A stretch of 64,000 nucleotides of DNA, taken from contig NC_088302.1 in NCBI RefSeq assembly GCF_032854445.1, positions 12,459,338 through 12,523,337 on the forward strand, read 5' to 3'. Made by a program: the position numbers and the translations under genes. Below the pieces are notes generated by a model that saw only the letters and a list, made by a program, of their open reading frames with translations, ran no database searches and was not told the origin of the DNA. The stretch is from Liolophura sinensis (Eukaryota > Mollusca > Polyplacophora > Chitonida > Chitonidae). Positions 1-64,000 of this stretch are shown here, in pieces (position 1 is the first letter of the stretch; each line of letters begins with the position of its first letter).

Positions 1-3000
1 ATGGCTTCGCGACAGGAAAATTTATGAAAATATTTTTTCATCCTAGCTGAGGCCAACCACCACACCTTGGATTAAAAGTGTCCGGGTATATATAAATGTA
101 TGTTGCGCTCATCGTGTGCATTGTATCGAGAACCAACAGCTGTCTGGATTTTTGACATATTGCCCAGATAAGGAAACATCCTAAAACAATCTTACGAATA
201 AATCTCAGCATGTATTGATTAACTGCATCTCAGTGATCCGTAAAATGCAGTTCGGAAAAGCACGCGCTTCCATTGTCATTGATAAAATGTTTCTTAATTA
301 TAAAACTTCACAACAATTACGCTAAATGTACGAGAACTGTCAATGTACTGACCTGTTTCACGGGCATTGCAGTTTAATCTGACGGTACTCTTGCTACCAG
401 ATGCTGCCAGAGGTGTGTATCCATCAGTAACCCCCTTTAATCAAGGCATCAATAGCTAAACCATTATATTTCATACTAGTCGTGAACAGCTGTCCGTTTT
501 AAGGTAATAATAGCTCGATAAACGCACTTTGACTTCTGTCACATTAATTATCACTCGCTAACTCAATTTAAACCCATGGTAATGAGCAATCACACACAAT
601 GTAAACTCGAACCTGAACAAGCCAAGGCTAAAAGGATTGAATGACCTACCTATGTTCACTGACGAACTTCAAAGCCTAGTTTGCTGTAAGGTAAATATAA
701 ATCAGAGACGCTGGGAGCTAAGTGAACCACGGACTGTACTGTATGGTTAGATCGTGTGGACTAAATACCACCATCGACCCAGGGATGTTTATATATACAT
801 GGTCAGAAACTTATTCATGTGTGGCCTTACATAAATCGGCATAGTTGATCAGTAAACTCGGCTTACTGTTTTTTTTTTTTGGTTATTTGTTTGTTGATTA
901 CCCAATGGACAAAGAACATGAAACTCAGCCCAGATAATTAAAGGAGGTGACATCCAGTGTTGATAAACAATCCGCACGCACATTAATTTCGCCATGTTGT
1001 TGTTCTTCGTGATAGGAGAAAAACAATACTTGATCACGTGACCTGCTGTTGACACGTCTGCTGATAACTCAGGATGGTCCTTTCCCCAGTGTGCAATAGC
1101 TCAACTCATCAACAATGGTGTCAGAACCGCTAAATAAACACTTACTCTGGGCTGATCCGTAAACACCGCTGTATTTTAATGAACTTGAATTAAATTCAAG
1201 GTTTAATTAAGTTTCCGTGATGTCACGTGATGCAAGATAAAAGATTAACTTATAAAAGCGTATGAAATTATGTATTTTGTGATAGTACATAAGGAGTCCA
1301 CAAGAAAATTTTCTTTAACCAATTAAGGGCTAATTAATTTAATATCAGATAAAATATGAATAAAAAAATTTCTCTTTTATTTATTATCAGACAGGCAGTA
1401 GTCTACCGTAGCAACAATCTTTAGTATCCACAAGTATCTTCAATTTTTGAAGATTTGAAAGAAATACATAACCCATAAAATAATATATGTAGCGTTACAT
1501 ACGCATATACTACCGTGGTAAGCATATATGGTGCACTCGCACCAAACTTTCCACCTGTCACCAGTGATATCATTAAATGGATATGACTATATATGTCTAG
1601 CCCGAAACATAATATTAAAAAGTTTTGTTGGAAAATATTTTATTGTTTGCGACAGCCAGGAATTTGTTGATTTCAAGTAATTGTAGTATACAGCGCAGAG
1701 TTAATGATAAGTCTTATATGGCAAGTTCTGACAGTCTTCGAAAGAGGCGGGGTCGTATGTCAGGGTATATTATGTTGAACACTAGCCCAGCCATCTGGGG
1801 CCTATCTCAATAGCGGTTACGTAGGGAGGGTCCATGGGGTAGTGGATGGAGAGGGACGGGTGCGAGGTCTGAGAAACGCCGGGGCTGACAGGAACCCTAC
1901 AGGGGCGTGGTGAGGTACGGAAAGGAGAGACGAGAGGTTTTGAGTTACGCAACACCACACCCAGTTACCAGAGCAACAGAGCTAAGGCGGATCGCGGCAG
2001 TGAAGGCGCAACGCATATGGTGACACTTGACAAAAATTCATTAGGTATGAACTCAAGTACGTTGATAGAGACCCAGAGCTCCTTATAAGTAGTGCATTAT
2101 CCGGCCATCTGGCTAAGTTTGTAAATTAGGTGACACTGACAGAAAAGGACAACAAACTGCACATCTGGCTGAAAGGGGAACCCATCCAAGAAACGCTAAC
2201 GCATTTTATAACCAGCGTCTGACTCAGTCAAAATTTGATACACAATATAAAATTTTATCCAATAAAAGAAAGCCTACATTACCCTACCCCATTTGCTTTC
2301 AAAATGCACTAGTTCCACTGAGAATTTTGATGTAGCGTTAATTCGAGAAATAAGACCATTTTGCATTCTTATGATAAACACTATTTTACACTAAATATTT
2401 CAACATTTTATTATTATAAAAATATATTGAGGGTAAAATGGTTTCATTATTTGGATTACCACCATACTAACTACAGTGTTTACTTTCCGTCAGAGAACAC
2501 AACCCAAGCTATTGTTTAAACATTGTTAAGCGAGCAAATGCATGGATGTGTTTCAAAAGTCCAGGAAAGTCAGAGATATATTGAACTGCCAATTGCAGGC
2601 ACAGACAATGCAGCTGCGATTCGAACTAAACTATAGTAAGATAAAAAGAAACAAACATTTTTTTAAAACTCGTAGATTACATTCTCTAGAGTGTATCAGT
2701 CCATTAACAATCCTGAGGCTTTGTAAAACAAGTGGCTGGAACTGTGATCTAATTTTATTGGACAGAACAAAAATGTAGCCGGGTATAGAGATGTCTAAAA
2801 TAAACACAAGCACGCGAATCGTGCACACTGTCCCGATGTGTTATAAACATTACCGCGCTGAACAAGATAGCCCATGGCGTTGTGTGTCCCATATACTAAG
2901 ATGATGCGTTGTGAGACGAAATCAGAAACATTATCTATCCATTTTACCGAAAAAAATGTTTAGAGGCAATTACTTTAATTCTTTGTCCAGTGAAATTCGC

Positions 3001-6000
3001 ACCAAACAGTTTACAGGAGTTGTTGCAGAGAAATACATTATTTCGTACACAGAATGTACATGGCGAACGAGTGACGCATTTTGTGGCAGAATCTGATTTC
3101 TTTAATAAAGGCAAAGTTCGCATATTTAACAATTTCAGCGTTTCCATTATGAATAGAATGGTGTATGAAAAAATGTTGCAAAGATATTATAATCCCTTGG
3201 TTGTAATGAAATTCATAAAGTCAATATACGTTAAACATAAACCTTGAAACTAATCAGTTAAAGAAATTTCAGTGAAACACTTTCCATGACATTGGTTTGA
3301 AGACGATGTTAGAAGCCATGTCTTCTCCAGCAACATAGCGTCACCAGCAACAATTAAAAGAGTATCGGTATGTAATCCATAAGAAATACGTCGTCTGAGT
3401 ACAGCACTTTCCGATTGTCTCCATGTATACAACCCCCAATCTGTCTCAACCAGACTATGTAATTACGAGATATGTAGTCCGCTATATATTTACAAATAAT
3501 TATTGTTGATTTATCAGTGACACACTCTATCATCCATAGAGTATTAAAGGGACTAAAATTAGCAGTTGAGTGAAAATACAGGTAGACTTACAATACATGG
3601 GTTCTCGAGATTTCAATCTACTTGGATAGAAGTACAGTAATTACTGGTCTTGTATAAAGTGATTGCTAAGCATTGTTACAGGAAAGGTGAAAAAAGTAGA
3701 CTTTTTGGCGATTTTCCTCCCAGTATAAAGTCGCTGCGATGGCCCCCCAAGAAGTAGTGAATGGAGTCTATAAAAAGCACATATCAAAGCCTGCGCACCA
3801 AATGTCATGGTCGCCGTATAATGACAGACACGGAAAAATGATAGCGGAGGCGGTATTCGCTACAGCTCATTACAGCGTCTAATCACAGAGTCCATGGTCA
3901 TTCTAGATCGACCGATAGCTCCAATAACGACACAACACAAATAAGTCAGGGAAATCCGACCAAAGATCGAGATATTTAACAGATTTGAGAAAATTAGACG
4001 AGCACTTGCTTGAGAGATCCCATAACATTATAGCTGTAGATGACATTGTTCCGTTAACTTTGAGACTACACTGTGAATAGGATAGATATGTCATTTAACT
4101 TGATTCTAGGAGTACTTTTTGTCCCATTTTATGTAGCGTCAAAGAGTGTGTCGTAAATCTGTGTTTTTGTGCGTCCTTTTTATTGCATTTTTGTCATCGA
4201 TAATTGAAATAAAATAAAGTAAATTCGCATAATAAGTGTTATGAATTTCACAAAATCAACTTCGATTGACGTTAGTTTATTAATTGGATCCAAAATTATC
4301 ACTGAGTGCGAATCTTTGTGTTTAATGTGCAAAATCAGTCAAATACTTGTACTTCTTCTGAATACTGTTCATTGCGGAACAAGTCAATTAATATACGTAT
4401 TAAAAACACAGGTATAATGATATTATAAGTTATTGGTGACTGCATGTTCAAAATATTTACTATAGAGAATTCAGTTAAGGCTGTGTTTGATTTGAATGAA
4501 CTGCCCAAAAAATTTCAAAACTAGCTTTTTATTCTTGAGAAATAGGCTACCCGAGAATGTAAAAAGCCTTTAGAGAAAACCTTGTGATTTTCTCCTAATA
4601 CATATCAAAACAACCTCAATAAAAAAAACCGCAACCTTCTTCTGATTTTAACCTTCAACGAATCACGATTTCCATTTGCAAAAAGTTTTGTGAAATGTCC
4701 TTCACCAGGTATTGAAGGTATTTATACATCTGTGTTGTTTACATTTAATTTTTTCTTTCATAAGCTACAAAATAATATAAAATAAGCGAAATTTACAATT
4801 TAATTACACAATGATGGCTTGACCGAAGCACATACAAGCTTGCATTCTACTGTATCGGTTATCAAAACCATAGGTTTGCTTGTAAATATAACTCTGTATG
4901 ATTGACCTAATCTAGAAGAACATGCAACACCTGTTATACATATCTTCTAGGGGACAAATAAAAAATACACACTTTCATTTGAGCTTGTACATTCTGACGA
5001 TGTTGGTATATTGGCATCAGTTTTGTACATATATGCTTACTTGTATATGCATGGCTTAAACTTTTAACCAACCACACAGAGGCATGCTAACACATAACCA
5101 TCTAAACTTTACAACGAGAGGCATGGGCTGCTATATATTATATGCAAGTAACACCGAATTAATGCGAGCTATGCCTGTAGTGTATACAGTCAATAAACAG
5201 ATAAAGAGTGCATACCTATTTCTTACCTTGATAAGTTATACACTCCCCGTGAACCGGCTAAGCTGGCGTGTATGCAGAAGGCCGTATACACCTCATCGCG
5301 AAGTAGATCTCCCTTGCATCACAACTGACAGTAACGTATTTCTAAATCGCTGAGGTAACGATTCCGTTCACATTCCCTTAATACAGAGTGAACAGTGTGC
5401 TTTATCCCATAGGACAGCTTTTCCCTACCATTAACGTTTTCTCTAGAACTGCAACGTCTCATAAACTGCTTTCTTTCTACTCCTCAAAAACAAACGCGAG
5501 CCGAGCTGAAGAATAAGAGCTTGCTTAATCCCGGCTGGCTTTGATCTACAAGCTGCGCTGGTCAATAGGAAACATCAATATGACCAAAGAGAGCAAATCC
5601 TAACAAAAAATCGAACCATTTCAATGCGCAGAGCGGACGTCAGCGAAACATTCTCAAATGGACGGGTAATTTTCTCCTAGTTTACTCAAAGTGAACTTCG
5701 AGTAAACAAGCGAGCAGGACAAATATTTGTCTCGCAAACGTATGTCCCCTTGCCTGGCCATTCTAACTGCTCCATGTATGACAAAAGTTAAGTGTCTCAC
5801 CTCGTTTCGAGCCTCGGTTAAGCTCTGGATCTCTGGACTTGAGCTTCCACTGTCTGCCTTGGTTGACAGGCCAGGGAAGATCTCCGCCTTGGTAATATTT
5901 CAAGTTTCCAGTACGTCCCTTAAGACAGACTCACACAGACACGCGCTCTCCAGGTAGACGCAATACAGCGGGAATATTTTAAAATGTCCGATATCCAATA

Positions 6001-9000
6001 GTCCTGGTAATAACAGTTTGTAAGTCCAGGTGCTCGTGAGTTGAAGTTAACTGGTTGATTGAGGCATCTCCAATCTTTGTCGGTATTTAAGAGCACAGTG
6101 TGTGAACTAGAGCCACTCGCCGGCCCCTCTCGCGCTACAATAACCCCCTTAACAAAGCTATAGTAACCTCAGTGAGACGTCTCTTCCTCAGGCGGCTCGA
6201 GCTCTGGTTGGCTGACGGACGGACTCACACTACGGGGCATCCACACCTCTTCAACACCTTCTGGGTACTCCCTTTAAGATACCGATGCACCCCGTTGATG
6301 GGTTATTCACCAATCAAGCTGTTTTTGTGAAGGACGCCGTCTGTTCCAAGCTAGGGCCTCGTATCAAATTAACCGCTAATGAGTTAATCGGGCAGATATT
6401 GAAAGTGATTAGATGACAAGAGAGCATTAAAACAACAGATGAGCGTCTAGTTCCCCTGTCGACTATGGGTACGACCACTAAGCGGGTGGTTAATGCTCTT
6501 AGTTATGTCTCCCTACTTAGACAGGGCCCTGATTAATCGGCATGACATCTTAGGTACCGGTACCTAACTTTTCTAACACACAACATATGATCCTCATAAA
6601 ACAATGTCAAATTCCACAAGACGACTGACCCCTCCGCACAACTGCAATGTCTCGATTACTGGAGATAAACTTGCTGACCACTGGCTATTTGCAAAGTTAA
6701 CCAAGGTTCGGCCCGAGCCCCACAAAACGTGCGGATGCCAGGGGCGAGGACGTCAACTTCACTTCTCGCCGCTCACTGTGAAATCTTGGCTCTGTGCGAC
6801 TAAGCTTTTGCCCCACACATCTCTCTGTTTTCTAACACGTCCTCTCGCTTAACTAGTCACGATCACAATTAAAACACGCAAACATAGCTTTCGCGTGTTC
6901 CAAATAGCCAGCAACAATGTGATGTAACGAGGACACATTGGTAAACGACGTGGACAGGCTTCTCTGCAAATTGACTTGTTCATACTAATCTTCAGTGGAA
7001 AGCCTGTCCATGTCCAACGTCGTGCAGTCGAAATGCACGAGCTAGGTCAGCAACAGTTTGGTTGCCTTGATAACTGATAGCTCTTCAGTGTTTGGACGTG
7101 ATGCGCCTCTATTTACAGTCATGACACTATAAAACTTCATAAACGCTCGGGACGAACCCGGGAAACAAAATAATTTCTGTGTCGTGAGCATCAAGTCAAC
7201 AGTGTGGCAGATGGACAGACTGTTGACTAAACATTAGCTTAAGGAATTGTGTATAAGTTGGAAAGCATCGCCAAGATAGAGGATTGGACGGAATGCTCTT
7301 AATCACTGCCTGGCGAATTTTTGTCAACCCAGCGCTCGGACATAGCAATTCCGTCACAACGGCGAAGTTAAAATAAACAGTAACTCAGCACAAGGGATTA
7401 ATACAAACTGTTAAGCATTCGTCATTTCCATCGTTATTCGCAAAGTAATCCGATTTATCATTGATTCAAACAAACGGGTACAGAAGGGCAACAGGGGGAG
7501 GGGTCAAGAATAGTTATGTTATGGCTATACATGATACTTCGCTATTTTTTAAAAACCGCTAGCAATGGGATAATATTGACTAATGAGAGAATATGAGGCA
7601 ACGTCAGTTGTAGCACCATTATTATTGCACGTATAACACAACGTTGTGCTGGACGTGCATGCAAAACGTCAGACACGGGGACATGGTGAACAGGTTGAAT
7701 CATCTGCCTGTCTGTTACTCTCGTGTGAAACTGTTTCTTTGTGTTAATGTAACTCACAGGCTGGGGTCATTAAATCCTCACCCCCGGGCTGTAAGGTAGG
7801 AGTATTAAAATCACTTTAAACAAGGCCCGACAACCGTGATTTACTGTCAGGCGCCATTAATTACAGGTACCTAAACTCGTTTGTGCACGCGACCCACTCA
7901 ACCATCATCGTTTTGCATTTATATGCTAATTCATGTGTTGAAAAGTGGCAAGACAAATATTAAAAGTTATATTTTTTTGATAAACTGATAAAACGCATAT
8001 ACATATTATGCATAATGTGTAAAGACATGCTGTAAACATTTTTAATATTATTTTTTGAAAAATCCTTAGGAAAGCTAAACTTCAAAACAAGATCAAAGTC
8101 TGATCAAAGCCTCTAAGCTCTGTGACATGCTGGTGTATACGTTGTCATTAATCACATATATCTCAAATATGTATCTCAGTTGGGCTTATATTGCATTTAT
8201 ATTGCAACTGTTCGTATATTCAACGCGGCGATTTCTTTCAACAGGGTGCATATACCGTCTCTATAGCCGAACACCCAAATAAGGCCTGGCTTCTCTTAAC
8301 TAAGAATTGAATAATTGTCTTAAGATGTATAATCTTGTCAGTCCATCGGAGACGTAACGAAGCAGGGTAATCCAGTTATTCCACCCAGATGTTAGTAGGT
8401 CCAGGAAGACCCCTGGGTTTGGGCGGATAAGTGATTCTGTTTCAAGACAAAGCAGACTGGGGTCTTTTTCGAACAATCCCAGACCTGGCTGCGACCGTTT
8501 GTTAATCCTTGACATCAGTAGGAATAATAAACAGCGATACCACCGGGAACCTGGGTGGTGAGTGACTCTGCGTTACAAGTATTATATCCACCAAGAACTG
8601 CATGATAGGCGACCGAATTAGAGGCTTCTTATGTGCTTCTAGGGCCTAGGAATTTCATTTGCCATTGCTTGCAATTCTTCCTGAGCAACCCTCCCCCCCC
8701 GCAAACCAATCTCCCTCTCCACCCCACCATTTACTGTGAACTATCTGACTGAATGCTAGACAGAGCATAAGTCCGTCATAAGTCTTTCAAAATGTCTTCT
8801 TGTCTTGAATTTTCTTGGTTTCCCTAAAGAACTCGCTTATGGTATATCTGTACACAAAAAGAATATGTACAATTACCATCGCCACTGTTTTGTTACCCTA
8901 AGTAAAAAAAACTATTATAATTAGTGTGTTATATGTAAATGTTTATATGGATGCAACACGAGGGACACAAAATTAATTAACTCCTAGTTGACATCACTGT

Positions 9001-12000
9001 TTATCTTTTGCATCTCTTGGTTTCGATGTGTCACACATTAAAAGCCAATGTGAGGATAGAGGCAGTGTTGAGATGGTGGAGCGCACACGTGTTCTCCATC
9101 AAACTCGTATTAGAAGATGCTAAAGAGTGATGGTTATAAAAAAGGCCTGCATCCACAGGACAAAGAGTAAAAGAGCTAACACAATGCAATCGTTGTCCCC
9201 AAGGCGCTGAAATAAGCTTCAATCTACAACTGAAATAATTAAGGAAGGCGGCACCGAGTTAACGTTCAGGCGCTGAGGAGATAGTATCAGTGAATTAGCG
9301 TGTAAATGAACCAGATGAGTGCTCGTCATATCGCTGTTTGACTCCTGCGCGTTAGATGGCTATCTGCTACTGACCCACTGATTCTATGGGGGTAGAGGAT
9401 GGGCTATTCCTAAACTCGGGCTGGTTCCCTACTCTAATGACCCACACTGATGACAGACGAGTCACCAGTCACCTTCATTAGCTAAGCTACATCAGGTTCG
9501 TCTCGATTAAGGCGCTACAACGTATACATATTCTTAACTGAGTCAGACCCTCTCAACCAAAGTGTGACTGGTTAGTTTGAATTTCCTTTCGAGACTACTC
9601 CATTTATGTGATAATACAGTTTATAGGCACACATAGATGTTCCAGCAGATGATTTTATCTCAGCAGGCATAGAGCTTATAAGCTGTTCAGTTAGGTCTAG
9701 CTTTTAACTACTCGGAAGGAGTCAGGCAGAAGATTAAGGAAGTTAGATATAATTTTTGACCCACTGCCATTTTAAGAGCTAGACTTGTTTCATGGGGGAT
9801 ATAAGGAAGCAGTGGAAATGAATACATGGGAAGCGACTTCCGTGAGACCATAATGTCTTGCGTCTGTCTCGGTATCCTGAAAACTGAGTTAAACGATTTG
9901 CCACCGAATTGCCAAAGGTCTTAGTCCAGCCTCAAAGCATGCTATCCCGCCCATGCTAGTGTCAGTGGACACCTAGAAAAACAGATCGCTTAGCTCTCTG
10001 CTTGACCAGAGCCCTTCATGTGTACATATGATCAAGGGACTCGGCGATTTCACAAGAAAATCCACAAGGAAGACTTTCATTATGAAGGAAATGAGCGATC
10101 TCTGCAAACACTGGGCCACTGGACTGTATCCGATTTTGACCTGTGTAATCTTCAAACGGCTTGAGCTAACAATTTCTGCTGATTTTGTTTTCTCTCGCAC
10201 GAAATTTTGCCCATTTATTAAGTGTAATGAAAAATGAAGAAAGAGTCAATGGCGTCTACCCGGGTGACTTCCTGCTTCCACAGAGTCGATGGTTTCCATA
10301 GCATATCGATGTTAACCACACATCGATGCAATGATCAACACGGCATTAGGACGCTCCATTATACAAACAGTCTCGTCGTATAATAATCAAAGTTATGGAG
10401 TTATTTACCTTATACATGGGAACATTCTTCCGCCTATTGTCAACATGACCGCAAAAACGAAGTTCTAATTACCAGTGGTTAAATCTGCAGGACATTCATA
10501 TATAACATATACTCTGCATGGCACGTTCGTCCGTAACTTTAAGTCATGTAGGAGGTCAAGGAGGAGGGGATGTGATTTCCGTTGTGGGATGAGCCCCGTT
10601 TCCTTAAGCCATAAACATGACCATCTTGTATAAGAGAAAAATTCTTGTGTTCGATGTAACACACCAGTCCAATAAATAAGCACATACTACAATGTGTATA
10701 TAGGATCAAATCCAAAGTGGGTTGTTCATGGGAAGTGTGAACTCGTTGACCCTATATAGACTGACACTAGATAACACTTAATATTGTATCAAGTGTGGTG
10801 ATATGCACAGCTTCAGATCAAGATCTCAAGGAAAGTGGGTGGGTTTGTTATTACTGGCTGGAATAATGGCTCCACTATAAAAAAATTAGGTTTTCCTTAT
10901 TTTCTAAGACGGCGTTAATGCGTCATACGCTAAATCAACATGCAGTTTGGGATTTTATAGACTCTATTAGACCTCAGAGATTATATGCAAATAATAGACT
11001 AGCATTAGAAACTTCAATAGTCACATTTCGTGCAAGTGACCTTTCATATAGAACACTAAACGTTACTGCATGAATACAGGTTACTTTGTAGTTAATACGC
11101 ATCAAAGTAAAATCTTATGAGCCTCACCTGTATACCGCCATTGTCTGATTTGCACGTTCTAGCTATGTATAATGGATTTGACGGAAAACATTTGAAAATA
11201 AATGTTTATAAATAATGATTCTGGTCACATCTGTAATGCAAATTTTGTACAAAAGACAACAAATTACAAAACAGATATACTGCTAGAGGGCACATTCTAT
11301 GGTGATTAATATATATAGAGAGAGTCGTTAAAATTACGGTTGTATGCATGTTCTCTACGAAGTATATCCGACAACATTCCACACGACTGTTTACTCGGTA
11401 AAAACAACAGTCATCAGAGAAAGGTTCCAAGAGGGTTTTTCTTGCGCGTCGGCGTTTTTATCCCATCGATTGTATAACGAATTAACTGGAGAATTTCTGT
11501 ATCGATGTATTTTTAGCCCTTTCCAGCAAACATTAATTGGCCTGAAGGTAACGACGTGATTTTCTCCGCTGATCTAGTCAAGGTTGTTGGATAAGCAAAG
11601 TAAGTAAATCTATCGTGATGAATCAATATTATCACAGGCTGCCGTCACTGTGTTCCTGCGACCCAAGAAGCCAGCACTGAAGGCCTTTGTTGTCTTCGCG
11701 TCAACACCAGTTTACCACCATCATCAAATCCACAATGCGTTTAATTTCCTCCTCCGAAATCAAACACGTTGTTCCACTATTTGATTTGTATTTATGACAA
11801 AGAGAATCTTTGTTTAAATGGGAATTAGTCCATTAATGACTTCACAAAACTATTGACATTTAATGTTTAAAACGTGCCCAACAACGCGATCTGCCTTCCT
11901 GTATATTTATGCGTGGCCTCACATCTTTCTTATATGGATTTCTCAGATCAAAGTTTATATTTTATGTAAAGGAATATCTACAAATAAAGTAATAAATCGT

Positions 12001-12134
12001 TGACTAAATCAGAATAACTGTGGAAAAGCTATCGAATTAGAAAACATAGATAATGCGATCGAAACAAATCAATATAGCACAAAGGAACCATAAAATATAA
12101 GCCCAAGAATCGTCAGCTATGAGTGACTTTGACA
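1..12134. other. No gene supported
   Basis: AT-rich DNA with scattered stops on both strands. Reading frames here are at most about 90 codons, match no family I know and lack a consistent set of splice sites. Apart from the inverted repeat at 6.9 kb I see no organised element. Confidence 0.6.
6944..7023. other. Inverted repeat with 17-bp arms
   Basis: AACGACGTGGACAGGCT at 6944 and AGCCTGTCCATGTCCAACGTCGT at 7001 are reverse complements apart from a six-base insertion. The spacer is 40 bases. Function unknown. Confidence 0.6.
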
Positions 12135-12500
12135 TTAATTGTCGTCATTATATTATCACAAAATGACTTTGATATATTGACTTTCGCAAATACATCGCCA
12201 CGAAATGACTATGATTCTGATTATAGCCAATACATTGTCACGGAATGACTTTGATACAGAATGTCGCAAATACATTGTCACGAAATAACTTTGACATAGA
12301 ATGTCGCAATTACATTGTCACGAAATGACTTTGATACTCATCGTTGCCAACACAATAGCACGAAATGACTGATACTGATCATTGCCAATACATTGTCACG
12401 AAATGACTTTAATTCTGATCGTCGCCAACACATTATCACAAAATTACTCTGGTTCTGATCGTCGCCAATGCAATGTTACGAAATGATTTTCACGCTGACT
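12135..12500 (+). repeat. 40-bp tandem repeat, about 9 copies
   Basis: Unit about ACATTGTCACGAAATGACTT followed by TGATACTGATCGTCGCCAAT. Copies differ by substitutions and 1-3 base indels. No coding role seen. Confidence 0.9.
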
Positions 12501-15500
12501 GCCTCCAAGTTTGTATGCTCTCGAATTCATGTGTAGATTTGCTACAAAAATTGTTGTGTAAAAGTAAACTAAAGAAATCTTGAAGTTTCCCTTACTCTTC
12601 GGCTGTCTGACAGTATTTTATTTTTGTGGAAAAGGACATAAAATCATAAACATATTTTATGAAACTGTGTGTAGTGGTGTAGGCTTTTTGGAGTTTGTTT
12701 CAGAAATATTAGATGATAGTTATGGTGATTATTTATATACTAGTATAAGAAAAGTTATCTGACATATTTAAAGCCATATAGGCAGCGGAGAGAATAGTAG
12801 TGTATATTTCGATAAGTATACATTGAGAAAATAAAGTTTATCATTCACCTATACTATAACATGGCCATGGTCAACCAGCTGTGCGAAAGTGCACCAAAGT
12901 AAGCCATGGAATATAGCAAACATAAAAGCAGCAAAAATGTCAAAATATTTTATTAATAACCAGTATTCAATTTTAGGTTTGCTAACTGTACCAGGCAGAC
13001 ATGTTTCCTCGAACCCACGATACCACAACGATTCTTCAATAACAATAGCTGTTAATACAAAGTGAGCTTAAATCTGTTGGCAAACACGGTTCTCTCTTCA
13101 GCACAGAAATAAGATTTGTAAAATCTATGATACCTCAGCGAATACGCCTTTAATTTTTTGCCTACAAAAAATGAAGGACAACAAAGCTGTACAGTCAGTT
13201 GGAATAGTCATTATTTAAACGTTTACGAGGTGACATCTTTAGAAAAAAACACGCGCTGTGGTCGGCGCGCTGTGCATGGCGTTTGTCTTCGAAACGTTTG
13301 GGCTCTGTATATTTTGTCGTTTGTTGATAAACCTCATCACTGCGCATATTTCCTCTCTTCCCCTTGAAGTTGGGCGGTTACAAGTCACATTGACGGCGTC
13401 ACGAGACGTCCTGTGAGATGTCCAATAACCTAACAATCACCAATAGCATGGTCTATTTTCAAGAGACCGGCAGTTGACGTGCTCAGGTGAATAGTGGTGG
13501 GGTAAAGTGTGTATCGCTACAGCTCGGAGTTGAGGCGTCCAACACAAGCGGTGGGGATAGGGTTGAACCAGGGCGTGCTGCCTGCAGACGGTGGCCGGCT
13601 TCCACCTACGGATTATAACACGTCTGCTATTTGTTGATGGTTAAGAGAACGTTCAACGCCAGCAAACACTTCAACTGATAATGGAGGACAGACTTGCCAC
13701 TACTACAGTAAACACCTCTTGTATTAATAAATAATTAGACGGGGTTTTGCTCCCATATGTCACCTTCTCTAGCGTGGTAACATCAAATAGCCACATCACT
13801 CAACCTCCCAATGAAACTTTTCATGCAGACAACTGAGAGTTTACGCATTAGGCAGAGACTCAATCGCACCTCGTTGAACAGTTAAACGCCTTGGTACTTA
13901 AGTCTCCAGACCACCCGCTTAACAAGTTTGTGACAAGATTCAGTCGAGCAGGTGTCGATGTCACTACATACAGCAGTCACGCTTATCTCACGTCAACGCT
14001 GTATATAGTGTAAGGGAAAACATCTATATTATCGTTCGCACGGTATGTGGAACATATGCGAGGGTGTAAAATGTGTACACGAAATAACGTGGTAGACGAA
14101 TGTCATTTTATTTTTATTTGTCCTTTGTATACTTCTTTATGCACAAAGTGCGATAAGCTATACTCTTGGAAACAAAAACACAATAACAATTAGTTGAAAT
14201 ATTGTCTTCTAAATCTAAGAATATTTTGTGTAAAGCGGTTCGATTAATTTATTAATGTTTTCATTTAGACAGGGCCGAAGTTTACTATACATTCTAGTTG
14301 CTCTCACACCCTCATGTTTTAGTTTTGTTATAATTTATGTCAAAAACTCTGTACCTCTGTATCTGGAAGAGGAGAAGCAGACTTGCTTAAGTCTTTAAAT
14401 AAACTGGAGAAAAAAATGAACTGATATTATATTTTGAAGATGATAAATCCATATGGCATGAAACAGCTTTTTATACATCAGATACAAAGTGTGAGGATGA
14501 AATAGCATGCTGAGAATATTATAGGGAATACACCGAACACACGCGTCTTTACAGCTGAAGAGACACAAAGACAAGTCTGGTCTTTTTATTAAGTCACCAC
14601 TGAAAAAATTCCATCACATGGTAAAAAAAACCCAAACACAACAACAACATGGAAAACATGGATGTTACGGAATCCAGTGCATGCTTTCCCATCAGAAAAT
14701 GTTTTGTGCTCGAGTAAATGATCACAATGTTGTACGTTTCATCGGACATGAAACAACACATTTACGTTTTAGTATTAAACGAACAAAGGATTAAATCGAG
14801 CCTGTTCAGTACAACAAACAATTTTTTACCCACCCAATTAACTTGTATTGTGCGAAAATTTGGAGTGTTGAAAAACCGTACTTCAAAGAGTCATAGTACA
14901 ATGACGTAAATTGCAGGTGTCTTGGCTGTTGTCGGTACTTTGATATCGATATAATGAAGACACCTTCCTCTATGTTTGGCCTAGGCCACGTGTCCCCTGC
15001 GGGTGGGGGGATCTCCTGCGGGGCAACAGGACGAGGCCTGTGGGGTCAGGGGGAAAGGATGACCTTAGGGGGTCTTTTTAGTTGGCTAATGAGATTATAC
15101 AGGTGAAATTAACACCTCTCAACAGGTAAGTAGATCCAATTAAGATAGTTGTGCGAAGAGATATTAAACACCCTAGTATAATTCCGATCCAGTTAAGAGG
15201 GATTTACGCACCTTGGAGCAAGAGATTTCCACTTGTTGGGACAAGAGATCGTTTAATTACTGTCCCACCTGTGATATTAAAATGGCAGAGTTAATAGTAG
15301 ATATTTTACCGCTTTGTACAAATGTGTCTTCACATGCTTATGAATAAATCGGTTCCCAAGCGTCTTTAATGGACTACATTAAAATGATATGTGTAACGGT
15401 ATCACATTTTTGCATTCTCACTGGACACAATGCATGCATAGTTATCCTTCAACAGGTGTAAAAAGTGTGAGTTGATGGTTTGTACATCAGTAGATATAAC

Positions 15501-16257
15501 GAAAGTAAAAAGCTTATGTTGTACACCACTCAATAACCTTGCAATTTGTAGTACTGCTTTCTGTGTCTAACCCCATGTATTATATTTATGGAATCGCTAA
15601 CAACCTTATTTGTACACGAACACTGGACAGTCATTTCTGGTGATGTCCGTTATGTGGTGAGGTATTTAGATTTCGAATTTTGCGTGCTTGTCAGTCCTTT
15701 TCATTTGTGTGAATAAAATATTGTTAAAAAAAACATGTCCCCATCTCTACGAAATATACACGAGTCTGATACGATCCCATAAATTCATCATAGGTAGCCG
15801 GGTGAAGTTAGCACAAGATTCCAACACAACATTCAACACGATACTCATGTTGTGTCAATTTTTGCCAAGCTATCATAGGCCCAGTTACACAGTGACATTA
15901 AGGAGCTATTTTTACACCGTTCAAACAAAGCACACTATATATCCGGACTTACTTTACAATGAGTGTATCTTATTTAACAAATCGTCCTTGATTAACCCCG
16001 AGTTAAAAACGCGAGTGTATTACAACACACGTTTATAACATTTCACAATTATTTATGTCAACAAACAATAGCTCAAATGTTAAGAAAACCCAAACGCCAA
16101 CCTAGTTTTTAAGACTGCTATCAATTACTCACCGTGTCGTTAACCTATAATTAGCTTTTTATTGAAGACACAAAAGCCGTTTACTGTAATCTGTCAGGGA
16201 AAACAACTCTCGCGAAACCACACTTATGGACGAGAAAAAAGTAAAATTTGAATTTCA

Positions 16258-16441
16258 TAATATTATATTTGATTGATGTTTGTGGGCGTACTCACGAACT
16301 TGTCACCTATGGCGGTAATGTTAAACCTGCGTCTATTGCCAGAAACCCCCTGACTTTGAGCTACAAACGAAGCAGTAGCTGGATTCGAACTCGCGTGGTT
16401 ATAACTCATACGGCCTGACAGGCACAGCAGCAAGCTAGCGT
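16258..16441 (-). mobile_element. Short tRNA-derived SINE
   Basis: Minus strand: CGCTAGCTTGCTGCTGTGCC head, B-box GCGAGTTCGAATCCAGC, then a body ending CGTGAGTACGCCCACAAAC, ATCAATCAAATATAAT. The tail is a diverged form of the TACGGCGTAAAACACCAATC tail of the other copies. It folds poorly as a tRNA and has the SINE tail, so I do not call a tRNA gene. Confidence 0.68.
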
Positions 16442-19400
16442 TTTAATCTTGTGTGCCAACAAATTCCTATAACTTAATCAAGTTTAATCAAGCCGTGGGA
16501 ATGAGTTTCATTAGTTTATATGCACAAACCGGTAGATTTTGTTGTACAAGGCAAGTTTGATTTACTATATATGGCATGACATACTCAATGTATTTATCAC
16601 GCACACTCCGTATCTCATGAAACTCTAGTTGTAGCAATGTGCCGTAAGCGTGCAAATTTATGTGTACATGTATAGTGTGTCACGTGACACAGTTTTTACA
16701 TGTATAGTGTGTCAGGTGACTCGCAGTTTTTACATCTCCATTATGGCATACCTTCATTATGGCATTCTAGTGCTATGTTTTTGTTAAAATATAATATATT
16801 TGGTTTATCGCGTATTTCACATTTGTACACATATCATTACTTGGGTAACGATGCTAGTATCGGCATGGAAACATCGTGTGAAATAAATAGGAAGTTGTTG
16901 TTGTTGTTCCTGCCAATACCAATTAATTTTTACTAAAATTATACTGTAAAAGTGTACACGCCATATTCCACAATGTAATGTATGCTAAATTTGTATCATT
17001 ACGATCAGCACTAAGTGTGATCCATTTATTGTCTTGAAACGATTCAACTTGGTTAAAACTGTAAAATAAAAATGTGTTAAAAGGCAACAGTTTGTAAATT
17101 ATTAAATTTCTAACTGTTTAAAAATTGTTAATCGAACATTACAAATGCTTTCCTTACACGACCGACTATCAACATTTGGAGGATTTAACATTATTAAAGT
17201 TATGTGTAACATTTCAGTATTAAGAGAGGGTAAGGCACACGTCACACAAGCATTGATTACACTGGTCGTGACAATAGTGTGGTTCGTTTTTGAACTCATT
17301 TGCCGCTGACCTGTTTCCTGTCCGGCCGAATAGTCATAAACAGTTTCTGAAAACATGTGTACGGAATACTGCTGGTGGTCAGACTCCAGCCTCATGACCT
17401 TTTTACTCCAGTCCATCCGCTCCCAAATCAGGGAGTAAATCTACCTAAAGATGGCATCTGTATCAAACTACCCAGTCCCTTATAAAGTCTCGAATGCGTT
17501 GTACAAATAGCGACAGAGTTCATTAGAGACGACATGGAGATTTGAGCGCCGTATGTTGTGGCGGTATCACACTTGTGAAAATAGCTTCGCCACGTACGTG
17601 TGTATTTGTTAACGCCTGGCTGGCACGACCCACCGCTGCAGCCAGCTATCGACATTGCCAGATCGACCTACAGAATAAACTTTCTGTCGAACAGTGTAAA
17701 CTAGCACAGAAGTTAAAACCGGCAAATCCGATAATTAAAAGCTAATGAAAGACCGATGTCCGGTAAGCGGTCGACATTCCATTGACGGCAAGCAGTGACG
17801 TGGAGTCAACAGGATGATTCGGAAAAAACAAAAATCACGATACTTTAGGGCTCGATATGAGATTGATTTTAAATAGGCGTTTCTTCCCTTTTGTTTTATG
17901 TATACTTTAGACTTCAGGGCGAAGAGGTGAGATATTCAGGTAATGACAGGTATCGTGTTAAACTGATTGACGGTATGACCCACTGTTTGATCTTAATCGT
18001 CGTACGCAAGGTAGTACAACTTATGAAGTCAATGCAATGGGGGTAAAGGAAACTTGAGCGCTCGCCGTAAACGCCATAAGCCGTAGGTCATTGGTCACCG
18101 AAACACTTGTTCACAATGCGCTTGCAAACATACCATGCACCTACAAACATCCTAATATATGTATTGGGGGGGGGGGGGGGAACCTCTTATTGCCACCTAA
18201 GAGTTGAAAACAGTAAAGACGAACAAAACTCGATAATTCGCTGTCAGAGGCTGTGCTTGAGCCAACATCTTATATGTATAAAAAGACTACAGTATATGGA
18301 CTAAAACTATAGAGCGGTGACGACAGCCTGATAGTTGGCAAATGCTCATATGTGAGTGTTGAAACATGGTGTCTTTTCAGTTTACCTCAGGCAGGGTTTA
18401 TTCTAACTGTTCATGTAAATGTTTTAGTAGCAATAATACTACTGCATTTAAGCTTTACGTAAATCTTTTTTATTATTATTTTATATCGGTAGTTTTATTT
18501 AAATATTATTTGGAACAAGGCGTGTTTCAGAGGACAATGTACCCATGCAGGCTTACAAAAATATGATACCATATGCGAAGTGGGGTTTTATATGTGACGG
18601 AAGACACACGTCACACTTATGTAACTGATATACATTCTAACTACTACTATGGGTCAGTGAGAGCATAAAATATCCATGTATATAAATTTGCTTTTCTGGA
18701 CAGCCACAATCCAGGTTAAGAATTTATAAAATGCCAAACATTTCTAACCTGATAAACAAGGGACAAGGAAAACTGAGCGACAGACATCTTGAATGTTTAG
18801 GACACAATCAGAATTCGTTTCCCAACTTTCAACTGAAATATAAATTTAAAAAAAAAAACACAAAAACTGCTCACCAACTATTCACTGTGATAACAAAGGC
18901 ACGTGGGTGGATTGGAATTCCAGTGGAACATGGACTTTCAGCAATTCGGATCAATTAACTGTCAATTTGCTCGACCAAACTGCAGTTTCCGTTTCTTGGG
19001 TTGGACTTGGCTGAGTCAATCGGCTGCCAGTAGATATACCTGAGAAACAGCCAAACATCAAAGGATGACAGAGCAATTAGACGATCTGCAGAAGGCAGTC
19101 TCGGCTGTGTGTGTCCCACGGACTTTCTGTAGAGACTGGCTCAGCGCAAACAGGGTTGGGGCGAAATATCTCAAGAACAACGCCTGCAACCGCCAGTTTC
19201 TTTATCCCTGTATTATGACCCGCCTTCTGAGCTCTGCCAACAAAAAATAGTCCTACATCTACAGAAACTCTACGACACTTTGCTGCGTTAGCTAACGCTG
19301 AACTACGCTATAAGCTGAGCTACAAGAATAATGCTGTGCTACAATGTCAAACGGTGTTCAACGCTGACCAAACGGTGTACGACGATTACCAACGTTTTGC

Positions 19401-19537
19401 TTACTTATCTACCCCTTCACTAAGCGGACGAACGGCTAATCTTCAAGATTAACGCAACGTCTCACTGACCAACGTTGTGCCCAGCTATCTTAAACCGTAC
19501 TAAGATGATCAAGGCCATCTGTAACTAACGCTGTGCG

Positions 19538-19651
19538 ACGCTGACAAGCACTGTACCGTAAACCAACACTGTGCTACGCTGACAAGCACTGTACCGTAAA
19601 CTAACACCGTGCTACGCTGACAAGCACTGTACCGTAAACTAACATTAATGT
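19538..19651 (+). repeat. 38-bp tandem repeat, 3 near-identical copies
   Basis: ACGCTGACAAGCACTGTACC units start at 19538, 19576 and 19614. Degenerate relatives (CGCTGACCAAACGGTGT and similar) extend back to about 19290. Confidence 0.92.
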
Positions 19652-19728
19652 TAAACATTAATATGCAACGAGGTGTGCAAGACTGGCGGTGTTCTAATCT
19701 GATTATTAACACTGCTCTAATCTGACCA

Positions 19729-20265
19729 TTAAAGTGAAAGACAGCACCTAATGTTTCCAGCCCTTTTGGTGGTTGTGCTGGTGATTTTGACCCCTATTAA
19801 ATGTTTACAAAATTACAATGGGATTGTTGTACAACAAGATTCATGTACAATTCTGAAATAAATGGAAATTAATCTAAGAACCACTGAAGCTGACCTAAAC
19901 ACTCGACTGTCGCTGAATTTTATGCTTCATTTTTGTAGAGTTGGCTTCTAAGATGAAAGCAGTACTGACCTAGTTATCACGGACGTCAGAGAAAGCATCT
20001 CGGCTTCAACACCGCGTTTCAATAATTTTACTGTATTTTATAAAAGAAAACAGAAAAAAAAACCATTCACTGTATGCGAGAAACACAAAGAACAAAATTT
20101 AAATTCTTCACTTGTAATAATTTCAGAGAAAAAACCATAAGATTTAATTAATTTTAAGCGTTGTCTGGTGAGGTGCCATGTTCTCATTCCTATAAAACTT
20201 CGTCATTTCTAATGAATTTTTCACTGACTCTGATATTTGTTATTTACAAACTGCCGACTATACGC
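19729..20265 (+). repeat. Dispersed repeat copy A
   Basis: About 540 bases beginning TTAAAGTGAAAGACAGCACC that align along their length to 53747-54718, apart from the 70-bp array found only there. Shared blocks include ATTGTTGTACAAC, TTTTATGCTTCAWTTTTGTA, TTTATAAAAGAAAACA and GATATTTGTTATTTA. It lies just right of the 38-bp array. Class unknown. Confidence 0.85.
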
Positions 20266-21394
20266 TAAAAGCGCTGTCTTGCACTGACTAACGCCGCGCC
20301 TTGGTGCACGCTGAGGGCTGTTCTCAGCCAGCGTCGGTGTACGTCATGTCACAGTATCTATTTATATGATTAGTATTTGATCCTATACTACACAAAAATA
20401 CAATGTTTATTGCGGTGGTCAAGTTGTCGATAGAGGAAAATGTACAGCAATTAGGAAACCAGGAAGTGCCTAGAAGAAGAATGCACTGTAAAAGGGCGTG
20501 CGCATAATACAGCTGGATGTAAAGTACAGGATAGGCAGTAAAATGACTACACTGTAAACCGGTCAACTACATGTTGGGGGAGAAGAATACTTGAGTCAAT
20601 GCTATGCATGTAAGCGCAGGTGCAGACGACAAATAAAATGTCCAGTGCCATCTAAATAGAAAGAAAAAAAAAACCCAAACACTCACTCACTCATTCTACA
20701 GCCGATAGACAAAACACAGAAATATCGAAGCAAACCAGCTCCGATAAAGAAAACCTCCAGAAACTGATCTCTATTGGGATGATTGACAGCTCTGGCGGAC
20801 GATCAAACAGGAAGACACTATAGATTCGATCGATGTAAACAGGATGCCGTGCAGACAGTTGCAGTTTAATGTAAATTACGGCGTTATGTGAACTGCTCAG
20901 AGCATAGCATGTGTGATCAGTGACATGTGTGATAGACAGATGTCCCGTTCCTTCAATGCATGCTATACATGCACTGTCACATGAATGACGTGCATCGTGC
21001 AAGCGAATACAAAGCCTGAGAGTCGGCCAGGAATTGTTTGGGGATTATCCCGGCTTCAAACACTATTTTAAATGGTTTCTCATTCTATTTAAATGGTTGC
21101 CATGACGCGATCAATAACACTGAATTCCTCTTAAAAAAGCTTATAAATAATTTAAACTGTATGCAAAATAATTCTTTTCCGTGACACATAAACAGATGAT
21201 GTCAAAACATATTTGGTTTAGATTGAGGACAAAGCAGATCCTTAATTATAGGCGCACTTATGGTTACACTGGTGGAGGAACATTTCCTTCTACATGTATA
21301 GAGAATGAAGCCGTGTGGAATTGATATCATTGTCATCAAGTTATCGCAAGAATTTCTTGATTTCTCACCATGAAGCCCTTGGCGTGCATGCGTA

Positions 21395-21560
21395 CCTTGA
21401 TTTGAGATTTTCCCAAGAAGTGCATGCTTTCCTTAGTATGGAATCATCTCAAGAAGTGCATACTTTACATTGTAATAAATCGTCCCAAAAGCACATACTT
21501 CCCTTTGTAAGAAATCATCTCAAGAAGTGCATGCTTTCACTGGAATGAAATCAGCCCAAG
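21395..21560 (+). repeat. 36-bp tandem repeat, 4-5 diverged copies
   Basis: Unit about AAGAAGTGCATGCTTTCCTT followed by AGTATGGAATCATCTC. The multiple-of-three unit keeps one frame open, with a 12-residue period (SQEVHAFLSMES type). I treat this as incidental. Confidence 0.85.
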
Positions 21561-24500
21561 AAATACTTGTTGTGCTTACAGTGAAATCTCCTCGTTAAGG
21601 CTGACATTACGACATCACAACTAATACCCATTGTGCGTGACTAAATTCCCCGTGCATTGCAAAGCTTTGCAGTGAATGTTCAAACGCCAGAGGTAAAAGA
21701 TTAAAAAAGGTACTCCGAATAAAAATAAGAATAAAATAACTCTTCCCTTTGTAGTGGCAACACAAAATTCGGACCTGTGTAATAATATACAAATAGTGAT
21801 GGTATAATGTCAGTATTTGGGTAGACTGGACGAACGGGCATCAACATAGTTTTTGCTATGTGGCTTTGCATATAAAGCTATGGTCTGCAACATTATTGTA
21901 TCTTTTAGCAAGTTATAGCCCTGGATTTCTACGGTAACAGGACATAATCTGTGTGTGATCTAAGTAAGAATGTGGGCTAATGACTATTAGGTGACAAGTT
22001 AAACTGATTAGCAGAAAGTACCACGACGAGGGCGACATCGTTACCTTAAGATAATCCGTCGTAATGTCACATCTGTGTTTTTCTCCAACCACCTCGATAC
22101 AAGAGCTGTTAGACTTCTGACATAAACGGATCTTCATTACCACCCAACCTCTATAATCCGCCGCCGAAACGAAGCTTTCACACAGCAATCATCTGTGGTC
22201 AAGGTTGGCGCATTTAAACGAAATATTTAAAACAAAAAAGTCAGATTAAGTTCGTGAGCCAGTGGAATTTGGCATCTGGACATTTGAGATAGCTGACATA
22301 TTATTCCAATGTTAACTTTAGCTCATCACCCCAAAAAAAGCGGGTTGGCCTCGGTTAGCCTACTCCTCTCATATACGTGTTGTGTGGGTAGAGCGGAGAG
22401 GCGGATATAGGAGATATTCAGATGGGTATCATATACAATGTGACGCATAAAATAGCAACTCACTCATCTCCATCTTAAATGGTATTTAATAAGCATTAAG
22501 ACAATACAATGGAGTTCATCTCGTGTCATAGGGCTTGGCAAACATACATTTAACTGTACACTGCATTGGCATACATGGTATATGTTTGTCTCTGTAACAA
22601 GGAGGGTAAATATTAGAACTGCGATTTTGTTGTACCCAAGGATAATGCCTTCGCCCCCCCCCCCCCACCCAACCCCGTCATCAGAGTGTCAGTATCACCC
22701 GATTTGTTAATCTCTAAGCTAGCGACTTAAATAAAAAGTAGAGAATGTCATTATCTGGCTTGTCGATTTTGCGAATTTCCATGAAATATTAAAAATTAGT
22801 TTAAGCAAAATAGTTACGATATACTGGCAAACGCATGAGGCTTGAAAAAGGACAAGATACCATGTACATGCTGATTTTCTTTTTCTCAGTTCTTTGCTTC
22901 AATGGTACCTTGCCTCTAGCATACACGGTTCCCCGTCCTGTATTCTATTCCTATATGTACAATGTAATACTAGAATAGTTCCCCTTGCCTTTCACAGGCC
23001 CCACGGCTAGCTTATGTGTCTCTCCATACGCATTTCTTGATATAGCCGCATGTCTCAGAATGCTTCCATGTTTATTGCCCGTATCAGCTACATAGCAATT
23101 GTAAGTCGGACAGACGAAAGGCAGACATTGAGAAATTCGATTTTCAGACCTACCTGAGAACATTTCTAAAAACAAGGATGCACAGAAAAGCATTTCATAA
23201 ATCCAATTTTCTCTCCCTGAGACAACAAAACTAGCAAGATTTTCTGAGATCATGTCGTTTTTCTTCTGCGAGACAAACATGAACTTGCTCCTGAAATGCC
23301 AGGCAGATAAAACTATGCAACTATGTTGTTGTGTGCAAGACGATCGCGAGCTGTTTACAGTTGTTCTCCAGAAAACAAGCAAATGCATCTGACTGGCTTA
23401 GTTATAACCTCTATAGCAAGCTGAGGATCTCAGCTAGAGATAGACTACTGCGTGGAGGTCAAAACATAGCCCACAATCCTCGGCAACACCCGGCAAAAAT
23501 CGTTATTGAATCTTGGTATATAATAAAGAATTGAGAAAAGCAAATTATGGACAATGTTTTCAAACAGCTCGCGTGCTGCTCATATTGGCCTGGTCAACAC
23601 ACTGGTCTAATGCGAGAGCTTTTGCAAGTCAGCAAAGGCCGTCTGAGTTTCACACACGTTATAAAACGGGTTTGATGCCAACTCCATTCAGTATAGTTTG
23701 TCTGTACAAAGAGAATCTCCTATTATATGGGTGACCATCAGATATTAAATGTATGAAACGACGGCTGGAACTTTCAATTATTCTGAGTCTTGCTTAAGGG
23801 AAGAATCCCGTTGCAACAACGACAGGTTGTTGTCTTTACTGACTCATGGGAGTCAGAGATGTAAACAAAGCCATATGCAGATATGTAGCATTTTGAAACC
23901 TGTCAATCCACAAAACACGAAACGTTTAACCAAAAAGCGTACCGGCTATGTTTCTAATCAACACATTTTCACTCAATTTTAGGCAAATTTACGAAACAGT
24001 ACAACGTATTAGTATAGTATTAGTATAAGTATACGGTGTATCTATAATAACCCGAGGTAATGTGAATAATTTAAAGATTACACAGAGTCAACGTTCTAAC
24101 ATTATTCATTCTCTAGCGAGTGTGTGTACAAAATACATGTTTTACGTTACCTGTGCATCCTGTATAATATAACAGGCTCGTGACAAAATGTGCACTGCAT
24201 AATGAGCACTGCATCATTTCTAGAGATACGGTGTACGTGAAGGGCACAAAACTTAGATATTCAACAATTAATATTCGTGGCCCATTCGATAGACACTATT
24301 TATCTACTCTGGCTCGTGTGTGAATCTTAATCCCTACAAGGAAAATTTTGGTGCTTACCGCTGTGTAAATCCTTCGAAAGGTGCTGCGTACCTAGTATTC
24401 TTCGCATTATAACTATGTAAGACTGTACAGAGCATTGGTTACATTAGAAGCAATCCACAGTGGCGTACAGTTATGCACCATTCTCGGGTTATAGTGTTTG

Positions 24501-24678
24501 TGTCAGGCTGAGGAGTAGCGGATGTTACGACGGATGCGGAGAAAACACGTCTTTTTGACACCTTCCGTTACCCAGCGATTACAAGATAACGTCATCACAT
24601 GCCTGCGCGGTGGTTGCTAAACGCGTGTTTAAAACACCGTCCTATTACCACATTGTGTATCTATATTATGTGCATGCA

Positions 24679-25036
24679 CATTTTTTATTTGATTGTTCTT
24701 TTTACGCCAGATTATAGCGACGGATTTTATGGGCTAAGGAAACCGGTGTGCCCGGGGTACACCAACGACCGTGGACAGGTTACTGGAGAACTTTTCCAAC
24801 GTGCGGGGTACAGATATGTACACCATATATTGATGGGATACGTGTGGTCTTTAACGCATGCTAGATGGCGCAGATGATCACAAAAGTGTCGTCGCTCGCT
24901 CTGTTGCCAAGGCTTATACGAGCACTAAGTGTGGGGGAACCTTTTCATACATTCCATGTGCAAGGCAGGATTCGAACTCGTGCGCACCTCGTGTGTCTCA
25001 GGGAATGAAACGCGAGCGCCTTGGTTCGCTCCTATA
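24679..25036 (-). mobile_element. Full-length tRNA-derived SINE, about 360 bp, third head type
   Basis: Minus strand: AACCAAGGCGCTCGCGTTTC (A-box side), CACGAGTTCGAATCCTGCC (B box), a body with CCAGTAACCTGTCCACGGTC, TACCCCGGGCACACCGG and TTAGCCCATAAAATCC, and a tail TATAATCTGGCGTAAAAAG, AACAATCAAATAAAAAA. The head resembles a Leu/Ser-type tRNA, but the long body makes it a SINE and not a tRNA gene. Confidence 0.82.
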
Positions 25037-25211
25037 TGAACGCATATTACCCTTTACCAAAATCTGTACTCACAAATACATTTTATGCACTTCACACCAA
25101 AAATGGATGTATACAAATGCCACCCCCTCCCCCATACACAAATATAGATTACTGTTATTTGCCAAATGTCGGCTGTCAGTGATAAAAGTTGATCATCTAT
25201 CGCTTTCTTAA

Positions 25212-25786
25212 AGGTGGAGAAAACATAAAATGACAAACTTCAGATGAAAGAGTGCGAAAAGTTATTCCTAAATGCGATCTTCAATATTTCTTCCGATTTT
25301 TCCTTAAGGAGAAAAAGACACTTGAAAATAATTCTTGTATGGTGGGTATTTGGGACCACCTTTTGATATTTATAGTCTTTGTTTAATAATGTCATGAGGT
25401 TGTAACACAGGTTTAACACAGGTTTATCAAATATTTTGGCACTAGAATTTGCTCTTTTGAGATAAACCTCAATTTGGATCATATTTATATTTTTAATATG
25501 TTCATAAATATTATCATAATTTTGGTTAAATGCATGTGTTTGGATATAAACAACAAATTTACATTCAAATAAATTTATTAGACAAGCATCACACCCTTAT
25601 TTAGAACGTTATTATGCAACAACGATAAATACCAAAAGCTGGTCCCAAATACCCACCATAAAAAAATATTTTCAAATACCCTTTTCTCTTGAAAAAAAAA
25701 TCCCCAAAATATTGCATATCATATTTGCAGTAAGTTTTGACGCTCTTTCATTTGATTTTGGCATCATTTTTATGTTTTCTTCTCCT
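25212..25786. mobile_element. Foldback / MITE-like element with about 190-bp inverted arms, TTAA on both sides
   Basis: The left arm starts AGGTGGAGAAAACATAAAAT, and the right arm, reverse-complemented, starts AGGAGAAGAAAACATAAAAA. Both continue through ATGAAAGAG, then TATGGTGGGTATTTGGGACC, in the same order. The arms are roughly three-quarters identical by eye with about 200 bases between them. TTAA lies at 25208-25211 and 25787-25790. No transposase is encoded. Confidence 0.82.
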
Positions 25787-26534
25787 TTAAGGCATGTTAA
25801 GGCACACACCTAGTTAAACATCTTTATAACATGACGACATTAATGAAACACTCGAATATTTTCATTGCAAGGTAATGTATGTGCACCCAAAGATTTTGTG
25901 ATTATACAAAAGTATACTAAAGAGGGCGATGTCTTCGGTATGGTGTTTGAGTGATGCAGCGCTAATATATATCGGCGCTGAAACACTGTCAGTATTATAT
26001 ATATATAAGAGATCTCTTTTTTAAGAAATCTTAAAAGAGACGTTACATTCCAGGTAAACAAACAAACAAACATATATCAAACAATGAGGAAAACATGCAG
26101 AGGGCACATGCAGAAGTTATGTATCTTCTCGTTCTTAACTTTGATGTTGTTCCATCGCGTGTTGTGCGCCAAGTTCAATATCCGGTGTTTTTTTAAGTAT
26201 ATAAAATGGGTTCTCTGATCAAGCAGTGGAATCTGAACACCCTCCTTAAAAACACGCACATGTACCTGGATGAACAACAGAACTTTTAATCTGTAGGTAT
26301 GAAATCATCTGTATCCTCAGGTGTGACTTACATTCCGAGGATATGAGTTTATGCAACCAATTCTTTTTTAATTTCAAAGTTTTGAATCTTTTTCCCTTCC
26401 TTCAAGGCAGAAGGCGGCTTATATTAAGTATTTTTTCTTGATTTAAGCATTTATCAATTGGCCGCCTTATCCTTTCTCATTAGGTGACAATCTATATGTA
26501 TACAGCATATACGCTAGTATATCAAGTAATCATA

Positions 26535-26657
26535 ACCTGCTGATGGTCGCAGGTTTTCCTCTGCCCGGTTTCCTCCCACCATAATGCTGGCCGCCGTCGT
26601 GTAAGTGAAATATTCTTGAGGACAGCGTAAAAAACCAATCAGATAAATAAATAAATA
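26535..26657 (+). mobile_element. SINE 3' half, plus strand
   Basis: CTGATGGTCGCAGGTTTTCC, CCCGGTTTCCTCCCACCATA, CGCCGTCGTGTAAGTGAAAT, ATTCTTGAGGACAGCGTAAA and an AGATAAATAAATAAAT tail. Same family as the 55413 copy, head missing. Confidence 0.9.
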
Positions 26658-29390
26658 TCAAGTAATTAGATGACTGATTCAGAGATACCACGTATGCTCC
26701 CATTAAGTATAATAAGTAAAGATGGGGAAAGGAATGATACAATAGCGTATTACAAAGCACTGTAGATGATGTAATGGCTGAAGGCATTGCTCTGTGGTAG
26801 CAAGTCATGTGACATATATCATTACATGGTGATGGTGCATGGTCTGGATATAGTGAATGAGTATGATTAGGAAACAGTATAGACCATGGACAAGTAATGG
26901 TTTTGACAGGGCTTTATGAAAGAGTATGGTTGGTAAAATTATATGCAATAAGTAATAAGCACCTAGAGTGGGGTGAGTCTTTGGGAATAAAAAGTCAGGA
27001 ACAGGGGAGATACAAGTATTGGAATGGGAAGCCTACATAGAATAAGAATGAGAAGGGAATGGTAATGATGCAGAGAATAAGTGGGTTTCTGGGAATGAGG
27101 AATTATTCATGTTAATAGGTAATTAACTGTACAGGAATTAGAAGAAAATAAGGTAAGTAAAGAGCTTGAAAATGGGAATAATTGAAGTAAACATAAAGAC
27201 TGTCACTATGTATATATAGAAAAAAGGATATAGGATACAATTATCAGGGAAAATATGTAAAAAAAATTCTATAAAGTTTTGAAAGCCGAAAAAATGAAGT
27301 TCAGCATTGGGAATATGGCAATGACGGACAATTCACTCCGAGTAGCCATGTTGTACAAGCCCATATGAACTTGACCAATCACTACCGCTGAAAGCGTCAC
27401 ATGATAATTGGCTGTCACGTCAAGAAACCTGTTAGCTCTCGATTGTCATTCTGGTTTCTCATAGTGGATAGGCAGATATCGATGCAATAAATTGCATTTT
27501 GCGGTTAAGCAGATGTCTTTTTGGACTAAACATCTATGAGCAAGGAGATGAGAACCGAGTCACAATGCCCGTGTCACAATGCGTACATGTTGGTCAGCAT
27601 TTGCCTGTCATGGTGAGCTGGCAAGAAAACCGCCTCGGGATAGTCATTGCTTGAAGAAAAATATTTTTCCTTACCAAAGTCAGATTTATTACGAAAATAT
27701 CTTCCCAAAATCTGAATAATAGAGTTTGTTATAAATCAGAAAGTCCTGTTATGTTCGGTAAATTTCCTAAAGTCGGTACAGCCAGCTAGGCCAAATGCTT
27801 ACGCCCATGAAGGACGAGGAAGAGCAGGACCACTAAAACACGACGCTTGTGCCCACGAACATTGCCCTGACCGAGCGCCAAACTAAAAGAAACACCGACC
27901 CTTTGAACACGGAACGGAGCTGATACTCTTTGAATGGGTACCTGGCGTTTTTGTTTGTATTTTCTCATCGTCACATTGATTAATACCCATGGTACGAAAG
28001 AGTTCCCAAGTTTTGTGACGTCACTCTATATAGCTATAACATGGCAAAATAGCATCACAATGGAGTGGCTAGTACTGACGATTGTTTGCTATTCATTTTG
28101 TTTGTTTGCAGTGTAGAGTTTTTAAAAATATTTTTAGAGCATTTCTGGAATACTACTTCATTCATTAATTCAACTTTAGTGGCTGACTTTATGTTCACTT
28201 TTAAACAAGGAAAAGTCTGGAATTGGGAATCTGTCAAGATGGGAAAAGGGCAGAGAATGATGAAACTCAGTGTTCCAAAAGTTCCATTCTTCGTACACTT
28301 TGTTGTAAGAGGTTGGCACCGAAGAAGAACAAGTGTACCATGTTTACATAGTAACTGAAAAAGTCTGGCCATAGCATGTGAATCTTACCTATATGCATGT
28401 AATATTAAGTCATGTTAACGCTGAACTGGAATCACCATATAGAAATCAAAACGGGAAGAAGGTAGAAATATATACAACCCTGATAAAACCAGAGCATTTC
28501 AATTTATACTGATTATCTATTAACTTTGTGCCTGACAAAATGATCAGAGAACACATTTTCAGCACATTTTCTAAAACCCTGCAGTCAAGAGTGTGGTTTG
28601 AACAAGGGAAAAGTCTCTTCGTAGCATAGGCACCTACATACAAGGATGCGTGGGTGTCAAAGTAGGGCTTGTCTGCTGAAGAAAAGGCGTAAATGAGATG
28701 AAACAAACGATCATTATCAGCATTATCAACGTTATGATGAAAACCCCGCGGCCCACGTAACGCTGTTTAGCGGCTGTTGGTTTGAGCAAACACATATGCA
28801 TTTTGATCGAGCGCTTTTTTTTTTCGTGTTTAAGCCAGTGTTCTCCTCCTCATAGCAATCTTTCGCAAACAATGAAGGCTTGCATAAAGCCGAAAAGCGT
28901 CGTGGCCGGTTATGCCGGAATGCCGCCCGGGCGGGCATGGTGATCCATCGGCCCAGCTGCGCATGGAGCCAACGGCCAGATGCCTAAAAACGTGGGACGC
29001 ACCTGGAACAATCATACAAATCTTTCATAAATATTGAGCCAGAAGCCAGGCATTCCTCTATAAGACTTGCTTATCCCAGAGTTTTAAGCTGGTCAGAAAC
29101 ACACGCTAGATGTGGCAAGCGCGCCCCTTACCGCTATAGCTTATATATATTCTTAAATACATTCTTTAATTCACGAAACATGGAACTTGTTTTATCGAAA
29201 TCAAAAAACTCAAACTAAATCATACCAATGACTCTGTATTATAAGGTCTACAGTATTCATTATCTACCCAATTAATCTCAGGAAGCTATATGAAAAGTTA
29301 GTGAAAACAAAGATGTTCCAGGGGCATAAAATCTTTTCTACAGCCCACGGCAAATTGGATTGCTTCTCTCGACTCGGCAATATACAGCTT

Positions 29391-29610
29391 GTTTATTTAT
29401 TTGATTGGCGTTTTACACCATACTCAAGAATGTTTCACTTATACGACTGCGACCAGCATTATGGTGGGAGGAACCGTTTACAGCCGGGGGAAAATCCACG
29501 ACCATTCGCAGGTTTCTGGAAGACCTTCCCACGTCTGGCCGGAGGGGAGGCCAGCATGAACTGAACTTGAACTCACAGAGACCGCATTGGTGAGAGACTC
29601 CTATGTTATT
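29391..29610 (-). mobile_element. Near-complete SINE, minus strand
   Basis: Tail TTTATTTATTTGATTGGCG at the left, ACCAGCATTATGGTGGGAGG, CGCAGGTTTCTGGAAGACC, GGCCAGCATGAACTG, then a tRNA-like ACTTGAACTCACAGAGACCG (B box on the minus strand). GCAATATA occurs at 29377 and 29612 as a possible target duplication. Confidence 0.9.
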
Positions 29611-30699
29611 AGCAATATAAGACGGCCAAACAAACATGTATGTAGAGGGTGTTCTGTATGAATTAACTGCCAAACTATACTGAAACAGGATGCGTAAAAG
29701 CCCTGTGGATTGTATTCTGAAATTCATAGTATATATGGTCATACCGCGCAAATGAAGGCTTCGCAAGATTTATATGGTTATTACAGTTGGACTTTTGATA
29801 CATTATCATATAACTCCATGGATTGTTGGGATTTGCACTCGGTGTAAATCTTCCCTCGCTTAAATCATGTTGTAATATTCTAACAAAGCATCAAATTAAA
29901 GTATCAGACTTAACAACAGGAGCAAACCTACACACAAGTTAAGATAGATTTCTATGGCTCTATAGCCTTACTAAATTGAGGTTGGCTTAAATCTGTCGGA
30001 GTTCGTAGGTCAAGGACTCCCACAGTGCAACTGGAGAGCGTGACGGCCATAATTATTAAATTGAAGAATAATGTAAACTTGGTCAATTACCGTTTTGCCA
30101 GAGGCAAGCAGAAACAATACGTAAAAATACACCAATTTATTCTTTGGCAGAACAATTATGAAAGACAAGTACAATAGAAGATGAATCAATGGGCGAATTG
30201 ACGACTGACAGCTCTCAGATAGATTTCATGTCTAATTGGTCGTAAATTGGTCGCGATATTTGTGTATAATACGGAAGGCTGCTCTAAAAAATCCAATACT
30301 TTAATTGATCTAATCGGTGCCGTGGGTATCGTGTTTCTCACTTACAAGTCTGCACTCATTACATTTAAGACTTGTAAGCTGATTGTACATGATTCTAAGA
30401 TGGTTTTCTTTTTTTGAAAGCTAAATATATTATCACAAACACACTACAAAAATATAGACATCTATGTTTGAGAATCCTTCGGCGTATTTGTATATATTAA
30501 GAATCAAATCTATGTTTTCAAAAAAAATTCTGCAGATTTTTAAGACCAAGGATTATTGTTTTATCCATGTCTGTCTGTATGCATGTCCTTTTGTCTGTCT
30601 GCTCCCATCTTGCACGCATTTTCTATAAACCTGTGCAAAGAAAATTCAATTTTTTTTTATCAGGACTCATACATGTGCCTTCTAGCCTATTCATGTCTA

Positions 30700-31085
30700 T
30701 ATCCTTACATGAAATTGTATATTAATTAGCTTACACATAACTTTTTTGCTAAAAAGGATATTTGCCCAGATAAGCCCTGTGACATGTGGATGAGCCTATT
30801 GGCCTCTACAAATTCATAAACTACCATCAATTTTCATATTAAAATTGATATAGAAATTGATAAAACCTCTGTATCTCTGGATCTCTTGAAAGGACACGCG
30901 TGGAGTTTTTCTTGAAGATGATCACTGCAACGGGAATATGTGCCTTTTGGCCTTCTAAAATCTACACTAACATCAATTTGTACATTAATTAGCTTACGTA
31001 GCGAAATTGATACATCCACCCTATCTCTGGACCTATTGAGAGGAAATTCGTCAAGTTTTTCCGAGATGATCATCTAAAGCTGATT
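30700..31085 (+). repeat. Degenerate repeats of about 115-145 bp
   Basis: ATTAATTAGCTTACRYA, GAAATTGATA, TATCTCTGGAYCT and GATGATCA segments recur in order, with sharing best between about 30840-30930 and 31005-31085. Low identity, possibly an old tandem duplication. Confidence 0.55.
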
Positions 31086-31524
31086 GGAATACACATGGCT
31101 GCGCTTCAACTGTCATTTGCACATCAGTGTATATGTTCCGTTCATTTGTCTCATCCACGGTTGTAATGAATAGACAAAAGATTTTGGACTTTATACCAAA
31201 TAAATAAATAAAAAAATAAATAAATAAAGGACAACCGATAATATAACCTTAGTTATGAAGAGGGTAGAAAACATTTTCTGACGTGAAGGCTTGGTAACTT
31301 TTAATCAGGAATTCTTATGACGCCATGGGATGTGCCAGGCAGGAATAACTGGAAAAACGAAGCCTCGTCACTTGAACCGCGCGCACGTATGGTCAAAGAT
31401 AAAGCAGGGTTCGGGTGACTTAAGCGGAAAGAGCTACTTCCACGGGCTATACAAAGAGCTCATGGCTGATTGGTTAAAACTGTAATAATGGCGGCGCATT
31501 TGGTTGTTTTAATGTGCGTGATTA

Positions 31525-31620
31525 CCGGGCAGAGCAGAGGTTGCTGGAAGACCTTTCCACTTATAACCGGAGAGGAAGCCAGCATGAGCTGGATTTGAAC
31601 TCACAGCGAGTAATGCTGTC
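31525..31620 (-). mobile_element. SINE head-side fragment
   Basis: ACCGGGCAGAGCAGAGGTTG, CTGGAAGACCTTTCC, GGAGAGGAAGCCAGCATGAG and TTGAACTCACAGCGA. It holds only the tRNA-related half. The tail half is missing on the left. Confidence 0.85.
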
Positions 31621-32609
31621 TAATCCTTATCCATGTATATATACATTTGGTCTGGTGCTGTCTCTTCTTTTAAGTATGTTAAGCAAATCCTGCCATGCTT
31701 AATTAATGTGTTACAAACATTTGTATCACTTATGCTTAGGGCATACATACATGTAGGGCCTCCTGCTGAACTTATCTATAATATAAAGACCTTATACAAG
31801 CGAATTATATGGAAGCCGATAAACTGCGTTTTTCTTTTGGTGAATTCAGTTGATTCACATGTCATCAAAAATAGGTAACACTTTAGACTTAAACTTCCTC
31901 CAATCATAACAGAGAAACAATACGACTAGAAACGGATCTAAACGCTGCCCTCCTTTGTTGTTGTAGCGGTATCTGGCGTCCCCGGTAGCCCAATCTACAT
32001 GAATGTGATCCATGATAATCGACTACTGACGTACCCAGCGTACAGCCAAGGGCGATCGTAGGGCGAAACACGGCGATACTGGTAGGTAATTTCATGACTG
32101 ACTGGTTAAAGCAGGATGAAGTAGTATGCTGCTCTCTGACTCTTGATCGGCCTTGCTCTCGTAAAAAGGGCCAGGTAAGGCTATTAAGGGTCAAAGGACG
32201 AGGCTGGTATACGTATGTCTGACCTCTGATTATAACCTACCCATGCCAAGAATAGTATCTCAAAGATATATCTCGTCATACAACCGAAGATAAAACGGTT
32301 AAGGTTTAAACGGTCAAAAAAAAAGACAAAACAAACACAGGCATCATAGAAATGACGGCTCTAATTTCCTAAGAGCAAAGGCATTTAGAAAATGCGGTAC
32401 ATTAAGTGTAAATAAAGAAGAAATGACATTTCAAATCACTCTAGTAATTATATTTTTTCAGCGACCACACGTCTCTTTTCAAAACGTCACATTGACTTCA
32501 CGAAATGGGATTTTAAAGCGTCAATTCAAATGAGCAAATGACTGCCTTCAGATCTATAAATGTCTTAGAAGACGGGGCGGTATAATCTTACAATCATAGT
32601 GTGATGGCA

Positions 32610-33000
32610 CATGCATGCTTAAACATGTAGTACTTGCAATATAATCTAACACATGCATGTCCACATGACGAGGTTATGTTGGATCATATGTCTACATAAC
32701 ACAAATTACATTACAAGAGTACATGTCTAAATAACACATGTAGCATTTTGCTGCAAGCTTGTGTGTCCACGTAGCGCAAGTTACAAGGTAATATCCAAAT
32801 GACACAGGTTACACGACGTTACACGGCTACATGTCCATTTGAAGCAGGTTACGCGATGTTACACGGCTACATGTCCACATGACACAGGTTACACGACTAC
32901 ATGTCCACATGACATAGGTTACATGACGTTAGGTGTCCACAAGACAAGGATCACAAGGCTAGATGACAGGATATGTTACGTTACATATATATGCACGTCC
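32610..33000 (+). repeat. Degenerate repeat with TACATGTCCACATGACACAG units
   Basis: The right part (32810-32940) shows three clear units containing GGCTACATGTCCA and ACACAGGTTACACGA, about 40 bases apart at the start. The left part is a fading version (CATGTCTACATAACACA and similar). Confidence 0.7.
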
Positions 33001-33724
33001 ACGTAGTACAGTAACATAATACATCTGTCTTTTTGAAGTCTATAATTTGACTTAATTTACCGTGTACTTTGTGGACATCATTCTTGTTGAACGGGTCTAT
33101 ACACTATGTTTAGGGAATGTCTCGAGATTCAGTGTTCACTGCCTTATGTGGAAGTGCATACGTGGAACATAAGGCAACCATCGATATCCCATGAACAAGT
33201 ATACAAGTGATCTAAATAATTCTAATAAGTGTATTAGAATGTATGGCTGCGCTTGAAACCGTTGAAACAAAATAAAACCCAACACATACCACTGCGCAGT
33301 GCAATACAAGCTAGAGGTTTTATCAGCAGACAACGCATATATAACAAAGAAGAACGAAGAGCGTATATAATGGGTGAGTCAGGTTTAATAATGAAGTGTT
33401 TTCCCACGTGTTAATCAGAAGCAGGAAGTCCTGTCAGTGTGTCGATTATCTGCGCACGCCTAAAATGAAGTAGTCATAAACGCCCTCCATGAAGATACCC
33501 TCAATTAACGATCCAGGTTGGTGTGTAGTTAACACACACCCGTGACGTTATGGCGGCCACGGGTTCTGACAACAGGCTCAAAAAGGCAGGTAAATTTTGA
33601 TTGGTGAATAAATAATTCAATCGCACAGACTGCAATTTACATTATCCGTCTCTTAGCCACCTCCCTATAGCTCCTCATTTACACTGGCAATCTACATTAC
33701 AAATCAGGGACGGGGCAGTCAAGA

Positions 33725-34070
33725 GGAAACTTGATAGAACCTCGAGGAAACCGGAACAGCCCTTATAAGACTAGACAACGCCGAAAGAAAACTGGATAAG
33801 GCCGGAGGAAACCGATAAAGACCAGGAGGAATCGGATAAAGACCAGAGGAAACCGAGAAGGGCATGAAGCAACCAGATAAATACCAGAAAAAACCAAGAA
33901 AGATCAGAGGAAACTGGATAAAATAATGGAGGAAACCGAGAAAGGCCAGCGTAGACAGGAAAAAGCCAGAGGAAACCGGACTAAAGCCAGATGAGACCGA
34001 ACAAGTACAGAGAAAAAGTACCAGAAAGTCTAGAAAACCAATGTGCTCCAGAGGAAACCAGTTGAAGCAT
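33725..34070 (+). repeat. Purine-rich degenerate minisatellite, about 22-24 bp unit
   Basis: CCAGAGGAAACCGGATAAAG and variants recur about 14 times. The strand bias (A/G on plus) leaves the minus strand open with an S-S-G-F-like pattern, which is not a gene. Confidence 0.8.
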
Positions 34071-36019
34071 AGGATAACCACAGCATATCGGCAAACAACT
34101 TGGCAAACACTATAAGAAAATATCGTACCTGACTATCCTCAAGCCGAAGGACATGAATTAAACTCACTGGTAGCTGGAGTAGCTCGGACAATGCCGAGCG
34201 GAAAAAGACGTTATACCAAATACTAGGCCCCCCAGAACCTTTACTTGTCAGTCGGCTGACAACAGTATTTCAGCCACTCCTTCAGTCGGTCAGGTTATTG
34301 CACTCACGCATTATTTCATTCGAATTGCTTTTTCCTACTGATTGTTATTTTGGTACAAACTGAAGAAGTCCTGAGAAAAGTAATATATTGTACTCAGACT
34401 CACAACAATCCTTTCAGTCTGTCATGGGAAAGTTAAGACTTCAGTGCAGATACATCGACAAAATTTATAGATACAGCTAAAATGGTATCTAAAAACATGA
34501 TTTTGTTATATTCCGGAAATTAAGTGTTAGTTCTTATCAAACGTATACGACCGGTATAAATCGTGCAAGGTGAGAATTTGGAAAGAAAACTTCATGAATC
34601 AATAGTAGATATATAATGTTCACAGTTTTTGATATTATATATCCGTTCAACGGTAAACATCAAACAACCATTTTTTTTGCCAGTAATTGATCTTTGATGT
34701 GTTGATAATAAAGGCTTATAAAAAACACGTCAACCTCATCAACAACTCCAAAATATATCGATTGTCTGGAGGCACTGTACAAAGGCAGTGAAAAAAGTTG
34801 CCGTGTTATCCATCCATTAACCTTACATAATAAAAGAGACAAAAACGATAGCAGGCGGAAACAAGCCATCAACTTTTTCACGTGAAACTTCAATGTATAG
34901 GATGTCACGGAATGATGCAAGCAATGTGTTAACATGATATAGTATCTGAGTTTGTCTAACATGAAGAAATACTCTATATATGCATGTGAGGGTGCCGACC
35001 AAAAGACGTTTTTATGGGCCGTCATACATGCTTGTATCATAACAACAGTGGAACGAAATAGTACATGGGTATTCAAAAGGCTCCGATTGCCGATTGTTTT
35101 GCAAGCGCCCTGGAAACCGCTTAACCACCTATACCGTTGATGAAGGCATGGACTCGAAACCCAGCTGGACATGGATATTATTTGTCCCATAGCTCAAAAG
35201 TTTATTTCATTTATTTTCTCCATTTTTGAGGGAAAAACATATGCCAAGCAATGTTTTGCTCATTTAGCGTTGTCAATATTGACCATTAATACAGGGAAGT
35301 CTAATATGACTGAATTCACAATAGTTAACCTCTCCACGAAACTTTAATACAAGATATTTTATCATGTACACGATGAATAATACCACATTTTTCGTACCAG
35401 CACTAGGGTGCTAAATGCTCAGTATAATGCTCTTTTAAGCTTCAAGGTTTTTAGCTACGATAAGAAACTGTATATATCCGACCATACGAATATTTACCTC
35501 AGGATTTCCATTAAGTATGTGGATTAATTTTTCGTTTTTCCGCGTAGATCATGAGATCATAGAGTTTAATTAGGAAGTATGCAACAATAGATCCACAGGA
35601 AATCGAAAACTAATATATAATAACTACCGGTACTAGTTACTATCTACAAAATGCGCAACTGTATAGATTTAGTTGGGTCCACGCATGACAACGACGCACA
35701 TGTACATTATACATGCGCGCAAGTCTCCTGGGTGATGAGCATTTTCTGCTCAGCAGCGCACATAATGTATTAGCAAATCACGCATATCGCGCGGCTTGTA
35801 CACGCATATAATTATGTTATCAGCACACTGTGCTCAAGATGTGACGGCCTATGATCTTAATAGTACTGAGCAGAGTGGCAATATCGCTGATAACAGATGC
35901 ACGCGCTGTATTACTTGTCTATATAGGGTTCTTTGCTCCACACAGTGTAGGTTGGCACATGTACCAAACGTTTATAACAAACAAATCAAACAAAGGGTTG
36001 CCAACAAGTAATAATCGTA

Positions 36020-36020
36020 T

Positions 36021-36088
<68 letters not shown>
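36020..36088 (+). repeat. (TA)n microsatellite
   Basis: About 34 TA dinucleotides interrupted once by CA. Confidence 0.97.
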
Positions 36089-36091
<3 letters not shown>

Positions 36092-36172
36092 CGGTCCTTA
36101 ATTGTGTGGTTTACTGTTAATTCCTGCCTTTGCAGGAAAACAGTGCTCTATCTAACTAGGACCCGAAGGAAA
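36089..36172. repeat. Imperfect palindrome of about 85 bp next to the TA tract
   Basis: Outer arms TTCGGTCCTTA / TAGGACCCGAA and a strong core ACTGTT-AA-TTCCTGC-CTTT-GCAGGAA-AACAGT. On the minus strand it contains TAGTTAGATAGAGCACTG, similar to a tRNA A box. Possibly a hairpin MITE or a small tRNA-like relic. Confidence 0.6.
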
Positions 36173-37285
36173 ATTTTAACTTTTCTCTAATAGGCAAATC
36201 GACATGGGTATTTTAATTTTCCTTTATAAATACAAGTGTGTAAATCCTTACTTTTCATTCTTGTTGTTTATTTTTTAGATAATTGGATACAAACTGACAA
36301 GCCATTTGAGATATCTCTGCGATTGAACAATGAATTAACCCTACGCCCATATTTCTATATTCTAGAGCCTTTCCTTCTCGAGACGACAGATGCTGTTTAT
36401 TTACTGAGCTTTATCGATATACCCGTGTAGACGAAATAAACCCCAACTCCATCAAGTCTAATACCAGCCTGGACAATGTACATTGTTAAATTTTTAACTG
36501 GCACTTTTTCTTCCCTTGAGTTATTACGAACTTTCCTTTAGTCGGCCCTCTTTATGCAAAAGGAATATTTACACCACATTTATCCCCACTTTGAGTGGGT
36601 TTTAGATAAAGCTGTTAACTTTATTCATTTTCATTCTGAAGTAAATGAGGATGTCACTACACATTTACCTATCTTTCAGTGATCACAATCCGAGACAAAT
36701 ACGTTGTCATAACAATACCGATTGAAGCTCCCCTGAGCGATGCAACCTGTCACCCGTGCCAACGGGCGGCTTAGCAAGGCGGCAGAGCCACCGTTTAACT
36801 GTAAACAAAATAAGCTATTCCAATTTTTCCAGGGATGACAATTTTGGCTGTCTGTTTGATGGCGACGACATGAGAAGAAGAGGGAGAGCTTTATTATTTG
36901 ATGTATAGCGTTGGTTAAACAGGATGGAAAAACTCCAGTCTATTTATGTAGTTCTCATTCTCGGATTACATTAATACGAATTAACAAATGAGTAATCGCA
37001 AACGAAACCACACGTCCGTGGAAGCACAGCTTCACGTAGGTATTTTAACCTCAGTCAGGGTCTAATTTCTGCTGCATACTCATGACATAGTGGTCACAGT
37101 GAAATGTTTAACACAAAATGTAATCAGCACCATGACTTCAAAGGTATTAACAAAAAAAAAAAACTAACAAAATGCCTAGATTAAATACAACGAATTTCAC
37201 CAGAAACCCAGATTCTTGTCTGTTGGTAACTTATTTTTGCATTGATCATTTGTTGTTAACTGTAATTGGTCTGTAACTGAATAAT

Positions 37286-37842
37286 TGTCTCCTGGTCAGA
37301 TGTCTCTTGGTTACGTATCTCCTGGTTACTAGTCTCTTGGTGACTTGTCTCTTGGTTACTTGTCTCTTGATCACTTGTCTCTTGGTGACTTGTCTCCCGG
37401 TCACATGTCTCTTTGTGACTTATCCCTTGGTCACATGTCTCTTGGTGACTTGTCACATGTTTCTTGGTCACATGGATCCTGGCCACATGTTTCTTGGTGA
37501 CTTGTCTCTTGGTGCCATGTCTTTTGGTCACATGTCTCTTGGTGACTTGTCTCTTGGTGACTTGTTTTTTGGTCACATGTCTCTTGCTTACTTGTCTCTT
37601 GGTCACATGTTTCTTGGTCACATGTCTCTTTGTGACTTGTCTCTTGGCTACTTGTCTCTTGGTGACTTGTTTGTTGGTAACATGTCTCTTGGTGACTTGT
37701 CTCTTGGTCACATGTCTCTTGGTTACTTGTCTCTTGGTCACATGTCTCTTTTTGACTTGTCTCTTGGCTACTTGTCTCTTGGTGACTTGTCTCCTGGTCA
37801 CATGTCGCTTGGTGACTTGTCTCTTGGTCACTTGTCTGTAAC
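37286..37842 (+). repeat. 15-bp minisatellite, about 37 units
   Basis: Unit TGTCTCTTGGTSACW, with one 7-base partial unit at about 37450 that shifts register. Fifteen is a multiple of three and the unit has no stop in several frames, so long pentapeptide ORFs exist on both strands (KRQVT / SHQET types on minus, LVTCL / LGDLS types on plus). I do not call any of them a gene. Confidence 0.97.
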
Positions 37843-37859
37843 TGCAAAAGTTACAGACA
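37833..37859. other. Perfect hairpin at the end of the 15-bp array
   Basis: TGTCTGTAACT, GCAAA loop, AGTTACAGACA: an exact 11-bp stem. GTCTGTAACTG also stands at the left edge of the array (37269). Confidence 0.85.
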
Positions 37860-40800
37860 ATAGCCTTTACTGTGTAATATTTAGTAACTTGATTTTCATT
37901 GCTGAGGTTAAGCTTTGGGGATACATTCTTTCCAGTATTAGATGAAAAAAACCCGTCATCAAGCAAAGCTTTAAAAAATCTGTATCGAGCAGGACTCGGA
38001 CTCTCGTATATTATATGTAAATATACAACATTTATATTGAGTTCTTTCAAGTCCATATACTACATATGCTTAATTTTGGGCCTTCCTTAGGCTCAAGCAG
38101 GTATGATTACTAGCGCGTAAAATTTGAATTTATGTATAGAGTTTGGGTATAAAATACATTTTATTCATATTTTTTAAATGTCACTTCCGAGATGACAAAG
38201 GCATGAGAACGTCAGTTTTGGGCTTTCACTAGCGTCGACTCAAGGTCAAACATTGCCATGAATGTAATCGCCCAGTTAATAGAGTGCTGATTGGATTAGA
38301 TTACTAATACCTTCTCCGGCAATCCTCACGAGTAATACTGCAGAAGACTAATACTGTGCACCGGATGACCTCAACACCTGAAGGCTCTCGAACCTCATAC
38401 CACGATCATCGCGTCACATACGGGCACTGCCAGCAATTAATATGCTAATGCGGATGTAGATTAGCTGTTTAAGGCGCGTTGATAAATCAAAAGTTTTAGC
38501 ATTTTATTTTCAAACCATTGCACATAGAATATTGAATTAATCACTTTAATTTTGCAAATGTTTCTTGTTTTGTTGCTCACGCTTGAAATCCTGTGGCTTG
38601 CATTTGTTTGCCCTTTGTTTTTCTGTATGTATAGCGAATGGTAATATGTACATGAATACATGAGATCATAATTAACTTGTCATTTCCGTATCGTACGTGG
38701 GACTTCAATGCTAAAGCAATTATTGTGCTGACCAGATACCCACGAGGTCATTTAAACTACCGTCAATCCTATTAAGTGGGATTTGAATATTAATTAAAGT
38801 GATTATTGTGCTGACCAGATAAACTGATAGCCGACCTAAAAACCATAGTGTAAGACGATATATACATCTGGGGTGTCAGTCTGCTCTTGATATATCACGC
38901 AATTATTGTATATGAGTGTTCTGTCAAGCGGGAGATCAATACGTATGCATAGTTTTCTGGTGATTTGTCCTTATTGAAACAAATAGCTTAGTTAATTGTC
39001 TTCTTTCAATACGGGTATGAAAGCTGCGTTCACGCGATGCAATTTGTAGTACCATGCAATTAAGGTACAATCAACGGTATCGCAGCGTGTGAACTATCCT
39101 GGGATTTTAGTCACATCCTATGTAGATAGTATGAAATACCATTGGCACTTTGTTTCCATGTATACGACAAAGATTTAATATGAAACGATTTAATCCATTG
39201 ATATGAAGTTTATGGGTGTGAAGACACTGCTCATAATTATGGGTGCGAAGACACTGCTGTCATTGCATTGAGATCACAAAGGGCTAACTGCAAATAGCGA
39301 TTTTGGAATTTTGCCTTATAAGTGATGATAATAATGGCCATTGTGTGGTTCTTAAATGTTCCAAATGTGACGGTTTAGTTTTAACATAACACTTTTATAT
39401 AGGTGATAGCAATACTCAGTTCACAGGAACTAAAAGTAAATGTTTAAATTGTGTATCAAGTTTTGACAGGTCTCAGGTCAAAATACTTTTAGGGAATTAT
39501 TATCAGAGCTTGAGTACTCCCAGCCAGTTTTGACGCGCATGATCTAACATTGTCAACCTGTAAGTTAAGTTCAGACAAATTTAACATTATTTGGACTTGT
39601 AATACAAATATGGATATAATAATAAACTAAATACTGAAACTCCATTTTAATTGGTTAAAAAAATCCCTTAATGGATTCTAGCGACTACAGCGGACAATGT
39701 AGTCATACATAAGAATGGACACTCTGTTTAATTTCCTCTTATTAAAGAATGAACAAAATGTCGCAGGCAAGGCTGGTAAAGGAATTTTGAAATAAAACAA
39801 AAAATATCCACGGGTATGGTTGTCAACTTGCCGTTCTGTAAAGGAAGTGTATACTTTTCCCATTAGCTGTTTACACACCCTCTAGTTTTCATTGTATTAA
39901 TATCTCTATTGATTTTTGAAAAGTGAACAGAAAATTTTAGAATATTAAAAATATTTTTTTTATTTAATTAACTGTAGGTAAAACATGCATTAATGTTTTA
40001 ATGTGTTTTAATCCCATAGCGACCAGGTCTAGCGAAAAAGCTATGCCCGTGGGCGTGACATATACACTAAAGCTAACAAAGTTGGCAAATGACAAAAGTT
40101 TTTATTTTTTTATAAGCTCTTGGACTTAAAGCTATTTTAAACACATTCCCCTTGGGCACTGACTCTGCTTGAATGAATCGTGTCATGTTACTGTCATCTG
40201 TGGTTTAACCAAGTCAAATCTCGCAGCGCTGGGGTTGTGTATACGTCCGCAGAACGACATACAGTTCTCTTTGTCTCATTTTCACAGCCTGATTGTGAAG
40301 ATCAACCGAAGCGAATAATCCCCTTTTCCTCTCAAAATACGTTTGTTCTGCTCTGTTCATCTCCAGGAATGTACCAGATCCACCCGCCCATCTCGGTCAG
40401 CCATTGCATACGGTGTGCATATACTGTCACACTAGATTACTGTGTCGAATTTTGCTACTGGGCCAAACTCTGCCACAAAGACCATCTGCAGCGTATGTCG
40501 CGTGAACCGAGGCGTCACGCCTGATATCCATATACGGGTCGTAAACCATGATGGTTCATTCCCAGAACAACATATGTAACCCGTTCCTAAAGGAATATGT
40601 TAGAAAGAATCACATGAATACTAAATGTAGCTGGTAGAGAGTCAAACATAAAGTAATCCAAGAGAGTATATACTCTAGACATGACATCCAAATACAAATT
40701 TAAACCCTTAGTGCGTGAATGATGTAAATGTGGAGTACAAATATAGGTATCTCAATCCCGTCTTGATTACAGCTGTTCACTAAAGCACCATCTTGATGTA

Positions 40801-40975
40801 ATAAACATGGATGCTTATGTTTAGAAGGAAGGCCCAAGTGCTAGCCTATTGTAAAAATTCTATGAACAACGTTAATTTACATCTCGGTCATTGACCAGGG
40901 AAACGTTAGATGGAATGACATGGAATTTTTTTTCTTTTTCTCTTGTTTAACCAACCATATACACTGGAACAGTTT

Positions 40976-41265
40976 ACTTATGCAGTGACGTACTTTTGAT
41001 GTGGCGTATATTCTACTTATACAGTTACGTATACTCTACTTATACAGTGACTAATATTCTCTGAATGCAGAGACGTACACTCTACTTTTGCAGTGACGTA
41101 TGCTCCACTTATGCAATGACGTATGCTCTACTAATACAGTGGCGTATATTGTACTTATACAGTGTATACGTATACGCTACTAAGGCAGTGACGCATACTC
41201 TATTTATACAGTGACGATTACTCCACTTATGCAATGACGTATACTCTACTTATGCAGTGACGACC
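40976..41265 (+). repeat. 23-bp tandem repeat, about 12 copies
   Basis: Unit GCAGTGACGTATACTCTAC plus TTAT with substitutions. The period slips by a few bases in places (for example around 41160). No coding role. Confidence 0.9.
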
Positions 41266-44200
41266 GTTTTTCTTCATGAAGGCCTTCAATGGAAGTATAG
41301 GAGAATCTTGGAAATTTCCTGGCATAGAATGGGGTTGAGCCCATGTCTCGTGTGACTTAACGAGTGAAATATAAAATAAATATCAAAGACTGGTCGTGCC
41401 TAACGGGTGAAATACGACATCTTATCAATTTACCCAGTTAGGGTATTATCCTTAGTGTTCATGTAAATGCTTCCTGGTACTTTGGCTTAAGCAGGATTGT
41501 AGGTAAAAATATGCAGTGATATGTTAATCACTGGCCTAGAATTACTCATAATGCTGCATTGCCATCACATTTAATACACAATCACACTGAAACCAATTCA
41601 AAGGGCACAGATCGTGATCCCAAGTCTCGTGGATGCTTAGTCCACCAGAGGAATCCCAGTTGATGCAGGAATACAATATACAAAACTACGGCTAAAGAGA
41701 GCAAGGTGAGGGCAATGAGGGCAGTGTGATTTAATTTGCAAATCGGCACAATGTTGATGGTGTGGTTTATTCTTCATTTTCTCAATTTTCTTTACTGAAC
41801 TGTATTCTTTCTTCTGCATGTGATTATCGTGGGTAAATTTCTGTTTATACCCATCCTAACAGTTAGGTTAGAATCTGCTTTAAACAGGAAGTATACGTAC
41901 GTTTACCGCTCATTCCTGTTTTAAACTTTGATTTTTAAGGAAAACTTTGAAATGTTTGGAAACACGTTGAGTAAGGAAGCTTCATGGATTAGATATCTTA
42001 TTTATGTTATTTACATGGTCATAAAAACTGTTTCAATAAGAAATACGCACAAGGTGAACGCTGCAGGATAAAGATAATCTCTAGGACAAAAACTCTTCCT
42101 CAGCTGATACTTGTTTAAAGCTCTCTTTTGCAAATAATAAATTCAAAACTCTTATATTCTGTAAATGGGTACTTTGATGTTTCTTGAATTTAACTGAACA
42201 AATACAGAAGTTTGTCAAGTTTGTGGATCAAAGAATTACAAAAGGCTTGCTTGGCCACCTGCTTTATTTACATATATGACATTTCGAGGTGCTAAAGAAA
42301 ACTATCATACCGTGATTCGCAATGCAAAGAATGGATTTAGCTTATTGAAGCTTACAAAGACTGCCTCATTTTGCTTACAACTAATTTATTCGAAAGACGG
42401 AAGGCGGCTTGTTTGTCTGATAGAATGAGGCACGCATAGAGGTCAAGCAAGCAAACAAACCTTAATCTACCAAGATAAACCGATTAGTTCGAGTACGAAA
42501 ACTCGGCTACACAAGAATGAACGCTACATACCATAGCACGTTATTCTCGGAGCAACCAAGCGAGACTTTAAATGGAAGGGAACAATTATTGTCAACAATC
42601 CTAATAGAATTAATGAGATGCAGAATTCGACATACTGAAAAGATGAAGCTGTATGATAAGTGTGAATAAAATAAACTTGGCTGTCTGCGTGAATGAAAAG
42701 CTAACCAAGCCTAAACGAATTTTGTTTATGTATGTAATTAAAATTTTAGAATTCGCATACATTGATTGCTCATCCAGGTATATGCGGTGGATCATTAAAT
42801 ATGTGTGTATTTTATTATTCTAAGGTTTTAAAACACAATTAAGCAATTGGATTTATTGGGTTAATTTTTCTAGTTAGAAGCCCAACATATTCACTCTTTA
42901 GTAAATGTTTTAAGTAAAAGAAAGAAGCTGGCTCACGCAGCACTACAGATAAAACTATAAGTTGATAGAAATTTCTTTTGACCAGTCGTATTAATGGTCT
43001 AGGCTAGGCGACTAGGCTATGTGTATGTACATCTCACCATAACTAAGTGCACGTCTTACCCAATTATAGAAACGCGCCTTTCCCTTGAGACGGCGCTTAC
43101 AATATGGCATATTTAGCATTCTTGAAAGAAGTCAGTTCTACCAGGTATGTTCAAAATATCCTTTAATGTATAAAATATACTTCCATGTATAGAGTGGAAG
43201 TTTCATTCGACCCTTTTATTCGTTGGGCTGAATCTATGTTGACCAGAGAGGATATTGGTTCAACACTGGAGCATATACTCGAGGATCAAAAACATTAACC
43301 CTGAGTGTCAATCAAGAGATGCCACCAATAGTCATAGACCATCTGAAAGAGTAAATAAGAGGAAATGTTTAATGGTGAAAATAAGACATTTGGCGCTTAT
43401 TATATAAAGTTCATATTAAAACAGAAAAGAACATATCCGGAAAATTTCATCGTAAATCATAAACGAAGCAAAAATTAATGTCAGGTGATCTATTAATCTC
43501 AACCGTTTCAGCGGAATTATATGATTTAAGGGATGTCACTCATTCCCTATATTCATATACCTCTAAGGTTATCTCCCCTTAACAACACCGCTAGTTAAAG
43601 TTTACGTGAAGATGGCGAGTAGATTCAATGGTGAATACATGTCTATTGTGTCTCTTTTAGCTGTTGGTTTCTTATTGCAGGAGTCTTTTGTCAGCTGTTG
43701 GCCTATACCTGCTCAGTACAGTGCTTTCATATATACAACACACTGATTCCCAAATCTCGTCATGCATTTCTTCATTTCCAGCGATATTTCTTTCTGTGTT
43801 TTCAGTTCTCTAAAAAAAACTCTACACAGCATGACCACTATGTTTTTGATTCGTGGTTGCTGAAAGTGAAGTCATAACATTTTCTTACCTTGGTAACCTT
43901 CATGGGGCTGGGCAATAAGCTTTCCGTTATATCCAACGCAAACAAGATTCTGATATATTTTTTCAAGATTGAAAATAGCAGTGCAGACATTTATCGTATA
44001 TCAACGGTATTATCCAATCAGTACTCCGTTTCTCCTCAGTTCGGAGGCAAATCTTGCACCTAATTGCCCAAATTGCGCATATATAACCTCTAAACACATT
44101 GCCCTTCGTTGCCCACAACATAATGAACAATAGCATTTTCCTAGGTCCAACTTACTGTTTCTCAAAAACCCTTCAAAGGACTTTTAATCGAATTGCTCAA

Positions 44201-45192
44201 CTAATCAAAGCATTTGTGCTTAAGTCAGGCAAAAAATAGATTCTCTATAGGAAATTTCTTCCACATACTCAGAGTATGTATGCAAAAATGGTGGAACTCA
44301 AATGATCGTTGGCGGAAATCCAACAAAAATGGAAAAAAAACACGCATCCTAAGTCAAAGGCAGAGCATTGACTGAACATATTTTGTTTCAAATACAGGAA
44401 GAAAATATAAGAAGAATGCAAAACTACACATTTTTCCATGAATATAGCCACATTTCTTCCAACGTTTGCTGAAACCACAAGATTTTTGCATTTGTTTATG
44501 CCATTATGTGATTTGTGCAAGCCTATCCCAGATTGCCTGACTCATCAAACGACACTCACAGATCTGTTCACTATTGGAACAGTGCGGTGTTTTAAATTGC
44601 TATTGGTTTACTTAAGGCGTCTTTCTATCGATCAGTGACCGTATTCACTGGCATTATGTTGTCAACTAGCGAAAATGCGGGTAACCAAGCTACCTGCCTC
44701 AGTAAACCCTCCAACTGTTTAAATGTTTACCTTACAAAAGCAAACACATTATAAAACATTATAAAACGCAGATTAGACACATTTTATTTACTGTTCCAGT
44801 CGGAGTATTGTTCGTAGTCATCCCGGTAATTTGCACCGCCGTTTGTTTTACTAATTTATAGTAAAGAATTCATCCTACCTTTCCTCTGTCTAATCCCATA
44901 TACTTTTTGGCATGGCGGACAGTTTTTAATGTTTGTGTATTGCTAATATTACAAACAAACGTGAACACTGGGTAGTTGCGAAATTCACGTCAATCATTTG
45001 TGGTGTTGGCTAGATTGCAGGTGAGCGCACAGCAATGGATTATACTCAATAATAATAGATAGTCATAAACGTTCAAATCAAGGACAAAGACAGTGAAGGC
45101 CGTGTAACGTAAATAAGTGTGTGCAGAGGGTCAACTACACACAGTGCTGAGCACTTGGCTTCGAAACTTCGAAACGGAACAACTTTTACAAA

Positions 45193-45329
45193 ATGACCAA
45201 GGCCAGAGTAGATGATTTGACTGTTGCGAACCCTGGAATATCTGGAGAGCCAAAAGTCTCCGTCTCTGAAAATGTCAATATTTCCGGTCTTAGGCAGGTA
45301 TGCGAAAAGGGAACATCATTTGCCCGGAG
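45193..45329 (+). CDS. DEG/ENaC exon 1: start codon and cytosolic N-terminus
   Basis: The ATG at 45193 sits in a favourable context (ACAAAATGA) and opens 45 codons plus two bases, ending at a consensus donor CCGGAG|GTAAGT. The peptide begins MTKARVDDL and ends VCEKGTSFAR. The split codon completes with the first base of exon 2 to give arginine, so the chain reads ...SFAR-R-LIWLLLLL. An alternative donor, CAG|GTATGC after 45297, would leave phase 0 and would not match exon 2. The His-Gly pair usually found between this segment and TM1 is absent here. The 5' UTR and promoter could not be delimited; I saw no convincing TATA box. Confidence 0.7.
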
Positions 45330-48300
45330 GTAAGTATTTGTTTTCTTCTACACCACATTCACATCACTACTAACCACAACGTACATGGACTCAGTGCTGG
45401 TCTTAGACCGGTTATTTGTAGATTAATAACTTTCATTGTTCGTAGGGATCTTGGTGACAATAAGGGGTCAACAAGGCCCGTAATGTCGATTACGTAAACT
45501 TACGTTTGTTAAGGACTTGTAATAACCCAACATGGCATGCAGAACTATACACCACATTCGGGGGAAAGATTGATGGTTTACCACGGTCGTATTGATGGTT
45601 TATCCCAGTCAGATTGGTGGTTTACCCCGGTCAGATTGGGGGTTTATCCCGGTCAGATAGGGGGTTTATCCCGGTCAGATTGGTGGTTTGCCCCGGTCAG
45701 ATTGGGGGTTTATCCCAGTCAGATTGTCGGTTTAACCCGGTCAGATTGGTGGTTTACCCTGGTCAGATTGGGGGTTTATCCCAATCAGATTGTTGGTTTA
45801 ACCCGGTCAGACTGGGGGTTTACCCCAGTCAGATTGTTGGTTTACTCCGGTCATATTGGTGGTTTACCCCAGTCAGATTAGTGGTTTACCCTGGTCAGAT
45901 TGGTGGTTTATCCCGGTCAGATTGGTGGTTTACTCTGGTCAGATTGGTGGTTTACCCCGGTCAGATTGAGGGTTTACTCCGGTCAAATTGAGGGTTTATC
46001 CCAGTCAGATTGGGGGTTTATTCCAGTGCGATTGGGGGTTTATCCTGGTCAGATTGGGGGTTTACCCTGGTCAGATTGGGGGTTTGCCCTGGTCAGATTG
46101 GTGGTTTATCCAGGTCATATTGGTGGTTTGCCCTGGTGAGATTGGTGGTTTATCCCGGTCAGATTGGTGGTTTATTCCTGTCAGATTGGTGGTTTGCCCT
46201 GGTGAGATTGGTGGTTTATCCCGGTCAGACTGGTGGTTTATCCCGGTCAGACTGGTGGTTTATCCCGGTCAGACTGGTGGTTTACTCTGGTCAGATTGGG
46301 GGTTTATCCCGGTCAGATTGGTGGTTTATCCCGGTCAGATTGGTGGTTTATCCCGGTCAGATTGGGGATTTGCCCTGGTCAGATTGGGGGTTTATCCCGG
46401 TCAGATTGGTGGTTTGCCCTAGTCAGATTGGTGGTTTATCCCGGTCAGTCTGGTGGTTTGCCCTAGTCAGATTGGTGGTTTATCCCGGTCAGATTGGTGG
46501 TTTGCCCTGGTCAGATTGGTGGTTTATCCAGGTCATATTGGTGGTTTGCCCTGGTGAGATTGGTGGTTTATCCCGGTCAGATTGGTGGTTTATTCCTGTC
46601 AGATTGGTGGTTTGCCCTGGTGAGATTGGTGGTTTATCCCGGTCAGACTGGTGGTTTATCCGGTCAGACTGGTGGTTTATCCCGGTCAGACTGGTGGTTT
46701 ACTCTGGTCAGATTGGGGGTTTATCCCGGTCAGATTGGTGGTTTATCCCGGTCAGATTGGGGATTTGCCCTGGTCAGATTGGGGGTTTATCCCGGTCAGA
46801 TTGGTGGTTTGCCCTAGTCAGATTGGTGGTTTATCCCGGTCAGTCTGGTGGTTTGCCCTAGTCAGATTGGTGGTTTATCCCGGTCAGATTGGTGGTTTGC
46901 CCTGGTCAGATTGGTGGTTTATCCCGGTCAGATTGAGGGTTTACCCCGGTCAGATTGGTGGTTTACTCCCGTCAGATTTTTGGTTTACTCCCGTCAGATT
47001 GGTGGCTTACCCCGGTCAGATCTGACTGATGTAAACCCCCAGTCTAGTTTGCCCCGGTCAGCCTGTTGGTCTACCTTAGTCAGATTGGGGCTTTATCCCG
47101 GTTAGCTTGTTGGTTTACCCTCGTCAGATTGGTGGACCGCTATTAATTTGAAGAGAAACAAAACAATCAATCAATCATACACAGACTAGCTCAGCAATTC
47201 ATTTGGCAGTCTTAACCAACTGGAGAGTTCCAAGAGTTTGCAATAAAGCCCCGATAAATGTATTCCTACATGTACACGACTTACAAATACATGAAGTGGA
47301 ATAGGTTTACACAGCAAACATTGTCTTCAGTTTCTAACAGAAAGACAAATACACTCACAATTAATGTTCTCATTTTTCTTAGTGTCGACAAACCAAAAGT
47401 ATTTTGTATGTCAGCACACGTGAAAATAAATTTCCAGAGAGTTGATATCCCAGCTTGATTTATACACCAACTTTTAAGCTCTTTCCAAATTAAGTATTTA
47501 TTTATTTGATTGGTGTTTTACGCCGTACTCAAGAATATTTCACTTATACAATGGCGACCTGCACTATGGTGGGAAACCCCCGACCATCCACTTGTTTCAA
47601 AAGTAACTATGATAGAATGACGTCATAAAAAATGGATGAGGCATAACCGTGACACGATGAATTGTACAAAAATCACGCCCTTGGATAGGATAAACATCAA
47701 TAGCATTTTTGGGTTTCAGTTCTTCAATAATTTTGATAGTTTTCACATGTAATGTAAACCGGTATGAAAACAGGGCAGACTTCTAATGGAGTATTCATCA
47801 TGCACTGGAACCCTCGCCACGTCACTGCTGGTCTTTTATCGTGTTTATTCTTGGGGCTGCAAAACCTAAGTGAAAAAATATTTAAAATCACATGTTATTT
47901 ACTAATAATAATGCAGCAAGTTAGCATATATATACTACCAGGCAAAAGAAAGGTTTCGCCGTATTTTTTGTCATAAAAACAGTAAAAGCGCGGTTCCGGG
48001 TTTGATTCTAAGCAGGACTTAGCGTATGACTGCATCGTTTCCTCTACCAGAATGTATCGTCAAGAAAGCAGCAATTGGAATTGTGAAATTGCGACCACAT
48101 GCAAAACTTCCTTTTGAGGCATGGCTCGTGATGCACGTGCGGTAATGTTGCATAAATACTCTTGCTGGAAAGAGCAGACATTCAGTGACCGAAAAAACAC
48201 AAACAGTATGCCAAGACAACGCAAGCGCAACGAGACCAGGCCATCGGTATGTCCACCATGGGAGTCTCGCAAAGTCACATTGCAAGAACGTTCAACTGCA

Positions 48301-51300
48301 GCCAAACCACCATCAGGAGGTTGTTGATACGCTATCAGCAGACAGGCCAGACCCAAGACAGACCAAGATCGGGAAGACCGAGGGTAACAACTGCGGCTGA
48401 AGATCGCTACATCCGGCAGATCCACCTCCGAAACCGATTCCTTTTTTGAGAGAATATTTCACAATGATTTCTGTTTATGAACCAATCTTCTTAATTCTTA
48501 TATCTGCCTTTGTTTTTGTTTTATGGGCTCAAGAAGTGGGTGAAACCTTTCTTTTGTCTGGTAGTTTAGTAACACCCCATCCCCCTAATCCAGCACACTG
48601 GAGTACCCACTGTTTACATTTCACGTCCTTTAACAGTAGCGTTGATGTTGATGTGGACATCATGGATAGGCTGAAAATTTTGTTTTAGATCAATTTTGTG
48701 GTTCCCACTGCTAGGAAACGTACAAAGGCTCGCTCAGAACTACATCTGTCTGAAGGAAGGAGACACCTTTGCCGCCAAAGTTATGTAGTCCCATTCCTGC
48801 ATTTGCAATGATGTATTGTGGACAAACTGGTGACGTAGTACTCATGTGTTACAAGACAACAATGGTCAGTCCGGCTTGGACCTGAGTTGCCATTTCGCGG
48901 GAATATGCACCCAATTGAATTCACTATACCATCAACGAATTTGTGATAATATGTCCAGCCGTTTTACAGGACCATCTTGCCGGTATTACTCTTGGTCAAC
49001 TCAGAACTGACAGCTCATATCTGCCTGAAGTAGCTAAATTAACAATATCGTTTACGAATTTTTATGAAGCACTTTGTATAATTGTTGTACAGAGCTATCT
49101 CACTAGTGTTGTTTTTCGCCAGCTCAGAACCATATCTGCCTGAAGTAGCTAAATTAACAACATCGTTTACGAATTTTTGTGAAGCACTTTGTATAACTGT
49201 TGTACAGAGCTATCTCACTAGTGTTGTTTTTCGCCAGCTCAGAACCATATCTGCCTGAAGTAGCTAAATTAACAATATCGATTACGAATTTTTGTGAAGC
49301 ACTTTGTATAACTGTTGTACAGAGCTATCTCACTAGTGTTATTTTTCGCCAGCTCAGAACCATATCCGCCTGAAGTAGCTAAATTAACAATATCGATTAC
49401 GAATTTTTGTGAAGCACTTTGTATAATTGTTGTACAGAGCTATCTCACTAGTGTTATTTTTCGCCAGCTCAGAACCATATCCGCCTGAAGTAGCTAAATT
49501 AACAATATCGATTACGAATTTTTGTGAAGCACTTTGTATAATTGTTGTTCAGAGCTATCTCACTAGTGTTATTTTTCGCCAGCTCAGAACCATATCTGCC
49601 TGAAGTAACTAAATTAACAACATCGTTCACGAATTTTTGTGAAGCACTTTGTATAATTGTTGTACAGAGCTATCTCACTAGTGTTGTTTTCGCCAGCTCA
49701 GAACCATATCTGCCTGAAGTGTCTAAATTAACAATATCGATTACGAATTTTTGTGAAGCACTTTGTATAACTGTTGTACAGAGCTATCTCACTAGTGTTG
49801 TTTTTCGCCAGCTCAGAACCATATCTGCCTGAAGTAGCTAAATTAACAATATCGATTACGAATTTTTGTGAAGCACTTTGTATAATTGTTGTACAGAGCT
49901 ATCTCACTAGTGTTGTTTTTCGCCAGCTCAGAACCATATCCGCCTGAAGTAGCTAAATTAACAACACCATTCACGAATTTTTGTGAAGCACTTTGTATAA
50001 TTGTTGTACAGAACTATCTCACTAGTGTTGTTTTTCGCCAGCACAGAACCATATCTGCCCGAATTGGCTAAATTAACAACATCGTTTACGAATTTATGTG
50101 AAGCACTTTGTATAACTGTTGTTCAGAGCTATCTCACTAGTGTTGTTTTTCGCCAGCTCAGAACCATATCTGCTTGAAGTAGCTAAATTAACTATATCGT
50201 TTACGATCTTTTGTGAAGCACTTTGTATAATTGTTGTATAGAGCTATCTCACTAGTGTTGTTTTTTGGTCAGCTCAGAGCAATGTCTGTCTGAAGTAGCT
50301 AAATTAACAATATCATTTACGAATTTGTGTGAAATAATTTGTCTAATTGGTTTACAGACTGATCTGGCTATTGTTGCTTTTGGCCGGAACGTCTTTCTTG
50401 GTCTATCAGGTGTACAGGACCGTTAACTACTTTCTATCCGGACCCACCATACAGACAACGTCCACTGTCTACCCCTCTGATGTGCCATTCCCAGCGGTGA
50501 CAATCTGTAACCAAAACACAATCAGGTATATCAACTGTTACTCTTTACAATGATTCTTAAAGTGAAAGATTGCTAACAAATGAAGCAATGCTCACTGGGC
50601 TGTCAACCGAAAGACTGGTAAATATATTTTCATTTAATTTCTTATTTTTCTTTATATTCATATATATATATATGTATATATAGAAGGTGTTTAGGTACTA
50701 TAATGTCAAAGTTGTTGTCTCACTGTAAACAAAGCTTTTACATGTATTATTATTACCCACGAGTAAAAGATTATGTAAATAATGTTGTGAAAATCGCATG
50801 AAGGTGAATATAAAGTGACACCAGAGTGCCCAGACACTATCAATACGGTTCATAAAACCTACCTTAAAATTCAAACATCTAATTCCATCTTAAAATTTCC
50901 GAAAAAATCAGTAAAATTAACCTTATATATATTTTACACGTCTCGTTATGATTACCCCCTGAACGTAGGACTCATTGTACAACACATGTGGGAAATAACC
51001 AGTTCGTGCTTTTAAAACGTTTGTGTTACATTTGGCAATCAAAAAATGGCCCATAACTTGTCGCTCCGATTTGAGTATGCTTGCTTTTAGGCTTGCTGTG
51101 TTTAACATGTTTTTTTCCAGTAATGCACAGCCTTGATATGTTGATATTTATTTATTTATTTCATTGGTGTTTTACGCCATACTCACTTATTTCATTTACA
51201 CGCCGGCGGCCAGCATTGTGGTGGGAGAAAACTGAGCAGATCGGTTGTTGCTTTAGGTCACCAAGGTGCCGAGTTTTCAGAGTTTTACCATGTTACCTAC

Positions 51301-54300
51301 ACCCGCGAACTTTTGATCAGTCACTAAGGCGAAATGTCATTGAATTGGGATTATCATTGAATTGTAATTTTTCACAGGATAAGCACCACTTTCTTTTCAC
51401 CGTATTTTCAAGAGGAAACGTCAGAAAGATCACCGCTCGTATATGAGTCTTTGTTGATGTTAATGGCGTTACTGAACAGGAATGCTAGTCGGCTGGAGGA
51501 CGTTGACTTGAGCCAAATGTTTGGAGGTAGAACAGATTTCACATTAGAAACATTCTACAAGCAAAGCGGTCACACCATAGAAAGCATGATCAAACGGTAA
51601 GCTGAAGTATAAAGTAAGAACTACATTTAAAATGGTTACCATTCATTTAGGCGAATGTGTAAGAGGCATCACTAAAGTTGTTGTCAAAGAAAATATTTCC
51701 AACAATGTTAGATCATGTTACTGCAATGTTGATTAATCACTGTCTTTGACAGTCTTCTGTCCGTGGCCTCAATCTCAACATCCATCTGACGAGACACGGA
51801 AGGATATCACAAGCACATGAATGTGGACGGAAAGACTGGCATTCGCAATTATAGCCATTATAGGCTTAAATTATCTTAGATAATGGGCACACCAATGATG
51901 TTGCAGATTGCAAATGTCAGTGACTGCCAGAATTAAAAGCGGTATTGGATATACCAATGATATTGACTTTAGAGCGGTAATCTCAGACTTATGAATGGTA
52001 ATTGATATATCAATGATACTGACTGTCAGACTTATGAACGTAATAGATATACCACTGTTTTTGATTTTGCATACTTCAGTTATTTGCATGTTTAATCAGA
52101 TATATACATATTACTAACTGTCAAATTTCACAGTACAATGGATATAGTATATAGTGTTTGATTGTCATTTTTTCAAAATGTTGACGGAAGTACCAGAGGC
52201 CAAGTTTCTGAGGATTCATAGTATTGGTAGATATGCAACGATATTTTCAGATTTCATTGTTACAGGTGACAATGTTTATTTTCCAAGTTTACAACATAAA
52301 ACCGTGCATGTAGTCACAGAGTCTCGTTTTTGACTCGTTCTACAAGTACGCCCAAAATAGCTAGACTGATGTTATAGACTGTTGTGATATGAAGTTGTGA
52401 AATGTTTATTACCACCTGTAACTCGTTCTTTAGATGAACGCACCCCGGAAGGCGTTGTGATCGCTAAACTGATGTTACACGCTGCTGGTGTTATAGTTTG
52501 AAGCTTAGAAATGATTTAGCACCCTTGACTCGCTCTGTAGTCGTGAATACCCCAGAAGGCGTTGTGATATAACGAGACTGATGTTACAGACTGATTACGT
52601 TATAATGTTGAATTGTGAAATGTTTTTACTGTCTTTGACCCGTAAATACCCCAGAAGGCGTTGTAATGGCTATACTGATGTTGCACTCGTTGTTTACGTT
52701 GTGGTGTAAAACTGTAAAATCGATCCATTTGTCAGCCACACCGGCATTATCGTGGCGATTGTAACTTTAAATCACACATATGGATTTTATGGTGACAGAG
52801 ATATGTGTTATTTTAATAAGGATATCAGGATATAAGGATCTGGATAAAGTATTAGGTAAATAGTGCCCTGAAAGGCTGCATTAGGTGTTGTACTGTGTGG
52901 CATTGTGGTCTTGTCTGCAGCTGTGTGTTCAACGGAGTGCCGTGCCGACGTGAATGGTTCACAGCTCAACTCACAGACGCCGGTCACTGCTACACGTTCA
53001 ATGGCGCAAACAAAGACGGCGGCCTGCGGACGGCTTTACGTGGTGAGTGTTTCTACATTACTATTGCAATGACAACCGTAGGTTCGCTATCAGAGATAAA
53101 TATCCATCGGTAAATATGCACTTTCTATTGATTCTGGGTTTACAGAGTCGATTCTCACTGGCTGGTGTACTAGATAGGCAAGTCCAGCCTATGCCGTGCC
53201 TAAGTTGAATTTTAAGTATGATACTTTTATTCAACTGTGACCAAGGCTGCAAAGTTTAGCCCATATGACCCTGGTCTCCATTATTAGCCAGTCAATGTCG
53301 ATTCTGTTCCTCTTCAATGATCAACTCGGGGTGGGATTTCCGTAACTGAGCACAAAGACTCGGGAGCCTCCTATCAATGCGGTCGCCGTGAGTTCTAGTC
53401 CAGCTCATGCCGGCTTTCTCTCACGTTGTGGAAGGGAGGGAGCAACCTGCACACGGCCTTGGCCCCCCCCCCCCATCTAACTCTGCACAGTTTCCAGCCA
53501 CCATAATTCTGACCATTGTCGTACAAGTAGATAAATAAAACAATAAAATCACCGCCAAATCGCTACAACAGACGAATAAAGCTTGATATATTGCATCCAA
53601 AATATAGACCAAATGGTGACCTAGTGTCAAACATCCGTCTATGAGACAAAACTCCCTCACTGATTAGGAAAATGCAAAGATATGAACGCGTTCCATTCAC
53701 AAAGGCAGATCAATTACATTAATGATGATATTTTAGGACCATTTGGTTTAAAGTGAAAGACAGCATCTGACTAATGTTTATGTCCACTGAAAGATGAAAG
53801 CTGTGGACTTCGGCGATGAGCGCCCCAGTGATAAATATAGCTTTCAAGGAAATTGGACATACTGGAGGAATATTTCTTCTACTGCTTGAACTGTTGATAC
53901 AGCAGGCCCACTATATCATTCCCGGTTCAGGTCGTAGCATCCGGCGACGTTGTTTCAATAGCCTAGCAGATGCACGGCCGCGGTATTCCCGCTTCAGGTC
54001 GTAGCATCCGGCGACCTTGTTTCAATAGCCTAGCTGCAGATGCACGGCCGCGGTATTCCCGCTTCAGGTCGTAGCATCCGGCAACGCTGTTTCAATAGCC
54101 TAGATGCAGATGCACGGCCGCGGTATTCCCGGTTCAGGTCGTAGCATCCGGCGACGTTGCTTCAATAGCCTAGCTGTAGGTGTACGGCCGCAGTATTCCT
54201 GGTTCAGGTCGTAGCATCCAGCGGGGTGGTGCTGGGGATTTTAACCCGAATTAAATGCTTACAAAATTACAGAAGGATTGTTGTACAACTAGATTCATGC

Positions 54301-57300
54301 TCAATTCTGAAACTAATGAAAATAAATCAAAGTACCAATGAGGCTGACCTAGTCATTCGACTGTCGTTGGATTTTATGCTTCAATTTTGTAGAGGTGTCT
54401 TCTAAGATGAAAGGAGTGCTTATCGCGGAGAAGCACCTCGGTTTGAACACTGCGCCTCAATAATTTCGCTCTATTTTATAAAAGAAAACAAAGAGAACAT
54501 CTCTTGTATGCGAGAAAGACGAAGGAACAAAATTTAGATTCTTCAATTATAATAAATTCAGAGAAAACACCTTATATCATAAGATTTTTAATTAATTTTT
54601 AGCGTTGTCGGGTGAGATGCTGTCTTCTCATTCCCATAAACCTAGCTTCGGCATCCCTCATGAATTTTGCACTGACCTGGATATTTGTTATTTATAAACT
54701 GCTGACTAAACGCTTAAATGAACGACAAAAAATGTAATTTGGGGAGATGAATACAGTTTGGGCCGAGACAGTATGCTACCGTCTGGCATAATATGTGATG
54801 CCATCGTTGAATGTTAAGTCAACAACTGATATTCACGGCTTGTAAATCAACTGATTTTACATCTGTGGTGGCACGTGAATGAGTGAATGATTATGGATTA
54901 ACGCCACACTAGCAATTTTGCAGCCATATCGTGGCAAGGAGAAGTTTAAAACAGGAGCCAGTGAATGGTTTTCGATACAATAAAGAAACACTTGACATAA
55001 AACTAAAATAGACGAACATGTTTAAAACGACTCTATAAAAGAACCAAACCTTAGTAAAAATTCGAAAACCACAATATACTTATAACATTGTGGTAAAACC
55101 TATGAATATATGATATATTTGTACATATTTTTAAGAACTGAATTTTATGATATAGGCCAATGGCCTTAAATAATTTATGACAGCGTCGCCAGCAAAGGCG
55201 TCGAACACATCGAATATTGTGTTGACTGGGTAGAACTTTTCTCGAACTTGAGCAAAGAATACACAGTCAACAAGGGTATGTTTGATGCAATATTGAGCAT
55301 CACATCCAACACACTGTGGAGCAGTGCGCCCATCAAGAATAAAATGTCAAACGAGAATGGCAGATACGGCACCTTGTTAAAACTACTTGGTCTCTGCGAG
55401 ACATACCATGTGTATATTTATTTATTTATTTGATTGGTGTTTTACGCCGTACTCAAGAATATTTCACTTATACGACGGCGGCCAGCATTATGGTGGGAGG
55501 AAACCGGGCTGAGCCAGGGGGAAACCCACGACATTCCGCAGATTGCTGAAAACCTTCCCACTTACGGCCGGAGAGCAAGCCAGCATGAGCTGAACTAGAG
55601 CGCTACCGACTGAGCCACCATGTATATAAGAATTACAGCCAATGAGAGGTTGAATAGCGTGCAGTTTATTATGCACCTGTAAATCTCATTCAGCCTACCA
55701 AAGACGACGAACATATTTAAGAATATTAGACCTTTAATCAGTATAAGGGATTTTAATTTTGGATGTTGATTTATTAATGGCAGCTTTAGTATTCCTGTCT
55801 ACGACGTTGTATCCCATGGATATCCAACAAAATATAATATATATCTTTACCTCTTTTAATTAGTTTAATTAGGTAAGGATAAACTTTCAAGAATTAAGGG
55901 ATTTTTAAATTTATTATACTGTATTTCTGAAAGGCAGGCGAGTGAGTAACTACATATGAAAACATGAAAATTTTAGACATAGAAAATCTAAAACCGTTGG
56001 AAGCTGTCCATTTCTCAATCTTATTGAGACAAAGCTGCAGTTGCCGGTCGATGTTATTCATATTCTTAACGCGGTAGCATATACGGAAACCATTAATATA
56101 CAAAGAACCCTACGTACCAGATGTAAGAGTTTTAGCCCAACTATTTATTTTGATGCTAAAAATCTCGCAGAGAATAACTCTCAGAAGATGACTTCTGGAA
56201 TATTGTTTAAGCTAGTTTATTTGAGATATCATGAGGGGAGAATATCCTTAAGTTTCTGTAACATGTTCCAGACCTTATGCATGGGTGTTTTTGACGTAAT
56301 GCCTGGAACAAAGTCCCGCCAACAAGATCGTCTCTTGGACTTAATTAATGCTAGCTCTAAATATACGAACCTGGTTTAAATTATTCTTATCAGAACAATG
56401 ATTAAATCTGCGCTCTGCCTTTTTACGGTCCTTTATGGCTTTGCGACAGTCATCATCGTACCCGGTTTACTTTCGGATTTTGGATTTATCGAGGTCTAAG
56501 GTGTGGTTCTATCAGCTGCTGTTAAAATAAGTTCATTAAATTTTAACAAACGATGATCTGCAGCATAGTGATTTTCCGGAGTGATGTCGGCCTCACAGAA
56601 CACCCCAAATGCCATCCATTCTGCTTTATCGAACTTCCACCTAGCTACACGTTTCGAAGAATTAGAAGTGAGATGCTCTAGGACAATAGGAAAATGATCA
56701 CTACCATAGAGGTCGTCATGCACCTTCCGAGAAAATCCGGGAGAACTGATGGATTCGTGATAGTGAGATCTATAGCAGAATATGAAACATTACTGGATAT
56801 AAATAGCTCTTAGGACCATCAGTGAAATAACACAGTTCGTCTTTAGATAAAAAAAATCTTCCCCTATTTTGCCCTTGTCATTATATTATTATCCCCAAAG
56901 GGGATTATTGGCATTAAACTCTCTCATAATTATAAAAGGGGTTTGCAGTTGTTCCTTTAAATTATTCAACTGCGAAAGTTACAGCGAAGAATGAGGAAAA
57001 ACATAAACCGAACATAAAGTGATTGTTTCCGATAAAAAACACAGCGACAGCCTGAAGCTGTGGGCTATCGAGGGCAACAGGAACGTGAATAATATTATTA
57101 TTCACGAAGATAGAGGAGCCGCCACAAAGTTGCTATTCCTTATTAGAATAAGTGGCGTAAGGTGTATAAATTTTAAGAGTTATTTCATCTTTGTCATATG
57201 TCTTCAGGTGAGTTTACTGCAGACAAATGGCAATTGGATTTAAAGATTGAACCAGCTGTGTTATTTCAGTAAAATTTACCGTAACACCTCAACAATTCCA

Positions 57301-60300
57301 CTGTATAACTTTGTCTAAGGAAGACATTATGGAGGGAGGCGTATGGGTGATTTATGTTTAGACCGGGGACGACCCTTTTTGGGAGATCTGCTGGGAGATT
57401 GTGCAGCAGCAGATGATGTATCCATCACGTCTGCATCCGATGTTGAAGTATCAACGTCCTTCAATGACCCAAACCTATTAAAAGCTTGAATAGCATCCCT
57501 AGTGGCCTTACAGGGACGTTCCATGGGTCCAAAATGTTTATCTCTCTTATGATTTTTACCAGATTTATATTTGTTACCCGTTGAGTTCTATGAAGAATCA
57601 ACAGTTTTGTGAGATTTCGATTTATTTACACATAATGTGTGGTCAAATAAAAAAACTGCAGGAGAATCAGGTAAAGTAGCAGGTTTCTAAGAAGATATAA
57701 ATCGGGTTTCCTTACAACATTGGCATATGTAGATCTAGTAAGGCCATACGTGGCAGAGACTAGGTTCCGCTCTTCCTGTGATATATTATTTTTACATTTC
57801 AGAGATATGATTTCTTTTTTTTTGAATATAGGGCAGCCCTGGGATAGGGCTATGTGGGTTCCGCTGCAATTCAAACATTTTATTGGTTTTGTGCAGTCGA
57901 AGCCCTCGTGACCTGCTTCCCACATCTAAACCACACCAGTTTATTGTAACATTGACTAATGCCATGGCCAAACCTTTGGCAGGAGAAACACCGGGTGTGG
58001 TGAGGTATAAACAACTCCACCCTTACATATACGGCCAGAGAAAGATAAATGACGGAAGCAGATATATGTTCGTTTTAATAAGATTTCCATCTCTTTTAAT
58101 TATGAAGCGTTTTACATCCATCATTCCTTAGTATTTACGTTCTTCAGTTATTTTTTGTTCCGTCATTTCGGCAAGGCCTTGGTCTCTGTCACGGATTTCG
58201 CCATGACAGCTGTTTAAGATGTTATAAGGAGAAACAGAGACAGTCTGCTGTCTTATTTTGTGAACTTTCAGTAAGCGTATATATTGTTGTTTTCTGGAAC
58301 ATTCCAACAAAATGTTACCAGATTTAATTTTCTTGACTTGTTTTAAAGTTCCAGCATAGTTTTCTGTTTTTTTTTAAACAAATGGATCTATTTTCATTTT
58401 GTCTTGATTTTTGTTTACTAGGAAAGTAGGAAAAATAATTGTTTCGTGCTTCAGTATCTAGCGTTATTCATTTCTTCTTTTCTTTCCAACGACTGTTAAA
58501 ATTTGTGAGGAGACCATGATGTATTTTTATTAATTTCACCTTTCGTGTCCCCCATCCACCACGAAGTGCCACCAAAGGCGAATCCACCTCTGCGGAATCC
58601 ACAAACGATATACTCCAACAAACTGCGTTTAACTAATGGTTAAGTTCAATCTACTTGATTGACCCAATGGCCACCGCCTTCTACACTGACCCAAAGAAAG
58701 AACATCCAAAGAAAAACCAACTTCACAACTTACAGTAAGTGAACAAATGACAAACGGGATCAAGTGTAAGCTTGACGCATCCAGTTGATTGATTGGACCG
58801 GGCCTGTCTGACCTCCCGTCCAGGAGAAGTAAGGGCCAAAGTGGCGTTTTGGGTTTGAGGGTCTCGTAAGACCAACACGCCCTCAGCCACCAGGATCCCG
58901 TCCTCTTCCATTACGGGTCGCAACCTACGGCCAACAGGTCGCTCCCCGGTTGCCTCTCACACAACAGAGATGATGTGAGCATATTATATTCACCGGGCCC
59001 ACACTGTAGGTTAGCCGCCTTTCACGACAAGCTTGCCTAGAGGGCTAAGGTCCTATTCTTTTTACCCCGGAGACCCCACGGGGTGTACGTAAATGATACA
59101 GACGTACCCAGGAACACTTTGCGAAATGGCGCTTCGGTTACACGTAATTAATCGTTGTAAACGATGTCAAACTGATGTCCTATATTTTTGTGTTATTACA
59201 TATCACTTCATGGAATGAATAGGTAAAGACTACGTCAACTTTTTTTACGCCGCGCTATCTGATAGCAACGTGTTTGATTGGATAATATTCTGAAGATGGC
59301 TGCCTCGATTCACCCCAGGCATTTGTGCAGTGTTGTCATTTTGTTCTACATGTTGTTCGGTAAAATCTCATTCAAATGATAAAGTATGGTACTTTTAGAA
59401 AGCTTGAATATCCTGCTTTCGATTCAAATATATTTTAACCAGGTGCTGTCTTTCACTTTTGGATGTCAGACTTAATGGTTAACTATTTGAAATCAAGCTT
59501 AATGGCTAACCATTTCATTGAACCTTTGGATGTCAGGCTTAATGGTTGACTATTTGATATCCAGCTGGATGTTATACCATTTGGTTCAATCATTAAATGC
59601 ACAGCTGTCTTGCTGACTGTTTAACTTCCTTTTTTTTTAACAGGTAAGAATGGCGGACTTACCTTAGAGTTGAACGTGGAGCAATACGAGTACTCATACA
59701 GTCGAACAAACACCGCGGGTGTGTATCTTCTAATCCATGACCAATCAGAAATACCCAACCTCGTTCTGAATAGAGCCCTAGCCGTCACTTCCGGCTATCA
59801 CACCTCTATCTCTCTCGGTCTCCTCAACGTAAGTAATCTGTATTTTAAGGTCAAGTATTCATATGGTGTCAAGATTGTGCATAGCTTTAAAATTGCTTAC
59901 ATGAAAAATTTTAAGGCATTCTGGTGTAAATTACAACAAAACTATCCGAAAGTAAGCAGAAATGTAACACCAGAAAATCCTTCATGAATTTGCCTAAGAA
60001 CAATACGTAAAGCTGTCGTCGAGTATATATAAGAATTTTCCCACCAATTCCGTGGGGAGAGTTTAATAAATATTAGGCCTATTTGTTACCATAACGACAA
60101 CTCTTGTTCACAGAGAACAAGTTATCAAAACAAACATGGGAATTGCGGAAGAAGCCAGTTGACGTACTTTCCGGTTGGGCAGCCATATACTCGGTCGGCT
60201 TGTGAACTTGATTGTCTTACCAGATACGTACGGGACACGTGTAAATGTATCTACCATTACATGCCAGGCTATCTTAACGGTGAGACAAACACCATTCCAA

Positions 60301-63172
60301 ACACACATATAAGTAACTTCCCGAAAGTTTAAGGCCCTGTAGTCAGAAACCACTCAGAAAGATACAAAAACTAAGCAGCACTGTATGGCATATGCTCATT
60401 TTTGTGTGGCAATGGAGGTAATTTTCCGGTCTATACAGGTCCAAGCTGTGCATTTATTTGTTTACTTGGTGTTTTACGCCGTACTCAGCAATATATCATT
60501 TCTACGACGGCGGTCAGCATTATGGTGGAAGGAAACCAGGCAGAGTTCGGGTGAAACCCTCGACCATCAGCAGGTTGCTGAAACAGACGAAGCCAGCATG
60601 GTCCAAGCTGTGTAAAAATTTATCAGTCTACGGTGTTACGTTGCAGTGCTTTTAATGTACCATGGATTTTAGTTTGGTACTAAAGCTGCCAGAAGCTGTG
60701 AAGTACATGTATAGCAGAAAAGAACAAAAGAGTTCACCACGTGCATCACCTTGTCCAGGCATGTTATACACCCAATTTTATGTCGTCAAGACACTTCATT
60801 ACTTGGCCTTGATTTTAAGCTAAACAAGCTTTTTTTAGGGCCGGTGGAGGACTTCAGAAAATTTCAGATTTTCCTTCGCCGTTAAAGCAGTATGTGAGTT
60901 TTATCGTCATCTGTAGCTTCCATAATCGTTTGTGTAGCCAGCTTTTGTGTTTAACTTTAAAATGGCTTTTAACACACCTTTGAGACATTCTGTTGTAAAT
61001 ATTGTAAGCTTTATATGGATTTACATCCAAACATTAAGCCTAAATCATGATCTGATGGTAAATCAAGGAGGAGTGTCTGGCCTGCTGTCAGTATTCCTGG
61101 ACAGTCTGGATGATGTATGATTTTTCCGGCATGTTAAAAGCAAAGTTAAACCTATAGCAAACAGTCAGATTGCTGTTCCATCGTTTGCTGTCTTTGGGAT
61201 CATTTCCTTCCGATCGTTTTATGACAAACTTGTCCCTATTATTAATCGAATAATAATAATAATCTGTTATCCTCCTGCACCGGTACAAAAATGTTTGGTG
61301 AAATAACCGAGCATCATACATAAAAAAACAGTATAATGATTTCGTCTTATTCCTATACGTAAAACTGAAGGAATAACTATTTTTATCTCGCATTATAGGC
61401 TCTGTTTTATTTCTGGATGAAATCATATCAGTTGTGAGTACACTGATGTTTAAAATGGGATGACCGCTTGTTGCTGTTCTTTCTGTTGCAGCCCGTCAGG
61501 AAGATAAATGTGATGTGTTCAAGACTGTGTCTTGTGTCTTCCCAGAAGCAGGTGATTGGTTTATTGAGATTCTTCGCTGTTTAGGGTTTTGTAGCACAAC
61601 TGCTTTTTTTTTCACTCCGAATACAATATGTTTTGCTGAAATAACTTGCTGTTTTTCTCCGAGTAGACTTAACAAACGCCCCAGGAGTTTCACCAAAAGG
61701 TAAAAATAAAAAACCGTTTCACATAACTGGTATATCAGGGTACAATAACTGTAATTGTAGTCTATACCACGATAGCGAAACCAAAAATCGCAGCTTCTGA
61801 CCGTCTCGTGGTCTCCTGGTCAAGGTGCTTGCCCAGTATTTACTACGCCACCGGTGACGTGGGTTCAACCCCAGCTTTGCAATGATATTTTCATGGTCCC
61901 GCTGGTTCCATCGTTCTCGAGCCATTGGTGGCAAGCAGTGCTCTTCTTGGATGGTCTTACATAAATTTCCCTATAGACCACATGCCTTCCACTACTTAGA
62001 CATGCGTCACACTTGGGGAAGTTCACCAGTAACTCGCCACAGGTGAATGGTTTTTGCCAAGCACAGCTGTTTCCTGCACTAATAATACCGTGGGCCATCA
62101 GATAAGCGAATTATTTCTGAGTGTGACATCAAAATATAAACAAATAAATACATAAATACACAAATACAAACATAAAATGAAATAAATAAAACTTTATCAT
62201 GTTTTTAACTTGTATGACGGCTGGTTAACTGACGATTCATAAACAGGCTAATGTGAATGTAGTGGAACTATTCAATACCCGTGGGAATACTGGTGTTTTT
62301 TATTTCACTGATGCAGCCTGTATGTTGGATCTTGGCATTAAATATTATTTTGTTGTATCTCTTGCAGACAGTTTTCCGACTAAGGCCATCTACTCGACTT
62401 ATTGCCAATGTAAAACGCCGTGCCAAATCATCAGTTATTTGACATCTGTGTCTCAGGTGAAAATATCTGACCTGGCAGCGAATCTGTTTGTGTTGGAAGA
62501 AAAGTTTGGCGATGAGGTTTTTGCCCAATACGTCATGGGGATGATGATGAGAGACTGGGTCCTTCTACGAGGGACCAGAAGTACTGACCTGGTTGATGCC
62601 ATTCACAGCGTGGTGTATAACTCTATCACACCTGTACGGGAAGCTTACAACGTTTTAATAGACTCCAAGACACACATGCATCTGGTCCCAATTGCTTTGT
62701 CATGCAAGACAAATAATTCACAACAATATTGTCAGGAAGATCTATTCTCCACTCTGGAGACATTGTCGGAGGGTTTCAAGGGTGAACGCCCTCTAAGCGA
62801 GTGGTACCGTCCCCACAACGTAATCCAGACTGTTGAACTGAACGTAGATTTGGCACATAAACTACTGACGAAATCGGAGTATGAGTTGACACTTGTAGCC
62901 CAATTAGGTCATAACTGTTCTGGTGCTGTATCAATTTTGGACGACGTTCTCGTGGACATCAGCGCAAACTGCAACACTAGCTCCGAAAACAGTTCTGACG
63001 TAACCTTGATTCTGAAGGTACTGACTGGTATACGCGAAGCGTTTGACAAAGCCCACGAATCGGTTGAGCATCAAAAACAAAGCTACGACATCTTATTGCA
63101 GCACGTCAGCACCAATCTTGGGAAGTGGTATTTACCTTGGAACGAGATGGCACTGGACGCTACATTTTACAG
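45193..63172 (+). CDS. DEG/ENaC-family sodium channel subunit (ASIC/FaNaC-like), 8 exons, 3' end outside window
   Basis: Predicted subunit of a trimeric, amiloride-type cation channel of the plasma membrane. Eight exons (45193-45329, 50358-50525, 51378-51596, 52921-53042, 59644-59828, 60114-60279, 61492-61551, 62368-63172) join with compatible phases into 620 codons without a stop. In order they show a cytosolic N-terminus (about 1-46), TM1 (about 47-66), the family signature FPAVTICN (90-97), the C-x-F-N-G-x-x-C and G-x-C-Y-T-F-N blocks of exon 4, the GVYLLIHD strand of exon 5, the cysteine-rich C-x-C / YMPG block of exon 6, and C-x-C-K-x-P-C (365-371) in exon 8. TM2 with its selectivity filter is not in the window. 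Whether it is proton-, peptide- or mechanically gated cannot be told. The exon joins are my manual prediction; family assignment is secure, exact exon ends less so. Confidence 0.9.
45568..47131 (+). repeat. Minisatellite, 22-bp unit, about 71 copies (intron 1)
   Basis: The unit is approximately ATTGGTGGTTTA followed by YCCCGGTCAG, repeated almost without interruption. Because 22 is not a multiple of three, the three forward frames cycle through each other and stay open for long stretches, giving a 22-residue peptide period (GQIGGLSRSDWWF... type). These open frames are a by-product of the unit, not a gene. A 418-bp block (19 units) starting at 46083 is repeated at 46501, with one unit and one base lost in the second copy. 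Confidence 0.97.
47494..47602 (-). mobile_element. SINE fragment (internally deleted), intron 1
   Basis: Reads TATTTATTTATTTGATTGG, TTTTACGCCGTACTCAAG, then CACTATGGTGGG and CCCCCGACCATCC. On the plus strand the AT-rich 3' tail is at the left, so the SINE lies on the minus strand. The segment between the GGTGGGA and CCCCGACC blocks is shortened compared with the copy at 55413. Confidence 0.85.
48205..48447 (+). pseudogene. Tc1-like transposase N-terminal relic
   Basis: MPRQRKRNETR opens at 48209, then the reading shifts by one base. GVSQSHIARTFNCSQTTIRR, a helix-turn-helix, continues from about 48249, followed by the GRPRVTT linker and AEDRYIRQIHLRNRF, ending at a stop at 48447. This is the paired-like DNA-binding half of Tc1/mariner transposases. 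The DDE catalytic domain is missing and I see no terminal inverted repeats, so it is a dead fragment in intron 1 of the channel gene. Confidence 0.85.
48998..50357 (+). repeat. 115-bp satellite ending on the exon 2 splice acceptor (intron 1)
   Basis: Units beginning AGCTCAGAACCATATCTG start at 49121, 49236, 49351, 49466, 49581, 49695, 49810, 49925, 50040, 50155 and 50271, so spacing is 115 bases apart from one 114 and one 116. A divergent first unit lies near 48958-49120 and a fragment at about 48731. Each unit carries TTGTACAG or a variant. The last unit reads into exon 2: its TTTACAG is the true acceptor and the following 28 bases match the repeat at about 20 positions. Confidence 0.95.
50358..50525 (+). 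CDS. DEG/ENaC exon 2: TM1 and FPAVTICN motif
   Basis: Acceptor TTTACAG|ACTGATC and donor ATCAG|GTATAT bound 168 bases with phase 2 on both sides, so this exon could be duplicated or skipped without shifting the frame. It encodes RLIWLLLLLAGTSFLVYQVY (TM1) followed by a short stretch and VPFPAVTICNQNTI, the strongest DEG/ENaC signature in the window. The bases before the acceptor, and about the first 28 exon bases, are homologous to the 115-bp satellite that fills the end of intron 1. Confidence 0.92.
51144..51236 (-). mobile_element. SINE tail fragment, intron 2
   Basis: ATTTATTTATTTATTTC followed by TGGTGTTTTACGCCATACTC and GGCGGCCAGCATTGTGGTGG: the 3' half of the same SINE, minus strand, ending about 140 bases before exon 3. 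The tRNA-like head is missing. Confidence 0.85.
51378..51596 (+). CDS. DEG/ENaC exon 3: proximal extracellular domain
   Basis: Acceptor TTTTTCACAG|GATAAG follows a pyrimidine run, and donor AAACG|GTAAGC is near consensus. In phase 2 from exon 2 the exon reads ISTTFFSPYFQEE and continues through MALLNRNAS to HTIESMIKR, with no stop. The ending MIKR followed by CVFNG in exon 4 matches the usual family layout, where the finger/thumb cysteine block follows a helix. The other two frames contain stops. Confidence 0.85.
51885..52065 (+). repeat. Degenerate tandem repeat, about 62-bp unit (intron 3)
   Basis: Three to four diverged units share GATATACCAATGATATTGAC-like and AGACTTATGAA-like segments. 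Spacing is irregular. No coding potential. Confidence 0.6.
52325..52725 (+). repeat. Degenerate tandem repeat, about 100-bp unit, 4 copies (intron 3)
   Basis: The marker ACTGATGTTAYA recurs at about 52365, 52468, 52577 and 52674. Each is preceded by CCCMGAAGGCGTTGTGAT or a variant and by a GACTCGTTCT-like segment. Units have diverged by substitutions and small indels. Confidence 0.75.
52921..53042 (+). CDS. DEG/ENaC exon 4: first extracellular cysteine block
   Basis: Acceptor CTGCAG|CTGTGTG and donor CGTG|GTGAGT bound the exon. It completes the split arginine and encodes CVFNGVPCRREWF followed by AGHCYTFNG, a close match to the family's C-x-F-x-G-x-x-C and G-x-C-Y-T-F-N motifs (first two disulfide pairs of the extracellular domain). 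It ends in phase 1 and joins exon 5, which starts with two bases completing a glycine codon. Confidence 0.92.
53363..53545 (+). mobile_element. SINE, plus strand, diverged, intron 4
   Basis: Begins in a tRNA-like head (CAATGCGGTCGCCGTGAGTT, CTAGTCCAGCTCATGCCGGC, with a B-box-like GTGAGTTCTAGTCC) and continues with a degraded GTTTCCAGCCACCATAATTC body and an AGATAAATAAAACAATAAAA tail. A C13 run interrupts the body. The usual TACGCC tail is lost. Confidence 0.7.
53747..54718 (+). repeat. Dispersed repeat copy B with internal 70-bp array (intron 4)
   Basis: Starts TTAAAGTGAAAGACAGCA like copy A at 19729. After the 70-bp array it realigns from about 54217 (GGTGGTGCTGGGGATTTTAA; copy A GGTTGTGCTGGTGATTTTGA) to about 54718, including ATTGTTGTACAAC, GATTTTATGCTTCAATTTTG, TTATAAAAGAAAACA and GATATTTGTTATTTATAAAC. 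It is a mobile-element-like paralogue pair of unknown class. I see no ORF, TIR or LTR. Confidence 0.85.
53921..54225 (+). repeat. 70-bp minisatellite, 4 full units plus a partial, inside dispersed repeat B
   Basis: Units starting CCCGSTTCAGGTCGTAGCAT begin at 53921, 53988, 54058, 54128 and 54198 (first unit 67 bases, the rest 70). Each contains TTTCAATAGCCTAG and CACGGCCGCGGTATT. It is GC-richer than the surroundings. Copy A of the host repeat lacks this array. Confidence 0.93.
55190..55835 (-). pseudogene. LINE ORF2 C-terminus: RNase H-like end and CCHC motif, split by a SINE
   Basis: Right of the SINE the minus strand reads VDRNTKAAINKS, SNILKYVRRLW and NKLHAIQPLIGCN. Left of the SINE it continues with RRDQVVLTRCRICHSRLT, then PQCVGCDAQYCIKHTLVDC, a P-x-C-x2-C-x7-H-x4-C finger usual at the end of jockey-type ORF2. 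The domain order is kept across the SINE, which shows the SINE landed in an existing LINE. Confidence 0.8.
55413..55618 (-). mobile_element. Near-complete tRNA-derived SINE nested in the LINE
   Basis: Minus strand: head GTGGCTCAGTCGGTAGCG, a textbook polymerase III A box, then TTCAGCTCATGCTGGC, GGTTTCCTCCCACCATAATG, CCGCCGTCGTATAAGTGAAA, TTGAGTACGGCGTAAAACAC and an (AAAT)n tail. Probable target duplication CATGTGTATA / CATGTATATA at 55407 and 55619. This is the best reference copy in the window. Confidence 0.93.
55894..56240 (-). pseudogene. LINE reverse transcriptase fragment, catalytic box destroyed
   Basis: SIKINSWAKTLTSGT, a stop, then GSLYINGFRICYR and RQLQLCLNKIEKWTASNGF. In working copies the second block reads Y/F-x-D-D-F; here it is Y-I-N-G-F, so both catalytic aspartates are lost. 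Most of the fingers and palm upstream is deleted between 56496 and about 56240. Confidence 0.8.
56496..57325 (-). pseudogene. LINE ORF2 apurinic-type endonuclease relic
   Basis: Starts next to the ORF1 end with VIQWNC, continues with SLNPIAICLQ, an MREFNANNPLWG segment (normally GDFNAHN-x-WG) and DDLYGSDHFPI, which holds the catalytic S-D-H. The first glycine-aspartate of the GDFN motif is changed (MREFN), and several stops interrupt the frame. Confidence 0.82.
57327..58540 (-). pseudogene. LINE ORF1 (gag-like, CCHC zinc knuckle) relic
   Basis: Minus-strand pieces in several frames: LLECSRKQQYIRLLKVHKI, then MMDVKRFIIKRDGN, then GHEGFDCTKPIKCLNC with SGTHIALSQGCPIFKKKEI, and a basic, serine-rich C-terminus (SPSRSPKKGRPRS). 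The VEC-S-R-K-Q-Q, DVKRF and C-x2-C-x3-H-x4-C elements are those of ORF1 RNA-binding proteins of jockey-like LINEs. Several frameshifts and stops lie between the pieces. Confidence 0.82.
59456..59585 (+). repeat. Degenerate short tandem repeats before exon 5
   Basis: TTTGGATGTCAGACTTAATG / GTTAACTATTTGA recurs in varied form two to three times (GGATGTCAGGCTTAATGG, GTTGACTATTTGA). Immediately to the left, 59441-59458 is the reverse complement of the AGTGAAAGACAGCACCT start of dispersed repeat A. Confidence 0.6.
59644..59828 (+). CDS. DEG/ENaC exon 5: palm/beta-ball region
   Basis: Acceptor TTTTTTTTAACAG and donor CTCAAC|GTAAGT bound 185 bases. The peptide has GLTLELNVEQYEY, then AGVYLLIHDQSEIP and GYHTSISLGLLN. 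The L-x-L-N-V-x-x-x-x-Y, G-V-x-x-x-I-H-D and G-x-x-T-S-I-S elements are standard DEG/ENaC extracellular strands. The exon ends in phase 0. The 6.6-kb intron before it holds a SINE, a dispersed repeat and a LINE relic. Confidence 0.92.
60114..60279 (+). CDS. DEG/ENaC exon 6: cysteine-rich thumb block
   Basis: Acceptor TTGTTCACAG and donor TTAACG|GTGAGA. In phase 0 it reads RTSYQNKHGNCGRSQLTYF and later ACELDCLTRYV, DTCKCIYHYMPGYLN. The N-C-G, C-x-x-D-C, C-x-C and H-Y-M-P-G sequence is the typical thumb cysteine ladder. It ends in phase 1. Confidence 0.92.
60451..60599 (-). mobile_element. SINE fragment with perfect 13-bp target duplication, intron 6
   Basis: CATTTATTTGTTTACTTGG, TTTTACGCCGTACTCAGC, ACGGCGGTCAGCATTATGG and CGACCATCAGCAGGTTGCTG identify the same SINE, minus strand, missing its head. 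It is flanked by GGTCCAAGCTGTG at 60438-60450 and 60600-60612, an exact direct repeat made at insertion. Confidence 0.93.
61492..61551 (+). CDS. DEG/ENaC exon 7: short linker exon
   Basis: A 60-base exon between acceptor TTCTGTTGCAG and donor AGCAG|GTGATT. It encodes ARQEDKCDVFKTVSCVFPEA, phase 1 in and phase 1 out. The frame stays open past the donor for about 150 bases, but the donor phase matches the next acceptor exactly and the following exon resumes the family motif. I therefore treat the read-through as intron. Confidence 0.8.
61795..62195 (+). mobile_element. tRNA-derived SINE, different head, plus strand, intron 7
   Basis: The head has an A-box-like CTCCTGGTCAAGGTGCTTGC and a B-box-like GTGGGTTCAACCCC (tRNA spacing). 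A body with GGGAAGTTCACCAGTAACTC, GCTGTTTCCTGCACTAATAA and CCGTGGGCCATCAGATAAG follows, then a long AAATAAATACATAAATAC tail. It ends about 175 bases before exon 8. Confidence 0.75.
62368..63172 (+). CDS. DEG/ENaC exon 8: C-x-C-K-x-P-C block plus long unusual extension
   Basis: Acceptor GTATCTCTTGCAG; the split codon completes to aspartate (DSFPTKAIYSTY). C-Q-C-K-T-P-C follows, then SQVKISDLAANL, the usual helix before the last strand and TM2. In ASIC-type channels TM2 follows within about 65 residues. Here the frame runs on to about 245 residues after this block without a hydrophobic segment and ends at a donor, TTTTACAG|GTAACA, in phase 2. The extension is hydrophilic, has several N-x-S/T sequons (around NNSQ, NCSG, NTSS and NSSD) and extra cysteines, which suits an extracellular location. 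I do not recognise a domain in it. Confidence 0.85.
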
Positions 63173-64000
63173 GTAACACAGCTCAAGCTTGTATACCATT
63201 AGATCTAATTGGCAATTCAATCAGTAAAAGTCTCAGTCACTCCAGAACTATGGCTACCGACGACGACTGAGATCTATTTATCGTGGTTATTCGCGGCCGA
63301 TTTTCCCCGAAAGAAACCTAAGGCGTCGTTTGCAATCCCACATAAACTGACTCATCGATTCTTGCAATTTACCAGCGGCAGTCACGTGACTGTATGAAAT
63401 CAAAGGAAGTCCGTGGCACAAATATACATATGATTCGTGGAAATCGTTTGCAGTGCTCGTGAGTAGCTCGTATGACAAAGCCACTACCAAGGAAGATTAG
63501 TCACAATTAGGTAGATCGTGGCTGATCACAAAATGAAAACCATGTGCCACCTCCCCGATAGCCTCGCACTCACTGGCAATATCTTCAGATTCGCCATGAT
63601 CTTCATACGATCAATCCAAGATTTACGAAAATTAAATGATTGTTCAGTCAAACATTGTTTTAAGTAGTCATTAGTCTAGATGTGACCGAGATAAATCAAT
63701 CAATCAGTCAATCAGCCTGTGCGAAGTTCGACGTCTTAGTTATACAGTGTCCAGAGGAACTACATAAACTTCCACAAAACTGTTGTTTTTTTTTTATCCA
63801 TGACAAACTTAAAATATAATATAAAAGACTTACTGCAAAGAGTTTAAAAACACGATCTTGAAGTCCTTTTGGCTAACGGGTGTCTACTAACAACGCGACA
63901 CAACTGGAGTACTGGTGTTGTACTATGGTCGTTAAGTGTACAGTGTAGGCCGTTCAATATCCGCGATTGGGACCATCTCCATACAGCCAGTTAAGTTGCG
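63173..64000. other. Start of intron 8 of the channel gene; no exon seen
   Basis: Begins GTAACA after the exon 8 donor. I found no acceptor followed by a TM2-like hydrophobic frame with a G-x-S filter, so the pore exon must lie beyond the window. Confidence 0.6.

Follow-up and report, generated by a model that had tools for sequence, protein, structure and literature searches.

The window, a 64,000-nt stretch of Liolophura sinensis DNA, carries on its plus strand a gene of the DEG/ENaC channel family. The coding part of exon 1 (137 nt, 45193-45329) was recognised from the sequence; it closes in phase 2 with GGAG/GTAAGT (here and below, the slash marks the splice junction), a donor that agrees with the consensus at 8 of 9 positions. 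Exon 2 (168 nt, 50358-50525), which encodes the first transmembrane segment (TM1) and the FPAVTICN region, was located by a match to PF00858 (C8:12509690-12509941, E 1.8e-12) and by the equal start of 13 paralogous exons. Two further PF00858 matches on the same strand mark downstream DEG/ENaC exons at 59640-59825 (C8:12518977-12519162) and 60057-60284 (C8:12519394-12519621). The gene was assigned to the family by its Pfam ASC domain and by an exon 2 that reads ...FPAVTICNQN, the assignment being based on matches to individual exons. The combination of FPxVTxCN and TM1 in exon 2 is a DEG/ENaC hallmark.

The PF00858 profile search of the genome listed 76 matches, and 13 of these were chosen as a paralogue set for their equal profile start in an apparent short exon. 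The acceptor position was identical in all 13 paralogues fetched and splits the same arginine codon in each; a tryptophan occupies the fourth residue in 12 of them, and in 13 of 14 family exons with the window included. At 29-126 kb before the window (C8:12333649-12430547), further PF00858 matches, a number of them in long open frames, make up a DEG/ENaC gene cluster. Elsewhere on C8 (C8:37880506-37891931), eight matches to the haemocyanin beta-sandwich profile (PF14830), a family that marks molluscs, were found in a row, and one open frame there matches haemocyanins such as KLH1 in PDB; on these grounds the genome was taken to be molluscan.

Several repeats lie in or near the gene. Intron 1 holds an array of 71.5 copies of a 22-bp unit (45567-47135), which starts about 240 nt after exon 1, crosses no splice site and has three weak matches (70-71%) on C12 and C2. 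A 70-bp array of 4.4 copies (91% matches) is found farther downstream in the DEG/ENaC gene region (53918-54223). The segments at 47478-47628, 51145-51327, 55343-55549 and 60343-60615 have similar translations (GVLRRTQEYFTYT.. or CFTPYS..), as judged from the open reading frame list only, and are probably copies of one dispersed element.

A 115-bp array across the intron 1/exon 2 acceptor

A second array in intron 1 was delimited by TRF at 49016-50385 (period 115, 11.9 copies, 93% matches), and it runs into exon 2. Eleven core units of about 115 bp were placed at 49015-50279 (plus strand) by TRF and by in-register acceptor anchors, with decoy acceptors ending at 49092, 49207, 49322, 49437, 49552, 49667, 49781, 49896, 50011, 50126 and 50241. 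The corresponding look-alike 3' splice sites run in register from 49093 to 50242 at a spacing of 115 bp (114 once), and the real acceptor, 50357/50358, occupies the next place in this register. The terminal unit (50280-50385, plus strand), delimited by register, shuffles and genome search, is the real end of intron 1 together with the first 28 nt of exon 2. It shares with the core consensus 67 of 78 intron bases, including 30 of the last 37 as counted on the match line, and 20 of the first 28 bases of exon 2; beyond these only 2 of 9 bases agree and the likeness ends.

Dinucleotide shuffles of the exon segment, compared in the fixed register, did not reach 20/28 in any of 100,000 trials (mean 9.9, sd 2.0). 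At least 20 of 28 bases were matched at 12 of 63,973 plus-strand positions of the window, all inside 49000-50400, and at none of the 63,973 minus-strand positions; the best exon-like match after any YAG outside the array was 15/28 (n=1,690 sites in the 64-kb window). When the genome was searched with 50270-50525 as query, 11 unit alignments were obtained among the best-scoring candidates, all in the array itself. Ten of these ended at query base 116, which is 50385 and 28 nt inside exon 2, and the remaining one at query base 112. Two core units as query gave six matches among the best-scoring candidates, confined to the same array. Neither query placed the 115-bp unit anywhere else in the genome among these candidates, and nhmmer found no match to it at E 1 in the fetched introns of the 13 paralogues. 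A dispersed satellite DNA family, which would have its unit at several loci, is not supported, matches among the best-scoring candidates being confined to the array.

The preliminary description had proposed that eleven look-alike acceptors stand before the real one in an array that crosses it in register, that about 30 of 37 bases up to the junction and about 20 of 28 exon bases are shared, and that tandem amplification had acted on a segment reaching across the intron 1/exon 2 border. These points are borne out: TRF and the genome alignments both carry the array into exon 2 as far as 50385, the counts agree, and the fixed register, the shuffle controls and the single locus found all favour local amplification; a twelfth look-alike, unit 0, is added below. 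That description had named two observations that would tell against it. The first, a junction likeness no better than that of shuffled sequence, is contradicted by a likeness far above shuffles, and for the second, a satellite widespread without DEG/ENaC sequence, no copy was found outside the locus among the best-scoring candidates.

Mean pairwise identity among the core units was 92.5% (range 80-99%; ten units, ungapped), and the last core unit matches their consensus at 79 of 85 positions. The number of units was read from one assembly, so that an assembly error in the count is possible. The predicted RNA fold of one 115-bp unit is ordinary (z -0.18). The exon 2 starts of the 13 paralogues agree with the core at 9-16 of 28 positions, 16 being reached by the two most similar, and their intron ends at 17-30 of 74, where the intron end of the window reaches 63. 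Because the acceptor is at the same place in all 13 paralogues, exon 2 would be the older and the satellite its copy; the comparison indicates that the exon boundary is ancestral and that the satellite was made from exon 2.

Upstream of the core, a decayed twelfth copy (unit 0, 48916-49013, plus strand) was recognised by nhmmer, shuffles and blastn, with a decoy acceptor at 48969/48970 that has TTTTACAG and an exon-like tail. With the array masked, unit 0 alone gave an nhmmer E value of 3.4e-6 for 48916-49007; the value of 9e-26 for 48916-49077 counts core bases too. Its local alignment scores, 25 to the real boundary and 21 to the core, were each equalled by none of 5,000 shuffles. The exon-like 44 nt of unit 0 are significantly similar to the core (a score reached by 4 of 5,000 shuffles), and their similarity to exon 2 itself was not significant (339 of 5,000). 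Unit 0 agrees with the real boundary at about 55-56 of 82 positions and with the core at 52 of 82, and the real boundary agrees with the core at 66 of 86. This oldest satellite unit is adjoined by a dispersed SINE-like repeat (48756-48915; 40 scored matches in the genome, of which one is its own and 39 lie at 74-86%), on the far side of which a 25-bp segment (48731-48755, plus strand; weak nhmmer match, E 0.02) is possibly a crumb of a still older unit.

A three-way alignment of unit 0, the real boundary and the core consensus has 45 columns in which all agree, 10 in which unit 0 and the real boundary agree against the core, 7 in which unit 0 and the core agree, and 17 in which the real boundary and the core agree against unit 0, which is therefore the most diverged; three columns differ in all and 10 are gapped. 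By parsimony, about 10 changes fall on the branch from which the core arose, 7 on that of the real boundary and 17 on that of unit 0, and the changes in the core lineage include an AG 21 bases from the decoy's own AG. Taken with the identity figures, this suggests that the first duplication left the decayed edge copy and that a derived inner copy was amplified later.

Boundary-crossing arrays in other genes

Exons elsewhere in the genome were surveyed for the same architecture. In the 13 exon 2 paralogues the acceptor side was examined up to 1.9 kb upstream. The other sets comprised 20 other DEG/ENaC exons (window rows, long-open-frame rows and one further candidate row left out), 60 of 152 PF02931 matches for Cys-loop receptors (rows 43-102), 18 of 19 PF00005 matches for ABC genes and 20 of 81 PF00063 matches for myosins (rows 5-24); major facilitator genes, considered as a control family, gave 13 matches, most of them in long open frames, and were left out. 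An automatic scan of 118 exons flagged seven, five of which were kept on reading (L057, L062, L069, L078 and L127). With L006, clear boundary-crossing arrays were found at six of 131 exons besides the window, one at an acceptor and five at donors. By set, the clear cases were 1 of 13 for DEG/ENaC exon 2, 0 of 20 for other DEG/ENaC exons (with one doubtful case, L033, 70% over 57 bp), 4 of 60 for Cys-loop receptors, 0 of 18 for ABC genes and 1 of 20 for myosins, counts in which crossings can be missed because Pfam match ends are not exact exon ends, and which are not fully independent because recent gene duplication seems to lie behind some of the loci (C7:48.75-48.82 Mb). No boundary-spanning array was found at the 12 DEG/ENaC exon 2 paralogues other than L006. 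One candidate, L108, was rejected because its array begins about 12 nt inside the intron and does not cross; L133, faintly similar at the donor, was left out of the count, and several other surveyed exons have arrays nearby without a crossing.

The units at the six further loci are unrelated in sequence to that of the window and, with the window, the seven arrays fall in three gene families (DEG/ENaC, Cys-loop receptor and myosin). The same architecture at six of 131 other exons indicates that the window case is less singular than was earlier thought.

The acceptor array belongs to a second DEG/ENaC gene (C8:29802700-29805143), in which 5.3 copies of a 73-bp unit (L006:1684-2068) cross the homologous intron 1/exon 2 acceptor. 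It resembles the window array in lying across this acceptor and in reaching about 24 nt into the exon, and differs in that its 73-bp unit is of unrelated sequence and four of its five upstream copies have no in-register AG. An upstream decoy at L006 scores 14.0 against 3.6 for the presumed real acceptor, and its use leads to a stop.

Among the donor arrays, the myosin case (L127, C12:686179-687464, minus strand; 723-1247 in gene orientation) has about eight copies of a 66-bp unit that includes the last 16 nt of the exon and the donor CAG/GTATGTG. Seven exact copies of ATCATCAG/GTATGTG were counted there with the real one, and the six decoy donors equal it. At L078 (33 bp) there are 11 copies, which read TACAACAT/GTAA after the real TACAACAG/GTAA; at L069 (139 bp), CCAAAG/GTAGGTCTA occurs four times exactly, and at L062 (102/209 bp), TCACAAAG/GTAA occurs at three places, the real donor being counted at all three of these loci; at L057 (39 bp), no second exact donor copy was found. 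L057, L062 and L069 are Cys-loop receptor paralogues with arrays of different periods at the donor of an apparently homologous exon. Read-through past the real donor met a stop before the first decoy found in all five donor arrays.

Outside the matched exon edges, tandem self-similarity covered about 8-10% of positions at 100-530 nt, 6.7% at 50-100 nt and 3.8% at 0-50 nt; just inside the edges it covered 1.9%, and it was found at none of 118 exon midpoints. Arrays thin out toward exons, yet continue across the splice site; no enrichment at splice sites is claimed. Such a distribution would arise if duplication is tolerated across a splice site and is not tolerated inside an exon. A wider reading, which we consider rather unlikely, is that splice-site-crossing minisatellites are a standing component of this mollusc genome (about one exon in 20), so that many introns contain near-perfect copies of their own splice sites. 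Splicing would then be governed less by site sequence than by position (the first donor and the last acceptor, with exon definition), and changes in copy number would feed a variable amount of stop-containing, unproductive splicing.

Copies as splice sites and as exons

Acceptors were scored with a matrix trained on the 13 paralogue sites (leave-one-out median 11.0, minimum 3.6). The real acceptor scored 6.3 and the 12 decoys 1.5-5.8, and the AG-free stretch upstream measured 57 nt at the real site, 21 nt at the core decoys and 9 nt at the unit 0 decoy. The real site is weak by comparison with the paralogue median, and its margin over the best decoy is therefore small. Strength alone cannot explain the choice of site, because the decoy at L006 outscores the real site and the decoy donors at L127 equal the real one; exon definition together with position would appear to decide it.

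All 12 decoys retain their AG and all 12, when joined to exon 1, meet a stop before exon 2, a combination that perhaps points to a decoy function. The array could in that case divert pre-mRNA to unproductive splicing and tune channel output by copy number; the preliminary description had offered the tuning of splicing as one possibility. The AG followed by a stop is what a poison-type decoy would need, and exact copies of the donor persist in three of the five donor arrays too, the first of them preceded by a stop. Regulation of this kind is nevertheless improbable, since the AG-free tract of the core units is short and their acceptors score below the gene's own, and four of the five upstream copies at L006 are without an in-register AG. 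Nor is there significant extra conservation in the core: variable columns numbered 3 of 33 in the exon-like part and 15 of 78 in the intron-like part (p 0.26), counted over nine full-length core units with the 114-bp unit and the last core unit left out. Coding constraint on the exon-like part was rejected on the same comparison, which gave no significant signal.

The array might also be an intermediate of intron gain, later use of a unit's acceptor and donor making a new intron or exon, as PMC3087553 proposes for amphioxus mirages. For the window this is very unlikely, as 12 of 12 read-throughs meet a stop and no unit now has a good donor; the best donor-like site in any unit agrees with 5-6 of 9 consensus bases, against 8 for the real donor of exon 1 and 7 for that of exon 2.

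The preliminary description had gone further, suggesting that the copies are formerly usable TM1-start exons or alternative TM1 segments, each central unit being open in the phase of exon 2. Openness was confirmed for 9 of the 11 core units, which encode the peptide RAISLVLFFASSE... (in one of them A and S are each replaced by T), and not for those at 49668 and 50242, in which the frame shifts inside the exon-like part. Past the acceptor, eight of the 11 moreover have an open stretch of over 50 codons and a hydrophobic start, which would speak for mutually exclusive or cassette exons. Such a use of the copies is hardly credible, however, because they resemble exon 2 over only about 28 of its 168 nt, have no donor better than 6 of 9, and carry a serine codon in all 11 core units in place of the tryptophan that 13 of 14 family exons share; the frame shifts in two core units, and none of the 12 copies reaches exon 2 without a stop. 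An alternative exon cluster was rejected on the donors and stops, and the expectation that copies would not break the frame fails, because 115 is not a multiple of three and every decoy reaches a stop.

That an unrelated satellite invaded the intron and came to resemble exon 2 by chance, or by convergence on T-rich hydrophobic codons, is scarcely to be entertained: the two most similar paralogue exons do reach 16/28 through common coding sequence, but the window's 20/28 lies in one fixed register, continuous with the 67/78 intron bases, is equalled by no shuffle and by no other place in the window, and belongs to a unit found at one locus only among the best-scoring candidates. The remaining suggestion of the earlier account, a neutral satellite seeded from a gene, fits best of those it offered.

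Origin of the array and known counterparts

The array is best read as a boundary-spanning minisatellite of the amphioxus 'mirage' kind, seeded locally, buffered by splicing and tolerated because the authentic site would still be used; we put the probability of this reading at roughly 0.85. From the alignments, a segment of about 115 bp (about 87 bp of intron end and about 28 bp of exon 2) was duplicated in tandem in the DEG/ENaC gene. The duplication would have been silent: the last acceptor in the row still leads into an intact exon 2, and each extra copy would have become intron. The upstream edge copy decayed. A derived inner copy, by parsimony some 10 substitutions away from the states common to unit 0 and the gene, would later have given rise to eleven similar units, with unequal exchange or slippage as the presumed mechanism. 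Exon definition probably still selects the real acceptor, because it has the sole long AG-free tract, the best score and a good donor 168 nt away, and use of a decoy would yield a premature stop. A function is not needed to account for the array.

Seven such arrays in one mollusc genome suggest that any repeat-rich genome with long introns can give rise to them, and that an exon can be the seed of a satellite while the mRNA stays unchanged. They also offer natural experiments on splice-site choice, in which an authentic site is set against as many as a dozen of its own copies.

Repeats at splice boundaries have been described in other systems, and in the open-licence literature found, mirages have so far been an amphioxus matter. 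No mollusc case of a boundary-spanning repeat was found among the open-licence papers listed. Human exon-intron boundaries can contain internal tandem repeats that vary and can end up in the intron (PMC2812944); these differ from the window array in belonging to segmental duplications, in that half of the repeats lie in coding sequence, and in being discussed in terms of intron formation. Splice-site repeats are reported for lancelet PGBD5, with troponin C cited alongside (PMC3902484); there the organism is a lancelet, the evidence was drawn from genome sequence, and one array is partly annotated as exon. Mirages in Adh3 of two amphioxus species (Canestro et al. 2002, as cited in PMC3087553 and PMC3902484) are distinguished from the window array by units of 10-72 bp and a reported somatic length instability.

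The closest counterparts are the mirages of the amphioxus globin genes BflGb6 and BflGb9, in which a boundary is copied in tandem in the manner of a minisatellite (PMC3087553). In BflGb9 the repeated stretch is the 3' boundary of exon 2. In BflGb6 each unit, 150-160 bp long, consists of the 3' end of an intron and the 5' part of exon 2, and there are six or three units by haplotype, with 81-100% identity; the cluster edges are excluded from homogenisation, splice signals are kept in many but not all copies, and RT-PCR of the globin mirage genes suggested normal splicing. The window array shares three structural features with mirages: its tandem units carry sequence from both the intron and the exon side of a single authentic splice boundary, an AG ends all 12 decoys, and the cluster edges are diverged while the inner units are alike (unit 0 to core 52/82, real boundary to core 66/86, core mean 92.5%). 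It is most likely of the mirage kind, in what would be a new phylum as far as the open-licence literature shows. The globin mirages have RT-PCR and haplotype data behind them, whereas the window array is known from the sequence of one assembly; they belong to cephalochordate globin genes, whereas the window has a mollusc DEG/ENaC gene with 12 copies and the real boundary. In its build, the window array is nonetheless like the BflGb6 mirage as described there, with an intron end and exon 2 start repeated in tandem, the AG kept and the edges diverged.
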